A stretch of 64,000 nucleotides of DNA from Azoarcus sp. GTDB lineage: Bacteria; Pseudomonadota; Gammaproteobacteria; Burkholderiales; Rhodocyclaceae. A program made the translations under genes and the position numbers. Shown here in pieces: positions 1-64,000 of the stretch. The DNA lies in the NCBI GenBank assembly GCA_031258965.1, contig JAIRMC010000015.1, positions 1 through 64,000 on the forward strand. Reading direction: 5' to 3'. A model generated the notes under the pieces. That model searched no databases, was not told where the DNA came from, and saw only the letters and a list, made by a program, of their open reading frames with translations. How positions within the stretch are numbered: position 1 is the first letter of the stretch; each line of letters begins with the position of its first letter.

Positions 1-98
1 GCCGCCAGCGCAAACGCGACGGCCCGGGCAATCGGCGCTTTGCTGAAAAAACGGCGGGAAACGGATTTCCGGGACTGCCGGCAGAGTTTCTTGTTCAT
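1..98 (-). CDS. N-terminus of a protein running off the window edge, with a basic then hydrophobic signal-like start (MNKKLCRQSRKSVSRRFFSKAPIARAVAFALA)
   Basis: Minus-strand ATG at 98 followed by an open frame to the window edge; basic/hydrophobic N-terminus. Confidence 0.35.
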   Translation of the reverse strand, partial: MNKKLCRQSRKSVSRRFFSKAPIARAVAFALA

Positions 99-693
99 GA
101 GAACGCTCCTGAAAAAAGGCTGGGTTGAAGTCGGAAGCGATCCCCGTCGCTCATCTCTGTCCTGTGGGCGGCCAAGCCGCCGCCGTTGGGCAACAGCGAC
201 AGCGTGACCGCGCGGGTCATGTCCCCGGAGGAACACGACCGGGATCATGTATGAGCTTTTTGACAAATTCGTTATGGAACGATGACAGTCTGCTGTCTAC
301 AGCGGAGCGCTCGCGCCGTCGTCCGGCGCGGTTTCATGCGCGCCGCCTTGCAAAGCCGCGACAATGGCTTGCATCGCAGCCGCCAAAGGGGTGGAGGCAC
401 GTCACGTCCCCGGACGGGGCGGCGGCGCTATGGGAGGGCAGATCGCCATTGCCGCGGCGGATATCGCGCGGATTCCGCAAATTGTGACACAGTACGACGC
501 CATTGAAACGAATGTGCCCATCAAGGACGGATCAAGCGCCAGCTGGCGGGTCTCGTTTCCTTCGCGGGCACGATCCGTCAGACGATGAAACCGCAAATGG
601 CGAGGGAGGACAAGACCAGGGATCCGTTCGGCGGCCCTTTGCAACCCCGGAAAAATATGACAGACTGACCGAATTCCGCCAACAGGATACCCC

Positions 694-1644
694 CATGCCC
701 ACACTGGAACCCGCGCTGCAAAACTTTCCCAACCCCGTTCTCCGCTATCTGGCGGCAACCCGGCCCGCGTTCTTGAGCATTACCCTGGTTGCCTGCCTGA
801 TTGGTCTCGCCTGCGCTCATTTCAGCGGCCTGCCGTTGCGGGTCGACCGGGCGCTGATCACGGTTTTCTTTGCCTTGGCGGCGCACGCGGGGGTCAATGT
901 CATCAACGACTATTACGATTTCACGAGCGGCACGGACGTGCACAATACCGAGCGAATTTTCCCCTTCACTGGCGGCAGCCGCTTTATTACCAACGGCATA
1001 ATTCCCGCGCGGCACATGAAGATTTTCGGTTATGCGCTGCTCTTTGCGGTCATTCCCGCCGGACTTTGGCTGATGCGGGTTTCTTCCGGCGGGCTTTTCT
1101 GGATTGGTCTTGCGGGGCTTTTTGCGGGCTGGGCCTATTCCTCGCCGCCTTTGAAATTCGTCTGCCGGGGCGTCGGCGAACCGGCCATCTTGGCGGGCTG
1201 GACACTGATCGCGGCGGGCGCGGATTTCGTCCAGCGCGGCGGCTTTTCCGCCCTGCCCTGGCTTGCGGGCGTGCCTTTCGCGCTTTTGGTGGTCAATATC
1301 CTCTACATCAACCAGTTTCCCGACCGGATGGCGGATGCGGCGGCGGGCAAGCGCACGGTGATTGTGCGCCTGGGGCCGGAGGCGGCGCGCTGGGGATATC
1401 TCGCCATTGCGCTCCTTGCCTAGCCTGGCTTCTTTTCACGACAGCGGAAAACTTGCTGCCCGTCTATGCCGCAGCGGGCGTTCTCGCCCTGCCGGTTTCC
1501 CTTTCCGCCGCCCGCGACCTGCTCGCCCACGCCTCGGAACCTTCACTGCTTGCTCCCGCGTTGAAACGCACCATCCTCGCCGCCAATCTGAGCGGCCTTC
1601 TGACCGCGTTGGGCATGTGGCTTTCCACGCCCTTGACGCCATGA
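694..1644 (+). pseudogene. UbiA-family prenyltransferase, split by a frameshift near 1410-1425
   Basis: NDYYDFTSGTD and NQFPDRMADAAAGKRT motifs with multiple hydrophobic segments. The frame stops at 1423; the C-terminal part (AWLLFTTAENLLPVYAAAGVLALPVSL...) continues in another frame to 1644. Confidence 0.7.
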
Positions 1645-1779
1645 ACGATAAAAACACGAGGCCTTGCGCGGGTGTATACAAAAGCTGAGATAGCGTATTG
1701 ACCGGCAGGCCGTTGGGCAAGAGGCCGGTCGCCGCCGCCGTTCGCGGGGACGGTGGAAGTGGTGGCGGACGGCGCTGGA

Positions 1780-2075
1780 TCGGACGAAGCTCCGGCATGC
1801 GTTTGCCGGTCTTGATTTCCAGCGCGCGCCGTTCGAGCCATTGATGAAATACGATCTCGAAGGTATATTCGCTGGACAGGCGAACGGTCTGCCGTTTCTG
1901 TTTGCGATCCATGTGCGGGTTGGCGCCCTTGGCGAGCAGGGCGCGCGCTTCATCGCGGACCTGACGCGCATCCCGCAGGGGCAGCTCGGGATAGGTGCCC
2001 AGGGACATGCGTTTCTGCCTGTCACCCCGGTAATAACGAAAATGCCACGATTTACCGCCCTGCGGGGAAACCGTG
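1780..2075 (-). pseudogene. Relic of a tyrosine recombinase/integrase (N-terminal arm-binding domain only)
   Basis: Minus-strand GGKSWHFRYYRGDRQKRMSLGTYPELPLRDARQVRDEARALLAKGANPHMDRKQKR resembles the DUF4102 arm of P4-type integrases; no catalytic R-H-R-Y domain follows. Confidence 0.65.
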
Positions 2076-2124
2076 AGGGACAGTCCATCCCGCTATTGAT
2101 GACGATCAACCAGAAGTCCCCTAA

Positions 2125-2640
2125 ATGAAATGCCCATTCTGCGGTGACGCCAACACCCAGGTCACTGACACCCGCGAAAACGATGACGGTGACGTGGTGC
2201 GCCGCCGCCGCCGCTGCGTGCGTTGCGACAAGCGTTTCACCACCTACGAGCGCATCGACCTCAAACATCCTCACATCATCAAGCGCAACGGCAACCGCTG
2301 CGAATACGAACGCGGCAAACTTGTCGCCAGCATGGAACTGGCCTTGCGCAAGCGCCCGGTCACGACCGAGGCGTTGGAAGCCGCGGTCGACCGCATCGAG
2401 GCGCGATTGCTTGCCGTGGGCGAAGCCGAAATCGCCAGCGTCCAAATCGGCGAACTGGTGATGAAAGAATTGCGCAAGCTCGACAAGGTGGCATATATCC
2501 GCTACGCCTCGGTGTATCGCAATTTCGCCGATGTCGGCGAGTTTTCTTCCCTTATTCGTGAAGTGCAGCCTCCGGCGCGCCCAAAGCGGACGCCCGCCCC
2601 GGCCTCCAGCGAAACCCGGCATGACCTTTTCGACGACTGA
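2125..2640 (+). CDS. nrdR: Transcriptional repressor NrdR
   Basis: [43 protein letters not shown] zinc ribbon plus ATP-cone, typical NrdR length. Confidence 0.95.
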
Positions 2641-3715
2641 CCGCGAAGCCATGGCGCGCGCGCTCGCGCTGGCCGCCCGAGGGCTTGCCACCGCCACGCC
2701 CAACCCCAGGGTCGGCTGCGTCATCCTGCGCGACGGGAAAACCGTCGGCGAAGGCTGGCACCACCGCGCCGGGGAACCTCATGCCGAAGCGCTCGCCCTG
2801 GCCCAAGCGGGCGAAGCCGCAAGAAGCGCGACCGCCTACGTCACCCTGGAGCCTTGCGCTCATTTCGGTCGCACCCCCCCCTGCGCCGACGCCCTCGCCG
2901 CCGCAGGCGTCGTCCGCGTCGTCGCCGCGATGCAAGACCCCAATCCGAAAGTCGCCGGGCGCGGCTTCGCTAGGCTCCGCGCCACGGGCATCGGCGTCGA
3001 ATGCGGACTCCTCCACGACGAAGCGCATGAACTCAATATCGGTTTCATTTCGCGCATGACCCGCCAGCGCCCCTGGCTGCGCCTGAAGACCGCCGCTACG
3101 CTGGACGGCAAGACCGCGTTGGAAAATGGCGTCAGTCAGTGGATCACCGGCCCCGGCGCACGCGCCGACGGCCACCGCTGGCGCGCGCGGGCCTGCGCCG
3201 TCCTCACCGGCATCGGCACCGTCAAGGCGGATAACCCGCAACTCACCGTGCGAGCCATCCCCTGCGAACGTCAGCCCTTGCGCATTCTCATCGATGCCCG
3301 GCTTGACGTCGACCCCGCCGCCCGCATCCTGCAAGGCGCTCCCGCCCTGATTATCACCGCCGCCGATACCCATGAGGCGCGCGCCCGGCGTCTCGCCGAT
3401 GCCGGGCATCGTATGCTCCGCCTGCCCGGCGCGGAAGGCCGCGTCGACCTCCTTGCCCTGCCGCACGAACTGGCGGCGCTCGAACTCAACGAAATCCACA
3501 TTGAAGCGGGCGCAAGGCTCAACGGCGCGCTACTCGCCGCCGGTTGTGTCGACGAACTCCTGCTTTACCTTGCGCCCATCGCCGTGGGCTGCGCCGCGCG
3601 CGGCATGTTCGACTTGCCCGCCTTGACGGCGCTTGATGCGGCGCACAGGTTCGCTATTCGGGATTGCGAAAGAATTGAGGAGGATTTGCGCATCATTGCA
3701 CGAAAGGCCATATAA
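2621..3715 (+). CDS. ribD: Bifunctional riboflavin biosynthesis deaminase/reductase RibD
   Basis: [31 protein letters not shown] deaminase motifs plus reductase domain; overlaps the 3' end of nrdR. Confidence 0.93.
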
Positions 3716-3753
3716 AGGCTGTTATCCAGAAACATGGCGCGCGCCAATACTCA

Positions 3754-4140
3754 TCAATCACCTGGCGCAATATTCCACAGACCAGCGAATGTCCATAGTA
3801 TCAAACCGCTCAGTAATAGCATTTCGCCGTTCCGGTATAAATGCACCTTACGCTTTCTCGTCCCAATCACCAGTAAGGCCACACCCGAAGCCAATAAAGT
3901 CACGGATACAACAATAAGAGAAAAATACCGTATCACCGGCATGGCTTTCAATGGCGGTATCAAGTCCGACTGAACGCCGATGAAAAAAACGAGCACCGCC
4001 ATGGAAAGTATGGCAGTGAGATAGACAAGGACAGTCATGGGTCTGCCGATGCCAGTACCGACCTGGAAGCTCGTCACGGGGGGCGGATTCCAGAGACTGG
4101 GGGCGGGCCGCGCCTTTCGTGTTCTTCTTCTCGAATTCAC
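3754..4140 (-). CDS. Small membrane protein of unknown function
   Basis: About 128 aa ORF with three predicted hydrophobic segments. Confidence 0.5.
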   Translation of the reverse strand: MNSRRRTRKARPAPSLWNPPPVTSFQVGTGIGRPMTVLVYLTAILSMAVLVFFIGVQSDLIPPLKAMPVIRYFSLIVVSVTLLASGVALLVIGTRKRKVHLYRNGEMLLLSGLILWTFAGLWNIAPGD

Positions 4141-4294
4141 TGTGACTCACAAATTCGTATCGTTATATTGACCCTCATTTTAAGCCTCTTTTCACGGAAC
4201 GATGCGGAAATGTATACCTCCGCGTGAATTTATTCATTCTCTAAATCAGAAGGCAACTACAAAATAAAGTACATCTCTCTATTTCCAGCCAGTA

Positions 4295-4654
4295 ATGAAA
4301 CGTGACGTGAGCTGGACTCCGATCAGCAAAGAAGGCCTTAATACGGAGATCGAACGTGCCCTTGCAAAAATGACGGAAGAGATGCGCCGCAAATTCGCGG
4401 CTATTCGTATTCCATTTCTCGAATTTCGTTGCAGACGTCACGAATTGATGGGCGACGAAACGCTTTACGCAATCGCCAGCAAAGGGCGGCAATACATCAT
4501 CTACGACGATGTGGAAAGCGATTTCGGCCTTGTCGTGCTCTCTCCCGGTGAAAGCGAGCGGACTTTGCGTTTCTGGGTGTTGGCCGACGGGCTTCCAAAT
4601 GCCATGCGGGTGCTGGAGAACGGCGACTACAGCGCATGCTTGGTCGCTCCCTGA
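4295..4654 (+). CDS. Hypothetical protein (119 aa)
   Basis: Intact ORF with balanced composition; no recognised domain. Confidence 0.55.
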   Translation: MKRDVSWTPISKEGLNTEIERALAKMTEEMRRKFAAIRIPFLEFRCRRHELMGDETLYAIASKGRQYIIYDDVESDFGLVVLSPGESERTLRFWVLADGLPNAMRVLENGDYSACLVAP

Positions 4655-4998
4655 CAAACCGGCCGGTCGAGCGCCACCGCCATGCCCACGCTGATCAGGT
4701 TTTGCAGCACGATGAACACAAACACCACGATGGTCAGCGTCACCAGCGGCGCGCCCCCAGCGCGCAGGCGCGAAAAATCCGCGTTCAACCCGATCGAGGC
4801 AAAAAACATCAGCATGAAGCTATTTTGCAGGCTATCGTCAATCGCCAGCGAGAACCCGTTATATTGGTGCAGCGCCGTCACCGCCAGTGCGGCCACGAGG
4901 CCCCCCGACACAGGCTCCGGAATATTGAAATGCGACAGAAACGAGACCTTCGACACCAGCCAGCGGCCAACCAGCAACACCGCCACTGCGGCGATCAA
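4627..4998 (-). pseudogene. gltS: Truncated sodium/glutamate symporter GltS (N-terminal fragment)
   Basis: VSFLSHFNIPEPVSGGLVAAL...FMLMFFASIGLNADFSRLRAGG matches the GltS N-terminus; homology ends after about 110 aa and the frame stops. Confidence 0.7.
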
Positions 4999-5170
4999 TG
5001 TGTAATACGCGTTGAGCGTTAATTGTATTTCATGAATTCTCTTTCCAAATCATGCGCGCCATCCTAGCAGCCCCGAAATCCGGGGCGCGTGTGAATCCAT
5101 CCTATCCCGGACAAAACAGATACCCGTCAAGGCATGACGATGCGCGGATCGCCGCTGCGCGCCAGACCAA

Positions 5171-6076
5171 ATGAACGCGCCCTACATTGGCCGCTTCGCC
5201 CCCACGCCGAGCGGCCCGCTGCATTTCGGCTCGCTCGTCGCCGCGCTCGGCAGCGCGCTCGAAGCCCGCCGCCATGGCGGCGCGTGGCGCGTGCGCATCG
5301 AGGACATCGACGCCCCGCGCATCGTGCCCGGCATGGCCGATGCCATACTCGCCACGCTCGAACGCCATGGTTTCGAGTGGGATGGCGAAGTCATGTGGCA
5401 GAGCCGGCGCGCCGATGCCCACGCCGCCGCGCTGGCGCGGCTCAAGGCGGGCGGCCACATCTTCCCCTGCGCCTGCACACGGCGGGAGATGGCCGATTCC
5501 GCGCTTGCCCGCGACGGTTCCCGGCGCTATCCCGGCGCCTGCCGCGACGGACTCCCGCCGGGCCGTGCGCCCCGCACATGGCGGGTCAGGGCCGAGGGGC
5601 TGATCCGCTTCGACGACGCCATTCAAGGGCCGCAAGAAGAAAACCTCGCCCGCGACGTGGGCGATTACGTGGTTTCCCGCGCCGATGGACTTGTCGCCTA
5701 TCAGCTTGCCGTCGTGGTCGACGATGCCGCGCAGGGCATTACCCACGTCGTACGCGGCGCGGACTTGCTCGGCTCGACCGCGCGGCAAATCCACCTCCAG
5801 CGCCTGCTCGGCCTGCCCGTGCCCGCCTACGCCCATTTGCCCGTGGCCGCCAATGCCATGGGAGAAAAACTTTCCAAACAAACCTTGGCGCGCGCCATCG
5901 ACAGCTTCCCGCCCGCCCGCGCATTGGCTTGGGCGCTGGCCTTCCTGGGGCAGCATCCGCCCGACGCGCTGGCCGGGGCATCCCTCGCGCAAGTGTGGGC
6001 ATGGGCACGCGCGCATTGGTGCATCGAGCGCGTTCCCCGCCGCCTGCAATGCCCCGCCCCCGGTCCCGCCGCCTGA
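5171..6076 (+). CDS. gluQ: Glutamyl-Q tRNA(Asp) synthetase
   Basis: YIGRFAPTPSGPLHFGSLVAALGS and KLSKQ motifs, about 300 aa, no C-terminal anticodon domain. Confidence 0.92.
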   Translation: MNAPYIGRFAPTPSGPLHFGSLVAALGSALEARRHGGAWRVRIEDIDAPRIVPGMADAILATLERHGFEWDGEVMWQSRRADAHAAALARLKAGGHIFPCACTRREMADSALARDGSRRYPGACRDGLPPGRAPRTWRVRAEGLIRFDDAIQGPQEENLARDVGDYVVSRADGLVAYQLAVVVDDAAQGITHVVRGADLLGSTARQIHLQRLLGLPVPAYAHLPVAANAMGEKLSKQTLARAIDSFPPARALAWALAFLGQHPPDALAGASLAQVWAWARAHWCIERVPRRLQCPAPGPAA

Positions 6077-6217
6077 GCCGTACGACCCGAAGCCATTGAC
6101 AGCGAAGCGCGCCAGAAACCGCCAGGCTGGGGTTTCATAAGCATATGAATACCCGCGCACATATCAAAAGAAAGCCCGGTTCTAGACTTCCGCGCGGATC
6201 ATGGCTACCTTCCCCCG

Positions 6218-7444
6218 ATGCGAACTGTCGACTTCCTTGTCATCGGCGCGGGCATTCTTGGCCTGTCCATTGCCCGCGAACTGAAACGCCGCCTGCCCGA
6301 TGCCGCGATCACGGTACTAGAAAAGGAGGCGGAAGCGGGCAGGCATTCCAGCGGACGCAATAGCGGCGTACTGCACAGCGGGCTGTATTACCCGCCGGGT
6401 TCCCTGAAAGCGCGGCTGTGCCGCCAGGGCGCGGCGGAGATGGCGGCATTCCACGAAGAACACGGCCTGCCCCTGAAGCGTTGCGGCAAAATCCTGACGC
6501 CCGCCGCGCCGCGCTTTGCCGATGAAATGGCGATCATCGCCGAACGCGCCGCGCAAAACGGCGTCAAGGCGAAAATACTGGATGAACGGGCGCTGCGCGA
6601 ACTGGAGCCGGAAACCCGCTCGGCGACCGGCTCGGCGCTCTGGGTTCCCGATACCGCCGTCGGCGCGCCCCTCGCGGCGATTCGCGCCCTGGCGCGGGAC
6701 GTACGGGCGCAAGGCGTCGAACTGCTTTTCAATAGCGAACTCGCGGATATCTCGCCACAGCGGCGGCAAGCGATTCCGCGCAATGGCGATGCAATCCATT
6801 TCGCTTACGCCATCAATGCCGCCGGTCTCCACGCCGACCGCGTCGCGCACCGCTTTGGCGCGGCGCGGCGGTATGCCTTGCTGCCCTTCAAGGGCCTGTA
6901 CTGGAAACTGAACCCGGACGCGGGCATTCGCCTGAACCATCTGGTCTACCCCGTGCCGGATCTGCGGATCCTGTATCTCGGCGTGCACACCACCACGGCG
7001 GTCGATGGCGCGATCTATCTCGGCCCGACCGCCGCACCCGCCTGGGGACGGGAAAACTATCTCGGCCTACGGGGCATCGCGCCCGCCGAACTGCCGCGCA
7101 TCGCCCGGCATCTGGCGCGGATGTTCATTTCCGACCAGGACGGCTTTCGCGCACAAGCGTGGCAGGAAGGACGGCGCTATTTCAAACGCTGGTTCTTCCC
7201 CGCCGCGCAAAGCCTGCTGCCGCGCCTCGAACCCCGGCACCTGCTGCCCGCCGCCAAGGTTGGCCTGCATCCGCGCATTTTCGACCGGGAAAAGGGCGAA
7301 CTGCTCAAGGATTTCCTGCTGGAACACAGCGAAAACGCCATTCACCTGCTGGGCGCGACCTCGCCCGCCTGGACGAGCGCCTTTCCGCTTGCCCGCCACC
7401 TTTGCGACCAAATACCCTTTTTTGACCGAGGAGAACCCGCATGA
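6218..7444 (+). CDS. lhgO: L-2-hydroxyglutarate oxidase (LhgO family FAD oxidoreductase)
   Basis: VIGAGILGLSIARELKRR, HSSGRNSGVLHSGLYYPPGSLKARLC motifs. Confidence 0.88.
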   Translation: MRTVDFLVIGAGILGLSIARELKRRLPDAAITVLEKEAEAGRHSSGRNSGVLHSGLYYPPGSLKARLCRQGAAEMAAFHEEHGLPLKRCGKILTPAAPRFADEMAIIAERAAQNGVKAKILDERALRELEPETRSATGSALWVPDTAVGAPLAAIRALARDVRAQGVELLFNSELADISPQRRQAIPRNGDAIHFAYAINAAGLHADRVAHRFGAARRYALLPFKGLYWKLNPDAGIRLNHLVYPVPDLRILYLGVHTTTAVDGAIYLGPTAAPAWGRENYLGLRGIAPAELPRIARHLARMFISDQDGFRAQAWQEGRRYFKRWFFPAAQSLLPRLEPRHLLPAAKVGLHPRIFDREKGELLKDFLLEHSENAIHLLGATSPAWTSAFPLARHLCDQIPFFDRGEPA

Positions 7445-8214
7445 CCCAACTCACCCATTCCGATGCCGCCCGCGACGCCCGCGTCGACGTCGCGGCGGCC
7501 TGTCGCCTGACCCACCTGTTCGGCTGGACGGACCTGCTTGCCACGCACATCTCCGTCCGCGTACCGGGACGCCGCGACCGCTATTTTGTCAACCCCCTGG
7601 GGGTCGCCTTCGACGAAGTCAGCGCCTCCAACGTGCTGGAAGTCGATCTCGAGGGTAACGTCATCGTCGAGGGCGGGCGCGGCGCGGGCGAACTGAACCC
7701 CGCCGGCACCGTCATCCACGGTGCGATTCACGCCACCGGCCTGGAGGCCGCCAACGCCGTGGTGCATTTGCACGCCAGGGATGGCGTCGCCGTTTCCTGC
7801 CAGCGCGACGGTCTCCTGCCGCTCACGCAAATGGCCCTGATGATTTACGCCGATGTGGCCTACCACGATTTCCAGGGCGTCGTGCTGGACAAAGCCGAGC
7901 GGCAAAGCCTGCTCGACGACCTTGGCGGCAAGCACAACCTGATCCTGAGAAACCACGGCACGCTCTCCATCGGGCGCGGCATGCCCGAAGCTTTCGGCCG
8001 CATCTGGCGGCTGGAACGCGCCTGCCGCTTCCAGCTTGCCGCGCAATCGGCGGGCGTACCCTTGCGGACGTTGCCGCAACACGTCATCGACCGCACGATC
8101 GGGCAAGTCAAGACCATCAGCGGCGATGACGCCAAATTCTTCCCCGCGGGCAAACGCGAATGGGCAGCACATCTGCGGCGGCTTGATCGGGAATCGCCGG
8201 GGTATCGGGACTAA
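7441..8214 (+). CDS. Class II aldolase/adducin family protein
   Basis: THLFGWTDLLATHISVRVPG, LHARDGVAVS, LRNHGTLSIG; overlaps the lhgO stop by 4 nt. Confidence 0.88.
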   Translation: MTQLTHSDAARDARVDVAAACRLTHLFGWTDLLATHISVRVPGRRDRYFVNPLGVAFDEVSASNVLEVDLEGNVIVEGGRGAGELNPAGTVIHGAIHATGLEAANAVVHLHARDGVAVSCQRDGLLPLTQMALMIYADVAYHDFQGVVLDKAERQSLLDDLGGKHNLILRNHGTLSIGRGMPEAFGRIWRLERACRFQLAAQSAGVPLRTLPQHVIDRTIGQVKTISGDDAKFFPAGKREWAAHLRRLDRESPGYRD

Positions 8215-8371
8215 CGCATAATGCGTTTCACTTGGCGCGCCGGATTCTTTTCGGATTGATCCGGAATTGGAATTACAACAGCCCAAACCGCCGCCCGCCA
8301 ACCCCGCTGCACGGCATTCCGCCCCGCCCCGCCGCCCGTTCATCCCTTTGTAAGGTTGCGGAAGCCTAAAC

Positions 8372-8511
8372 CGCCGCCCGTTCAATCCAACCTGATGTTA
8401 CGGGCGCATCAATCGCCGCCCGTTCAACCCGAGCCAATGTTACAGCCACATCAATCGCCGCCCGTTCATCCCAAACCGATGTTACGGGCGCATCAATCGC
8501 CGCCCGTCCAG
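8372..8511. repeat. 42-bp tandem repeat (3.3 copies), consensus CGCCGCCCGTTCAaCCcaanCnnATGTTACgGgCgCATCAAT
   Basis: Copies start at 8372, 8414, 8456 and 8498 (partial), aligned by eye. Confidence 0.9.
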
Positions 8512-8560
8512 GCATTTGTTGTATTGAAGACACTCCAGCCCCCGCCCTAATGGAACAGAA

Positions 8561-9547
8561 ATGACCCTCACCGTCTTCGGCGCGGGCGCGATTGGCGCCT
8601 ACATGGCGGGCAAACTGGCGAACGCGGGCATTCCCGTGCGCCTGATCGCCCGTCCCGCCACCGCGGCCCGCCTGGCCGCCGACGGTCTTGCCATCGAAGA
8701 AAACGGACAAACCCTGCATCTCAAGGCGGGCGGACTATTGACGTTCCAGGCCACGAAGCCCGCAGCGCCATCGCCCGCCGGCATCCTGCTCATCACCGTC
8801 AAGAGCCACCAGCTACTGGCCGCCCTGCCGGACATCGCCCCGTTCATCGGCCCGCGCACCCTAGCGGTCTGCTTGCAGAACGGCATTCCGTGGTGGTATT
8901 TCCATGGGCTGCAAGGGACATATGCGGGCCGCAATTCGCGATGCCTCGATCCCGAGGGGCGTCTTCCCGCCGCCTTGCCGTTGCCGCGCCTGCTGGGCGG
9001 AGTCATCCAGAAATCCGCCGAGCAACCCGTTCCAGGGCGGATCGTGGCAAACCCGGTCAAGGGCGATGCCTTCATATTCGGTTCGCCCCTGCCGGGTTTC
9101 CGGCCCGAGGGCGCGAAAGAACTATTATCCGCGCTGCTGCGCGCCGGGTTGAACCCCCGGATCAGCGACGACATCCGTCGTGACGTCTGGATAAAGCTCC
9201 TAGGCAACGCCGTCTTCAATCCGCTCTCTGCCCTCGCCGATGCCGACCTTGCCGCCATGCTCGCCTTCCCGCCCGCCCGGCAACTCATCCGCGACGGCAT
9301 GGCGGAAGTCGTTGCCGTCGCCCGCGCCCATGGCATTTCGCTGGACATCTCCCTCGACGCGCGCCTGCAACGCGCCGAAGCCGCCGGCGCGTTCCGCACA
9401 TCCATGCTGCAAGACAAACTCAAGGGCAGGACGCTGGAGATCGACGGCATCCTCGGCGGGCTTCTGGAACTCGCGCGGCTCGCGCGAGTATCGGTTCCGC
9501 ATCTGGAAACGCTGTATGCCGCGACGGCGCTGATGCGCCAAGCCTGA
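8561..9547 (+). CDS. panE: 2-dehydropantoate 2-reductase family protein
   Basis: VFGAGAIGAYMAGKL Rossmann motif, LLITVKSHQL, LQNGIPWWYF, LLGNAVFNPLSAL. Confidence 0.85.
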   Translation: MTLTVFGAGAIGAYMAGKLANAGIPVRLIARPATAARLAADGLAIEENGQTLHLKAGGLLTFQATKPAAPSPAGILLITVKSHQLLAALPDIAPFIGPRTLAVCLQNGIPWWYFHGLQGTYAGRNSRCLDPEGRLPAALPLPRLLGGVIQKSAEQPVPGRIVANPVKGDAFIFGSPLPGFRPEGAKELLSALLRAGLNPRISDDIRRDVWIKLLGNAVFNPLSALADADLAAMLAFPPARQLIRDGMAEVVAVARAHGISLDISLDARLQRAEAAGAFRTSMLQDKLKGRTLEIDGILGGLLELARLARVSVPHLETLYAATALMRQA

Positions 9548-9708
9548 TACAGCGCCGGATACTGCCTTCGGCGGATCTCCGTGAACGCCGTCACGCCTTG
9601 CGGGTGACATTCGCCTCACCCCGCGCGCGATTCCCGCGGGGGAAGCTTGACAATATATCCTGTAATTACGTATAGATATACGCTCCTTCAACGACATAGC
9701 TGGACGCC

Positions 9709-10191
9709 ATGAAAAACCACCATAACCGGGCCATTCCCTCGCAAACCCAGGAACAAGTCCAGAACCTCCTGAAACAAATCGTCGAACTCCTCGCGCCCTA
9801 CGCGCTTGCCCTGACGCCCGCCGAGCGGCACGAACTCCCGAAAATGGGCGAAAAAACCCTCAGCTTCGTCGAAAAGGCCCATGAACTTGCGCAGCAGAAT
9901 TCTTCCATCCGCCCGCCGTACCTCAACATGGCAGAGTTCGATGCCGACTTCAGCGACGCGCTTGGTTTGCGTTCCCTGCATCTCATGGCCCGCCAGGTCG
10001 AGGAAATCATCAGCGACACCATGATGAGCGCGGGCAGCGAAACTTATCAGGCGGCGCTCGTCTTTTACAGCGCGACGAAAATCGCCGCTGAACAGAACGT
10101 CCCCGGTGCAAAGGCCATGTACGAAGAACTGCGCGTGCGTTTTCCGCGCGGCCGCCGCAAACCCACGCAGCCCGATCCGTCCAAGGGCTGA
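9709..10191 (+). CDS. Hypothetical protein (160 aa)
   Basis: Intact ORF; no recognised family. Confidence 0.6.
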   Translation: MKNHHNRAIPSQTQEQVQNLLKQIVELLAPYALALTPAERHELPKMGEKTLSFVEKAHELAQQNSSIRPPYLNMAEFDADFSDALGLRSLHLMARQVEEIISDTMMSAGSETYQAALVFYSATKIAAEQNVPGAKAMYEELRVRFPRGRRKPTQPDPSKG

Positions 10192-10280
10192 AAAACCCGG
10201 CGTGCGCCGCGGCAATCCACGCCATCCCCAGGACAAGGATTTCGGGCGCTTCGCGGGGGCAAGCAGTTTCGCGGGGGCGA

Positions 10281-11882
10281 CTACAAAAAAGCCCGCGCCT
10301 CTTCCAAGCTCGTGATGCCGTCGAGCACCTTTTCGCGCGCGTCGTCGGCAAGCCGCCAATAATCCCGCGCCGTCGCGGCGATGACCCGCTCGTCCGCCCC
10401 GGCGGAAATCGCGGCGGCAACCTCCGCATCCACCCACAGCGCCTCGTACAACCCGATCCGCCCCCGGTAGCCGGAACCCAGGCAACGCGGACAGCCCGCC
10501 GGTTCCCAGAGCGTCAAGGCGGCCCGCTCTTCCCCCTCGCCGAACAGAAGCCGCCGCTCATCCTCCGTGCCTTCGCGTTCGCGGCGGCAGTGCGGGCAAA
10601 GCATGCGCACGAGCCGTTGCGCGAGCATGCCGCGCAGGGTAGCCCCAAGCATGAAACGCTCGCAGCCGATGTCGACCAGCCGCGTGACCGCACCGGGCGC
10701 GCTGTTGGTATGCAGGGTGGAAAGCACCATGTGGCCGGTCGTGGCCGCCTTTAGCGCCACGTCGGCGGTGTCGAGGTCGCGGATCTCGCCCACGAGGATC
10801 ACGTCTGGGTCATGGCGCAAAAAAGCGCGCAAAGCACCGGCAAAGCCGACCTTGGCATTGACCTGCACCTGCGAGACGCCGGGGATGACCTGCTCGATCG
10901 GATCTTCGGCGGTGAGAATGTTGAGGCCGTCCGCGTCGAACTCGCGCAGCGCGCAATAAAGCGTCGTGCTCTTGCCGCTGCCGGTGGGGCCGGTGACGAG
11001 CACGATGCCGTGCGGATGGGCCAGAGCCTCGCGCAGCCGCGCGATCATGGCGGCGGGCAGGCCCAGCGCGTCGAGCTTTTGGCGGTCGGGGTCGCTTTTC
11101 ATCACCCGCAGGGTCAGCCGCTCGCCGAACTTCACCGGGGCAGAGGCCACGCGCATCTCCACGGCCCCGCCTTCCGCGGCCTGGTAGATCAGGCTGCCGT
11201 CCTGCGGTGCGCGCGCTTCGGCGATGTCCATGCCGGAGAGCACTTTCACCCGCGAAATCAGCCCTTCGCCCAGCGCCTTGGCGAGCGGCGCACCGATGAC
11301 TTCCAGCCTGCCGTCTACCCGCAGCCGCAGCCGCGCGCCGTTTTCGACCGCCTCGATATGGATGTCGGAAGCGCGGCGCAAAAACGCCTCGCGCACGATG
11401 CGTTCGAACAACCCGACCGGGTCTTCGGCCTCCCCGCTGGCGCTGGCCTCCTTGCCGCGCAGGCGCAGGAGCAGGGAAGCCAATCCTTCCGGCTCGGCAA
11501 TCGCCAGCGGCAGCGCGCCAACCACCCGGCGCGCGGTTTCCACCCCCAGCGCGTCGTCGGGGTTCGATACCACGATGTGGGGCGCACCCGACGGGTTGCG
11601 CAACACCGCTATCGGATGGCGCTTCAGGAGCGTGACGGGGAGTTTGGCGAGCAGGACTTCATCCGCTGGCCAGCGCGCCAGGTGCGCGTAAGGCAGCCCC
11701 CGTATTTCGGCGAGCGCCAGATAAAACGCGGTCTGCGGCAGCGCGCATTCGGTGGCGAGGGTCTCCATCAGACTCGCCCGCCGCGCGCGCGCTACCGGGC
11801 GCAGCCGCGCCAACTGTTCGTTGTCGAACAGCCCGGCCTGCAAACCGGCCTGGATCAGCGTGGCCTCGCTCAGCTCGCTCAC
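10281..11882 (-). CDS. PilB/GspE-type secretion ATPase
   Basis: GPTGSGKSTTLYCAL Walker A, ILTAEDPIEQVIPGVSQVQVN, GEIRDLDTA, CPHC...CPRC tetracysteine motif; GTG start at 11882 chosen. Confidence 0.92.
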   Translation of the reverse strand: MSELSEATLIQAGLQAGLFDNEQLARLRPVARARRASLMETLATECALPQTAFYLALAEIRGLPYAHLARWPADEVLLAKLPVTLLKRHPIAVLRNPSGAPHIVVSNPDDALGVETARRVVGALPLAIAEPEGLASLLLRLRGKEASASGEAEDPVGLFERIVREAFLRRASDIHIEAVENGARLRLRVDGRLEVIGAPLAKALGEGLISRVKVLSGMDIAEARAPQDGSLIYQAAEGGAVEMRVASAPVKFGERLTLRVMKSDPDRQKLDALGLPAAMIARLREALAHPHGIVLVTGPTGSGKSTTLYCALREFDADGLNILTAEDPIEQVIPGVSQVQVNAKVGFAGALRAFLRHDPDVILVGEIRDLDTADVALKAATTGHMVLSTLHTNSAPGAVTRLVDIGCERFMLGATLRGMLAQRLVRMLCPHCRREREGTEDERRLLFGEGEERAALTLWEPAGCPRCLGSGYRGRIGLYEALWVDAEVAAAISAGADERVIAATARDYWRLADDAREKVLDGITSLEEARAFL

Positions 11883-11889
11883 GGTTCGC

Positions 11890-13020
11890 TCATGGACGCC
11901 CGCCCGCCCGCGCCGGTCCGCCCGCCTCGCCGGAGGCATTGCCGCCACCGTTTTTCATCAGCCAATCGAAACCGTCCGGATTGCGCGCGAGCGGGCGCAC
12001 GAGATCGACGCTCACTAGCTTGTCGCGCGCCAATTGCGCCAGCGATTGATCGTAGGTCTGCATGCCGAGGTTTGATCCGGATTCCATCGCCGAATAAAGC
12101 TGCGAGGTGCGGCCCGTGGCGATGAGGTTCGCCACCGCCGTGGTGCCGCGCAGGATTTCCACCGCGGGCGCGCGCCCCCGCTGGCCGGCGCGCGGCAAAA
12201 GCTGCTGCGCCACCACCGCCTTCATGACGAGCGACAGCCGATGCCGCGCCAGATCCTGCTCGTCGCCGGGAAACGCGCCGACGAAGCGTTCCGTCGCGCC
12301 CACCGCGTCGCCCGTGTGCAGGGTGGAAAACACGAGGTGCCCAGTCTCGGCGGCGGTCAGCGCCGCGCGCATGGTTTCGGTATCGCGCATTTCACCCACC
12401 AGGATCACGTCCGGATCTTCGCGCATGGCCGCGCGCACCGCGAGCGCGAAATTCGGCGTGTCCGTCCCCAGCTCTCGGTGGCTGACGAGGCTTTGCAGGG
12501 ATTTGTGCACGAACTCCACCGGGTCTTCGATGGTGAGGATGTGCCGCGCCATGTGGGTGTTGATTTCGTTGATCAGGGTGGCGAGCGTCGTGCTCTTGCC
12601 GCTGCCGGTCACGCCCGTGACGAGAACCAGGCCGGAAGGCAAATAGGCAAGCTCCTTCAGCCCCGGCGGCAGCATCAGCTCCGCCAGGCTGGCGAAGCGA
12701 TCCGGCAGATGCCGCGCCACCAGCGCGGGCATGCCCAGCGAGCGGAAAAAATTGATGCGAAAGCGAAAGCCCCCCGGCGAGGTATGGCCCAAGTCGGCAC
12801 TGCCAGTTTCCACGAACATGGCCTGGCGCGGCGCGTCCAGCAGATGGCCGACGAGGCTGCGCACATCGGCCTCGCTCCAATGCCGGTTGTCGCAGATGCG
12901 CAGTTCGCCGTGTGTGCGCCAGTGCGCGCGGCGACCCACGCTCATGTGCAGGTCGGAAGCGCCTTCGATAGGCAGTTGCTCCAGCAGCAGGCGAAAGGCT
13001 TCCACCGGCGGCAAGCCCAT
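11890..13020 (-). CDS. PilT-family ATPase
   Basis: TGVTGSGKSTTLATLINEIN, ILTIEDPVEFVHKS, GEMRDTETMRAALTAAETGHLVFSTLHT; PilT-type architecture. Confidence 0.9.
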   Translation of the reverse strand: MGLPPVEAFRLLLEQLPIEGASDLHMSVGRRAHWRTHGELRICDNRHWSEADVRSLVGHLLDAPRQAMFVETGSADLGHTSPGGFRFRINFFRSLGMPALVARHLPDRFASLAELMLPPGLKELAYLPSGLVLVTGVTGSGKSTTLATLINEINTHMARHILTIEDPVEFVHKSLQSLVSHRELGTDTPNFALAVRAAMREDPDVILVGEMRDTETMRAALTAAETGHLVFSTLHTGDAVGATERFVGAFPGDEQDLARHRLSLVMKAVVAQQLLPRAGQRGRAPAVEILRGTTAVANLIATGRTSQLYSAMESGSNLGMQTYDQSLAQLARDKLVSVDLVRPLARNPDGFDWLMKNGGGNASGEAGGPARAGGRP

Positions 13021-13066
13021 TGTGGAGATGCCGCCGCTTAGCGGAACGGGCGGCGACACAGTTTCT

Positions 13067-13786
13067 TCAGATGGCAAGGTGCATCTCCACTTCCAGCCAT
13101 TGCCTGGGAGCTTCGGCCATGCTGAAAACGCTTTGGCTGCTTTGACGGTTGCGGGTCTTGTCCACTTTGACAGAAATATCGCTCCACACCGGCGCGGCAA
13201 CGCGGGACAACGACGACAGCCCGCCAAGGAACTGCATTAGCCCCCGGTAACTGGCGCGCGCCTTCAGCCGCAACAGCGGGCGCTTGTAGGGGGAACTCTC
13301 GGCTGCCTTCTTCAACAGTTCCGGCGTCGGCGGCAGATCGCGGTCGCCGGGCTTCGCGTGGATGTGCTCCAGCAGGGTCACTTCCATGTCGCCGCGCTCG
13401 GCCAGGCGGGCAAGCTCGGACTTCAATGCCTGGAGGGTTTCAAGATCGTCGAACGGCACGAAGCGCGTCAGCAGCCGCTCCCGCTCCGCTTCCAGCGTGT
13501 CGAGTGTTTCCCGCACCTTTTCAAGCTCCCGGTGCGTTACCCGTACATCCAGGCCGTCCAGGTTGAAGCTCTTGAGCGCGGCGTCGCCCTTGGCCGATGT
13601 GCGCTTGCGCACGGTCTGCTTTTGTTCCTTGTAAATCAGATCGCCCAGCTTCTTGTGGCTTGGCTGCCAGAGCAGCAGCCCGTAACAGAACGCGATCAGA
13701 AAACACGCCGTGGCCACCGCCTGATGGCGCTCGGCGGGCGAGAAAGCCGCCCACTTTCCCGTGATCCGGCGGAACAGATTCTTCAT
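13067..13786 (-). CDS. PilO/GspM-like inner-membrane assembly protein
   Basis: Short cytoplasmic tail, one TM (VATACFLIAFCYGLLLW), coiled-coil, alpha/beta C-terminus; gene position. Confidence 0.6.
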   Translation of the reverse strand: MKNLFRRITGKWAAFSPAERHQAVATACFLIAFCYGLLLWQPSHKKLGDLIYKEQKQTVRKRTSAKGDAALKSFNLDGLDVRVTHRELEKVRETLDTLEAERERLLTRFVPFDDLETLQALKSELARLAERGDMEVTLLEHIHAKPGDRDLPPTPELLKKAAESSPYKRPLLRLKARASYRGLMQFLGGLSSLSRVAAPVWSDISVKVDKTRNRQSSQSVFSMAEAPRQWLEVEMHLAI

Positions 13787-15811
13787 CTATTTACCCTCCG
13801 CCGGGGCCGCAGCTTCCGGCGCGGCGGCGTCCTTCGGCGCGGCGACCGCTTTTGGCCGGGTCTGCTCCGACGCGGCGGGCGCGCCCTCATCCAGCCCGAG
13901 TTCATCCGCCTGCGCGCGCGGCACCAGCCAGAAAGACACAAAATACCCCGACCTGCCCTCCCGCCCCGTGCCCGCGCGGACATCCGTCTGCGCCACCGAA
14001 TACCCCAGCCCGACGGCGGCCAGCACCTCATGCACCCGCAGGGCGAAAGCCTGGGCGCTGCTGTCGTTGTCCGTCCAGCCGATCACCATCACATCCTCCA
14101 CATTGCCGCTTGCCCGGCTGTTGCGCACCACCTCCAGCACCAGATCGTCGCTGATGCTGGCGGCCAGCGCGTTCAGCAGCCGCGGCAGCCTGTCCGTCAT
14201 GCTCTCCACCGTTTGCAGGCGCTCGATTTCAGGCAGAAGCTGGGCCACCTTCTTGCGCGCGGCCTCCAGTTCCACGCGCTCCTGCCGGGCCGCCAGCGCC
14301 GCGCGCGCCTCCACCTGCGACATGTTTTTCTGGCGCTGCATCTCCAGTTCCGCCATGGCAAAGCGCATCTGGATAGCCTTGATCTCCGCGCGCTGGCGCA
14401 TCTCCAGCCCCACGCAGGCCCCCACCACCAGCAGCGGCACCAGCAGATGCCAGAAGCCCGCCCGCCGCCACAGCGGCTTTGGCGGCTCGCCAAAGCGGAT
14501 GAGCGGCAGCGGGTCGACGCGCGCCCGGTACTGCGCGGCCATATATTCCAGCAGACCGCGCCGCGCCGCCTGCGCGTCCCGCAGCGGCACCGCCTGCCCC
14601 CACTGGCGGCTGAAATCCTCCAGCAGCGCCTTCATCGCCACCTCGTCGCCGGGCGCGGAGCAGACCACCTCCAGTGCGCCCACGCCGCTCGCGCGCCAGT
14701 CCACAACCAGCCGCAGCAGCCAGTCCACCGCCAGCGCCCGCTCCATGCGCCCTTCCACGCGCGCGGACACCACCCGGCCCCGGTGGCGCAGCACCGCCGC
14801 CACATCCTCCGCGTGGATTTCCAGCGCGATGCGGCTGTACTTGCGCGTGTCCGTCCAGCCTTCTTCCTCCACGGCGGCGCGCGGCGCGCGGTGCACGGCG
14901 TCCCCGGTCGCCTCGCTCATGCTCCAGGCCAGCGGTAGCCCCCCCAGCAGCTTCAGACGGCGACGGCGGCACGCGGTCTGGAAGCGGCTCCACAACCCCA
15001 GGCCGCTGGCCGAAGCCAGCCACACCGGCGGCTCGCCCGGCTCCGCGGCATAGCCCGTCCAGCCGCAGGCAAGCGAGGATTCCAGCGTCTGCAAGATCTC
15101 CTGCAAGCGCAGCGCCGCCTGCAAGTCCTCCTTGCCGATCAGCCCGAGGTCGCAGGCCATTTGCCCGAAATAGACGGGCACGTTGGACTGCTCGCGCCGC
15201 AGCGCCAGTTCCAGCACGATGCGTTCGCGCTCCTGCGGGCCGATCAGCCCGCGCGCGGCGAGCACCGCGCCGATTGTCCATAAGGCACCCGCCTCCGATA
15301 CCGCAGGCTCCATCTCCGCGCGCACGAGTTCCCGCATTTGCAGGAAGGGGCGCGGCTTTTCCGGGTTCAGGGGCAGGTCTACCCGCGCGGGCACGATGAA
15401 GCGCGCCGCCAGATACGCACGACGGGGCGGCCTGGCCCCGATGGCCTTGAGGCGCGCGAGCACCTCGTCGAGCGCGAGCGTGAAATCGGCCAGGCGGGAG
15501 GAAACCTCCTCCGAAAAGCGCCAGCCCCCGCCCTGCCGCCAAGCGACCGTGGCGCTCAGCCCCTCCACGTCCCAGACGAGCAGCAGCAGCCTGGGCGAAA
15601 GCGCCTGTTGCGCCCACGCCAGCCAGGCGCGCCAGCCGACGGCAGCAGCGACATGGCCGCCGCCTTCCGGCTGCGTGCCGAACGCGGCGCGCCCGTCCAC
15701 ATTCGGCAGAGGGAGCACCCGTGCCGGGCCGACGCTGCCGATTTTCGGCTCCACCGCGCTCCAACGCGGACTGCGGATTTTTGCCAGAATCTTGCCGCCG
15801 GTTGCACGCAT
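13787..15811 (-). CDS. PilM/PilN- or GspL-like assembly protein (674 aa)
   Basis: Long cytoplasmic region, single TM (HLLVPLLVVGACVGLEM), coiled-coil and PilN-like periplasmic domain; start overlaps the upstream prepilin stop. Confidence 0.6.
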   Translation of the reverse strand: MRATGGKILAKIRSPRWSAVEPKIGSVGPARVLPLPNVDGRAAFGTQPEGGGHVAAAVGWRAWLAWAQQALSPRLLLLVWDVEGLSATVAWRQGGGWRFSEEVSSRLADFTLALDEVLARLKAIGARPPRRAYLAARFIVPARVDLPLNPEKPRPFLQMRELVRAEMEPAVSEAGALWTIGAVLAARGLIGPQERERIVLELALRREQSNVPVYFGQMACDLGLIGKEDLQAALRLQEILQTLESSLACGWTGYAAEPGEPPVWLASASGLGLWSRFQTACRRRRLKLLGGLPLAWSMSEATGDAVHRAPRAAVEEEGWTDTRKYSRIALEIHAEDVAAVLRHRGRVVSARVEGRMERALAVDWLLRLVVDWRASGVGALEVVCSAPGDEVAMKALLEDFSRQWGQAVPLRDAQAARRGLLEYMAAQYRARVDPLPLIRFGEPPKPLWRRAGFWHLLVPLLVVGACVGLEMRQRAEIKAIQMRFAMAELEMQRQKNMSQVEARAALAARQERVELEAARKKVAQLLPEIERLQTVESMTDRLPRLLNALAASISDDLVLEVVRNSRASGNVEDVMVIGWTDNDSSAQAFALRVHEVLAAVGLGYSVAQTDVRAGTGREGRSGYFVSFWLVPRAQADELGLDEGAPAASEQTRPKAVAAPKDAAAPEAAAPAEGK

Positions 15812-16911
15812 CAGGGGGTTTCCTCGTCACCAGTTTCGCTGCCGCCGCCGGTCCCGGCGTCGGGCGTAGTGGGCGCTACAGTCGTCGTCAGGTGATGAAT
15901 ATCCCGGACGATCTCCGGCGGGGTCACGCCGGGATAAAAATCGACCGTAAACGTTATGGCGGTTTTCCCGTCATCCGTAACGGACAACGGCTTTCCGTCA
16001 TTGGTCAGCACCAGCAGATGGCGGCCCAGCGGGATGGCGCATGTCGCCGACGCAAAATGCAGTTCGCACTCAGCCTCCTGCGCCATGTCGTCGACGCAAC
16101 TGCTGCCTGCGGTGTTCAACTGCCGCCATTGCCCGCCCCCCCCGGTATTCTCGAAAACCAGCAGGGCGGCACCGAGCTTACTGAAATCGGCAGGATCGGG
16201 ATTACCGTCACTGTCACTGACTGCAACCATGTTCCGCAGCTTTACCCGCAGGTCGACGGGGTCTACGCGCCAGTCCGCTTCGCTGATTTCCAGCGTCTGG
16301 TCTGCCTCCGCCAGCGCCAGTGCATCGGCAATACCTGCGTCCAAAGGCGGACTCTCCGCATTGTCCGCGCCAAGGCTTGTGATGGTCATGGCTATTGTAG
16401 GATCTGTACCGTCCGCGACGATCCAGCCGAAATTCTCCGTATCGCCCCCCTGCCCCATGTTGCCCCAACCGTCGCGGAATGCCCCGCCGTGCGCCACGCT
16501 GGCAAGGTAGTTGCCGCGATGGCCCTTGATGAGCGGGTTTTTCTCCAGCTTTGTCGAGGTTCCGGTTTGCTTGCAGTCATCACCAACCGTGCTGGAATGC
16601 TCCGGCACCACAGCGCCCTGTTCGACGTGCCCGGCAAGGCTGACAAGCTCCCGGATGCTCGTTGGCAACCTTCCGTTGTCCGCCACAAAGCCGGAGAGCC
16701 GCATCTGGCCGCCGTAGGCCGGGGCTTCCACGCCGAGGATGGCGCGGCGCAGGAGGGTGAGGCGGTTATGGGTGTCCTCGATGCGCACCTGCGCGCGGTT
16801 TTCGCCCAGCAGCCCGAAAGCCGCCACGGCAACGGCGGAGAGAATCGCCACCACCACCAGCAGTTCGACCAGCGTAAAACCGGCCCTGCGCGCGACAAAC
16901 CGGAGCGGCAT
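15811..16911 (-). CDS. Large prepilin-like protein
   Basis: ARRAGFTLVELLVVVAILSAVAVAAFGLL class III signal/N-methylation motif; about 366 aa. Confidence 0.85.
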   Translation of the reverse strand: MPLRFVARRAGFTLVELLVVVAILSAVAVAAFGLLGENRAQVRIEDTHNRLTLLRRAILGVEAPAYGGQMRLSGFVADNGRLPTSIRELVSLAGHVEQGAVVPEHSSTVGDDCKQTGTSTKLEKNPLIKGHRGNYLASVAHGGAFRDGWGNMGQGGDTENFGWIVADGTDPTIAMTITSLGADNAESPPLDAGIADALALAEADQTLEISEADWRVDPVDLRVKLRNMVAVSDSDGNPDPADFSKLGAALLVFENTGGGGQWRQLNTAGSSCVDDMAQEAECELHFASATCAIPLGRHLLVLTNDGKPLSVTDDGKTAITFTVDFYPGVTPPEIVRDIHHLTTTVAPTTPDAGTGGGSETGDEETP

Positions 16912-16945
16912 ACTGTGTTACCCGTTACCCCTTGCCCGTTGCCTG

Positions 16946-17461
16946 TTACTCGTCGAACGCGGTAATCACCAGCGCCGGGCCGTAGCGGTTGTTGTAGACG
17001 TGGAAGGCATAAAAAACGCGCTCGTCGCCCGCCTTCAGATCCTTGGCAATCCTTGCCGCCGCCCCGTCTTCCACATAAGCGGCCAGCGGTTTGTCGCCGC
17101 CATAATCCAGCGCCACGCGCTGGCTGACCTTGAGTTCGGCGGTCACGCCGATCAGGCCCATGACCTTCTTCAGATAGTCCGCCTTCTGCGGCGCGGGCAG
17201 TTGCGCAAGGCGGGCGGTGAAGCGCACCGGGCGCGGCTCGAAGATGGTGCGGGAGCCATCCGTCGTGCGCATCCCCGGCACGGCCTGCGCCAGATCGAGC
17301 GCGGCGTAGGTTGCGCGCGGATCGCCTTCGACCGTGAGCGCGGTGCTCACAGGTCTGGCGGTGGCCGCGGCGTCCGCCGCCTGCGCCGCGCCCGCGCCAA
17401 GGCAAAGGACGGACAGGATGAAAGCGGCGCGGAAGCGGAAAAGGGCGTGTCTGAATGGCAT
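16946..17461 (-). CDS. Secreted protein of unknown function in the prepilin operon
   Basis: Signal peptide-like N-terminus (AAFILSVLCLGAGAAQA); no recognised domain. Confidence 0.65.
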   Translation of the reverse strand: MPFRHALFRFRAAFILSVLCLGAGAAQAADAAATARPVSTALTVEGDPRATYAALDLAQAVPGMRTTDGSRTIFEPRPVRFTARLAQLPAPQKADYLKKVMGLIGVTAELKVSQRVALDYGGDKPLAAYVEDGAAARIAKDLKAGDERVFYAFHVYNNRYGPALVITAFDE

Positions 17462-17493
17462 GGTCGTTATCGTTCCGTCTTGAAAACAGGGGG

Positions 17494-18261
17494 TCAAAGG
17501 CAGATCACCACATCGTCCGCGCCGTCTTTGTCGGCGACGTTCGGCTGGCAGGCATCGGCATCGGTCAATGGGTCGGTATTGTTCGTGCCGCCGTAGCGGC
17601 CATCCGGCCCCCAGTAGACGACGCGGGGCGGATTGGGCAGGAAAAGAAAGGGCCGCGCATGGCGGGCGTAGTTGGTGCTGGCCTCGCCGGACAGGCTGCG
17701 CCACCTGAGGGCACATTCATTACCCGAACACACTGGCGCAAACGCCGGGCCGATGCCGAAGGCGGGAACATTCAGGAGAACATCGCCCGTGCCGGTTTCG
17801 ATGTTTTCCCGCACATCGAGCCAGTGGCGGTTGGCCAACGGCAGATAGGGGCCATTCCAGCCGCGATGCGTGGCGGGGTTCCAGTTTTCCAGAAAGCCAA
17901 GCGGGTGGTTGGTGCACAGTTCGGGGCGCTCAAAGAGGAGCGAGAAATTGGCGGGGGACGCGAACCAGCCGCCACTCGCGCCAGCAGGCAGACTGCCGGA
18001 AAAAACCGCGCCGCTACCGCTGCAATTATCGACATCCGTTCCGCCCGCAGGCTGGAACGGCCCTTCGCCAGGCCAGTAGCCGGTATCGTCATGAAAGCGC
18101 CCGAGGGCCGAGGCCAGCCGTAGCAGTTCCACGCGCGCCAGTTCGTCCTCCACATGGCGGTCGACGCCCGCATAGGCGCTCAGCCCCGCGTAGGCGAGCG
18201 CGGCGAGTATCGAGCAGATGACGAGCAATTCGATCAGCGTAAAGCCGGTGTGGCGGGACAT
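17494..18261 (-). CDS. Prepilin-like protein
   Basis: MSRHTGFTLIELLVICSILAALAYAGLSAY class III signal. Confidence 0.85.
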   Translation of the reverse strand: MSRHTGFTLIELLVICSILAALAYAGLSAYAGVDRHVEDELARVELLRLASALGRFHDDTGYWPGEGPFQPAGGTDVDNCSGSGAVFSGSLPAGASGGWFASPANFSLLFERPELCTNHPLGFLENWNPATHRGWNGPYLPLANRHWLDVRENIETGTGDVLLNVPAFGIGPAFAPVCSGNECALRWRSLSGEASTNYARHARPFLFLPNPPRVVYWGPDGRYGGTNNTDPLTDADACQPNVADKDGADDVVICL

Positions 18262-18399
18262 GGGGAAAGAAAGCCGGTAACGGGAAAGAAAAGCCGGAGC
18301 GAAAAACCGGCGCTCCATCACAGCCGGAGCGCCGGTCGCGGACGGGGTTCCCCGCATGAAAAAGGAAACCCCGTGCAGCATCAGCAGAAACGCGACGGA

Positions 18400-19479
18400 T
18401 TAGGTGTTGCGGAGGTTGTCGAGTTCGCCGAGTTCTTCCTCTCGGGTGTCGCCCGCGCCGTCGACGACAGCCTGGAAGGTGACGCTTTCGTTCGCGACAT
18501 CCACGTTGAACAGCACGATGTAGCCCGGATACTCATGCGTTTCCACATGGCGATAGATGGGCGCAACCGCCAGCCCGGCATAGGCATCACGGCTGATAAG
18601 GCTCACACCGTCGGTAATACCGAAGGCGATCAGGTTGGCACCCGTAGCCGCCCCAACCCGGGCCGGATCAGCATTCCATTTGGCGACATATTTAGCCGGG
18701 CCTATTGCGGGAACTGCCTCAGTCTCATCCCCACTATTTGGCATCCCATCAGGATCGGTAGCTGCAATTGCAGCCGCATTTTCCTCGTGCAGCGAATAAA
18801 CCCCACCGCAACCACCTTTGCCATCCTGCGTCGACTCGGGGTTGTAAATCCTGCTGGGCACAACATCATTGCCTTTCTGCTCAATCAAGTTCCGCAGGTT
18901 GTCGTTGGTGCATCCACCACTTTGGGCAGTGGTATCAAGTCCGCGAACCCCCGTAATTCCAACACTCTTCAACAGATCAAGCTCATCATCGTTGAGTTCT
19001 TCAATCGTGAGCTGCTCCGTAAGGTCGGCACTGACAATCGAAAGCCAACCAGCCTCTCTGCCCGGAACGTCATCCAGCGTATTCGGTATCCCATCTGGGC
19101 CATCTCCAGGTGCAGCCGGCACACTGTCTGGATCAGTCGGATTCGCAAGCAGCGAATCCCACACAGCGGGATACTTGTTACTGTTCAGCTTGGGAAAAGC
19201 AACAAGCGCGCTGGCGATCTGGCCCATGGCGTGCACGTGCGCACCCGCGGCGGCGCGGCGATCGGTATCTTGCAACATCGTGAACGTGGTGCTTGCAACG
19301 GCGGCCAGAATCGCCACCACCACCAGCAGTTCCAGCAGCGTGAAGCCGCCGCTCTTGGCGCGGATTTTTCCGAACTGGCGGCGCAGGCCCCGGCTCTTGA
19401 CGGCGCTGGCGTCGATGGACTGAATCGTGGACTTCAGTTGGTCTTTGCTCATGGCGAGCAGTTTGGACAATACAGACAT
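18400..19479 (-). CDS. Large prepilin-like protein with an unusually long leader
   Basis: GGFTLLELLVVVAILAAVASTTFTML preceded by about 45 hydrophilic residues. Confidence 0.85.
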   Translation of the reverse strand: MSVLSKLLAMSKDQLKSTIQSIDASAVKSRGLRRQFGKIRAKSGGFTLLELLVVVAILAAVASTTFTMLQDTDRRAAAGAHVHAMGQIASALVAFPKLNSNKYPAVWDSLLANPTDPDSVPAAPGDGPDGIPNTLDDVPGREAGWLSIVSADLTEQLTIEELNDDELDLLKSVGITGVRGLDTTAQSGGCTNDNLRNLIEQKGNDVVPSRIYNPESTQDGKGGCGGVYSLHEENAAAIAATDPDGMPNSGDETEAVPAIGPAKYVAKWNADPARVGAATGANLIAFGITDGVSLISRDAYAGLAVAPIYRHVETHEYPGYIVLFNVDVANESVTFQAVVDGAGDTREEELGELDNLRNT

Positions 19480-19548
19480 ATGAGACTCCTTGAGTGAATG
19501 AGTTTGGCGGCTTTGCTTCCCCCCACGGGAACGCCTGGGCCGCGTGCG

Positions 19549-19896
19549 TTACGACCTGTCCGGCTCCTCGCCGGATGTTTGGGCCGCGACCCCACGTCGC
19601 CAGCCGGTTTCCTCATCCGCCGGAGCAAGCCCAACGGTATGTCTTTGCCTGTCACCGCTCGTCGGCAAATAATCCACCACGAACCGGTACTGCTTGCCGC
19701 AATGCAGGATGACCTCCTTCTGCCCGCGCCGCAGTACGCGAATCTCCACCCGTATTTCCGCAAACCCGTCGTGGGCAAAGGCTTCCAGGTAAAGCTCCTT
19801 GAGCCTGGACAACACCTGCCCATTGGACTGGACGGACTTCACGCCCGCCGTCTTCTCCAGGTTGCGCATCAGGGGTTTCACCTCGCTATCATGCAT
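19549..19896 (-). CDS. Hypothetical protein (115 aa) upstream of the prepilin operon
   Basis: Same strand, directly upstream of the operon; no recognised family. Confidence 0.5.
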   Translation of the reverse strand: MHDSEVKPLMRNLEKTAGVKSVQSNGQVLSRLKELYLEAFAHDGFAEIRVEIRVLRRGQKEVILHCGKQYRFVVDYLPTSGDRQRHTVGLAPADEETGWRRGVAAQTSGEEPDRS

Positions 19897-20113
19897 CTAA
19901 CGCGAACGATAATTGCTACTATTTCCAATGTCAACTATCTCCTGTTGATTTTTTTGAAGCGACGCGCGGGCTGCCCGGACTTGCCGCAATGTAGCCCCAG
20001 ATATTTTCCAAAAATCGCGCGCTCGTTCCCGGCGGCCCCGTAACAGGGATAATGCGCGGCTTGCCAGGCGCGCGGGCGAGTCGCCCGGTGAAGATCAAAG
20101 GAGTCATGAAGGT

Positions 20114-20845
20114 TTGAGTTACGCCAATTCCCGTATTCCCGAAAGCGCCCAGCAGGGCGTGCATGCGCATCTGGCCGCGCGGGTGAGGACGCATCTGGCG
20201 CAGCCGTTTCGCAAGCCGGTCGCCAGCTATAACCGCGCCGCTTTTGCGGAGGCGCTTGCCGGGTGGGACGGACGTGCGCCCCTGATCCTCGACGCCGGTT
20301 GCGGGGTGGGACACAGCACCATCGCACTGGCGAGGACGTTTCCCGATCACTGGGTGATTGGCGTCGACCGCTCGGAGGCGCGTTTGCGGCGGCGAAAGCC
20401 TTATCCGGATGCCTTGTTGCCGGGGAACATGGTATTCGTGCGCGCCGATCTGGTCGATTTCTGGCGGCTGTTGGCCGAAGAAGGGCCGCGGCTGGCCCGG
20501 CACTATATTCTTTATCCCAACCCCTGGCCCAAAATTGGGCACCTTGGGCGGCGCTGGCCCGCGCATCCGGTGTTTCCGTTCATCCTCCGTGCGGGCGGGG
20601 CGCTCGAATGCCGCAGTAACTGGGCGGTCTACGTGGCAGAATTCGCGTTCGCGCTGGAACTGGCGCTGGGCCGCCCGATGCCGTGGGGCGCGTTCGAGAC
20701 CGAATGCCCCCTGACGCCGTTCGAGCGCAAATACCGCGACTCGGGCCAGGCTTTGTATCGGCTGTGCGTTGACTTCGACGCGACAGTGGAAATTCGAGGG
20801 CGTGGCGCGATATTTGGTACCCAAATAGAAGCGACGGCGGCGTGA
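20114..20845 (+). CDS. trmB: TrmB-like tRNA (guanine-N7)-methyltransferase family protein
   Basis: LILDAGCGVGHSTIALA, VIGVDRSEARLRR, YILYPNPWPKIGHLGRRWPAHP motifs. Confidence 0.8.
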   Translation: MSYANSRIPESAQQGVHAHLAARVRTHLAQPFRKPVASYNRAAFAEALAGWDGRAPLILDAGCGVGHSTIALARTFPDHWVIGVDRSEARLRRRKPYPDALLPGNMVFVRADLVDFWRLLAEEGPRLARHYILYPNPWPKIGHLGRRWPAHPVFPFILRAGGALECRSNWAVYVAEFAFALELALGRPMPWGAFETECPLTPFERKYRDSGQALYRLCVDFDATVEIRGRGAIFGTQIEATAA

Positions 20846-20888
20846 GAGTAGGAAAGGTCGTCCGTACAACAATGGGGGAACCGGAGGG

Positions 20889-22055
20889 ATGACGATGCAG
20901 GCGATGGTTTTGCGGCCAGTGATGTTGTCTCCCGCGTGGATCGGGGAGATTGCACCCTGCGATTTTTTCGACGGCAATGGCAGTTTGCTATTACGCAAGG
21001 GGGCGTTGATCAGCGAGAACCTGCAAAAGCAGCTCGGCAACCGGCGTCTGCTTTGCGACGCTGCGCAGGTTACAGAAGTCTTGACGGATAACCCCTTGCA
21101 GGCATTGGCCGACGCGGGAAAAACCTTGCTCATGCTCGACGCGGCGGTGGCGGCGGGCAACAGGTTCGATGCCGGCGCTTGCCGGAAACTCGCGGAATCC
21201 TTCCACAACGCCTGGCAATCCGATCCGGATGCCTGCATCGGCTTCATGCGGACAGGAAATCCAGGCTCTTCGAGCGTATGCCAGGCGATACTGGCGGCGC
21301 TTTTCGTCGCCGAACTGGGGCAGGCGCACTCTTTTACCAGCGATGAGCTGATCGATCTGATCGGCGCGGCGCTGACGATGAATATGGGCAGCATGGCGCT
21401 GCACGATGAAATGGCTTCGTTCGTCGGCCCCTTGCCCGGTCCCCTGCGACGGCGGATGCGGGAACATCCGCTTCATGCGGCCAGGATATTGCGCGGTACC
21501 GGCCTGCCGGATGTCTGGTCGCGGGCGGTGGCGCAGCATCACGAAAACCTCAACGGCAGCGGCTACCCAGGGGGGCTGGTCAAGGGCGGCATTTGCCTGG
21601 AGGCGCGCATGTTGCGGCTGGTCGATATTTTCACGGCGCGCCTGCGCAGGCGGCAGGGCCGTGGCCCGCGGCATTGGAATATCACGCTGGCGCGCGATCT
21701 GGGCAGTCTGACCGAGCATGTGTTCGACGCCGACCTCGATGTGCTCGATCTCAGCCTCGCCCGGTTGCTCATGGGCCGTTTGGGCCTTTTCCCGCCCGGC
21801 AGCATCGTGCGGCTGTCCAACAGGGAGCTGGCCATCGTCAGCCGACGCTCTTACGACATCGTGCGCGATGCGATTCTCTCGCCGAGCGAGGTGTTGTCTT
21901 TTCTCGATGCGGACGGGCAGCCCTACGAAACGCCCCTGCCCCGCCGCATCGGCCTGAACGCTTATCGCATCCTGAGCTATGCGCACAACGACCAGCCGCG
22001 CCTGCCGCCTTATGACTGGTCGAGGATATGGGGGTATGACGTGCAGCCGCCCTGA
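20889..22055 (+). CDS. HD-GYP-like phosphodiesterase domain protein
   Basis: REHPLHAARILRGTGLPD...AVAQHHENLNGSGYPGGL...RMLRLVDIFTA. Confidence 0.75.
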   Translation: MTMQAMVLRPVMLSPAWIGEIAPCDFFDGNGSLLLRKGALISENLQKQLGNRRLLCDAAQVTEVLTDNPLQALADAGKTLLMLDAAVAAGNRFDAGACRKLAESFHNAWQSDPDACIGFMRTGNPGSSSVCQAILAALFVAELGQAHSFTSDELIDLIGAALTMNMGSMALHDEMASFVGPLPGPLRRRMREHPLHAARILRGTGLPDVWSRAVAQHHENLNGSGYPGGLVKGGICLEARMLRLVDIFTARLRRRQGRGPRHWNITLARDLGSLTEHVFDADLDVLDLSLARLLMGRLGLFPPGSIVRLSNRELAIVSRRSYDIVRDAILSPSEVLSFLDADGQPYETPLPRRIGLNAYRILSYAHNDQPRLPPYDWSRIWGYDVQPP

Positions 22056-22066
22056 GGGAGCGGCTG

Positions 22067-23410
22067 TCAGCGGCCCGCGATTTTCATGTGTTCGATCAGC
22101 ACGGATCCGCAGTGCTTGGCTCCGCGCGGCAGGGCGTCGTTGCCCACCGCGACGATGCCGCGGAACATGTCGCGCAGATTGCCCGCGATGGTCACTTCCT
22201 GCACCGGGTGCTTGATCCTGCCGTTTTCCACCCAGAAACCGGCCGCGCCGCGCGAATAGTCGCCCGTGACGTAGTTGATGCCTTGCCCGAGAAGTTCGGT
22301 GACGAGCAATCCTCGCCCCATTTTTTTCAGCATCCCCGCGAGATCGTCGCCGCCGCCCTTGACCCGCAGGTTATGGGAGCCGCCCGCGTTGCCAGTGGTT
22401 TGCAGCCCGAGCTTGCGCGCGGTATAGACGGACAGGAAATAGCCTTGCAGCACGCCATCGGCCACGACCTCGCGGTCATGGGTGGCGACGCCGTCGTTGT
22501 CGAACCAGCTTACGCCGAAGGCTTTGGGGAGATGGGGGCGTTCGCTGATGTTGATGACGGGCGAAAATACCTGCTGGCCGAGCGTATCGAGCAGGAAACT
22601 CGAACGGCGGTAGAGCGCGCCGCCGCTGACTGCCTGTACGAAGCTGCCGATGAGGCCGACCGCGGCGGGGGCCTCGAAGATTACGGGCGCCTCGCGGGTG
22701 CGGATTCTTCTTGCGCCGAGCCGGGCCAACGCCCGCCTGCCCGCGATGCGCCCGACTTCCTCGGCGGCGATGAGGTCGCTGGCGTCGCGGCGGCCGTCGT
22801 GCCAGTATTCCCGTTGCATGGCATCGCCCTCCCCGGCAATCACCGCGCACGACAGGGAATGGCGGCTGCTGGCGAAGCCGCCCATGAAGCCGTGGCTGTT
22901 GGCGGAGACGAAGCGCGATTGCTGCGTCGAGACGCTCGCGCCTTCGGAATTGCGGATTCGCGGGTCGATCGCAAAGGCGGCATCCTCGCAACGGCGCGCC
23001 AGCGCGACGGCTTCGGCCACCGGAATGTCCCAAGGGTGGAACAAATCGAGATCGGAGCAATCGCGCGCCATCAGCGCCTTGTCGGCCAGCCCGGCGCAGG
23101 GGTCGGGCGCGGTGAACCGGGCGATTGACAAGGCCGCGTCGACGGCGGATTTCAACGCGGCGCGGGAAAAGTCGGACGTGCTCGCCTGTCCGCGCTGCTG
23201 CCCGAGGTAAACCGTGATGCCGATGCCTTTGTCGCGGTTGTATTCGATGGTATCGACATCGCCCCTGCGTACGGTGACCGATTGGCCGAAACTCTCCGAA
23301 ATATCTATTTCAGATGCAGAGGCGCCTTTTTTGCGGGCGTATCCGAGAAGATCGGCGGCAATTTCCTGAAGGCGGGACTGGGAGCGGGAAAACCCGGCGT
23401 TGGAAGTCAT
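22067..23410 (-). CDS. pmbA: Metalloprotease PmbA/TldE
   Basis: NRDKGIGITVYLGQQRGQASTSDFS, GVSWFDNDGV, GQGINYVTGDYSRGAAGFWVENG. Confidence 0.93.
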   Translation of the reverse strand: MTSNAGFSRSQSRLQEIAADLLGYARKKGASASEIDISESFGQSVTVRRGDVDTIEYNRDKGIGITVYLGQQRGQASTSDFSRAALKSAVDAALSIARFTAPDPCAGLADKALMARDCSDLDLFHPWDIPVAEAVALARRCEDAAFAIDPRIRNSEGASVSTQQSRFVSANSHGFMGGFASSRHSLSCAVIAGEGDAMQREYWHDGRRDASDLIAAEEVGRIAGRRALARLGARRIRTREAPVIFEAPAAVGLIGSFVQAVSGGALYRRSSFLLDTLGQQVFSPVINISERPHLPKAFGVSWFDNDGVATHDREVVADGVLQGYFLSVYTARKLGLQTTGNAGGSHNLRVKGGGDDLAGMLKKMGRGLLVTELLGQGINYVTGDYSRGAAGFWVENGRIKHPVQEVTIAGNLRDMFRGIVAVGNDALPRGAKHCGSVLIEHMKIAGR

Positions 23411-23470
23411 GGGCGAAGACGGCTGTTGGCAAAGGCTATAATTCTACCCCGCTCATGCCCGCGACTTGCC

Positions 23471-23995
23471 ATGGTCTTTTCAACCGCCTCTTTCCCGCCT
23501 GTCCATCTGGATGACGATGCCGCCGCGCCGCCAAGCAAGACCCGCCGCAAGCGGGAAATGCAGGCGCTCCAGGATTTGGGCGAACAATTGACAGCCTTGC
23601 CGCCAGAGCAATTGAAAAGCCTTTCCCTACCCGATGCGCTTTCCATCGCCATTGCCGACGCACGGCGTTTCGCGGGCGGGCGCGAAGCCTTGCGCCGGCA
23701 GATGCAATACATCGGCAAGCTCATGCGCGGCGTTGATCCGGCGCCGATTCGCGCCCGGCTCGATGCCCTGCGCGGTCTGGCGGCGGACGAAATCGCGCGC
23801 CAGCACCGGCTGGAACACTTGCGCGATGAATTGATCGCCGACGAAAAAACCATCGAACGCATCGTCCGCGACTGGCCGGGAGCCGACATCCAGCGTTTGC
23901 GCGCCTTGCGGCGCAATGCCCTGAAAGAACGCGAACAACACCTGCCGCCCAAGGCATTCCGCGAGATTTTCAAGGCGCTGCGCGAACTCGACTGA
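23471..23995 (+). CDS. yjgA: YjgA/DarP (DUF615) ribosome-associated protein
   Basis: KTRRKREMQALQDLGEQLTAL...RQMQYIGKLMR...ALRNA-like core. Confidence 0.88.
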   Translation: MVFSTASFPPVHLDDDAAAPPSKTRRKREMQALQDLGEQLTALPPEQLKSLSLPDALSIAIADARRFAGGREALRRQMQYIGKLMRGVDPAPIRARLDALRGLAADEIARQHRLEHLRDELIADEKTIERIVRDWPGADIQRLRALRRNALKEREQHLPPKAFREIFKALRELD

Positions 23996-24148
23996 GCGGC
24001 TGTGGCACGGGCAAGGAAGCAGGCGTTTTGCAGGGACGACGAAGTACTCGCCACAGATGGAGAGGAGAAGACAAGTGTCCGCGTTCTTCTCCCGCTTCGG
24101 TTCGCTGGTCTCAATTTTTCTTGCATTATTACGGGTCATTGCCTAGCA

Positions 24149-24180
24149 TTGGGGGCGCGCCGCTTGCGGCGCGCCCCCAA
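24149..24180. terminator. Perfect 15-bp inverted repeat with 2-nt loop (terminator-like hairpin)
   Basis: TTGGGGGCGCGCCGC-TT-GCGGCGCGCCCCCAA read directly between yjgA and the restriction-modification gene. Confidence 0.75.
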
Positions 24181-24209
24181 ACTTCCACGTTGGACTAGCT
24201 GAACACCCG

Positions 24210-26516
24210 ATGACAAAGAAAAGATCTGAAAGCCGAGCGCGCTACTTCATCAGAGAGCAAGCGGAGAAAAGAGGCTGGAATACATCACACCCCAGCAAAG
24301 GCGGTAACTGCCTTGAAGAACAAGAAATAGTTGATTTTTTTAGTGACATAGGGCTTGGGTTAGATAGGCCAGATTTTATATTCTCAATCGACGGCCTTCC
24401 TGTTCTCATTATCGAAGCCAAGAATCGTGTTGATAAGATAAAAGCAGCTATAAATGAAGCTGTTGAATATGCAGACAAAGTTAACAAAAACTCGAAATAT
24501 AAAATCAAGATCGCCATCGGCGCCGCAGGAGAAGAGAGTCAAGGTTTTGCTGTAGAAGTCAGATTTCTTAAGGGTAATTCATGGGTAGCACTTAAGTCAA
24601 AAGGCTGCGAGATAACAACAATCCCCTCCCAAAGAGAGCTTGAGTCCGCATTACAAGCGAATGATGCCACGACAGTAGTTGATGTTCCTAGTGTCGGCGA
24701 ATTCATTGATACTGCAATTGAGTTAAGTAAAATTCTCCGGCTGGCTAAGGTCGAAGCCCCGTTAAGGCCAAAAGTAATCGGAGCCTTAACGCTTGCAATG
24801 TATCAGGGGAATATCGATTTCCTAGAATATCGCGCATTAGAAAGCATCAACAGTTTGCTTAATCAAGCAATTGATGAAGCGGTTGACTTGGATGTGGGCA
24901 AAAAAGTCCGCCTATCGGAATCGTTAAGATTGCTTGGAGCGGATTACGATAGGCTTCGCCCCCATATCGCAAAGATTGTTCACTTGCTTCGTGGCCTCAA
25001 TATTCGCTCTGTTTTGCAAACAGACACTGACTTTCTCGGTTTGTTCTATGAGGCATTTCTACGATATGGTTATGATAACAATGCACTCGGTATTGTTTTC
25101 ACGCCAAGGCATATAACAAAATTCTGCGCTGAATTAATTGATGTAAAATCCACCGATAAAGTTGTGGATTTAGCATGTGGAACAGGTGGTTTCTTAGTCG
25201 CGGCATTCGACAGGATGATGTCTGGAGCGCACGCCCCCAAAGCAATACATAAAGTAAAGCGAGCATTGTTTGGCTTTGATACGAATCCAACAATTTGGGC
25301 GCTAGCTACTCTCAATATGTTTTTTAGAGGCGACGGGAAAAGCCATCTGGAGAACATGAGTTGTTTTGACAACGCAGCCCAAACCGCGGTCGCGGATTCA
25401 TGTACTAAGGCTTTTTTAAATCCGCCGTTTTCTCAAGCTGGTGAACCCGAAAGAGATTTTATTAATGCTTCCATGGAAGCCCTGGAGCCAGACGGTCTTT
25501 TGGCGGTTGTTGTCAAAGCGGGTATATTTGCCGATGATGATAATGCTGTTTGGAGGCGCGAATTCACAAGAAACCATACCGTTTTGGGCATGATTAGCCT
25601 CCCGGACGATCTTTTTTACCCAACAGCCGTACCGGCTTCTATTCTTGTTGCAAAAGCACATATCCCGCAAGATGCTAATAGTCGTGTGTTTATGGCTCGA
25701 ATTTGGAATGATGGATTCGAAAAACTAAAGGGGCGTCGCGTATCAATTGAAGGGAGCCAGCTTCGTGCAACAGCAAGTGCATTTTCATCATTCCTTCTGG
25801 GCGAACGACTCAATGGAGATAATTTTTCCGTAGTTTCTTCAAAATACATTCTTGATGGAAACGAGTGGAGTCCGCAACAATGGTTGCCTCAACCAATTCA
25901 GTCAGAGGACAAACTTAAGAAATTTGAAGACGACGTAAAACTGGCCATCTACAGGGCAATTTCAGCACTGCCTGAATTGGCGGATGTTGCTTTGCCGGAT
26001 TTTATGAGGGACTGGAATTTACTCCCTGATTTCAGTTTTAGCAAAACCGCTCCTGTTTCCTATTTTTTTGAGGTAGTCAATGGTCGATCAAGTGGAGAAA
26101 AAAACTATCCGGAAGGAGAGATTCCCTATATTTCCAGTGGCGACCAGACAAACAGCATAGTACGCTTAGTTGACAAGGATAATGAGGAGCTATTTGATTC
26201 TGGAGGGATAACAGTAACAGCTTTCGGGCAGGCTTATGTCCAACCATGGCCGTTTATGGCGCGTGGTAATGGCGGAAGCGCGGTGCGAATTCTTTTGCCA
26301 AAATTCAACATGACCTTCAATGAATTAGTTTGGTTTGCATCGCAAATAAACGCTCAGCGCTGGAGGATTTTCTATGCACGAATGTCAATTAAGTCCAGAC
26401 TTGAGCAACTTGAAATAACCAGTCCGCCGCGACGACTAAATGACAGGGGCGAATCAATTCATACAAGAGCAAAAAATTTCAAAAATAAATTACTGGAGTT
26501 AAGCTGTGCGGAATAA
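24210..26516 (+). CDS. Fused restriction-modification enzyme: N-terminal PD-(D/E)xK-like nuclease, N6-adenine methyltransferase, C-terminal specificity-like domain
   Basis: PDFIFSIDGLPVLIIEAKN; GIVFTPRHITKFCAELI, VVDLACGTGGFLVA, FLNPPFS; C-terminal IPYISSGDQTNSIVRLV. Visibly more AT-rich than flanks. Confidence 0.85.
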   Translation: MTKKRSESRARYFIREQAEKRGWNTSHPSKGGNCLEEQEIVDFFSDIGLGLDRPDFIFSIDGLPVLIIEAKNRVDKIKAAINEAVEYADKVNKNSKYKIKIAIGAAGEESQGFAVEVRFLKGNSWVALKSKGCEITTIPSQRELESALQANDATTVVDVPSVGEFIDTAIELSKILRLAKVEAPLRPKVIGALTLAMYQGNIDFLEYRALESINSLLNQAIDEAVDLDVGKKVRLSESLRLLGADYDRLRPHIAKIVHLLRGLNIRSVLQTDTDFLGLFYEAFLRYGYDNNALGIVFTPRHITKFCAELIDVKSTDKVVDLACGTGGFLVAAFDRMMSGAHAPKAIHKVKRALFGFDTNPTIWALATLNMFFRGDGKSHLENMSCFDNAAQTAVADSCTKAFLNPPFSQAGEPERDFINASMEALEPDGLLAVVVKAGIFADDDNAVWRREFTRNHTVLGMISLPDDLFYPTAVPASILVAKAHIPQDANSRVFMARIWNDGFEKLKGRRVSIEGSQLRATASAFSSFLLGERLNGDNFSVVSSKYILDGNEWSPQQWLPQPIQSEDKLKKFEDDVKLAIYRAISALPELADVALPDFMRDWNLLPDFSFSKTAPVSYFFEVVNGRSSGEKNYPEGEIPYISSGDQTNSIVRLVDKDNEELFDSGGITVTAFGQAYVQPWPFMARGNGGSAVRILLPKFNMTFNELVWFASQINAQRWRIFYARMSIKSRLEQLEITSPPRRLNDRGESIHTRAKNFKNKLLELSCAE

Positions 26517-26819
26517 ATCTAATGTTTGGGTTAAAAATTCCATAAAAATTTTCGTCTTTTTGAAAAACGCCTTTTTGCCCTCGGATCGCTCAGACATTTC
26601 AACGGGCGGAGACATGGCGCGCCGCGCGCCGACATCCCGCAGGCGCATGGACGGACGGCCACAAGGGCCGCCCCCGCGCGGCATCCAGGATTTAACGCCG
26701 CATGGATTGCCGCGGGGGATGCAGGTTCGCAACGACGCCAAAACCGTCCTTTATCCACGCCGATCTTCGCCGCCTGTCGACTATCATCACGACGTTATTT
26801 GCCGCAAGGGCTGCCCGAC

Positions 26820-27737
<918 letters not shown>

Positions 27738-27749
27738 CCCCGCACTAGG

Positions 27750-28742
27750 ATGTCCCCGGTCGCAGCCTTTGCCCGCCTGCGTTTTCCGTTCCGGCGATTC
27801 CGGCCGAAAGCGCCGGAAGCCGCGCCGCTCACGCTCTCGCAGCATCGCATCTATGTTGTGCCGACTTTTTCCGGACTGGCTCTTGCCGGTATGCTGGCCG
27901 TGATGCTGATCGCTTCGATCAATTATGGCCTGAGCCTGGGCTACGCGTTTTGTTTCCTGCTCGGCGGTATCGGCGTCGCCAGCGCCATCCACGCTTTTCG
28001 CAATCTGCTGCGCTTGTCCATCCGCCCTGGCCGGGTAGAGGACGCTTTTTGCGGCGGCAGCGCGGTTTTCCATTTGCTGATCGACAATCCGGACGCCCAT
28101 CGCCGCCCTGCCCTGCGCCTGCTCGGCGGCAAGACGCCGGAACTGCGCGGCGAAACCCGGTTCGAACTGCCCCCCATGGCCTGCGGCGACATCGCCCTTG
28201 CCTTGCCGGCGCGCCAACGCGGCAGGATGCCTGCCGGGCGGACGATTATCGAGACGCGCTGGCCACTCGGCCTCGTCCGCGCCTGTAGCGTTTTTACGCC
28301 CGCCATGGAGGCGCTGGTTTTCCCCGCGCCGGAACTCGCCCCGCCTCCACCGCCGCCCGGATCGGGCGGCGTTTCCGCGAACCGGGGCGCGGCCCGCATC
28401 GGCAATGAGGATTTCGCCGGTCTGCGTGCTTATCAGGAGACGGATTCGCCGCAGCATCTGGCCTGGAAGGTTTTCGCCCGCAGCGGCGCGATGATGACGA
28501 AGCAGTTTTCGGATATTGGCGATACGGATTTGTTTTTCGACTGGCGCGCGCTGCCCGCCGCGCTCTCCGAGGAGAGCCGCCTGTCGCGGCTCACGGCCTG
28601 GCTGCTGCGCGCGGAGCAGTCCGGACAGCGTTATGCCTTACGCTTGCCGGGGCGTGATTTTTCCATTGACCGGGGCGAGACTCATTTGTACCACTGCCTT
28701 GCGGCGCTTGCCCTGTATGGGGATGAGGCGGAGGAAGCTTAA
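27750..28742 (+). CDS. DUF58 domain protein
   Basis: Two N-terminal TMs, GNEDFAGLRAYQETDSPQHLAWKVFARSG; adjacent to moxR. Confidence 0.85.
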   Translation: MSPVAAFARLRFPFRRFRPKAPEAAPLTLSQHRIYVVPTFSGLALAGMLAVMLIASINYGLSLGYAFCFLLGGIGVASAIHAFRNLLRLSIRPGRVEDAFCGGSAVFHLLIDNPDAHRRPALRLLGGKTPELRGETRFELPPMACGDIALALPARQRGRMPAGRTIIETRWPLGLVRACSVFTPAMEALVFPAPELAPPPPPPGSGGVSANRGAARIGNEDFAGLRAYQETDSPQHLAWKVFARSGAMMTKQFSDIGDTDLFFDWRALPAALSEESRLSRLTAWLLRAEQSGQRYALRLPGRDFSIDRGETHLYHCLAALALYGDEAEEA

Positions 28743-28745
28743 GCA

Positions 28746-30755
28746 ATGGATGCGCGGTATTCTCTTCCCGCGCTTTCTCCCGGACGCGCTTCGCCCGATG
28801 AGGCCGGTTTGCGACGCGACCAGGGCTTTTGGTTGCTGGCGGCGGCGGTAGCGACCATCGCGCCCCATTGGGTGAATATGCCTGCCTGGGTGGGGGCGGT
28901 GTGCGCGATTCTGTTCGTCTGGCATCTCCGGCGGCTGCGGCGCGGGGCCGCCGCCCCCCCGCGCTGGTTGTTACTGCCATTCACCCTCGCCGCCGCCATT
29001 GGGGTGCGTTTGTCCTTCGGTTATTTTCTGGGCAAGGCGCCGGGGCTGGCCTTCCTCGCCGTGCTCCTGAGCCTGAAATTGCTGGAAACCCGCAATGTGC
29101 GCGATGCCCGCGTCGCCATGTTGATGTGTTTTTTCCTCCAGTTCGGCCTGTTTTTCAACAATCAGTCGGCGTTGTCCGCCGCCCTCGCGCTGTTCGCCGC
29201 CCTGATGACGCTCGGCAGTCTGGTCGCGCTGGCCGATCCGGCCTGTGCCACGCGGGAACGGCTGAAAATGAGCGCCATCCTGGCCGCGCAGGGGCTGCCG
29301 TTCATGGTGGCGCTTTTCATCCTCTTTCCCCGCGCCGCCGCGCCGATGTGGGGCTTTCCGGACAGCGCCGCCATTAGCGGGCTTTCCGATTCAATGTCGC
29401 CGGGGACGGTCAGCGAGCTGATTCTGTCGGATGCGCTCGCGTTCACGGCGGAATTCGACGGCCCGCCCCCGCCGCCGTCCGAGCGCTACTGGCGTGGCCC
29501 GGTGCTGGGCAAGTTCGATGGTCGAACCTGGCGCATGGTGTATGGTTTTTTGCTGGATCGTCCGCGTTATATGCCCATGGGTCGCCGTTATGATTACCGG
29601 ATCATGCTCGAACCCCACAATCAGCACTGGCTGCCGGTGCTCGACTACCCGGCGGGGCCGGTGCGGGGGATAAGTTTCACGCTCGATTTCCAGGCCATGA
29701 GCCATTTTCCTATCAGCAATCGCATGCAGTTCGCTTTCAGCGCCTTTCCCGGCACGGTGGCGGGCGGCGGCGAGGGGACGCAGAGACTCGACGTGTTTCG
29801 CCAATTGCCCGCGCATGGCAACCCCCGAACGCGCAAACTGGCTACCGCGCTGAAGGCGGAGATGCCCGAACAGACGGTGGAACGCATCCTCGCCTGGCTC
29901 GCCCAGGGGCAATTCACTTACACGCTGCAACCGCCGCTGCTGGACGAGGACAGTACCGACCGGTTCCTGCTCGATACCCGCATGGGTTTTTGCGAGCATT
30001 TCGCCGGTGCTTTTGTGTTTCTGGCGCGCGCGGCGGATGTGCCCGCGCGCGTCGTCACCGGCTATCAGGGCGGGCGCATCAACCCGGTCAACGGGACGAT
30101 GACCGTGCGCCAGTCGGACGCCCATGCCTGGGCCGAAGTCTGGCTCGCCGGGCATGGCTGGGTACGGGTCGATCCGACCGCGCTCATCGTGCCGCAGCGC
30201 ATCGAAAGGGGGCTGGAGGCTTCCTTGCCCGAGGGTGAGAGGCTCCCGCTCCTGTTGCAACCGCGATACTTGTGGCTGCGCCAGTTGCGCGACCGCTGGG
30301 AGGCTCTCGCTACGGGATGGCATCGGGGGGTGCTCGCCTACGATAACCAGCGGCAGCGCGATTTGCTGGAGGTCATGTTCGGTCTCGATGCCTCGCTTCC
30401 GGCCGTGCTCGGGACGAGCGCCATCGCCATCGCCCTGCTGATGGCCGTGTTCTACTATTGGGCGCAGCGCCGCCATGGCTCGCGCGATCCGCTCGACCGC
30501 GCCTGGGCGCGTTTCTCGGCGAAACTCGCCCGCTACGGCCTTGCGCGCGCGCCCTCGGAGGGACCGCTGGATTACGCCCAACGGCTCGCCGCCGCCCGCC
30601 CCGCCAGCGCCGCGATGTTGACGGCGATCTGTACCCGCTATGCCCGTTTGCGTTATCGTCCGTCTCCTTCAGATGAAGAACACAAGGAAATATGCGCGCT
30701 GATACACTCTATCAACCGCCTCGATCTCAAAAAGGAAACCCCGGCTTCGCCATGA
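28746..30755 (+). CDS. tgpA: TgpA-like transglutaminase-domain membrane protein (DUF3488)
   Basis: N-terminal TM bundle, GFCEHFAGAFVFLARAADVPARVVTGYQGG, SDAHAWAEVWLAGHGWVRVDPT. Confidence 0.9.
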   Translation: MDARYSLPALSPGRASPDEAGLRRDQGFWLLAAAVATIAPHWVNMPAWVGAVCAILFVWHLRRLRRGAAAPPRWLLLPFTLAAAIGVRLSFGYFLGKAPGLAFLAVLLSLKLLETRNVRDARVAMLMCFFLQFGLFFNNQSALSAALALFAALMTLGSLVALADPACATRERLKMSAILAAQGLPFMVALFILFPRAAAPMWGFPDSAAISGLSDSMSPGTVSELILSDALAFTAEFDGPPPPPSERYWRGPVLGKFDGRTWRMVYGFLLDRPRYMPMGRRYDYRIMLEPHNQHWLPVLDYPAGPVRGISFTLDFQAMSHFPISNRMQFAFSAFPGTVAGGGEGTQRLDVFRQLPAHGNPRTRKLATALKAEMPEQTVERILAWLAQGQFTYTLQPPLLDEDSTDRFLLDTRMGFCEHFAGAFVFLARAADVPARVVTGYQGGRINPVNGTMTVRQSDAHAWAEVWLAGHGWVRVDPTALIVPQRIERGLEASLPEGERLPLLLQPRYLWLRQLRDRWEALATGWHRGVLAYDNQRQRDLLEVMFGLDASLPAVLGTSAIAIALLMAVFYYWAQRRHGSRDPLDRAWARFSAKLARYGLARAPSEGPLDYAQRLAAARPASAAMLTAICTRYARLRYRPSPSDEEHKEICALIHSINRLDLKKETPASP

Positions 30756-31882
30756 AAATCCAGACTCGTTATCTTCTCCCGCGCCTGCTTGCCGTTTTTC
30801 TGCCGCTCATCCCGTGGACACCCGCATACGCCGACTATGCGGCGCGCGCGGATGTATCGGCCTTTGTCGAAGAAATCGCTGTACGCAACCAACTCGACGC
30901 GGCGCCGATCCATGCCGCGCTTTCCCGCGCCAGCCACAATCCGCGTGTGATCGAACTCATCAAGCCGCCCGCGACGCGCGGCGCGCGCTCATGGCGTCGT
31001 TATCGCTCCCGCTTCATCGACCGTATCCATCTGGACGCCGGGTTGCAGGCCTGGACGCAATACGCGGCAAACCTGCGCCGGGCCGAAAAGGAATACGGCG
31101 TGCCGCCGGAAATCATCCTCGCCATTCTCGGGGTCGAAACCATCTACGGGCGCAATACCGGCAATTTCGAGACGCTGTCCGCGCTTGCCACGCTGGCTTT
31201 CGATTATCCGCCACGGGCCGAATTGTTCCGTGGCGAACTGGAGGCGCTTTTCCTGCTTGCGCGCGAGCAGGAACGCGATCCGGCCAGCTACAGCGGCTCT
31301 TACGCCGGCGCGCTCGGCTGGCCGCAATTCCTGCCCAGCAGCGTCCGCCGCTATGCGGTGGATTTCGACGGCGATGGCCGCGTGGATTTCAATGCCGACG
31401 GAAACGACGCTATCGGCAGTATCGCCAACTATCTGCGCGAACATGGCTGGGTGGCGGGCGCGCCCGTCGCGGTGAAGGCGCAGGTCGCGCCCCATGCCGA
31501 TCCGGCCCCCTTCATCGAAGCGGGCGTGGAACCAAGCTTGACTCCGGCGCGGCTCGCCGAAGCCGGTATCCACCCTCTCGGCGACAATCCCCACGCTGGC
31601 AACGCGACGCTGATCGACCTTGAAACGCCGGGAGAGGACGTCGAATACTGGCTTGGCTACCGCAATTTCTACGTCATCACGCGCTATAACCGGAGCAATT
31701 TCTACGCGATGGCGGTTTTCCAGCTCGCAAACGCCTTGCGGGACAGCCGCAGCGGCGGATTCGTGCCGGAGTCGCGCGCGGCACCGAAAAAAGCGGCGAA
31801 ACCCGCATCACGCGCGAAAGCACGGGTGAAGGCGAAGGCGAAAGTGCGCAAACCAGCCCAACGCCGCAAAACCCGCCGCTGA
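30752..31882 (+). CDS. mltB: Lytic murein transglycosylase B
   Basis: YGVPPEIILAILGVETIYGRNTGNF, GALGWPQFLPSS, DFDGDGRVDFN. Confidence 0.92.
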   Translation: MKIQTRYLLPRLLAVFLPLIPWTPAYADYAARADVSAFVEEIAVRNQLDAAPIHAALSRASHNPRVIELIKPPATRGARSWRRYRSRFIDRIHLDAGLQAWTQYAANLRRAEKEYGVPPEIILAILGVETIYGRNTGNFETLSALATLAFDYPPRAELFRGELEALFLLAREQERDPASYSGSYAGALGWPQFLPSSVRRYAVDFDGDGRVDFNADGNDAIGSIANYLREHGWVAGAPVAVKAQVAPHADPAPFIEAGVEPSLTPARLAEAGIHPLGDNPHAGNATLIDLETPGEDVEYWLGYRNFYVITRYNRSNFYAMAVFQLANALRDSRSGGFVPESRAAPKKAAKPASRAKARVKAKAKVRKPAQRRKTRR

Positions 31883-32059
31883 ATTTATTTCCCGGACGAA
31901 AAACCGCCCGCTCCCCCCGGAACGGGCGTTACAGTATTTGCCCAGCGCGCAATCCTACCCCCCCTTCTCAACGGCATCGTCAAACCAGGAGGAAAGCATT
32001 TTGCAGCGGGTGTCCGTGTCGGCGGTTTCATGACAACAGGCAGGCTACGGCGCGGCAAT

Positions 32060-33406
32060 CTACGGCGCTCTTGCCGTCAGCCAGCCATTGATGCGCCCGA
32101 TCTCTTCTTCGCCCAAACGGCCCACCAGTGCCAGGAGCTTCAGGTGCGACAGCACGTAGCGGTAGCGCCCGCGATCAAGGTCGCGCCGGGCCGTGGCGAG
32201 GTTCTGTTCGGCGGTCAGGATGTCCAGCGTGGTGCGGGCGCCAGCCCGGAATCCCTTTCGCGTCGACAAAAGCGCCTGCTCGGCGGACTGCACCGCCCGC
32301 TCATAAGCCGCAACCCAGTGCACGCCCTGGGCTACGCCGTCGAACTCTTTCCTGACTTCCAGGCCGACTTCACGGCGCGCCACTTCAAGCTGCTGGCGCG
32401 CCTTGTCCAGTTCGGCCTTGGCCTGGCGAACCGTGGACGCGGTCTCGCCGCCAGCGAAGATCGGCACGTCGAACTCCAGCCCAATCATGTTGCCGTCGTT
32501 TTTCGTGTCGATGTTACTGATGCTGTCGCTCTTGTTCTTGAAACGCCGCGCCAGCAGGTCGACGGTAGGCAGGTGGCCGGAAAGCGCCTTGTTGATCTGT
32601 TTGTCAGCCGCTTCGACAGCGGCGCGCAATGATGCCAGCCGGGGATTGATCTCCTCGGCCTGCTGTATCCAGTCTTCGGGCCGGTTCGGATCAGGCGCGA
32701 CGAGCTGGATGCGCTCGGGATCGAGTCGCGCCAGGGATGTGATTGGCCGGTCGATGATGGACTTCAGCGTATCCTCGGCGTACTTGAGCTGATATTGCAG
32801 GTCGAGGGTCTGGGCGGCGGCCAGATCGAGCTGCGAGCGCGCTTCGTCGATGTCGGTGCGCGTCCCCGCGCCGGACTGGAAGGCTTTTTGGGCGTAATCC
32901 AGTTGCGTCAAGTAGGCGTCCCGCTGTTCTTTGGTGACATTCAATTCCGCCTCGGCGAGCAACACGTCAAAATACGCGGTGCCGATTCGCGTTCCAATAT
33001 CTTGCTCTGCCCATTGCAGGGTGGCCTCGGCGCCTGCCACTTGCGCCTGCGCCTGCCGGTAGGCGGCATAGGCGGCGGGCCGGAACAAAGGCTGGCGCAC
33101 ACCCAGGGAGAGACTGTTGCTGCGGTAGTCGTTATCCTTTTCAGGTAGCGCATTGTTGCTGTATTTCGTCTCGACCGAATTCCGGGCGGACGAGCCGCTA
33201 AACGACAGGTTGGGCAATAAACGCGCCAACGCCTGCGGCGCAAGTTCGCGCCGGGCCTGGGCATCAGCCTGTGCGGCGAGGTAGTTGGCATCGGCCCGCA
33301 CCGCCTCGCGGTATAGGCTCAGCAGGTCGTCCGCCCGCGCCGACGGAGAAACCGGCATCACGCCGCCCACGACCAAAACAGCCATCAAGGAGATATGTAG
33401 CTTCAT
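32060..33406 (-). CDS. TolC-family outer-membrane efflux protein of a type I secretion system
   Basis: Signal peptide; SLYREAVRADANYLAAQAD, YFDVLLAEAELNVTKEQRDAY, ARTTLDILTAEQNLATARRDL. Confidence 0.92.
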   Translation of the reverse strand: MKLHISLMAVLVVGGVMPVSPSARADDLLSLYREAVRADANYLAAQADAQARRELAPQALARLLPNLSFSGSSARNSVETKYSNNALPEKDNDYRSNSLSLGVRQPLFRPAAYAAYRQAQAQVAGAEATLQWAEQDIGTRIGTAYFDVLLAEAELNVTKEQRDAYLTQLDYAQKAFQSGAGTRTDIDEARSQLDLAAAQTLDLQYQLKYAEDTLKSIIDRPITSLARLDPERIQLVAPDPNRPEDWIQQAEEINPRLASLRAAVEAADKQINKALSGHLPTVDLLARRFKNKSDSISNIDTKNDGNMIGLEFDVPIFAGGETASTVRQAKAELDKARQQLEVARREVGLEVRKEFDGVAQGVHWVAAYERAVQSAEQALLSTRKGFRAGARTTLDILTAEQNLATARRDLDRGRYRYVLSHLKLLALVGRLGEEEIGRINGWLTARAP

Positions 33407-33419
33407 CGAAGTTCCTCGT

Positions 33420-34880
33420 TTATTCCTCTTTCATGGAAACGGCAATCCGTTTCAACAGGGGGTGCAACAGATAGGTGAGTAGGGATCGCTCCCCGGTGAT
33501 GATGATGACTTCCACCGGCATGCCCGCGTGCAGGCGGCGTTCGCCGAGGCTTTTCATGCCCTCCTCCGTTACCGATACGCGCGCCAGGTAATAGCTGATA
33601 CCGGCCTGCTCGTTGTAGATCAGGTCGTTCGAGATCGACGCCACCTTGCCCCGTACTACCAGCGCCGGGCTGTGGGCGAAGGCGGAAAAGCGCACGTCGG
33701 CGTCGAACCCGGGCCGCACGCGGTCGATGAGATGGGGCGGCACCTGGGTTTCCAGCAGCAAGGGTTCGTCTCCGGGCACGATGTCCATGACCTTTTCGCC
33801 CGGCGCGATGACCCCGCCGACGGTCTGCGCCGTCAAACCCACTACCTGACCGGCAACCGGGGCGCGGATGACCGTGCGTTCGAGATCGTTCCGGAGCGCC
33901 ACGAAACGCTCGCCTTCCCCCTCGACCTGGCTGCGCACGTCGGCCAGTTCGGTATCGACTTCTTTCCTGTACTCCTGCTGACGGTGCGCGATGCGCAGCT
34001 TCGTTTCGGCAAGGGAGCTGCGCGAGCGGTCGATGTTGCCCTGCAAATCGGCGATCGCGCCCAGCGTCTCGGCGCTCGTGCGCTGCAAGGCCAACAGATT
34101 GTTTTTCGGCGCGTAACCATCGTCGACCAATCCCTGTAATCCGCGCATTTCCTCCTCGATCAGCTTCAGTTGCGCATGGCGCGCTTCCAGCAAACCCTGA
34201 TACCCCGCGATGGACGCTTCAAGCCCGGCGACAGACTCTTCCATCGCCTGGATTTCGGCCTGCAACGACATACGCCGCGACTGAAGCAGTCCTTCCTGGT
34301 TGGCGATCATGGCGACCACCAGCGGCTCGCCCTTTACCCGCAGCAAGTCCGGATGAAAATCAATCTTGTCGCGCCCTTCCTGTTCCGCTACCAATCGAGC
34401 CTCCGTCGCCCGTAAAGTGTAATAGCGTAAACGTGTACTTTCAAAATTTGCCTGCGCCGTGGCCGGGTCAATTTCCAACACTGGCGCGCCCGCCTCCACG
34501 AACTGCCCTTCCCTCACGTACACAGCCTTGACAATACCGCCTGAAAGGTGCTGTACCGCCTTGCGTTTGGTGTCGATCGCCACCACGCCGGATGTGGGCA
34601 CGCCCTCATCCAGCGGGGCCAGCGCCGCCCACAGCAAAAAACCGCCGAAGCCGACCGCCAGTACCCAAAAGCCGATGCGGGCCGGAGAACGGGTGTCGAC
34701 CGGCAAGTCTTGGTATGCCCCCTCATCGGGGTCGCCCGCTTCATGCACGATTGGCGGGGGAGCGAGAAACTTGACCAGGGCGTTCCTGGGTTTTTCCGCC
34801 ATGGCCGGGGCCGACCCGTATTTTTTGGTCAGGGCGCTCTTGTGTTTTACGGGGGAAATCGCGGTTGGAGACGGACTCAC
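33420..34880 (-). CDS. HlyD/PrtE-family type I secretion membrane-fusion protein
   Basis: Single N-terminal TM, DEGVPTSGVVAIDTKRKAVQHLSGGIVKAVYVREGQFVEAGAPVLEID, APVAGQVVGLTAQTVGGVIAPGEKVMDIVP. Confidence 0.93.
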   Translation of the reverse strand: MSPSPTAISPVKHKSALTKKYGSAPAMAEKPRNALVKFLAPPPIVHEAGDPDEGAYQDLPVDTRSPARIGFWVLAVGFGGFLLWAALAPLDEGVPTSGVVAIDTKRKAVQHLSGGIVKAVYVREGQFVEAGAPVLEIDPATAQANFESTRLRYYTLRATEARLVAEQEGRDKIDFHPDLLRVKGEPLVVAMIANQEGLLQSRRMSLQAEIQAMEESVAGLEASIAGYQGLLEARHAQLKLIEEEMRGLQGLVDDGYAPKNNLLALQRTSAETLGAIADLQGNIDRSRSSLAETKLRIAHRQQEYRKEVDTELADVRSQVEGEGERFVALRNDLERTVIRAPVAGQVVGLTAQTVGGVIAPGEKVMDIVPGDEPLLLETQVPPHLIDRVRPGFDADVRFSAFAHSPALVVRGKVASISNDLIYNEQAGISYYLARVSVTEEGMKSLGERRLHAGMPVEVIIITGERSLLTYLLHPLLKRIAVSMKEE

Positions 34881-34910
34881 GTCGGGTTCCTTATGGTTTA
34901 TTTATCGTCG

Positions 34911-36758
34911 TCATCGGGCCTGCATGGACTGCATCGGCATGATGGCCTCCATGGCGCCGTCCGCGGCCTTGTCTTCGGACGGCGGCGGCTCCAGACGCAG
35001 CGCGCGGCCTTCTTCCATGACCAGGATGGAATCCATCGCCGCCATGATGCGCGGACGATGGCTGATCAGCACGAGCGTAACGCCGCGCTCTTTCAGCGCA
35101 ATCACCGCTTGCAGCAAAGCGCGGTCGCCGGCGTCGTCCAGATTGGAATTCGGCTCGTCGAGCACCACGAGGCGGGGATTGCCGTAAAGCGCCCGCGCCA
35201 AGCCGATACGCTGGCGCTGACCGCCGGACAGGAAACCGCCGCCGACGCCAATCGGCGTATCGTACCCTTTCGGGAAACGCAGGATCATCTCGTGTACCCC
35301 CGCCTGCTGGCAGGCTTCGATCACCAGGGCGGAATCGAGCTTGCCGAAACGGGCCACGTTCTCGGCGATGGTGCCATCGAAAAGTTCCACGTCCTGCGGC
35401 AGGTATCCCATCCATCCCCCCGCTTCCGTGCGGTTCAGATCGCGGAGAGGAATTTTGTCGAAAAACACGACTCCCCGCGTTTCCGGCAAGATGCCGAGAA
35501 GCGCCCTCGCCAGGGTCGATTTACCCGAACCCGATGGCCCCCGCACCCCAAGCGCCGATCCGGCGGGAATTCGCAGCGACACATCGTCCAGGACGGGCTG
35601 TTCCCGACCGGCAACGTTGACCGAAACATGCTTGAGCCGCAACGCGGCCCCCGGCGTCAACGCCTCTGCCACGCTCCTGGCGCGAACCGGATGCGCCGCG
35701 AGCGCCGCCTCCAGTTCCAGAAAAGCCTTCCTGGCCGCCTGCAAGTCCTTCCAGGCTTTCATCAAGGCATCGAGCGGAAACGTGGCGCGGGTCATCAGTG
35801 CATTGGCCGCGATCATCGCGCCGGGCGAAATCTCGCCGTAAACCGCCAGCACCGCCCCGGCGGCCAACGTCATCGACTGCTGCATCAAGCGCATGAATGT
35901 CGTGATCGACTGCATGCGCGTCTGCGCATCCAGTCCCCGCCGTCCCTGCACCAGCGCCATGAGATGGCTGCGCCACCACATGCCGCGAATGTTATCGAGC
36001 ATACCCATGGCTTCGACCGCCGCCGCATGCCGCAGACGGGCATCTAGATGCCGACTTTCCGTTCCGGCGGCCTCGACCGCCGTCTCCAGCGGTTCTTCCA
36101 TGACGAGACCGGATATATAGGCGGCCACCCCCAAAATCAGGCAAAAGATGATCGCCAGCGCGCCAAGTATCGGATGCAGGAGGAAAAGCACCAGGATATA
36201 CACGGGTGTCCACGGTGCATCCAGAATGGCGAACAAACCAGCCCCGGTAAGGAACTGGCGCAGGCGGGCCATGCTCCCGAACAGGCGGCTGCTCTCCCGG
36301 CCCCGGTCGAACATCTCGAAAGCGGCATCGAACACGCGCGGGTTGAGTTTCATGTCCAGCCGCACCCCAAGCCGCACCAGCAAGCGCGAGCGCACCCATT
36401 CCGAAAAACTCATCACCCCCAGGAAAAAGAACAGCATGAGCGTCACGGCATAAAGCGTGAACTCGTTGCGGCCCACCATCACCCGGTCGAAAACCTGCAA
36501 CATGTACAGCGTGGGCGTGAGCATCAGCAAGTTGATGAGCGCGGTAAAACCCAGCGCGTAAGCGAACTCGCGGCGGAACGAACACAAAATCCGGCTCAGT
36601 TCGCTACGCTCGGCAAAAGCGGCAAGCTTTCCGAACCACCCCGGTTTCTTCGCCTTCGCCCGCACAGGTTTTTTCATGCGCGACGATTTAGGCTTCCTCG
36701 CCTTCGCATGCACAGGTTTTTTCACATGCGACGACGGCTTTCCCGAAAGCGAACTCAT
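34911..36758 (-). CDS. PrtD-like type I secretion ABC permease/ATPase (second of tandem pair)
   Basis: GPSGSGKSTLARALLG, LPQDVELFDGTIAENVARFG, LSGGQRQRIGLARALYGNPRLVVLDEPNSNLD. Confidence 0.93.
   Translation of the reverse strand: MSSLSGKPSSHVKKPVHAKARKPKSSRMKKPVRAKAKKPGWFGKLAAFAERSELSRILCSFRREFAYALGFTALINLLMLTPTLYMLQVFDRVMVGRNEFTLYAVTLMLFFFLGVMSFSEWVRSRLLVRLGVRLDMKLNPRVFDAAFEMFDRGRESSRLFGSMARLRQFLTGAGLFAILDAPWTPVYILVLFLLHPILGALAIIFCLILGVAAYISGLVMEEPLETAVEAAGTESRHLDARLRHAAAVEAMGMLDNIRGMWWRSHLMALVQGRRGLDAQTRMQSITTFMRLMQQSMTLAAGAVLAVYGEISPGAMIAANALMTRATFPLDALMKAWKDLQAARKAFLELEAALAAHPVRARSVAEALTPGAALRLKHVSVNVAGREQPVLDDVSLRIPAGSALGVRGPSGSGKSTLARALLGILPETRGVVFFDKIPLRDLNRTEAGGWMGYLPQDVELFDGTIAENVARFGKLDSALVIEACQQAGVHEMILRFPKGYDTPIGVGGGFLSGGQRQRIGLARALYGNPRLVVLDEPNSNLDDAGDRALLQAVIALKERGVTLVLISHRPRIMAAMDSILVMEEGRALRLEPPPSEDKAADGAMEAIMPMQSMQAR
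36646..36738. repeat. About 46-bp imperfect tandem duplication encoding the Lys/Arg-rich N-terminus of the ABC protein
   Basis: Two copies of (tt/gc)TTC(t/c)TCGCCTTCGC...GCACAGGTTTTTTCA...ATGCG(c)GACGA; protein KKPVHAKARKPKSSRMKKPVRAKAKKPG. Confidence 0.75.
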
Positions 36759-38539
36759 CTCGATCCCATAGGCGCGGAGCCGCCGCCGGAACTTGTGGTT
36801 ATAACAGAAGAATACGACAACCTGCGCGCGCCCGCCTGTGCCTGTTTCGGCGGCTTCAACGCATTGAGCACCGCGGCGGGAGGGCCGAACGCCTTGGGGT
36901 CCCCATCCACCAAAAGCAGCATCAGATCCGCCATCGCCAACAGATTCTTGCGATGCGTCACAGCCACCACCGTCGCGCCCTTCGCCCGCAACGCCTGCAA
37001 GGCATTCGCCAGCGCCGCGTCGCCGCTTTCATCCAGATTGGCATCCGGCTCGTCAAGCACCACCAGACGCGGAGAACCATAAATCGCCCGCGCCAACCCC
37101 ACGCGCTGCCGCATACCGCCAGAGAGCGCCATACCATCATCGCCAACCGATGTGTCATACCCCATCGGCAAACCCAGGATATAGGCGTGTAAGCCCGTGA
37201 TCTTGCCCGCGGTCTCGATCTTATCGTAGTCCAGCTCGCCGAACCGGGCGATATTCTGCGCTATCGTGCCCTCGAACAGCGCCACCTCCTGCGGCAGGAA
37301 ACCCACATGCGGCCCCAGTTCCCGCTTGTTCCACGTAAACACATCGACGCCATCGAGCCGTACCGTGCCGCCAAGGCAAGGCCAGATTCCCACCAACAAA
37401 TGCGTCAGGCTCGACTTGCCCGAAGCCGAAGGTCCGATCACCGCCAGCATCTTGCCGGGCGGCAACTCCAGGGAAACATTGCGCAACACCGGCTTGGCGC
37501 TTGGCCCTATACCCGGCGGACGCGCCGTCACATGCTCCAGCGTCAGCCGCCCCTGCGGCGCGGGCAAGGACAATCCCGGCACGGCGGCGGGAACCTTCAT
37601 CAGCAATTCTTCCAGCCGCGCCAAGGCTTCGCGCGAATCGACCACCTTGCGCCATCCGACGATCACCTGCACCAACGGCGCCAGCGCCCGCCCCGCCAAG
37701 ATCGACGCCATCAGGATCAAACCCGGAGTACCGCTAAAATGTTCCCCGAGCAAAAGCCAAGCGCCCAAGCCCAGCATCAACGAACTCGATACCAACTGCA
37801 CATACTTCGAGAGCGCGGTAAACACCCCCGCGCGGTCGGAAGCCAGGGCCTGCTGGGAAAGCAACTCCTTCTGCATTCCCAGCCAACGCTGCCGCACGCC
37901 CTCCGACATCCCCATCGCCTGCACCACCTCGCCGTTCTTGAGCGAAGCATCGACAAAAGTGCGCGCGTGATTCGACAACATATTGGCCTTCGCCAAAGGC
38001 GCCTGCGCCGACCGCTTGTTGAAAAAGGTAATCACCCCCTGGATGAGGGCGCTCGCCAGACCGAACCAGCCCAATACCTGATCTATATAGAAAATCACCC
38101 CGATCAGCAGTAGCGCCATCGGAATATCCATCAGCCCCGCCATGACGGGGCTGCAAATAAAATCGCGCACGGTGGCGAAATCGCGCAAGCTACGCTGGCC
38201 TATTGCTCGCGCGCCGTGCAGATTGGCCAGGAACACCGCCTCATACACGCGGCTCCCCAGCGCCACATCGAACCCTTCGGCGGCCTGCCGCAACACGCAT
38301 TGCCGCGCCCACTGCACCACCTCCAACACTACGTAAACAACCGCCAGCAGCAACGTGAGCATGGCAAGCGTCGTCATGCTGCGGCTGTTGAGCACCCGGT
38401 CGTAGACCTCCAGCATATAAAACGACGGCGCGAGCATCAAAACCCCGATCACGACGCTGAACAACGCGGCGCGCACGAAGACAGGCTTTTGTTTACCCAA
38501 AGCAAGGCGCGCCTCGGAAACAGCTATTCCAGGACTCAT
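36755..38539 (-). CDS. PrtD-like type I secretion ABC permease/ATPase (first of tandem pair)
   Basis: GPSASGKSSLTHLLVG, LPQEVALFEGTIAQNIARFG, LSGGMRQRVGLARAIYGSPRLVVLDEPDANLD; overlaps the next gene by 4 nt. Confidence 0.93.
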   Translation of the reverse strand: MSPGIAVSEARLALGKQKPVFVRAALFSVVIGVLMLAPSFYMLEVYDRVLNSRSMTTLAMLTLLLAVVYVVLEVVQWARQCVLRQAAEGFDVALGSRVYEAVFLANLHGARAIGQRSLRDFATVRDFICSPVMAGLMDIPMALLLIGVIFYIDQVLGWFGLASALIQGVITFFNKRSAQAPLAKANMLSNHARTFVDASLKNGEVVQAMGMSEGVRQRWLGMQKELLSQQALASDRAGVFTALSKYVQLVSSSLMLGLGAWLLLGEHFSGTPGLILMASILAGRALAPLVQVIVGWRKVVDSREALARLEELLMKVPAAVPGLSLPAPQGRLTLEHVTARPPGIGPSAKPVLRNVSLELPPGKMLAVIGPSASGKSSLTHLLVGIWPCLGGTVRLDGVDVFTWNKRELGPHVGFLPQEVALFEGTIAQNIARFGELDYDKIETAGKITGLHAYILGLPMGYDTSVGDDGMALSGGMRQRVGLARAIYGSPRLVVLDEPDANLDESGDAALANALQALRAKGATVVAVTHRKNLLAMADLMLLLVDGDPKAFGPPAAVLNALKPPKQAQAGARRLSYSSVITTSSGGGSAPMGSR

Positions 38540-38882
38540 TTTTCAAGACATCGGGTAAATACCGCGAATACAAAATCGGAGAGGGATTCTAACAGAAGCT
38601 CCGGCAGAACCGCGCGGGATCCAAACGTTCTGCACAAACAGATAGATCCAGACAATCAGGCAAGATAACGACGCCGTATGGTACATGCCCGTCTTGAAAC
38701 AATGTCAAGCCGCCCGCCACTCATTCGCGCCGACCATGAAGCGCGCCCTTGCGGTTCTACGTGTTTTGTGGTTGCCGAAAAGCCGCGAATACCTCCAACA
38801 ACATGTCAGCGCCAGGCATCATTGCCTAGCGCCTGGCACACAACTACAATGCCCCGGAAATAGACAGCCTCCGGAAAACGGC

Positions 38883-39383
38883 ATGTACTGGTACCTCATC
38901 CAAACCAAACCCCGCTTGGAAAAATACGCACTGGAAAACCTCGAACGCCAAGGCTACGAATGCTACCTGCCGATCATTCCCGCCGAAAAATTGCGCCAAG
39001 GCAAACTTACCGTCATCGATACCCCCCTGTTCCCACGTTACCTGTTCATCCGCCTCGGCACGAACGCTACGGACAAGAGCTGGGGTCCCATCCGCTCGAC
39101 CAAAGGCGTCAGTACATTGGTGCGTTTCGGAAACGACCCCGCCAAGGCGGATGACGAGCTTATCGCCTTGTTGAAATCCCGCGAGAACGCACTGCAAGAC
39201 GCGCCGGAACGCCTGTTCGAGCAAGGCGAGCGCGTCAGCTTGACCGAAGGCCCGTTCGCGGGCATCGAAGGCATCTACCAGATGACCGATGGCGAATGCC
39301 GCGCCATGGTGCTCATCGAACTGCTGGGCAAGACAGCCTCCTTGCGCATCGATCTCAAGGGAGTGCGCAAGCTCAGCCCGTAA
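38883..39383 (+). CDS. rfaH: RfaH-like NusG-family transcription elongation/antitermination factor
   Basis: MYWYLIQTKPRLEKYALENLERQGYECYLP...PLFPRYLFIRL...GVSTLVRFG...GERVSLTEGPFAGIEGIYQ KOW region. Confidence 0.85.
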   Translation: MYWYLIQTKPRLEKYALENLERQGYECYLPIIPAEKLRQGKLTVIDTPLFPRYLFIRLGTNATDKSWGPIRSTKGVSTLVRFGNDPAKADDELIALLKSRENALQDAPERLFEQGERVSLTEGPFAGIEGIYQMTDGECRAMVLIELLGKTASLRIDLKGVRKLSP

Positions 39384-39509
39384 TACCAAAACAATACCCT
39401 TTCCCGCGTTTTCCCATCCATAGTATTATCACTGGTTCCGCAGCGCTTGCCGCCGCCTTTAAATGATATGACAAAAGATCTTGCGCGCTTGTCGATTGCG
39501 TGACGGCAG

Positions 39510-39521
39510 GGCGGTAGCGTG
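39510..39521 (+). promoter_or_regulatory. ops-like element (GGCGGTAGCGTG), inside a short GGCA...TGCC hairpin
   Basis: Exact string read in the leader between the rfaH-like gene and pseB; matches the enterobacterial ops/JUMPstart core as recalled. Confidence 0.8.
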
Positions 39522-39609
39522 CCTGATCGGTTCAGCGCCGGACTGGGCTGAATTCCCCGACGCAAAAACAGCCCCCCCCTCACTTGCATATGCCCATGCA
39601 AAAAAACAA

Positions 39610-40608
39610 ATGCTAAATAACGCTTCCATCCTGGTGACTGGCGGAACCGGCTCGTTCGGATACAGTTTTGCCGCTCTGACCTTGGCGCGCTATAAGCCAC
39701 GCCGTCTGATCGTATATTCCCGCGACGAAATGAAGCAATGGGAAATGGCGAAGAAATTCCCCGGCGAAGAAAGGCTGCGCTTTTTCATTGGCGATGTGCG
39801 GGACCGGGAACGCCTCTACCGGGCGTTGGACGGTGTGGATTACGCCATCCACGCGGCCGCGACCAAAATCGTGCCGAGCGCTGAATACAATCCGTTTGAA
39901 TGCATCAAGACCAACATCAACGGCGCCATGAACCTGATTGATGCCTGCATTGATAAAAAGGTAAAACGGGTGGTCGCGCTCTCCACGGACAAGGCAAGCA
40001 GCCCGGTCAATCTCTACGGCGCGACCAAACTGGCTTCCGACAAGCTGTTCGTTGCCAGCAATGCCTACGCTGGATGGCATGAAACCCGCTTCTCGGTCGT
40101 GCGTTACGGCAACGTCATGGGATCGCGCGGCTCGGTCATCCCGTTTTTCCTGTCGATCAGGGACAAGGGCATCCTGCCGGTTACGGACGAGCGCATGACC
40201 CGTTTCATGATTTCCTTGGAACAGGGCGTAGAACTGGTATGGCACGCGCTGGAAGACATGGAGGGCGGGGAAATCTATGTAAAAAAAATCCCCTCCATGA
40301 AAGTCGTGGATCTGGCCCGCACCATTGCTCCGGAAGCTCGTCTCGAATTCATCGGCATTCGTCCCGGAGAAAAATTGCACGAACAAATGATCGGCGAAGA
40401 AGACGCGCCTTATACCTATGAATACCCGCATCATTTCAAGATACTACCCGCAATCCACAACTGCCACCTGAGCGAGCGGCATATCAAGGAAGGCAGGAAA
40501 TTGCAGGAAGGTTTCAGCTATACCAGCAATAACAATAGCGAGTGGATGCGCGTAGACGAATTGCAGCAATGGCTTGCCGTCAATCAGGACAGGATCGGGA
40601 AGATCTGA
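39610..40608 (+). CDS. pseB: UDP-N-acetylglucosamine 4,6-dehydratase (inverting), pseudaminic acid type
   Basis: MLNNASILVTGGTGSFGYSFA, HAAATKIVPSAEYNPFECIKTNINGAMNLIDA, LSTDKASSPVNLYGATKLASDKL. Confidence 0.93.
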   Translation: MLNNASILVTGGTGSFGYSFAALTLARYKPRRLIVYSRDEMKQWEMAKKFPGEERLRFFIGDVRDRERLYRALDGVDYAIHAAATKIVPSAEYNPFECIKTNINGAMNLIDACIDKKVKRVVALSTDKASSPVNLYGATKLASDKLFVASNAYAGWHETRFSVVRYGNVMGSRGSVIPFFLSIRDKGILPVTDERMTRFMISLEQGVELVWHALEDMEGGEIYVKKIPSMKVVDLARTIAPEARLEFIGIRPGEKLHEQMIGEEDAPYTYEYPHHFKILPAIHNCHLSERHIKEGRKLQEGFSYTSNNNSEWMRVDELQQWLAVNQDRIGKI

Positions 40609-40610
40609 AC

Positions 40611-41777
40611 ATGATTCCCTACGGTCGCCAGGAAATCACAAGAGCGGATATCGAGGCCGTGGAAGCGGTTCTGCGCTCGGATTTCCTGACACAAGGCCCG
40701 ACGGTTCCCCGTTTTGAAGAAGCCGTGACAACCCGGACAGGAGCTTTGCACGCCGTTGCCGTCAACAGCGCCACTTCCGCCTTGCATCTTGCCTGCCTGG
40801 CGCTGGGACTAGGGCCGGGAGACTGGTTGTGGACTTCGCCCATTACCTTTGTCGCTTCCGCCAATTGCGCGCGTTATTGTGGTGCGGAGGTGGATTTCGT
40901 CGACATAGACCCACATACATACAACCTTTCCCCAAGAGCACTGGAACGAAAACTCGAAGAAGCCGGACGGGCCGGTCGTTTGCCAAAAATAGTAATCCCC
41001 GTGCATCTGTGCGGCCAGTCCTGCGACATGGCGGCGATCCACGCGCTGTCGCGGCGGTTTGGCTTTCGGATCATCGAAGACGCGTCGCACGCCATTGGCG
41101 GGCGTTACCGGAATGAACCCGTGGGAAATTGCCGGTACAGCGACATCACGGTATTCAGTTTCCATCCCGTCAAGATCATCACTACCGGCGAAGGCGGCAT
41201 GGCGCTGACAAATGACGCCGCGCTGGCCGGGGAAATGGCACTCCTGAGAAGCCACGGCATTACCCGCGACCCAGCGCAAATGACCCATGCGCCGGATGGC
41301 CCCTGGTATTACCAGCAGATCCGCCTGGGGTTCAATTACCGCATGACGGACATCCAAGCCGCCCTGGGCCTGAGCCAAATAGCGCGGCTGGAGGAATACG
41401 TGGCGCGCCGCCGGGAATTGGCCGCGCGATATGACCAATTATTGCAAGATTTGCCGCTCGCGCTGCCCTGGCAACATCCCGATGCGCATTCCACGTTTCA
41501 TTTGTATGTCGTGCGCCTGCGGCGGGATGGAATCCAGGTTTCGCACAGGCGGGTCTTCGAGTCCCTGCGCGAACAGGGGATAGGCGTCAACCTGCATTAC
41601 ATTCCTGTGCATACGCAGCCATATTACCGGGATCCAGGGTTTGAAAAAGGTGATTTCCCAAATGCGGAAACTTTCTACAGGGAAGCAATAACCCTGCCGC
41701 TCTATCCAGCACTGCAAGAAAAGAATTTGGCGTCGATAACAGAAGCTTTGGAAATCGCGCTTTGTACAGGAACATGA
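40611..41777 (+). CDS. pseC: UDP-4-amino-4,6-dideoxy-sugar aminotransferase
   Basis: MIPYGRQEITRADIEAVEAVLRSDFLTQGPTVPRFEEA, DASHAIGG, FSFHPVKIITTGEGGM. Confidence 0.92.
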   Translation: MIPYGRQEITRADIEAVEAVLRSDFLTQGPTVPRFEEAVTTRTGALHAVAVNSATSALHLACLALGLGPGDWLWTSPITFVASANCARYCGAEVDFVDIDPHTYNLSPRALERKLEEAGRAGRLPKIVIPVHLCGQSCDMAAIHALSRRFGFRIIEDASHAIGGRYRNEPVGNCRYSDITVFSFHPVKIITTGEGGMALTNDAALAGEMALLRSHGITRDPAQMTHAPDGPWYYQQIRLGFNYRMTDIQAALGLSQIARLEEYVARRRELAARYDQLLQDLPLALPWQHPDAHSTFHLYVVRLRRDGIQVSHRRVFESLREQGIGVNLHYIPVHTQPYYRDPGFEKGDFPNAETFYREAITLPLYPALQEKNLASITEALEIALCTGT

Positions 41778-41860
41778 TATGTTCGGAGAAGCTCTGATTA
41801 CTCATCAACCGGGAATTTTGCTTACACACATATACCAAATACGTAAACAGGCCCCGGACT

Positions 41861-41938
41861 GCGTCATTGCGAGGGCAGAAGCGATGCGGCAATCCATGTA
41901 GCCTCATGGATTGCTTCGCACGCCCGCAATAGCGACGG
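41861..41938. repeat. REP-like dispersed palindromic element, copy 1
   Basis: GCGTCATTGCGAGGGCAGAAGCGATGCGGCAATCCATGtagcctCATGGATTGC...; related copies at 50.7 and 52.6 kb. Confidence 0.65.
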
Positions 41939-42027
41939 GTTTTGCGTATTTTCTGAATTATTGGCTGTTGAGTAAACCCAAAGGCGTCAGAACAAATTCA
42001 CCGCTGTTTTGAGAAAACATATCACTG

Positions 42028-42909
42028 ATGCAAAGTAAACAAAAATTGGCGCTCGGCACGGCTCAGTTTGGTCTCTCCTATGGTGTGGCGAACCAAAATG
42101 GCAAGGTAGCTTTCAAAGAAGTACAAAGAATTTTGTCCAGGGCTAGGGAAGCAGCCATCCGGGTTCTGGACACCGCGATTGGCTATGGTGAAAGCGAAAT
42201 CGTATTGGGGAAAATCGGGATTTCCGATTTCCATGTGGTCAGTAAATTGCCGGGATTGCCGCCGGATTGTCCAGACATCGGGCAATGGGTACGGCGAGAA
42301 CTGGCAAATTCTCTGGCGCGATTGCGGATCGATCATCTGGAAGCCCTGCTCTTGCATCGTCCCGCCCAATTGCAAGAGGCGCGAGGCGAAGCGTTGTACA
42401 CGGCCTTGCGGGATGTCCAGGCGAGCGGCCTTGTCCGAAAAATCGGGATTTCCATCTATACGCCTGACGAACTGGATTTGTTGATGGCGCGTTTCGAGGT
42501 CGATCTGGTGCAGGCGCCCTTGAATCTTCTCGACCGGCGTCTTGTGGATTCGGGTTGGGCTGCGCGATTGACGGCGCGGAGCGTGGAATTGCATACCCGT
42601 TCCTGTTTTCTGCAAGGCTTACTGCTGATGTCGCCAACGGAGCGCCCGCCCGGATTCCAGCGGTTTGCCGCTTGTTGGCGCGATTGGGAAACATGGTTGC
42701 GTGACACGGGACTTTCTCCACTCAAGGCTTGTTTACGTTATGCGCTTTCACAGTCCGAAGCGCGACAGATCATTATCGGTATCGATTCCTCCACGCAGAT
42801 GGATGAAATTCTCGCGACTGCGGAAGAGGACGCCCTGCCGAATTTGCCCGTTTGGACGGAACCGCCAGACCCCTTGCTGTTGAATCCATCCTGCTGGAGC
42901 GCGTTATGA
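42028..42909 (+). CDS. Aldo/keto reductase family protein
   Basis: LALGTAQFGLSYGVANQNG, VLDTAIGYGESE, RLRIDHLEALLLHRP; overlaps the next start by 4 nt. Confidence 0.85.
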   Translation: MQSKQKLALGTAQFGLSYGVANQNGKVAFKEVQRILSRAREAAIRVLDTAIGYGESEIVLGKIGISDFHVVSKLPGLPPDCPDIGQWVRRELANSLARLRIDHLEALLLHRPAQLQEARGEALYTALRDVQASGLVRKIGISIYTPDELDLLMARFEVDLVQAPLNLLDRRLVDSGWAARLTARSVELHTRSCFLQGLLLMSPTERPPGFQRFAACWRDWETWLRDTGLSPLKACLRYALSQSEARQIIIGIDSSTQMDEILATAEEDALPNLPVWTEPPDPLLLNPSCWSAL

Positions 42910-44933
42910 AAACCGTTGCTATCGTCCAGGCGCGCATGGGTTCCACCCGGCTTCCCGGCAAGGTCATGAAGCGGATCAATGGGAAACCCTTGATCGAGCT
43001 TTTGCTGGCGCGCCTCGCCCACGCGAAGGAAGTCGACGAGATCGTGCTCGCGACTTCCCTGGAGGAAACAAACTGGCCCTTGGTCGCACATGTGGAATCG
43101 CTGGGCCATGCCTGCGAACGCGGCAGTGAAAACGACGTGCTTTCGCGCTATGTGGAAGCAGCGCGCGCGCATGGCGCGGATGTCGTGGTGCGCGTCACCG
43201 GCGACTGCCCGCTGGTCGATGCGGCGCTGGTGGATGAATGTATCTCCCGTTTCCGGGCCACGAGCGTTGATTATTACAGCAATACCGACCCGCCGACCTT
43301 TCCGGATGGCCTGGATATCGAGGTCATGCGATTTTCGGCTCTGGAACAGGCGAATGGTGAAACACAAAGCGCCTTTGACCGGGAACATGTCACCCCCTAT
43401 CTCCGGGAATCCGAAAAATTCAGCAAGGGCGTTTTGCAAAACGAACCTGATTTATCGACGCTGCGCTGGACGGTTGATGAACCGTCCGATTTCGAGGTGA
43501 TCGAAAAAATATTCGCGCATTTCGCGCCGGATATTTATTTCTCCTGGCAAGAAGTGCTGGCCTTGCAGGAAAAGCAGCCGGAAATTTTCGTGGCGAATCA
43601 ATCCATCCAACGTAATGAGGGCGTGAATCTGGGCAGAGGGCAAAAACTCTGGAAACGGGCGAAACGGGTCATTCCCGGCGGCAACATGCTGCTTTCCAAA
43701 CGGGCGGAAATGTTCCTGCCGGAACGCTGGCCCGCCTATTTCGAAAAGGCAAGAGGTTGCCGGGTATGGGATCTGGATGGCAACGAATATATCGACATGT
43801 CTATCATGGGAATCGGCACCAACACGCTTGGCTACGGGCACCCGGAAGTCGACGGCGCGGTTCGCCAAACGATCGACAAGGGTAACATGTCCACCTTCAA
43901 TTGTCCCGAGGAAGTGTATCTCGCGGAAAAACTGCTGGAATTGCACCCGTGGGCGGACATGGCGCGTTTTGCCCGTTCCGGCGGCGAGGCCAACGCCATC
44001 GCCATCCGTATCGCCCGGGCGGCTTCCGGCAGGGATAAAGTCGCCATTTGCGGCTATCACGGCTGGCATGACTGGTATTTGTCTGTCAATCTAGGTGACG
44101 AAAAGGGCCTGGACGGCCATCTGCTCCCCGGTCTTGAGCCAAACGGCGTGCCGCGCAATCTACGTGGCACGGTATTTCCATTTGGATACAACAATTACGA
44201 AGAGCTTGAGGCGCTGGTGGAAAGCTACGACATCGGCGTCATCAAAATGGAAGTCATGCGCAATGATGGTCCGAAAAACGACTTCCTGCAAAAAGCGCGC
44301 GCCCTGGCAACGCGCAGAAATATTGTGCTGATTTTCGATGAATGCACTTCCGGTTTCCGGGAGACCTTTGGCGGATTGCACAAAAAATATGGCGTCGAAC
44401 CGGACATGGCAATCTTTGGCAAGGCGCTAGGCAATGGTTATGCCATTACGGCGGTCATTGGGCGGCGCGGGATCATGGAGGCGGCGCAATCGACCTTCAT
44501 CAGTTCGACGTTCTGGACGGAACGCATCGGCCCCGCCGCCGCGCTGGCGACATTGAAGGTCATGGAAAGAATGTCTTCCTGGGAAATCATCACGGCTACC
44601 GGGAATGAGATTCGCGGGAAATGGCAGGCGCTAGCCGATCGGTACGGCTTGAAGATCGCGCATTGGGGCTTGCCCGCATTGACGGGATATACCTTCCAGA
44701 GCGCGAACTCGCTGGCGTACAAGACGCTGGTCACCCAGGAGATGCTGGCGAAAGGCTTTCTCGCAGGCAACAGCGTCTATGTATGCACCGAACACACACC
44801 GGAAATCGTGGAAGCCTATCTTATCGCGCTGGATCCGGTTTTCGCCCGGATTCGGGAATGCGAGGAGGGACGCGACATCCACGAACTGCTCAAGGGGCCG
44901 GTTTGCCATGGCGGCTTCAAGCGGTTAAATTGA
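42906..44933 (+). CDS. Fusion: N-terminal SpsF-type cytidylyltransferase plus C-terminal glutamate-1-semialdehyde aminotransferase-like domain
   Basis: MKTVAIVQARMGSTRLPGKVMKRINGKPL; then KRVIPGGNMLLSKR...DGNEYIDMSIMGIGTNTLGYGHP...FDECTSGFRETFGG...FGKALGNGYAITAVIG. Confidence 0.88.
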   Translation: MKTVAIVQARMGSTRLPGKVMKRINGKPLIELLLARLAHAKEVDEIVLATSLEETNWPLVAHVESLGHACERGSENDVLSRYVEAARAHGADVVVRVTGDCPLVDAALVDECISRFRATSVDYYSNTDPPTFPDGLDIEVMRFSALEQANGETQSAFDREHVTPYLRESEKFSKGVLQNEPDLSTLRWTVDEPSDFEVIEKIFAHFAPDIYFSWQEVLALQEKQPEIFVANQSIQRNEGVNLGRGQKLWKRAKRVIPGGNMLLSKRAEMFLPERWPAYFEKARGCRVWDLDGNEYIDMSIMGIGTNTLGYGHPEVDGAVRQTIDKGNMSTFNCPEEVYLAEKLLELHPWADMARFARSGGEANAIAIRIARAASGRDKVAICGYHGWHDWYLSVNLGDEKGLDGHLLPGLEPNGVPRNLRGTVFPFGYNNYEELEALVESYDIGVIKMEVMRNDGPKNDFLQKARALATRRNIVLIFDECTSGFRETFGGLHKKYGVEPDMAIFGKALGNGYAITAVIGRRGIMEAAQSTFISSTFWTERIGPAAALATLKVMERMSSWEIITATGNEIRGKWQALADRYGLKIAHWGLPALTGYTFQSANSLAYKTLVTQEMLAKGFLAGNSVYVCTEHTPEIVEAYLIALDPVFARIRECEEGRDIHELLKGPVCHGGFKRLN

Positions 44934-44941
44934 GTATCGTC

Positions 44942-46003
44942 ATGGACGAAAGGACGCACCCGAAACTTCTATTTCGGACTATCTTTGAAGACGCGGGTTT
45001 TTCGGTCGCCTTTCGGCAAGATGCTCGGGATTCATGGGAAAGTGTTCTGGAACAGTGCCGGTATGTCCCGGTATCTTATACGTCGCGTATGCAGGATTAT
45101 CAATGGGCGTACTACAAGGGGTTTGATGAAAGCTGCGAGGAAATATCGGTCGTGATCTCCCGCCATCACAAGCCTTGCGCGGTCTGGCCGCTCATGTACA
45201 GAGGAACGGACGGTTCCCTGACCTCGTCGGGCGAGCCTCTGTTTCCTCCCATGTTTTGCGGCGATTCCGGGAAAATCACAAAGTCCGTGCTTGCTTGCTG
45301 CCATGATGCGGCGGTCGCTCATGCGCGAAACAGGAAAATGTCCGCGTATACAGGACAAGATGTTTTCATGGGAACAGAAGGTTCGGGACTGGGAGAATGG
45401 TATCTCCATGCCATGAAATCCTCTGGAAAATCGGGGGGGGTACGCCATGCCGCTTTCGCCGATTTGCGCCAACCACTCGCGGATATCTGGTCTTCTCTGC
45501 GGAAAAGTTATAAATCCTTGATACATTCCGGCGATAGACTGTGGCGCGGGGGTATTCTCCTGGAGCGTGGCAATGAAGATGTCTGGGAAGAATTCAGATC
45601 ATTGCACAGGGAAGTGTCAGGGAGGCAAACCCGCTCGCTGGAGAGCTGGAATATCCAGCATGAAGCCATTGTGTCCGGAGAGGCGTTCCTGATTTATTTG
45701 AAGGACGAAAACGGGCGCATGGTCGGCGGCGGTCTTTTTCATGTCAGTAGGGATGAAGGGGTTTATGCTGTCGGCGCGTATGACCGCTCCCTATTCGACA
45801 GGCCCATTGGCCATGTCGTGCAATGGAAGGCCATGACGGAAATGAAGCGGCGTGGATTGCATTGGTATAAGATAGGCATGATCTCCCATCCCGGAGATCG
45901 CCCCAAACCTACGGACAAGGAGCTTTCCATTTCTCACTTCAAGGAGGGTTTCGCGACCCATCACTTCGCGGCGCTTCGCTTTGAGTGTCCTGTTTGGCCA
46001 TGA
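44942..46003 (+). CDS. FemAB/GNAT-like acyltransferase, contains a G8 tract (45433-45440)
   Basis: DIWSSLRKSYKSLIHSG...WNIQHEAIVSGEAFLIYLKDENGRMVGGGLFHVS...YDRSLFDRPIGHVVQWKAM FemAB-like pattern. Confidence 0.6.
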   Translation: MDERTHPKLLFRTIFEDAGFSVAFRQDARDSWESVLEQCRYVPVSYTSRMQDYQWAYYKGFDESCEEISVVISRHHKPCAVWPLMYRGTDGSLTSSGEPLFPPMFCGDSGKITKSVLACCHDAAVAHARNRKMSAYTGQDVFMGTEGSGLGEWYLHAMKSSGKSGGVRHAAFADLRQPLADIWSSLRKSYKSLIHSGDRLWRGGILLERGNEDVWEEFRSLHREVSGRQTRSLESWNIQHEAIVSGEAFLIYLKDENGRMVGGGLFHVSRDEGVYAVGAYDRSLFDRPIGHVVQWKAMTEMKRRGLHWYKIGMISHPGDRPKPTDKELSISHFKEGFATHHFAALRFECPVWP

Positions 46004-46740
46004 GAGAAAGAAAAATGACTGAAAAATTACCGGAATGGAACGCCGCCAAGGTTTTCTATGATACCGCTTATTCAAGCGAGGGGATTTCCGCGCAGCGGCG
46101 CTATCCGAATGAAGAGCTTTGCCGATTCATTGGCCGTCATTTTCATCATTTATCCCATGATGAAAAAAGAGGGATCCGGATTTTGGAAACCGGATGCGGC
46201 AGTGGCGCGAATCTGTGGATGCTGGCAAGGGAAGGTATGGAAACCCATGGTCTTGATTTATCCGGGGCGTCATTGCGTCTTGCCAAGGAAATGCTGGCTT
46301 CGCATGGCGTGAGCGCGCGTCTCCAGGAAGGCGACATGACCCGTCTAGATTACCCGAATGATTTCTTCGATGCCGTGGTGGATGTGTTTTCGAGCTACTG
46401 TCTTACGCAGAACCACGGGGAACAATATATCCGGGAGGTATGGAGGGTATTACGTCACGGCGGATTGTTCTTTTCCTATTTCCCGGATAAATCATCCGAC
46501 GCTTTCAATAACCATGCTCCCTCCACCATGCTTGACGAAGACACATTGAATGGCGTACACAGAAAAAATTCCCCTTATTACGGCAATGCGTATCCTTTCC
46601 GCTTCATGACGCAGCAAGAATACAGTGATCTCTTGATGTCCCATGGTTTTGAGGTGCCATATTGCGAGACAGTCAGCAGGAGCTACAGAAGGGGAAAGGA
46701 AATTTTCGCGTTCGTGACTATCGAAGGGAAAAAGCAATGA
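46000..46740 (+). CDS. Class I SAM-dependent methyltransferase
   Basis: IRILETGCGSGANLWMLAREGMETHGLDLSGASLRLAKEML, DAVVDVFSSYCL. Confidence 0.85.
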   Translation: MRERKMTEKLPEWNAAKVFYDTAYSSEGISAQRRYPNEELCRFIGRHFHHLSHDEKRGIRILETGCGSGANLWMLAREGMETHGLDLSGASLRLAKEMLASHGVSARLQEGDMTRLDYPNDFFDAVVDVFSSYCLTQNHGEQYIREVWRVLRHGGLFFSYFPDKSSDAFNNHAPSTMLDEDTLNGVHRKNSPYYGNAYPFRFMTQQEYSDLLMSHGFEVPYCETVSRSYRRGKEIFAFVTIEGKKQ

Positions 46741-46759
46741 AAAGTGGCGAAAAATCCCC

Positions 46760-48328
46760 ATGAAAATCGTTTTCCGCGTCGACGCTTCCTCCATGATGGG
46801 CACGGGCCATGTCATGCGTTGCCTGACCCTGGCCGACGCCCTGGCGGCGAGTGGCGCGAAGTGCCATTTTTTCTGCCGCGAACATCCGGGAAACCTGGTG
46901 GAATGGATACAGAAGACGGGCTATCCAGTGGAAACGCTGCCTTTGTCGGAAAAAAAGGACGCGGATTTGTTTCATTCCCACTGGTTGGGCGCGACGCGGG
47001 AAGAAGACGCGACGGCCTGTGCCGCGCTTCTCGCGCAAAATCCTCCGGTGGATTGGCTGATCGTTGACCATTACGCGCTGGAGGAACATTGGGAAAAAGC
47101 CCTGCACCCTCATTGTCGAAATCTCATGGTCATCGACGATCTGGCCGACCGGCGGCACGATTGCAGCTTGTTGCTGGATCAGAATCTGGTAGCCAATTGG
47201 GAACATCGCTACGATGCCCTTTTGCCAGAATCATGCGGACGCATGCTGGGGCCGCGCTATGCCCTGTTGCAACCGCAGTACGCGGAACTTCATGACCGGA
47301 TTCCCCCGCGCGAAGGAAAAGTTCGCAGAATAATAGCATATTTCGGCGGTGTCGACGCGCATGACCTTTCCGGCATGGCCGTGGATGCCTTCCTGTCCCT
47401 CGAACATCCGGAAATCGCGTTGGATGTAGTCATCCATCCCACGATTCCCCATACCGCCGCGCTTCGGGAAAAAGCGGCGCGCTATCCACGCATCACGCTT
47501 CATGAAAACCTTCCCAGCCTTGCGTCCCTGATGGCCAGGGCGGATTTGGCCATTGGTGCATGTGGGGCGACTTCCTGGGAACGCTGTTGCCTGGGGCTGC
47601 CCACTTTGGCCGTGACCTTGGCGGAAAACCAGCGCCCCATTGCGGCCCAATTGCATGAGCGAGGATTGATCCACTGGCTGGGCGACGCCCCGGAAATCAC
47701 CCCGGCAATTCTGTCGCAAGCCTTGAGGGAAATCATTCCCCAAGGATTGCCGGCCATGTCGGAAGCCTGTCGCGCCCTGGTGGATGGCAGGGGAACCGGG
47801 CGGGTGACAAGCTTGCTGACGATCAATCGGGAAACGCCGCTTGTCGCGCGCCCGGCCAAATGGAAAGACGAAAATTTGCTGCTCGAATGGGCCAACGACC
47901 CCTTGGTTCGGAAGAACAGTTTTCACTCGGAGACCATCGACAGAAACACGCACCGCAAATGGTTCAGGGAACGTTTACGTGAATTCGGGCAATCAAGGCT
48001 CTATATCGTCGAAACAGAATCCGGATTTCCTGTGGGACAGGTGCGTTTTGATCGTCTGGGCCAGGAATGGGAAATGGATTACAGCTTGGATGCTCGCCTG
48101 CGTCGGCGTCATCTGGGGCGTTCTCTGCTCAGGACGGCGCTTTTGAAGTTTCGCCAGGAAATAGACACCCCATTGATTCTGGCGCGAGTAAAAGAAAACA
48201 ATCCGGGATCATGCCGCATTTTTGAAAGCCTGGGCTTTGATAGACAAAATGAATTAAACTCCCCCCCCCTGTACACCCCGGGGGTGGGGTATCGCTATAT
48301 GCTCGAACGCTGCTTCCTGGATAAATGA
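46760..48328 (+). CDS. pseG: PseG-PseH fusion: UDP-sugar hydrolase plus GNAT N-acetyltransferase
   Basis: MKIVFRVDASSMMGTGHVMRCLTLADAL (PseG); ADLAIGACGATSWERCCLGLP; C-terminal GNAT WKDENLLLEWANDPLVRKNSF...RRRHLGRSLLRTALLKF...NPGSCRIFESLGF. Confidence 0.88.
   Translation: MKIVFRVDASSMMGTGHVMRCLTLADALAASGAKCHFFCREHPGNLVEWIQKTGYPVETLPLSEKKDADLFHSHWLGATREEDATACAALLAQNPPVDWLIVDHYALEEHWEKALHPHCRNLMVIDDLADRRHDCSLLLDQNLVANWEHRYDALLPESCGRMLGPRYALLQPQYAELHDRIPPREGKVRRIIAYFGGVDAHDLSGMAVDAFLSLEHPEIALDVVIHPTIPHTAALREKAARYPRITLHENLPSLASLMARADLAIGACGATSWERCCLGLPTLAVTLAENQRPIAAQLHERGLIHWLGDAPEITPAILSQALREIIPQGLPAMSEACRALVDGRGTGRVTSLLTINRETPLVARPAKWKDENLLLEWANDPLVRKNSFHSETIDRNTHRKWFRERLREFGQSRLYIVETESGFPVGQVRFDRLGQEWEMDYSLDARLRRRHLGRSLLRTALLKFRQEIDTPLILARVKENNPGSCRIFESLGFDRQNELNSPPLYTPGVGYRYMLERCFLDK
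48261..48269. repeat. C9 homopolymer at the pseGH/formyltransferase junction
   Basis: AACTCCCCCCCCCTGTAC read directly; count agrees with the translated frame NSPPLY. Confidence 0.95.
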
Positions 48329-48341
48329 GGAAATTCCTGAT

Positions 48342-48974
48342 TTGCTGCTGGATTTGTGGGCGAAAGGGCATCGCATGACCTGGGGGCATCAGGCCGAGGC
48401 GTTGCCCGGCGGCGATCTGTGTTTTTACCTGGGCTATGGAAAGATCGTCGACAGGGTGACTCGCGACCGTTACCAACACAATCTCATCGTGCATGAAAGC
48501 GCTTTGCCGGAAGGAAAAGGCTGGTCGCCCATGACTTGGCAAATACTGGCAGGAAAAAACCAGTTTACCGTTAGTCTGTTTGAGGCCGTGGATGAAGTGG
48601 ACGCCGGGCCGATCTATTTGCAGGAAACCTTCCATTTGCAGGGTACGGAACTGGTATCCGAATGGCGTGCCCTGCAAGCCAAAATGACGCGAAAGTTGTG
48701 CAGCACCTTTATTTCGGAATATCCAGCGGTATTGAATCTCGCCCATCGGCAAGAAGGGAAGGAAAGTTTCTACCCTCGCCGTACCCCGAAGGACAGCCGC
48801 CTGAATCCGGATCGTCCGCTGAAAGAGCAATTCGACCTCCTGCGTGTTGTCGATAACGAACGTTATCCCGCCTATTTTGAAATTGGGGGGAGGGAATATA
48901 TACTCTTCATCTCCAGAAAATCCCAAAAACTTGACATCCACGATAAGGCGTTTCAGGGAGATGAAAACTCATGA
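48342..48974 (+). CDS. Formyltransferase-like protein; the conserved N-terminus extends upstream without a start codon in this frame
   Basis: ALPGGDLCFYLGYGKIV...NLIVHESALPEGKGWSPMTWQILAGKNQFTVSLFEAVDEVDAGPIYLQ; upstream same-frame peptide GIAICSNAASWINEEIP. Confidence 0.7.
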   Translation: MLLDLWAKGHRMTWGHQAEALPGGDLCFYLGYGKIVDRVTRDRYQHNLIVHESALPEGKGWSPMTWQILAGKNQFTVSLFEAVDEVDAGPIYLQETFHLQGTELVSEWRALQAKMTRKLCSTFISEYPAVLNLAHRQEGKESFYPRRTPKDSRLNPDRPLKEQFDLLRVVDNERYPAYFEIGGREYILFISRKSQKLDIHDKAFQGDENS

Positions 48975-49175
48975 TTTGTCACAAATACTGATCAGGAGAA
49001 ACCATCCAAACATTCGCAAGAATATGTATTCATGCCGTATCATCAGCCCTGAAGAACACATAGCTTGATGGGGAAAGGTCAGCAGATCAAACTTTTGGAG
49101 CGCTTGGAGCAGATGAACAAATTGAGGCCAAGGTTTCCACTTCGCTCGACGATCTTCAGTAATCCGGGAACTGAA

Positions 49176-49861
49176 ATGCAAAATGCCAAGATCTACTTCA
49201 TCGCAAGCGTCAAGGAATGGCATCGTCCGGCCTTCGAGGAGATGGCTTTGTCTTACGGGGGGGGGGCACATGGTATTTTGTAAGCTCGCCCCAGGCGCTT
49301 GGCGAAGCCCTGGCGCGTGTCGTGCCGCGCTATATTTTCTTTTTGCACTGGAACGAAAAGGTTCCCCGGGAAATCTGGTCGCGGATCGAATGTGTCTGTT
49401 TTCACATGACCGACGTGCCCTATGGCCGTGGCGGAAGCCCCTTGCAGAATCTCGTCGTGCGCGGATACAGGGAGACAAAATTATCCGCCCTGCGCATGGT
49501 GGAGGAACTGGATGCCGGGCCGGTATATGTGAAGACGCCCCTGTCTCTTTCGGGCCGCGCCGAGGAAATCTATCTGGAAGCCGGAAGAAAGAGCCTGGAG
49601 CTGGCTCGCTGGATCGCCGAAGAAGAACCCGACCCCACGCCGCAACAGGGCGAAGCGGTCGTCTTCAAACGGCGCGCGCCGGCACAAAGCCTTCTGCCCG
49701 ATCATGGAGATATATCACGTCTTTACGATCACATCCGCATGCTGGACGCGTCGGGCTATCCCCTCGCCTTCGTGGAGCATGGGGCTTTCCGGATCGAGTT
49801 CTTTCACGCAAACCTGGAGAACGGGGAGGTGCGCGCAAGCGTGGTGATTCGCGGAAAATAG
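49176..49861 (+). pseudogene. Second formyltransferase-like gene, split by a G10 tract (frame OFF in this assembly)
   Basis: MQNAKIYFIASVKEWHRPAFEEMALSYGG in one frame; GTWYFVSSPQALGEALARVVPRYIFFLHWNEKVP...CVCFHMTDVPYGRGGSPLQNLVVRGYRETKLSALRMVEELDAGPVYVK in another. Confidence 0.85.
49257..49266. repeat. G10 homopolymer inside the second formyltransferase gene
   Basis: TCTTACGGGGGGGGGGCACATGG read directly. Confidence 0.95.
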
Positions 49862-49900
49862 CCTCCTCCCAACCAGTCATTCAAACTGTTGGAGGACGGA

Positions 49901-50641
49901 ATGAATAACGAAAATAACACGCCCGAGCGTCTGGCCTTGCGTATTCAATCCAATGCGCGGGGTGACAGGGACCTTGAGGAATTTATCATCGAAATGGCAA
50001 ATCCCGACGAGAATGATGACGTATTGGAAATCGGTTGCGGTTCTGGAAAGCAAATGCGTATTGTCGCCCCTATGGTTCATTCCATGCTGTGCATTGATAT
50101 CTCACAGGATTTAATAGATCTCATCCAGGAATCGGGAACGCCGGAGAACGTGCGATTGATGAGACTCAACATGGATGAATCGCCGAAAGCGCTGACAGGA
50201 AAATACTCGCTAATCTACTCTGTTTATGCGCTTTACTACAGCCGAGATGTAAATGCATTGATAAACGATCTCACGAGGAAAATTCTTGCGGCGGATGGCC
50301 GTTTTCTTTGTGTAGCTCCAGATGAGGAAAATAATCGACAATGGTTCGAGGATTTGGCAAGCATGTTTGTAATTCCGGAGGAAATTTCTCGCTCTCCATT
50401 TGTCAGCCGTGGTGCGATATTGCCCGCAATGTTGAATACATTTCGCTCAACATCGTGCCATCGTTTCGAAAATACCCTGACGTTCAATCGCACGGACGAT
50501 CTGATGAAGTATTATGATGGATGTGCCTATTGCCCTGGGGAGAAGCGTACCCAAGCGGAAAAGTTCTTTGCGCGCAAGATTGCGTCAGATGGTGTTTACA
50601 AAATAAGGAAACACGCCTTGGGCATGCTGGGGCGTTGTTGA
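49901..50641 (+). CDS. Class I SAM-dependent methyltransferase
   Basis: DDVLEIGCGSGKQMRIVAPMVHSMLCIDISQDLIDL, LIYSVYALYYSRDV. Confidence 0.85.
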   Translation: MNNENNTPERLALRIQSNARGDRDLEEFIIEMANPDENDDVLEIGCGSGKQMRIVAPMVHSMLCIDISQDLIDLIQESGTPENVRLMRLNMDESPKALTGKYSLIYSVYALYYSRDVNALINDLTRKILAADGRFLCVAPDEENNRQWFEDLASMFVIPEEISRSPFVSRGAILPAMLNTFRSTSCHRFENTLTFNRTDDLMKYYDGCAYCPGEKRTQAEKFFARKIASDGVYKIRKHALGMLGRC

Positions 50642-50700
50642 GACAATTTGTGGAAACCCTGATTGGAGCAGTTTCTGTTCAAATGCTGACACTACCGGCC

Positions 50701-50820
50701 AGAATTTCTCATCATTGCGAAGCGCGTAGCGCCGTGGTTTGCCGTCCGCGGAATTGCTGTCCGCAGGACTGGGTTGCCGCGGGGAGAAATCCCCTCGCAA
50801 TGACAGTATCAGAAATTTCC
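50701..50820. repeat. REP-like palindromic element, copy 2, with outer GAAATTT-type inverted repeat
   Basis: gaatttctcATCATTGCGA...TCGCAATGAcagtatcagaaatttc. Confidence 0.6.
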
Positions 50821-50836
50821 TGTTGGAACCATCGTC

Positions 50837-51877
50837 ATGAAAATAGAAAACCGTTTTATCGCCTCTTCCATGCCCCCTTATGTGATCGCGGAGCTTTCCG
50901 CCAATCACAATGGCTCACTGGAGCGCGCCTTGGAAACCATCGATGCCGCCAAGGAATGCGGCGCGGACGCCATCAAGCTGCAAACCTATACGGCGGACAC
51001 CATCACCATCGATTGCGACAAACCCGACTTCATGGTTCGCGGCGGTCCGTGGGATGGCTATAAACTCCATGATCTCTACAAATGGGCGGAGACTCCCTTT
51101 GAATGGCATCAAACCCTGTTCGAGCACGCGCGAAAGATCGGCATCACGGTATTTTCCACGCCTTTCGATGAAACCGCCGTAGACCTGCTGGAAGACCTGC
51201 ATGTACCCGCCTACAAGATTGCTTCCTTTGAAATCGTGGATTTGCCCCTGATTCGTTATATCGCCAGCACGAAAAAACCTATCATCATGTCAACGGGCAT
51301 GGCGAGCGAGGCGGAAATCGAGGAAGCCGTCACCGCCGCGCGGGAAGCGGGATGCCGGGATCTGGCGCTTCTGCATTGCATCAGCAGTTATCCCGCGCCA
51401 GCCGAGGCGGCCAATTTGCGGCAAATGGCGGAACTGGCGCGGCGTTTTGACGTCCTCCCCGGCTTGTCCGACCACACCCTGGGCACGACGGTTTCTATCG
51501 CGGCGGTTGCCTTGGGCGCTTGTATCATCGAAAAACATTTCACCTTGAACCGCGCGGACAAAGGCCCGGATTGCGCGTTTTCCATCGAGCCTTCCGAATT
51601 GCGGCAGTTGAGCGAGGCTGCCCGCGATGCCTGGCTGGCGCTGGGCAAGGCGGGATATGAACGCGCAAAGGTGGAGGAAAGCAGCAAAGTATTCCGGCGT
51701 TCCCTTTATTTTGTCCGCGATTTGCCTGCGGGCGCGGTCGTCACGGCCCAGGACATCCGGCGCATCCGTCCGGGCATGGGCTTGCCGCCGAAATATTTCG
51801 ATGATGTGCTGGGTAAGTGCCTGAACGTGGCGGTGCAAAGAGGAATGCCCGTCCGTTGGGATGTCTTCGATGCCTAA
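50837..51877 (+). CDS. pseI: Pseudaminic acid synthase (NeuB family)
   Basis: PYVIAELSANHNGSLERALETIDAAKECGADAIKLQTYTADTITID, STPFDETAVDLLEDL, LSDHTLGTTVSIAAVALGACIIEKHFTL; C-terminal SAF domain. Confidence 0.94.
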   Translation: MKIENRFIASSMPPYVIAELSANHNGSLERALETIDAAKECGADAIKLQTYTADTITIDCDKPDFMVRGGPWDGYKLHDLYKWAETPFEWHQTLFEHARKIGITVFSTPFDETAVDLLEDLHVPAYKIASFEIVDLPLIRYIASTKKPIIMSTGMASEAEIEEAVTAAREAGCRDLALLHCISSYPAPAEAANLRQMAELARRFDVLPGLSDHTLGTTVSIAAVALGACIIEKHFTLNRADKGPDCAFSIEPSELRQLSEAARDAWLALGKAGYERAKVEESSKVFRRSLYFVRDLPAGAVVTAQDIRRIRPGMGLPPKYFDDVLGKCLNVAVQRGMPVRWDVFDA

Positions 51878-52568
51878 AACCGTGCTGGTCGTCGCCGCCC
51901 ACGCCGACGATGAAGTCCTGGGGTGCGGCGGAACCATTGCTCGCCATGTGACGGAAGGCGACGCGGCGCATGTGGTTTTCCTGGCCGACGGCGTCGGTTC
52001 CCGTTCCGTTGGCGCGGCATCGGCCTCGCAAGCGTTGCGCGAGCGGAAAAACGCGGCGGCGGTGGCGCATCGCATTCTCGGCATTCAAAGCGCGCATCAT
52101 CTGGGCTTTCCTGACAACCGTCTGGACAGCCTTCCGCTTCTGGACATCGTGAAAGCCTTGGAATCCATACTGGAAAAACTGGCCCCGGATGTGATCTACA
52201 CCCATCACCACGGCGATCTGAACGTCGACCATCGCGTCGCGCACAAAGCGGTATTAACCGCCTGCCGCCCGCAGCCAGGGCAATGCGCGCGGGAAATCCA
52301 CGCCTTTGAAGTCGCGTCCAGCACGGAATGGAACAACCCCGTCATCGAGCCTTTCACGCCGCAACTCTATGTCGACATTACGCCCTGGCTGGATAAAAAA
52401 ATGGCGGCCTTGCGCGCCTATCAAGGGGAAATACGCGCGGCTCCCCATTCCCGCAGCCTGGAACATGTCGAGGCGCTGGCCGTCCATCGGGGCATGTGCG
52501 CTGGCGTCGCGGCGGCGGAAGCATTCATGACCATCAGGATGGTGCGACAGGCAAAAAAAGACAAATGA
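51861..52568 (+). CDS. PIG-L family deacetylase
   Basis: VLVVAAHADDEVLGCGGTIARH, HHLGFPDNRLD, DVIYTHHHGDLNVDHR. Confidence 0.9.
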   Translation: MSSMPKTVLVVAAHADDEVLGCGGTIARHVTEGDAAHVVFLADGVGSRSVGAASASQALRERKNAAAVAHRILGIQSAHHLGFPDNRLDSLPLLDIVKALESILEKLAPDVIYTHHHGDLNVDHRVAHKAVLTACRPQPGQCAREIHAFEVASSTEWNNPVIEPFTPQLYVDITPWLDKKMAALRAYQGEIRAAPHSRSLEHVEALAVHRGMCAGVAAAEAFMTIRMVRQAKKDK

Positions 52569-52627
52569 CAAAAATTTGTGGCTTCGCGATGGCGAGAAAG
52601 GGGGAGGCTCACGTGACGCCCCTCATC

Positions 52628-52715
52628 CGTCATTGCGAAACGCGAAGCGACGTGGCAATCCATGCCACCGCCTGGATTGCTGCGTTGCGCTCGCTCTTGA
52701 CGAGAGTTGGGTTCG
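52628..52715. repeat. REP-like palindromic element, copy 3
   Basis: CGTCATTGCGAAACGCGAAGCGACGTGGCAATCCATGccaccgccTGGATTGCTGCGTTGCGCTCGC. Confidence 0.65.
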
Positions 52716-52814
52716 CGGGACTATCGCCCACAGGACCGTGAGAACATTCAAGTTGAACTTGAAAAAACACCAATATTTCTTTATCGTCTTGTTTTCAAAT
52801 GAAACAATCGAAGC

Positions 52815-54083
52815 GTGGACATGCTGAACCGCCACATTACTCCACAACTCATTCACCTTGCCAAGCAATTTCCCGTGGTCACGATCCTGGGGCCGCGCCA
52901 GTCGGGCAAAACAACGCTGGCGCGGGCCGCGTTTCCACGGCACGAATATCTGAATCTGGAATCGCCTCCCCTGCGGCTAGCGGCGCAACAGGACGCGCTT
53001 GGTTTTTTCAAGGCGCATCCCAGCCCGCTGATTCTGGACGAAATCCAGCGCGTTCCGGAATTGCTGAGTCACATCCAGGTCATGGTGGATGAACAACGGC
53101 AAAAGGGCCGGTTCATCCTGACAGGTTCACATCAGCCGCATCTGGCGGCAGAGATCAGCCAATCGCTGGCGGGCCGCGTGGGCTTGTTGCGTCTCCTGCC
53201 GCTTTCCATTGCCGAACTCGCCGAGGCCGGGCTGAACCTGGAGCGCGACGATTATCTGTACCAGGGCTTCATGCCGGGGGTGCATGCTGAAGGAATCGAA
53301 CCGGACGTTTTTTACCGGAATTATTACCAAACCTATGTCGAGCGCGACGTGCGGCAGTTGATCAACATCACCCATCAGCACGCTTTCGAAATTTTCGTCC
53401 GCTTGCTGGCCGGGAGGGTTGGACAGATCGTCAACCTGAATTCGCTGGCGAATGACGTGGGTGTTTCGAGCACGACATTGGGAACATGGCTCTCCGTGTT
53501 GGAAGCAAGTTTCATCGTGTTTCGGCTACCGCGCTATTTCGAGAATTTCGGCAAACGGCAGATCAAGGCGCCGAAAATCTATTTCAGCGAGGTGGGGCTA
53601 GCTGCCTGGCTGCTGGGGATCGAGACGCCTGCGCAGGCGGCGCGCGATCCGCTTTTCGGTGGGCTGTTCGAGAACATGGTGGTGGTGGAAGCCATGAAGG
53701 CAAGGCTCAACGCGGGCCGGGAAGCGGAATTGTATTTTTTCCGCGACCAGCGGGGACTGGAGATCGATCTGATCGCGCGCCGGGGGCGGCGTCTGCTGCC
53801 CATCGAAATCAAGGGCGGCATGACCTACGATCCCTGGTTCGCCAGGAACCTGAAAGCGTTCCTCAAGCTGACCAACGCGGGCGAATCGCCCACCGTGATT
53901 TACGCGGGAGAGCAAGCGGCATTCGCGGAAGGCGTCGAATACGCCAATTTCCGGGACACCGCCCGTATCATCGCCGCGTTGGATGGGGCGGAAATCACGT
54001 CCTCCACGCAAGCGGTGCGGCGCGGCGGCGGAAGCGTCCATGACGATCAGGAAGGCGCGACGAGCGGAAAACAGGAAAGATAG
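52815..54083 (+). CDS. DUF4143-type AAA ATPase
   Basis: VVTILGPRQSGKTTLARAAFP, ILDEIQRVPELLSHIQVMVDE, RFILTGSHQPHLAAEISQSLAGRVGLLRLLPLS, DYLYQGFMPG. Confidence 0.9.
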   Translation: MDMLNRHITPQLIHLAKQFPVVTILGPRQSGKTTLARAAFPRHEYLNLESPPLRLAAQQDALGFFKAHPSPLILDEIQRVPELLSHIQVMVDEQRQKGRFILTGSHQPHLAAEISQSLAGRVGLLRLLPLSIAELAEAGLNLERDDYLYQGFMPGVHAEGIEPDVFYRNYYQTYVERDVRQLINITHQHAFEIFVRLLAGRVGQIVNLNSLANDVGVSSTTLGTWLSVLEASFIVFRLPRYFENFGKRQIKAPKIYFSEVGLAAWLLGIETPAQAARDPLFGGLFENMVVVEAMKARLNAGREAELYFFRDQRGLEIDLIARRGRRLLPIEIKGGMTYDPWFARNLKAFLKLTNAGESPTVIYAGEQAAFAEGVEYANFRDTARIIAALDGAEITSSTQAVRRGGGSVHDDQEGATSGKQER

Positions 54084-54085
54084 CG

Positions 54086-54614
54086 ATGCGGTTCGATACA
54101 TCCTGGACGGAAAATGAAGCGCGTGAGTTGCGTGAACTACTCTCTGAAATGCGAAAAGCGTATGAAAAAGGCGAAAACGCGATGGAGCTCGCTCGCTAGA
54201 ACTCAATGGCGGGCACGAGGAAGCGGCCCTGCGGGAACTGCTGCGCGTGACGCGCCGCGCGCTTGTCCTGGTCGAGCCAATTTACGAGCTGGCGGACAGC
54301 GAGGCCCGCGAGTGCATGACGAGACATGGCTATGTGCGCAATCTCTGCGGCGTCGTGGCGTCCCTTGGCCATGACGTGAAGGGGTGCCGCCTGCTGGATT
54401 ACGCGGAAAATCCATTGAACCTCAGTGGTGTAATGCGAATCGAGAAATCCCCCCCCCCGAGAACTTGCCGCTCCGCGTATTGCCTGGCGCTGCCCGCTCA
54501 CGCGCACGCCTTTGTCGCCTGCGGGATTTTCCGATTAGCCGCGCCACAGCGGAGCGTATCCTGGCGGCGATTGAATCGACATTATCGTGTATTTGTTTAA
54601 AACAAGGGAATTGA
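54086..54614 (+). pseudogene. Degenerate SAM methyltransferase relic: apparent internal deletion, frame breaks and a C10 tract (54449-54458)
   Basis: MRFDTSWTENEARELRELLSEMRKAYEKGENAMELAR* then, in another frame, LELNGGHEEAALRELLRVTRRALVLVEPIYELADSEARECMTRHGYVRNL...; SAM-binding core not found between them. Confidence 0.6.
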
Positions 54615-54616
54615 AG

Positions 54617-55347
54617 ATGAAAGTGAATCCTATCCGGCGATATGGAGGCAAGGATTCCGATGCCTATCGGTATTTTGCCAATGACTTCCTGCCAATACGC
54701 AAGCGCCATTGGCCGTCCATCTGGCTTCAGGCCGCGCCGATCATCATGACGCCGGATATTCTTAGTGTGCTGGAATTTGGAGGCGGGCGGGATGTCACGC
54801 GCAGCCTGGCCAGACACTTTGGCATCGAATACAAATCGATTGACATTTCCGATCGTTTCTTTCCCGATGTGCAAAGCTCCATTGCTGATTACCCGTTTGA
54901 CGGGAAAACCTATGATCTGGTTTGTTCGTTTGAGTGTCTGGAACATAATCCGTGGAACGAGACTGTGGAGCTTCTTGCACACATGATCCGCTTTACGCAC
55001 AGATATCTTTATCTCTCGGTTCCCTATAGCGGAGGATGGTTTTCCTTTTCTTTTTCCCTGCGCCTTCCCAAGATCCATGTTTCTATCTCGTCGCGGATCG
55101 TTTGGGGGGCGGACATATCGATGTCGAATCCCTGAAGAAACGGCCATTGGAACGTAAACATTCCGCGCATTGGTGGGAACTGGGACGTCGTTTTGGGCTG
55201 TCGCGCCGGCAGTTTGTTGAAATCATCGAGAAAATGGGTTTTAAGCTTTTGAGTTCCCAGCACAATCCCTTGTTTCCGATGCATTTGTTTTTGTTGTTCG
55301 AGCTGGAAAAACCGCGAGGGAGGAATAATCATGAAAGCCTCGGTTGA
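54617..55347 (+). pseudogene. SAM methyltransferase split by a frameshift at or near a G6 tract (55104-55109)
   Basis: ILSVLEFGGGRDVTRSLARHFGIEYKSIDISD...LVCSFECLEHNPWNETV...; frame stops at 55135; C-terminal HSAHWWELGRRFGLSRRQFVEIIEKMGFKLL continues in another frame. Confidence 0.7.
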
Positions 55348-55470
55348 ATCCACCGTCAAAGGTGAGAAAAGCGGAGAAATCCATGGGTCACATGAATTAT
55401 CACGGGTTTCGCTCCTCGTAATGAGGGTCCATCAGGGATTCATCATCGTCTGGTTGTCTTGTAAGGGAGC

Positions 55471-57069
55471 GTGGATGTGAATCATTTCCAGAATGGAATA
55501 TCGTTGCCAATGACATTGTCCGCGGCCTTGCGGGACAAGGAATGGCTCGCGCGTCCTTATTGGCCGACATACCGTGAAAAAGCAAAGGCATGCCAGAAGG
55601 GCTTGCCGGGTCTTTTTCTTCGTGTTTCGCGTGAGGCAAATCCGGAATTCCGCGATATTGTCGATCTGATTTCTCCGCACATCTGCCAGTGGTTGTCCGC
55701 AGTGATGGAGGCCGCTTTTCTTTGCCGGGAAATGGGCAGGAATGACGCATTGCTGGCGCATGATCTCGTCGCGGCGCTGATGGACAGGGAACGCCGAGGC
55801 CATCTCCTCTCGCGCCTGGCGCCCAAGAGGCTGGAACCCATGGGACGGCTGGAGGCCGGATTCCGCCATGTAGCGCGCACCCTGTCCTGGTCGCGGCCGG
55901 GCACATTCCGACGCAATCTGTTTTCTCCCAGAACGCTTGCAATCGCGCACAATTCGTTGCTTGTCGAAACCGCGCGCGGCGTTACGGACGGGATTGGCTT
56001 TTTTCACGGAAGCCATCTTCTGGACATCGCGTTGAAGAATTACGGGAAAAGCCTGGCAGGCAAAACAGAAAGCGTGCTGGAATTCATGCTTCCTTATCTG
56101 TCCTGGGAAGAATCTTTTCCCGAGTGGATCATTTCGGCCTGCCGGGATCTGATGGCGGAGATTATCCGTTGTTTCGCGGAGAGGGCGGAGCGCGATCTTG
56201 CCGCCCTTTCTGGAGTGCCGCTTCCCGGCAGAATATGGACAGGCACCTTTACTCCGTGGGTGTCGCGCGCCATCGGTCTGAGCGTGCTGGCGCGCCAGGG
56301 CGAAGTCCATGCCTTCGATCATGGCGGCGGCGTTGGAAACAATGCAAGTGGCCCCAGTCACTTTCTTCATCTGGAAATTTGCAGATATTCTGTTTTCGTG
56401 GCGACATCCGCGCTGGCGGCAGATATGTACCGGAAAAGGCTTCTGGATGATGGCGTCGGGAAAGAGCAGGTTCTGGCGGGGCCTGGCGACCCCTCTTTCC
56501 GGGCAGTGCCACGTCGCGCCATTGTCAGGCAGAAAAAGAAACAAGTGGTTTATGCGCCCACGGTGTTTTATGGTTTCCGCCAGTATTCCCTGTATCTTCT
56601 TCCCGATCCGGTATACATGCATTGGCAGCGCCAGGTTCTGGAATCGCTTGCGCGAATGCCGGTCACGCCCTTGTTCAAGCCGCATCCGGAGGGACTGTTG
56701 CGCGGGCAGGTCAATCCGCTTTCCGGAATCGTGCCTACCAGCACGGCGCTCTTTGAAAATCATTTACAGGATGGGGACGTTTTTGTTTTTGATTATGTGC
56801 ATTCCACGACCTTCTGGAAAGCACTGTGCGGCGATGGCGCGGTGGTGCTGTTCGACCTGGGAACGAGCCATGTTATTCCAGAGATGCGCGCCTTGATCGA
56901 GAAGCGGGCGCGTGTCATCAATGTGGAATTCGAGGCGGGAATTCCCGTCTGGGACGCCAATCTGTTTTCCGATGCCATATTGACCGCGTCGCCGGAAGAT
57001 CCAACCCCGTTCAGGGTTTTGTGCGGCGGGGAAGAGGGCAATGCGCAATGGCCCTGGCCAAATGCCTGA
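55471..57069 (+). CDS. Large protein of unknown function, possibly a GT-B-like surface polysaccharide enzyme
   Basis: 532 aa ORF within the glycan operon; TPLFKPHPEGL...DVFVFDYVHSTTFWKALCGDGAVVLFD resembles GT-B C-termini. Confidence 0.55.
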   Translation: MDVNHFQNGISLPMTLSAALRDKEWLARPYWPTYREKAKACQKGLPGLFLRVSREANPEFRDIVDLISPHICQWLSAVMEAAFLCREMGRNDALLAHDLVAALMDRERRGHLLSRLAPKRLEPMGRLEAGFRHVARTLSWSRPGTFRRNLFSPRTLAIAHNSLLVETARGVTDGIGFFHGSHLLDIALKNYGKSLAGKTESVLEFMLPYLSWEESFPEWIISACRDLMAEIIRCFAERAERDLAALSGVPLPGRIWTGTFTPWVSRAIGLSVLARQGEVHAFDHGGGVGNNASGPSHFLHLEICRYSVFVATSALAADMYRKRLLDDGVGKEQVLAGPGDPSFRAVPRRAIVRQKKKQVVYAPTVFYGFRQYSLYLLPDPVYMHWQRQVLESLARMPVTPLFKPHPEGLLRGQVNPLSGIVPTSTALFENHLQDGDVFVFDYVHSTTFWKALCGDGAVVLFDLGTSHVIPEMRALIEKRARVINVEFEAGIPVWDANLFSDAILTASPEDPTPFRVLCGGEEGNAQWPWPNA

Positions 57070-57116
57070 ATGAAGCGGGAATTTGATGGTTTGTTTTACG
57101 GATCTTTGACGAAGGG

Positions 57117-58793
57117 ATGAGAATGCAGGGCGATTTTGTCCAGGTTTTCTTGGGGGAGTCATTTGGCTGGTCGCGCCACGAGTTCATGGGAATGCGGATT
57201 TTCTGCAAGGGGTACTTGCATGGTTTCGCGCGGCACAGGGACGCGCTCCCGCGAATTGCCCGAGTCGCCACATCCGTGAGCGAAGGGGACGGGAAGGCCA
57301 TGTCCTGCCTGGATGGGCATTTCTCGTTTATTGTCGTGGCAAGGGATTTTGCCGTGCTCGCCGTCGACCGAACCCGCAGCATTCCCGTTTTGCTGGCGGA
57401 AAGAGATGGAACCTACGTCATCGCCGACCATGCCGCTCCCCTGTTGAAAGCATTGGACATGGGAACGGGAGATATCGACGGCGAAGCGGCAAGGGATTTC
57501 GCAATGGCGGGCTATGTAGTTGGCAATGGGACGCTATACCGGAATATCCGTTCCATGCAGCCGGGGGAAATCGCGCTCATCCGAAGGAACGGAAAATTGG
57601 AAATCTTCCGCCATGCCTCCTACCATCCGTGGCTTGCGAAAACGGTCATCGGGGATGAAGGCGCCTGGAGGAAAAAACTGGCAGAAATCACGCTGGGCAT
57701 CATCGAAAAAATGATGATCAGTGTTTCCGGACGGCAAATCCTGTTGCCGCTGAGCGCGGGACTGGATTCCCGCCTGATCGTCTCTGCCCTGAAGCACCTC
57801 GGCGCTCGGGATGTCGTGTGTTTCTCCTATGGCCGCGCGGGCAATCATGAAGCGGACACCGCGCGCCAGGTCGCGGAGAAGATTGGGTTTCAATGGCATT
57901 TCATTCCCTGTACGCCCGGGCTGGTTCGCCAAAAACGCGCGGAGGAAGATTTTTCCCGTTTTCTTTCCCTATCGGACAATCTGGTTTCTACACCGGTGGA
58001 ACAGGATGTCAGTGTGGTTATGTCCCTGCGCGACCAGCCCTGGGCGGACAAGAATGCCGTCATTGTCAACGGACAGAGCGGAGATTACATTTCCGGCGCG
58101 CACATTCCGCCGATGCTCGCCGCTTCGCTTCCCATGGATCGCGAGGCGCGGGAAGCGGTGATTTTCTCCGCCATTCACACGAAACATCTCGGTCTCTGGC
58201 CGGGACTGAAAACGTCCGAAAACCTTTCCCGCGTCAAGGCGCGGCTATGGGCGGAACTGGAAGAAGAAGGCGCGCCGCTCGATGTTCCTGAACTCGCCTT
58301 TTCGATATATGAATTTTCGGAGTTCCGAAACCGGCAATGCAAATATGTGCTGGGAAACCAGCGCGGCTATGAAGTTTTTGGCCGGGATTGGCGCTTGCCG
58401 CTTTGGGACGGGGACTATCTGGATTTTTGGCAGGAAGCGCCCTTACCGCTGAAATTCGGACAGCGTCTATATCGTGAAATGCTGGTGGAAGCAAATTGGG
58501 GCGGGGTCTGGAATACCCTCGTTCCCGCGCCGTGCTGGATAACCCCCGCCTGGATACGGCCCTTGCGTTATTGCGCCATGGCGGCCTGCGCGCCCTTTGG
58601 AAAGAACGCGTGGCATCGTCTGGAAACACGGCTGTTCAATCCCTTGACGGATATCGTATGCACTTATGCGGCGGTTCCCTATTGGAAGGTAGTGACGGGT
58701 CCCGCGCACAGGAACGCGATTTCCTGGTTGACCGCGCAACACCTGGAACGGCATGGGCTTCCCTGGAATGGCGGACGTGATGGACGCGCTTAA
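57117..58793 (+). CDS. Asparagine synthase-like protein
   Basis: LPLSAGLDSRLIVSALKHLGARDVVCFSYGRAGNHEADTARQVAEKIGF (PP-loop); N-terminal glutaminase-like region. Confidence 0.75.
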   Translation: MRMQGDFVQVFLGESFGWSRHEFMGMRIFCKGYLHGFARHRDALPRIARVATSVSEGDGKAMSCLDGHFSFIVVARDFAVLAVDRTRSIPVLLAERDGTYVIADHAAPLLKALDMGTGDIDGEAARDFAMAGYVVGNGTLYRNIRSMQPGEIALIRRNGKLEIFRHASYHPWLAKTVIGDEGAWRKKLAEITLGIIEKMMISVSGRQILLPLSAGLDSRLIVSALKHLGARDVVCFSYGRAGNHEADTARQVAEKIGFQWHFIPCTPGLVRQKRAEEDFSRFLSLSDNLVSTPVEQDVSVVMSLRDQPWADKNAVIVNGQSGDYISGAHIPPMLAASLPMDREAREAVIFSAIHTKHLGLWPGLKTSENLSRVKARLWAELEEEGAPLDVPELAFSIYEFSEFRNRQCKYVLGNQRGYEVFGRDWRLPLWDGDYLDFWQEAPLPLKFGQRLYREMLVEANWGGVWNTLVPAPCWITPAWIRPLRYCAMAACAPFGKNAWHRLETRLFNPLTDIVCTYAAVPYWKVVTGPAHRNAISWLTAQHLERHGLPWNGGRDGRA

Positions 58794-59949
58794 GGTCATT
58801 TATCCGTTTGTCGGGGATTCCGTGGGGGGAAGTCATATTTCCACGCTTACGCTGATCCGGACGCTGGATCGGCGCTTTTTCACGCCCGTGATCGTCCTGC
58901 ACCAGGAGGGCGCGCTTGCGGAGTTTCTTCAGGAAAACGGCGTGAAATATGAAATATTGCCTCTTCCCGCCTATGCGGGCGCGACGCCCCGCCTTTCCGA
59001 TATTCTCCGAAGCGCGGCGCGCGCGGCCGCGACGCTTCGCCGCTTTTGCCACGAACGGGACGCGAGCCTCATCCACGGAAACGATCTCAGGATCAATCTC
59101 ACCTGGGGATTGTCCGTGTGGGGAACCCAATACCGGTTCATATGGCACCAGCGCAGCATCCCCAACTCCCGTTCATGGCTTTGGAAGCTGGTTCCGAAGC
59201 TGGCGGATCATGTGATCTTCATTTCATCGGCAACGCGAGAAAGGATGTTGGGCAAGAAAGAAAGCCCCCGGCACTCCATCATCATGAACCCCGTCTCGGT
59301 AAACCCGTTGTCGCCGCAACAGAAGAAACATGCGCGTGAATGCCTGCGCGAATCCCTGGGGCTGGAACAGGATGCATGGGTATTTGCTTTCGTCGCGCGT
59401 CTTGTTTCCCTAAAAAAACCGGAAACATTCATTCGTGTCCTGGCAAGAATCCAGCGGGAATCACAGCATCCGGTTTGCGGGATCTTGGCGGGGCATGATC
59501 AAGATGGCTTGCGGCAGGAACTGGAAAATCTGGCCTTTCGTCTTGGCATCGGGGAATCCGTCCGCTTCCTGGGTTTTCGATCCCCGATCGATTCCTGTAT
59601 CGCGGGCAGCGATCTCCTGATCGCGCCAAGTTACTGGGATGCATTTGGACGCACGCTGGTGGAAGCCATGCTGTTGGAAACGCCCGTCCTGGCAAGCAAT
59701 GCCGGAGGACACAGGGAAATCATCAAGGAAGGCAAGAATGGCTTGTTCGCGGAAGTGGACGATGTGGAAGAATTTTGTGTGAAAGCCATACGGATCATGA
59801 TGGATAAATACACGCGGGAGAACCTTGCGAAAACGGCGCTTCTGGACGCGCAACAGCGTTTTTCCGCTCATTCTCACGCGGAGGCGGTTTCCGCCATTTA
59901 TCGCAAGGTGACAGGCAAAAAAGAAAGGCGGGAAGCATGGCGAGAATAG
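58753..59949 (+). CDS. GT4-family glycosyltransferase
   Basis: VFAFVARLVSLKKPETFIRVLARI, VRFLGFRSPI, DAFGRTLVEAMLLETPVLASNAGGHREII. Confidence 0.9.
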   Translation: MGFPGMADVMDALKVIYPFVGDSVGGSHISTLTLIRTLDRRFFTPVIVLHQEGALAEFLQENGVKYEILPLPAYAGATPRLSDILRSAARAAATLRRFCHERDASLIHGNDLRINLTWGLSVWGTQYRFIWHQRSIPNSRSWLWKLVPKLADHVIFISSATRERMLGKKESPRHSIIMNPVSVNPLSPQQKKHARECLRESLGLEQDAWVFAFVARLVSLKKPETFIRVLARIQRESQHPVCGILAGHDQDGLRQELENLAFRLGIGESVRFLGFRSPIDSCIAGSDLLIAPSYWDAFGRTLVEAMLLETPVLASNAGGHREIIKEGKNGLFAEVDDVEEFCVKAIRIMMDKYTRENLAKTALLDAQQRFSAHSHAEAVSAIYRKVTGKKERREAWRE

Positions 59950-60590
59950 AGATCATCGGCTTGCCGGGTTCCGGGAAAACGACCCTTCTGGAACGATTGC
60001 AAGCGGCTCGGCCGCTTCCTCCGCTGCTGGCGCCGATCAATCCTGGCGGCATTTCGACGATCCGTCACGCCTTGCGGCTTGCTGGAAAATTGTTCTTGTC
60101 GAAGGGTTTTTCGAGCCTGCTGGCAAGAAAAGACGCGACCTGGCTTTTTTCCAAGCTGGGCTATCGCTTGGCGGGCCTGAAGATGCGGGGGGGGGGGGGA
60201 ATACTGGTTGATTCAGGGGTTTTGATGCCACTGGTCTCCTATGCGTCGGAATATGCAAACAGGGATGCCGTTGCCAGTGATGTCCTGGGATTGCTGCCTA
60301 TCCTACCCCGGCCCGATGGCATGATTTATCTGAATAGTGGTGTTGACGTGTCGTTGGAACGTTATTTGCGACGGCAGGAATCGATGGGTCGGCGCCCTGG
60401 CACGGAAATCGATGCTCGGAGGTTTGCAATTGCCCAGGAAATCTGTGAGGGCATCTGGAATTTTTTCCCGGAAGATAGAAAATTTCTCGTTGCGGGAGAA
60501 GGCGTAGTGACAGATGCCGCGCTTGATGAAATTGCGTGCCAGATGAGGACATGGTTCAACATGGAGAATAATGGTCATGAAATTTCGTGA
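59937..60590 (+). CDS. P-loop kinase-like protein with an in-frame G13 tract (60187-60199)
   Basis: MARIEIIGLPGSGKTTLLERLQAARP Walker A; tract encodes RGGGG in GLKMRGGGGILVDSG. Confidence 0.75.
   Translation: MARIEIIGLPGSGKTTLLERLQAARPLPPLLAPINPGGISTIRHALRLAGKLFLSKGFSSLLARKDATWLFSKLGYRLAGLKMRGGGGILVDSGVLMPLVSYASEYANRDAVASDVLGLLPILPRPDGMIYLNSGVDVSLERYLRRQESMGRRPGTEIDARRFAIAQEICEGIWNFFPEDRKFLVAGEGVVTDAALDEIACQMRTWFNMENNGHEIS
60187..60199. repeat. G13 homopolymer in the kinase-like gene
   Basis: AAGATGCGGGGGGGGGGGGGAATAC read directly; consistent with the ORF translation. Confidence 0.95.
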
Positions 60591-61281
60591 TCTTGCCAAT
60601 GTGACGCTGGATCGTCTGGGCCGCATGGGGCTAGCAGCGCGCCTGGGCCTGCAAGTCGGAGCGAAACTGACCCACGGCTATCAACCGAATCCTTTTGTTT
60701 CCCCGCCCCAGCCAGATCCGCGGGATTGCCAGGGGCGTTTTGACGCGGCAATGACGATTTTGGGAGATATGGAATGTCCATCGGTTCTGGATGTTGGATG
60801 CAACCAGGGGTATTTTACTTTCCGGTTCGCGCGCAAAGGCGGCATCTGCCTGGGCATGGACAATGATCGTGGTGAGTTGATGGTGGCGCGTGCGCGTGCG
60901 GAGTTGCACAAGGTCAGAAATGCCGCCTTCCTTGAACTCGCGATCGACCCGGGCAACCTGGCAGGTTTGCCGCGGAGCGATATTGTCGTCTGCCTTTCCA
61001 TATTTCATCATTGGGTTCGCCATTTCGGGCGGGAGACGGCATGCGGCATGTTGTCCCTTCTGGCAACACGGGCCGACAAGGCCATGATTTTCGACAGTGG
61101 TCAACCAGAAGAGAAGGCAACAAGATGGGCAAGCGAGCTGGAATTCATGCAACCCGATGGCGCGACATGGATCGCGCAATATCTGCGTTGTCTCGGGTTT
61201 GAAAGGATTCACGCCGCGGGTTTGTTTTCCACCAGCCTTTCGCCCGTTCCCCGGACGCTTTTCGTCGCTTGCAGAGTATGA
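60571..61281 (+). CDS. Class I SAM-dependent methyltransferase
   Basis: CPSVLDVGCNQGYFTFRFARKGGICLGMDNDRGELMVARARA. Confidence 0.8.
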   Translation: MVMKFRDLANVTLDRLGRMGLAARLGLQVGAKLTHGYQPNPFVSPPQPDPRDCQGRFDAAMTILGDMECPSVLDVGCNQGYFTFRFARKGGICLGMDNDRGELMVARARAELHKVRNAAFLELAIDPGNLAGLPRSDIVVCLSIFHHWVRHFGRETACGMLSLLATRADKAMIFDSGQPEEKATRWASELEFMQPDGATWIAQYLRCLGFERIHAAGLFSTSLSPVPRTLFVACRV

Positions 61282-62384
61282 ACCGGCATATCCTGTTTTT
61301 CCTGTCCGACCTGGATGGCGGCGGCGCGCAGCGCACCCTGGTCAATCTTGTCAATACGCTGCATGATCTCGAAGATGTTTCCGTGACCCTAGTTGTCACG
61401 CGAACGGGCGGCGCCGCCCAGGCCTGGTTGAAGCCAGCGGTACGTTTGCTCGATCTGGGTTTGCGGCGCACCTTGTATTCTTTCTTTCCGCTTTGCAGTT
61501 TGCTGAAACGGGAATGCCCGGATGTCGTGATGGCGACCATGGTGGACGCCAATATCATGGCCGCGCTAGCGCTGTTTTGCCTGCGGAGCCGCATTCGCCT
61601 AGTCGTGCGCGAAACGAACAGTCATCGCGCGCGTGGGGATATCCGCGGTGCACGATGCTTGCTCGCGGGCTGGGCCTATCGCCGCGCGGATGCCGTCGTA
61701 GCCTTGTCTTCCGGCGTCCGGCAGGAATTGATCGAGGATTTTCATCTTGGCGCGGACAAGGTCGTAACGATCGGAAATCCTGTCGATATCGAATCCATCG
61801 CCGGGATCGCGCGCGCCGCGCGAGAGCGTCCTTCTCCTTTCCCGATTGACGGTGATCCCATTATAATGGCTGCGGGCCGTCTGACCCGACAGAAAGGTTT
61901 CGACATATTGCTTCACGCCTTCGCAAGAATGAAAACACGCGCAAGGCTGATTATTTTGGGAGAGGGAGCGGACCGGTCCGACCTGTTGACACTTGCGAAA
62001 GCCCTGGGGGTCGCGGACCGGGTGTCGCTGCCCGGCTTCGTTTCCGATATCGTGTCTTGGCTATGCCACGCAAACCTGTTCGTACTCTCTTCCCGTTGGG
62101 AAGGTTTTGGCCACGTCATTGTCGAGGCTATGTCCGCGGGCGTTCCGGTAATTTCGACAAAATGCCCGCATGGTCCCGCGGATATCATTACCGATGGCCT
62201 GGATGGAATATTGGTCGAAACGAATGACGTGGAAATGCTAGCCACGAAAATGGACTTTCTCCTGGAAGACCGGAAAGCCCGTGAGGAAATCAGGAGAAAT
62301 TTGCCCGCTGCGATAAAGGAATTCGAGATAACGAAGATCACGAAGAAATATCTGGATTTGTTTTCTTTTCTGTACCATGAATAA
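61269..62384 (+). CDS. GT4-family glycosyltransferase
   Basis: ILFFLSDLDGGGAQRTLVNLVNTL, IIMAAGRLTRQKGFDILLHAFARM, EGFGHVIVEAMSAGVPVISTKCPHGPADII. Confidence 0.92.
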   Translation: MQSMNRHILFFLSDLDGGGAQRTLVNLVNTLHDLEDVSVTLVVTRTGGAAQAWLKPAVRLLDLGLRRTLYSFFPLCSLLKRECPDVVMATMVDANIMAALALFCLRSRIRLVVRETNSHRARGDIRGARCLLAGWAYRRADAVVALSSGVRQELIEDFHLGADKVVTIGNPVDIESIAGIARAARERPSPFPIDGDPIIMAAGRLTRQKGFDILLHAFARMKTRARLIILGEGADRSDLLTLAKALGVADRVSLPGFVSDIVSWLCHANLFVLSSRWEGFGHVIVEAMSAGVPVISTKCPHGPADIITDGLDGILVETNDVEMLATKMDFLLEDRKAREEIRRNLPAAIKEFEITKITKKYLDLFSFLYHE

Positions 62385-64000
62385 TCTCGAACTAATGCGG
62401 GTGTTTTTCCGCTGCGTCTCCCAGCGCAGAAGACGCCAGATCATGGGTTTGTTGCTTCTGGTGCTTCTGGCCTCCTGCATGGAAATGGTGAGCATTGGCG
62501 CGCTGTTGCCTTTCCTGGGCGTATTGGCCTCGCCGGAAAAGGTATATGCGCACCCTTGGACGCAGCCTTTCATTGCCTGTTTTTCCATTATTGACGCCAG
62601 GTCGCTTTTATTGCCCTTGACCCTGGCGTTCATGCTGATTGTCCTGCTCTCCGGCATGATCCGCTTGGCCTTGTTGTGGGTGCAGATGCGCTTGAGCCAT
62701 GCCATGGGTTCCGATTTGAGTATCGAGATGTATAAACGCACCCTTTACCAGCCCTATAAAACCCATGTCGCAAGAAATACGAGCGTGATCATCGCCGGAA
62801 TTTCCAACAAGGTAAACATCGTGGTGCACAGCGCGATTTTGCCTTGCCTTACCATTTTGGGCGCGTTGCCGATCCTGGCCGGGATTTCCCTTGTGCTCCT
62901 GTGGACAGATGCCGCGGTATCGACGCTGGCCTTCCTGGGATTTGGCCTGATGTATTTCCTGATTGTCTTTTTCTCGAAAAAGCGCCTCTTTCTTGAAAGC
63001 CATCGGGTCAATGAGGAGTCCGCGCGTACCATCAAGGCCTTGCAGGAAGGATTGGGGGGAATACGCGATGTCTTGCTCGACGGCACACAATCGGTATATT
63101 GCGACATCTATAGAAATTCGGATCGCGGCTTGCGCCGCGCCAGAAGCAACATCCAGATCATCTCCGGCTCGCCGCGCTACGCGATCGAAGCTCTCGGCAT
63201 GGTACTGATCGCCGCCCTGGCCTATATGTTGAGCGCGCGCGCACAAGGCCTGGCTTCCGCGATTCCCGTCCTGGGCGCCCTGGCCCTGGGCGCGCAGCGG
63301 CTTCTTCCCCTGTTGCAGCAAAGCTATCAATCCTGGGCAAGCATCAAGGGCGCGGAAGAGGTGTTACGGAGCGTCCTCGCGCTCCTGAACCAGCCCTTGC
63401 CCGCTTTCGCGGACGCGCCGCCCGCACCGCCAATGCCCTTTCATCGCCACATTCGCCTGGAAGGCCTTTCCTTCCGCTATGCGCCAAAAGGCGGATGGGT
63501 GCTTGATGCCGTCAACCTGGAATTGCCCAGAGGCAAAAGAATCGGCTTCATCGGCGAGACCGGGAGCGGAAAAAGCACCTTGCTGGATATCGTCATGGGA
63601 CTTCTGGAACCTTCGTCGGGCGCTTTGCGCGTCGATGAAATACGCATCGATGCAAACAATATCCGCGCCTGGCAGGCGCACATCGCGCACGTGCCACAGG
63701 CGATTTTTCTCTCGGACGCCACGGTGGCGGAAAATATCGCCTTTGGCGTCCCGAAGAATGAAATCGATCTGGAACGGGTGAAATCGGCGGCGAAAAAGGC
63801 GCAAATCGCCCGCACCATAGAAAATTGGCCCGCGCAATACCGGACGGAGGTCGGCGAGCGGGGCATCCGGCTTTCCGGCGGACAGCGCCAGCGCATCGGC
63901 ATCGCGCGCGCGCTCTACAAAAGGGCCGATGTAATCATATTCGACGAAGCGACCAGCGCGTTGGACAACGAAACCGAACAGGCAGTCATGAGTGCGATCG
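62377..64000 (+). CDS. PglK-like ABC transporter/flippase, runs off the window end (absent from the supplied ORF list)
   Basis: MNNLELMRVFFRCVSQRRRRQIMGLLLLVLLASCMEMVSIGALLPFLGVLA; GETGSGKSTLLDIVMGLLEP; IRLSGGQRQRIGIARALYKRADVIIFDEATSALDN. Confidence 0.88.
   Translation, partial: MNNLELMRVFFRCVSQRRRRQIMGLLLLVLLASCMEMVSIGALLPFLGVLASPEKVYAHPWTQPFIACFSIIDARSLLLPLTLAFMLIVLLSGMIRLALLWVQMRLSHAMGSDLSIEMYKRTLYQPYKTHVARNTSVIIAGISNKVNIVVHSAILPCLTILGALPILAGISLVLLWTDAAVSTLAFLGFGLMYFLIVFFSKKRLFLESHRVNEESARTIKALQEGLGGIRDVLLDGTQSVYCDIYRNSDRGLRRARSNIQIISGSPRYAIEALGMVLIAALAYMLSARAQGLASAIPVLGALALGAQRLLPLLQQSYQSWASIKGAEEVLRSVLALLNQPLPAFADAPPAPPMPFHRHIRLEGLSFRYAPKGGWVLDAVNLELPRGKRIGFIGETGSGKSTLLDIVMGLLEPSSGALRVDEIRIDANNIRAWQAHIAHVPQAIFLSDATVAENIAFGVPKNEIDLERVKSAAKKAQIARTIENWPAQYRTEVGERGIRLSGGQRQRIGIARALYKRADVIIFDEATSALDNETEQAVMSAI

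Follow-up and report, generated by a model that had tools for sequence, protein, structure and literature searches.

Adjacent formyltransferase genes broken at G/C tracts in a pseudaminic-acid cluster of Azoarcus sp.: a candidate case of phase variation

Poly-G tracts of at least 8 nucleotides switch genes in Campylobacter (C. jejuni), and the core phasome of C. fetus includes CFT03427_1556, a formyltransferase domain-containing protein with a G(9-10) tract (PMC6321876). In Helicobacter canadensis, HCAN_0643, a methionyl-tRNA formyltransferase with a poly-G tract, belongs to a tract-rich cluster, and another tract determines whether two proteins are produced as one chain or separately (PMC2823697). 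Formyltransferases have also been reported in flagellin glycosylation islands (PMC5109656), and Halorubrum is reported to have an N-formylated nonulosonic acid whose locus includes a candidate formyltransferase (PMC6137143). As tract-bearing formyltransferases are already known in Campylobacter and Helicobacter, the gene described here, formyltransferase 2 (Ft2), appears to be a new candidate example of an existing class.

The C. fetus gene resembles Ft2 in coding for a formyltransferase and in the length of its G tract, and the likeness extends to the presence of methyltransferases and short-chain dehydrogenases in the C. fetus tract-bearing gene set. However, length variation between genomes has been documented for C. 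fetus, whereas Ft2 is known from one betaproteobacterial genome that has many other long G/C runs. H. canadensis is similar in that its tracts gather in a single locus that contains formyl- and methyltransferases, and its joining tract acts as a C9 tract would act here on a PseG-GNAT fusion and a second formyltransferase (Ft1). On the other hand, the H. canadensis formyltransferase tract is of the C-terminal type with measured population variation, while the Ft2 tract lies near the 5' end and is known from one sequence.

The stretch of DNA analysed (64,000 nucleotides, referred to as the window) comes from contig C34 of a 2.71-Mb, 145-contig draft genome that is 93.7% complete. A pseudaminic-acid and polysaccharide cluster begins at about 39 kb of the window with PseB and PseC (39481–41777, + strand; TIGR03589, E 1e-157, and TIGR03588, E 4e-171). 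Further along are PseG, fused to a PseH-like GNAT acetyltransferase in a protein of 522 aa (46760–48328, + strand; PseG matching TIGR03590, E 9e-93), and the pseudaminic acid synthase PseI (50837–51877, + strand; TIGR03586, E 6e-154). PseB, PseC, PseG and PseI all exceed the curated cut-offs (4 of 4). The candidate cytidylyltransferase, which we do not assign to PseF, is a CTP_transf_3 domain fused to a class III aminotransferase (42852–44933), the aminotransferase part of which is glutamate-1-semialdehyde-aminomutase-like. Other genes in the early part of the cluster encode a NusG-like factor, an aldo-keto reductase-like protein, a FemAB-like protein and methyltransferases. Near Ft2 the order is PseG-GNAT, Ft1, Ft2, a methyltransferase, PseI and a PIG-L deacetylase, with glycosyltransferases and an ABC transporter downstream of the last.

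The Ft2 reading frame is broken by a G tract. A sequence-only reading of this region had described a run of ten G separating two frames, and both elements were confirmed: the tract (49257–49266, + strand) consists of exactly 10 G, the upstream frame starts at the ATG at 49176, contains MQNAKIYFIASVKEWHRPAFEEMALSYGG and ends in ...GGGAHGIL* at a TAA (49281–49283), and the second frame reads TWYFVSSPQAL...VVIRGK. The N-terminal piece (49176–49283, + strand), corresponding to strand 1 and helix 1, thus has 29 genuine residues, then 6 out-of-frame residues and the TAA, while the main part of the gene, with the PF21553 C-terminal domain, occupies the second frame (49268–49861, + strand, including the stop, which ends at 49861). 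The frames on either side differ, whereas those of the relatives are continuous, and the changeover maps to 49257–49266, which agrees with the earlier placement of the break exactly on the tract. The accompanying arithmetic, by which a net gain of one nucleotide (11 G or 8 G) restores Ft2, is likewise correct. After the tract there is no further stop or shift over 196 codons, and slippage within the tract is the simplest reading of how the break arose. An ORF beginning at an internal ATG in the downstream frame (49217–49861, + strand, 214 aa) has a short unrelated leader in place of strand 1 and helix 1, so its product is probably non-functional.

Ft2 is predicted to be an N-formyltransferase of the 1zgh/PF21553 family within the pseudaminic-acid polysaccharide cluster. 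The original assignment as a formyltransferase stands, given the match of Ft2 to PF21553 (E 7.7e-20, 70.7 bits against a cut-off of 27) and the whole-length match of its family to PDB 1zgh (E 3e-80), in which profile positions 5–225 correspond to 1zgh residues 32–255. The 1zgh protein, deposited as a methionyl-tRNA formyltransferase, is like Ft2 over its full length, including the N-terminal strand before the tract, but it has no glycine run at the loop where Ft2 has its tract. Ft2 retains the His and the Asp (of LDAG) found in the canonical N-x-H plus Asp arrangement of Fmt and ArnA. At the position of the catalytic Asn of N-x-H, the family, including 1zgh, has Cys, Val or Ile (window 49385–49440 and homologues).

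The N-terminal segment is carried by four intact, tract-less relatives from other lineages (L062, L063, L064 and L065) and by the homologue in genome G280 (L167), with 49–62% identity to Ft2 downstream of the tract position. The possibility raised beforehand, that homologues might start naturally downstream of the tract, therefore fails, as all of them carry this segment and 1zgh also aligns there. When the Ft2 N-terminal piece was compared with the N-termini of the five intact relatives, the summed local score was 191; shuffled controls (n = 5000) gave a mean of 78 and a maximum of 146, with none of the 5000 at 191, and the same DNA read in its two other frames scored 98 and 78. The piece is therefore not a chance peptide. 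At the tract position the relatives have a shorter loop (LPGQW, LPGTW, FPGEW or MPGKW). The L062 protein was modelled (mean pLDDT 77, and about 83–90 in the first 70 residues): strand 1 spans residues 3–8, helix 1 residues 11–21 and strand 2 residues 27–31, so that the tract position, at residues 24–26 (LPG), lies between helix 1 and strand 2. The model thus places the G10 tract in the loop between these two elements of Ft2.

The closest named relative found is L061, a MAG labelled Zoogloeaceae bacterium Gsp477_bin78. Over the 196 codons after the tract, Ft2 and its L061 counterpart are 74% identical and stop-free in both, with dS 1.10, dN 0.161 and dN/dS 0.146, the high dS making such ratios rough; the corresponding dN/dS values are 0.126 for PseI, 0.117 for the neighbouring methyltransferase and 0.205 for PIG-L. 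The downstream part of Ft2 is under purifying selection. As its sequence is clean and its dN/dS low, the inactivation, if permanent, must be recent. In the window the tract is followed by a Trp codon, and the L061 contig starts 2 nt ahead of the corresponding codon; the upstream part of the locus was not found in the L061 assembly. We considered whether the ends of the L061 contig might prove tract polymorphism and rejected this as proof, since an assembly graph that breaks at a variable run ought to retain it and the contig has no leading G. Among 21 other species of the genus no relative of Ft2 was found.

The gene immediately upstream is also frame-broken on a tract. Ft1 (48270–48974, + strand; PF00551; present as ORF 48342–48974) has no ATG, GTG or TTG of its own before SWINEEIPD, leaving its first strand without a usable start. 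Traced upstream, its frame reads AICSNAASWINEEIPDLL and reaches a C9 tract at the GNAT/Ft1 junction (48261–48269, + strand), about 20 codons past which PseG-GNAT stops while Ft1 goes on in another frame. In genomes G330 (L168) and G280 (L167), both Burkholderiales, the Ft1 homologue is the third domain of a single PseG-GNAT-Ft1 chain, followed in G280 by the Ft2 homologue and then PseI, the same order as in the window. Ft1 shows no lesion besides the C9 break, which is of opposite sense to the break in Ft2.

G/C tracts are clustered in this glycan locus. The 25 kb from 39001 to 64000, of moderate G+C, contain four G/C runs of at least 9, where 0.46 are expected under a first-order and 0.085 under a second-order Markov model, and no simulation of either reached four; a fifth-order model, which learns the tracts themselves, expects 2.6. 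Elsewhere in the genome, 25 such runs are spread over about 2.69 Mb, or about 0.23 per 25 kb, giving a Poisson probability of about 1e-4 for at least four runs in 25 kb before correction for the choice of region. Those inspected are intergenic, close to the end of a gene, or in frame within ordinary genes, with in-frame tracts of 9–11 in HisRS (hisS, G10), MreC (C11), FimV, a secretin and SPOR proteins. Tract length alone is therefore no proof of a switch. No clear mid-gene break was seen among the inspected runs elsewhere in the genome, and it is thus by the broken frames of Ft1 and Ft2, and not by the runs as such, that the glycan locus is distinct. As MutS is present, no increase in slippage comes from its loss, and we dismissed a mismatch repair defect for this reason.

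On balance we favour translational phase variation by slipped-strand mispairing as the explanation for the state of Ft2, with real reservations. As in phase-variable genes, tracts of at least 8 G/C lie inside the reading frame (G10 in Ft2, C9 at GNAT/Ft1), and their length decides whether a full-length protein is encoded. This reading is favoured because the break falls exactly on a tract in a gene with intact relatives; because the downstream sequence is clean, with a dN/dS like those of pseI and the methyltransferase; because the adjacent formyltransferase Ft1 is interrupted at a tract of its own, at a point where the G330 and G280 chain is continuous; and because tracts are clustered in the locus and have precedents in Campylobacter and Helicobacter. 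It is weakened by the 25 other runs of at least 9 in the genome, mostly intergenic or in frame, by runs of this kind in or beside ordinary genes of a sister species, by the presence of MutS and by an irreversible deletion in a third damaged gene of the locus, which fits decay. In the favoured scheme, the Ft2 tract would add glycines to a surface loop, where only some lengths keep the frame; the present G10, in the loop of the first fold unit, leaves the beginning of the gene in a different frame from its body, a non-productive state, and whether a given sister cell produces the enzyme would depend on tract length. Similarly, the present C9 length yields PseG-GNAT alone, without the third, formyltransferase domain. 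The outcome would be surface pseudaminic acid that alternates between a formylated and a non-formylated (probably N-acetylated) form. The surface-modification role of Ft1 and Ft2 is suggested by their locus, and we infer the instability and reversibility of the tracts, which sugar is formylated and at which position, and which surface polymer is concerned. The +28 Da proposed in the sequence-only reading as the formyl signature is right relative to a free amine, and a formyl would be 14 Da lighter if the alternative were N-acetyl; the signature to expect is set by the group present in the OFF state. A broader proposal is more tentative and, in our view, rather less likely to hold: that, in a betaproteobacterium of gut or environmental habitat, two independent tracts gate two formyltransferases of one pseudaminic-acid pathway, one tract toggling between PseG-GNAT and a trifunctional PseG-GNAT-formyltransferase, with clone-mates displaying different acetyl/formyl mixtures.

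The most serious competitor, which we nevertheless consider unlikely, is a recent one-way loss, in which slippage inactivated Ft2 and the gene is now drifting to a pseudogene without any selection for switching. Frameshift mutations fall in long homopolymers anyway, and the same locus does contain a truly deleted methyltransferase, preceded by an AAA/DUF4143 gene that L061 does not have. However, neither Ft2 nor Ft1 has a second lesion, the dN/dS of Ft2 is as low as those of intact neighbours, and two tract breaks in adjacent, functionally related genes demand two independent events.

It is less probable still that PCR stutter or an assembler choice has put the consensus off by one base in a gene that is really whole. 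In favour of this, the assembly is a draft of 145 contigs, the breaks sit on long homopolymers, whose lengths are the least reliably called, and the two ends of the L061 contig fall near two of these tract positions; yet the 9–11 tracts in conserved genes of the same assembly (HisRS G10, MreC C11, FimV, secretin, SPOR) were called in frame, and frameshifts are not scattered through the remainder of the cluster. Runs of such length are slippery in principle, and with purifying selection intact one might imagine that slippage of the ribosome or of RNA polymerase at the tract lets some full-length protein be made from the present sequence. We regard such recoding as very improbable: Ft1 and Ft2 require shifts of opposite sense, so one mechanism would not serve both genes, and in the relatives these points show neither a tract nor a change of frame.

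If the tracts do vary, tract-driven switching of nonulosonic-acid chemistry would extend beyond the well-studied Campylobacter and Helicobacter species to an uncultured betaproteobacterial lineage, and tract-length spectra from reads would offer a simple metagenomic test of whether phages or hosts exert pressure on surface sugars. Less expected is the split between PseG-GNAT and Ft1, as tract length would there set the number of enzymatic domains per polypeptide.

Several further observations were made on tracts in this locus, genome and genus. The G10 tract of hisS (L094, 3754–3763; contig C83 of genome G000) is an oddity in an essential gene. Across the genomes of the genus, runs of at least 9 number from 1 to 38 per genome. 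In a sister species (G009), long runs lie in or beside glmS, purA and cysS (identified by eye), and intergenic repeats (L150–L156) combine C runs of 13–37 with adjoining G runs of 9–18, which are either real or an assembly artefact. As the long runs of G009 mostly fall within intergenic repeats or keep the frame of housekeeping genes, the idea that the whole genus is a phase-variation specialist was rejected as unsupported. In the window, a C10 tract (54449–54458, + strand) forms the 3' end of a methyltransferase remnant (54113–54458) that retains the N- and C-terminal parts of the gene at L061 positions 3806–4567, with the centre deleted; the remnant is dead whatever the tract length and makes a weaker case than Ft1 or Ft2. 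Between PIG-L and this remnant lies an AAA_14/DUF4143 ATPase gene (52815–54083), which L061 lacks at that position. The longest tract in the window, a G13 run (60187–60199, + strand), belongs to the same polysaccharide cluster and is in frame in an ORF (59937–60590) that is weakly P-loop kinase-like.
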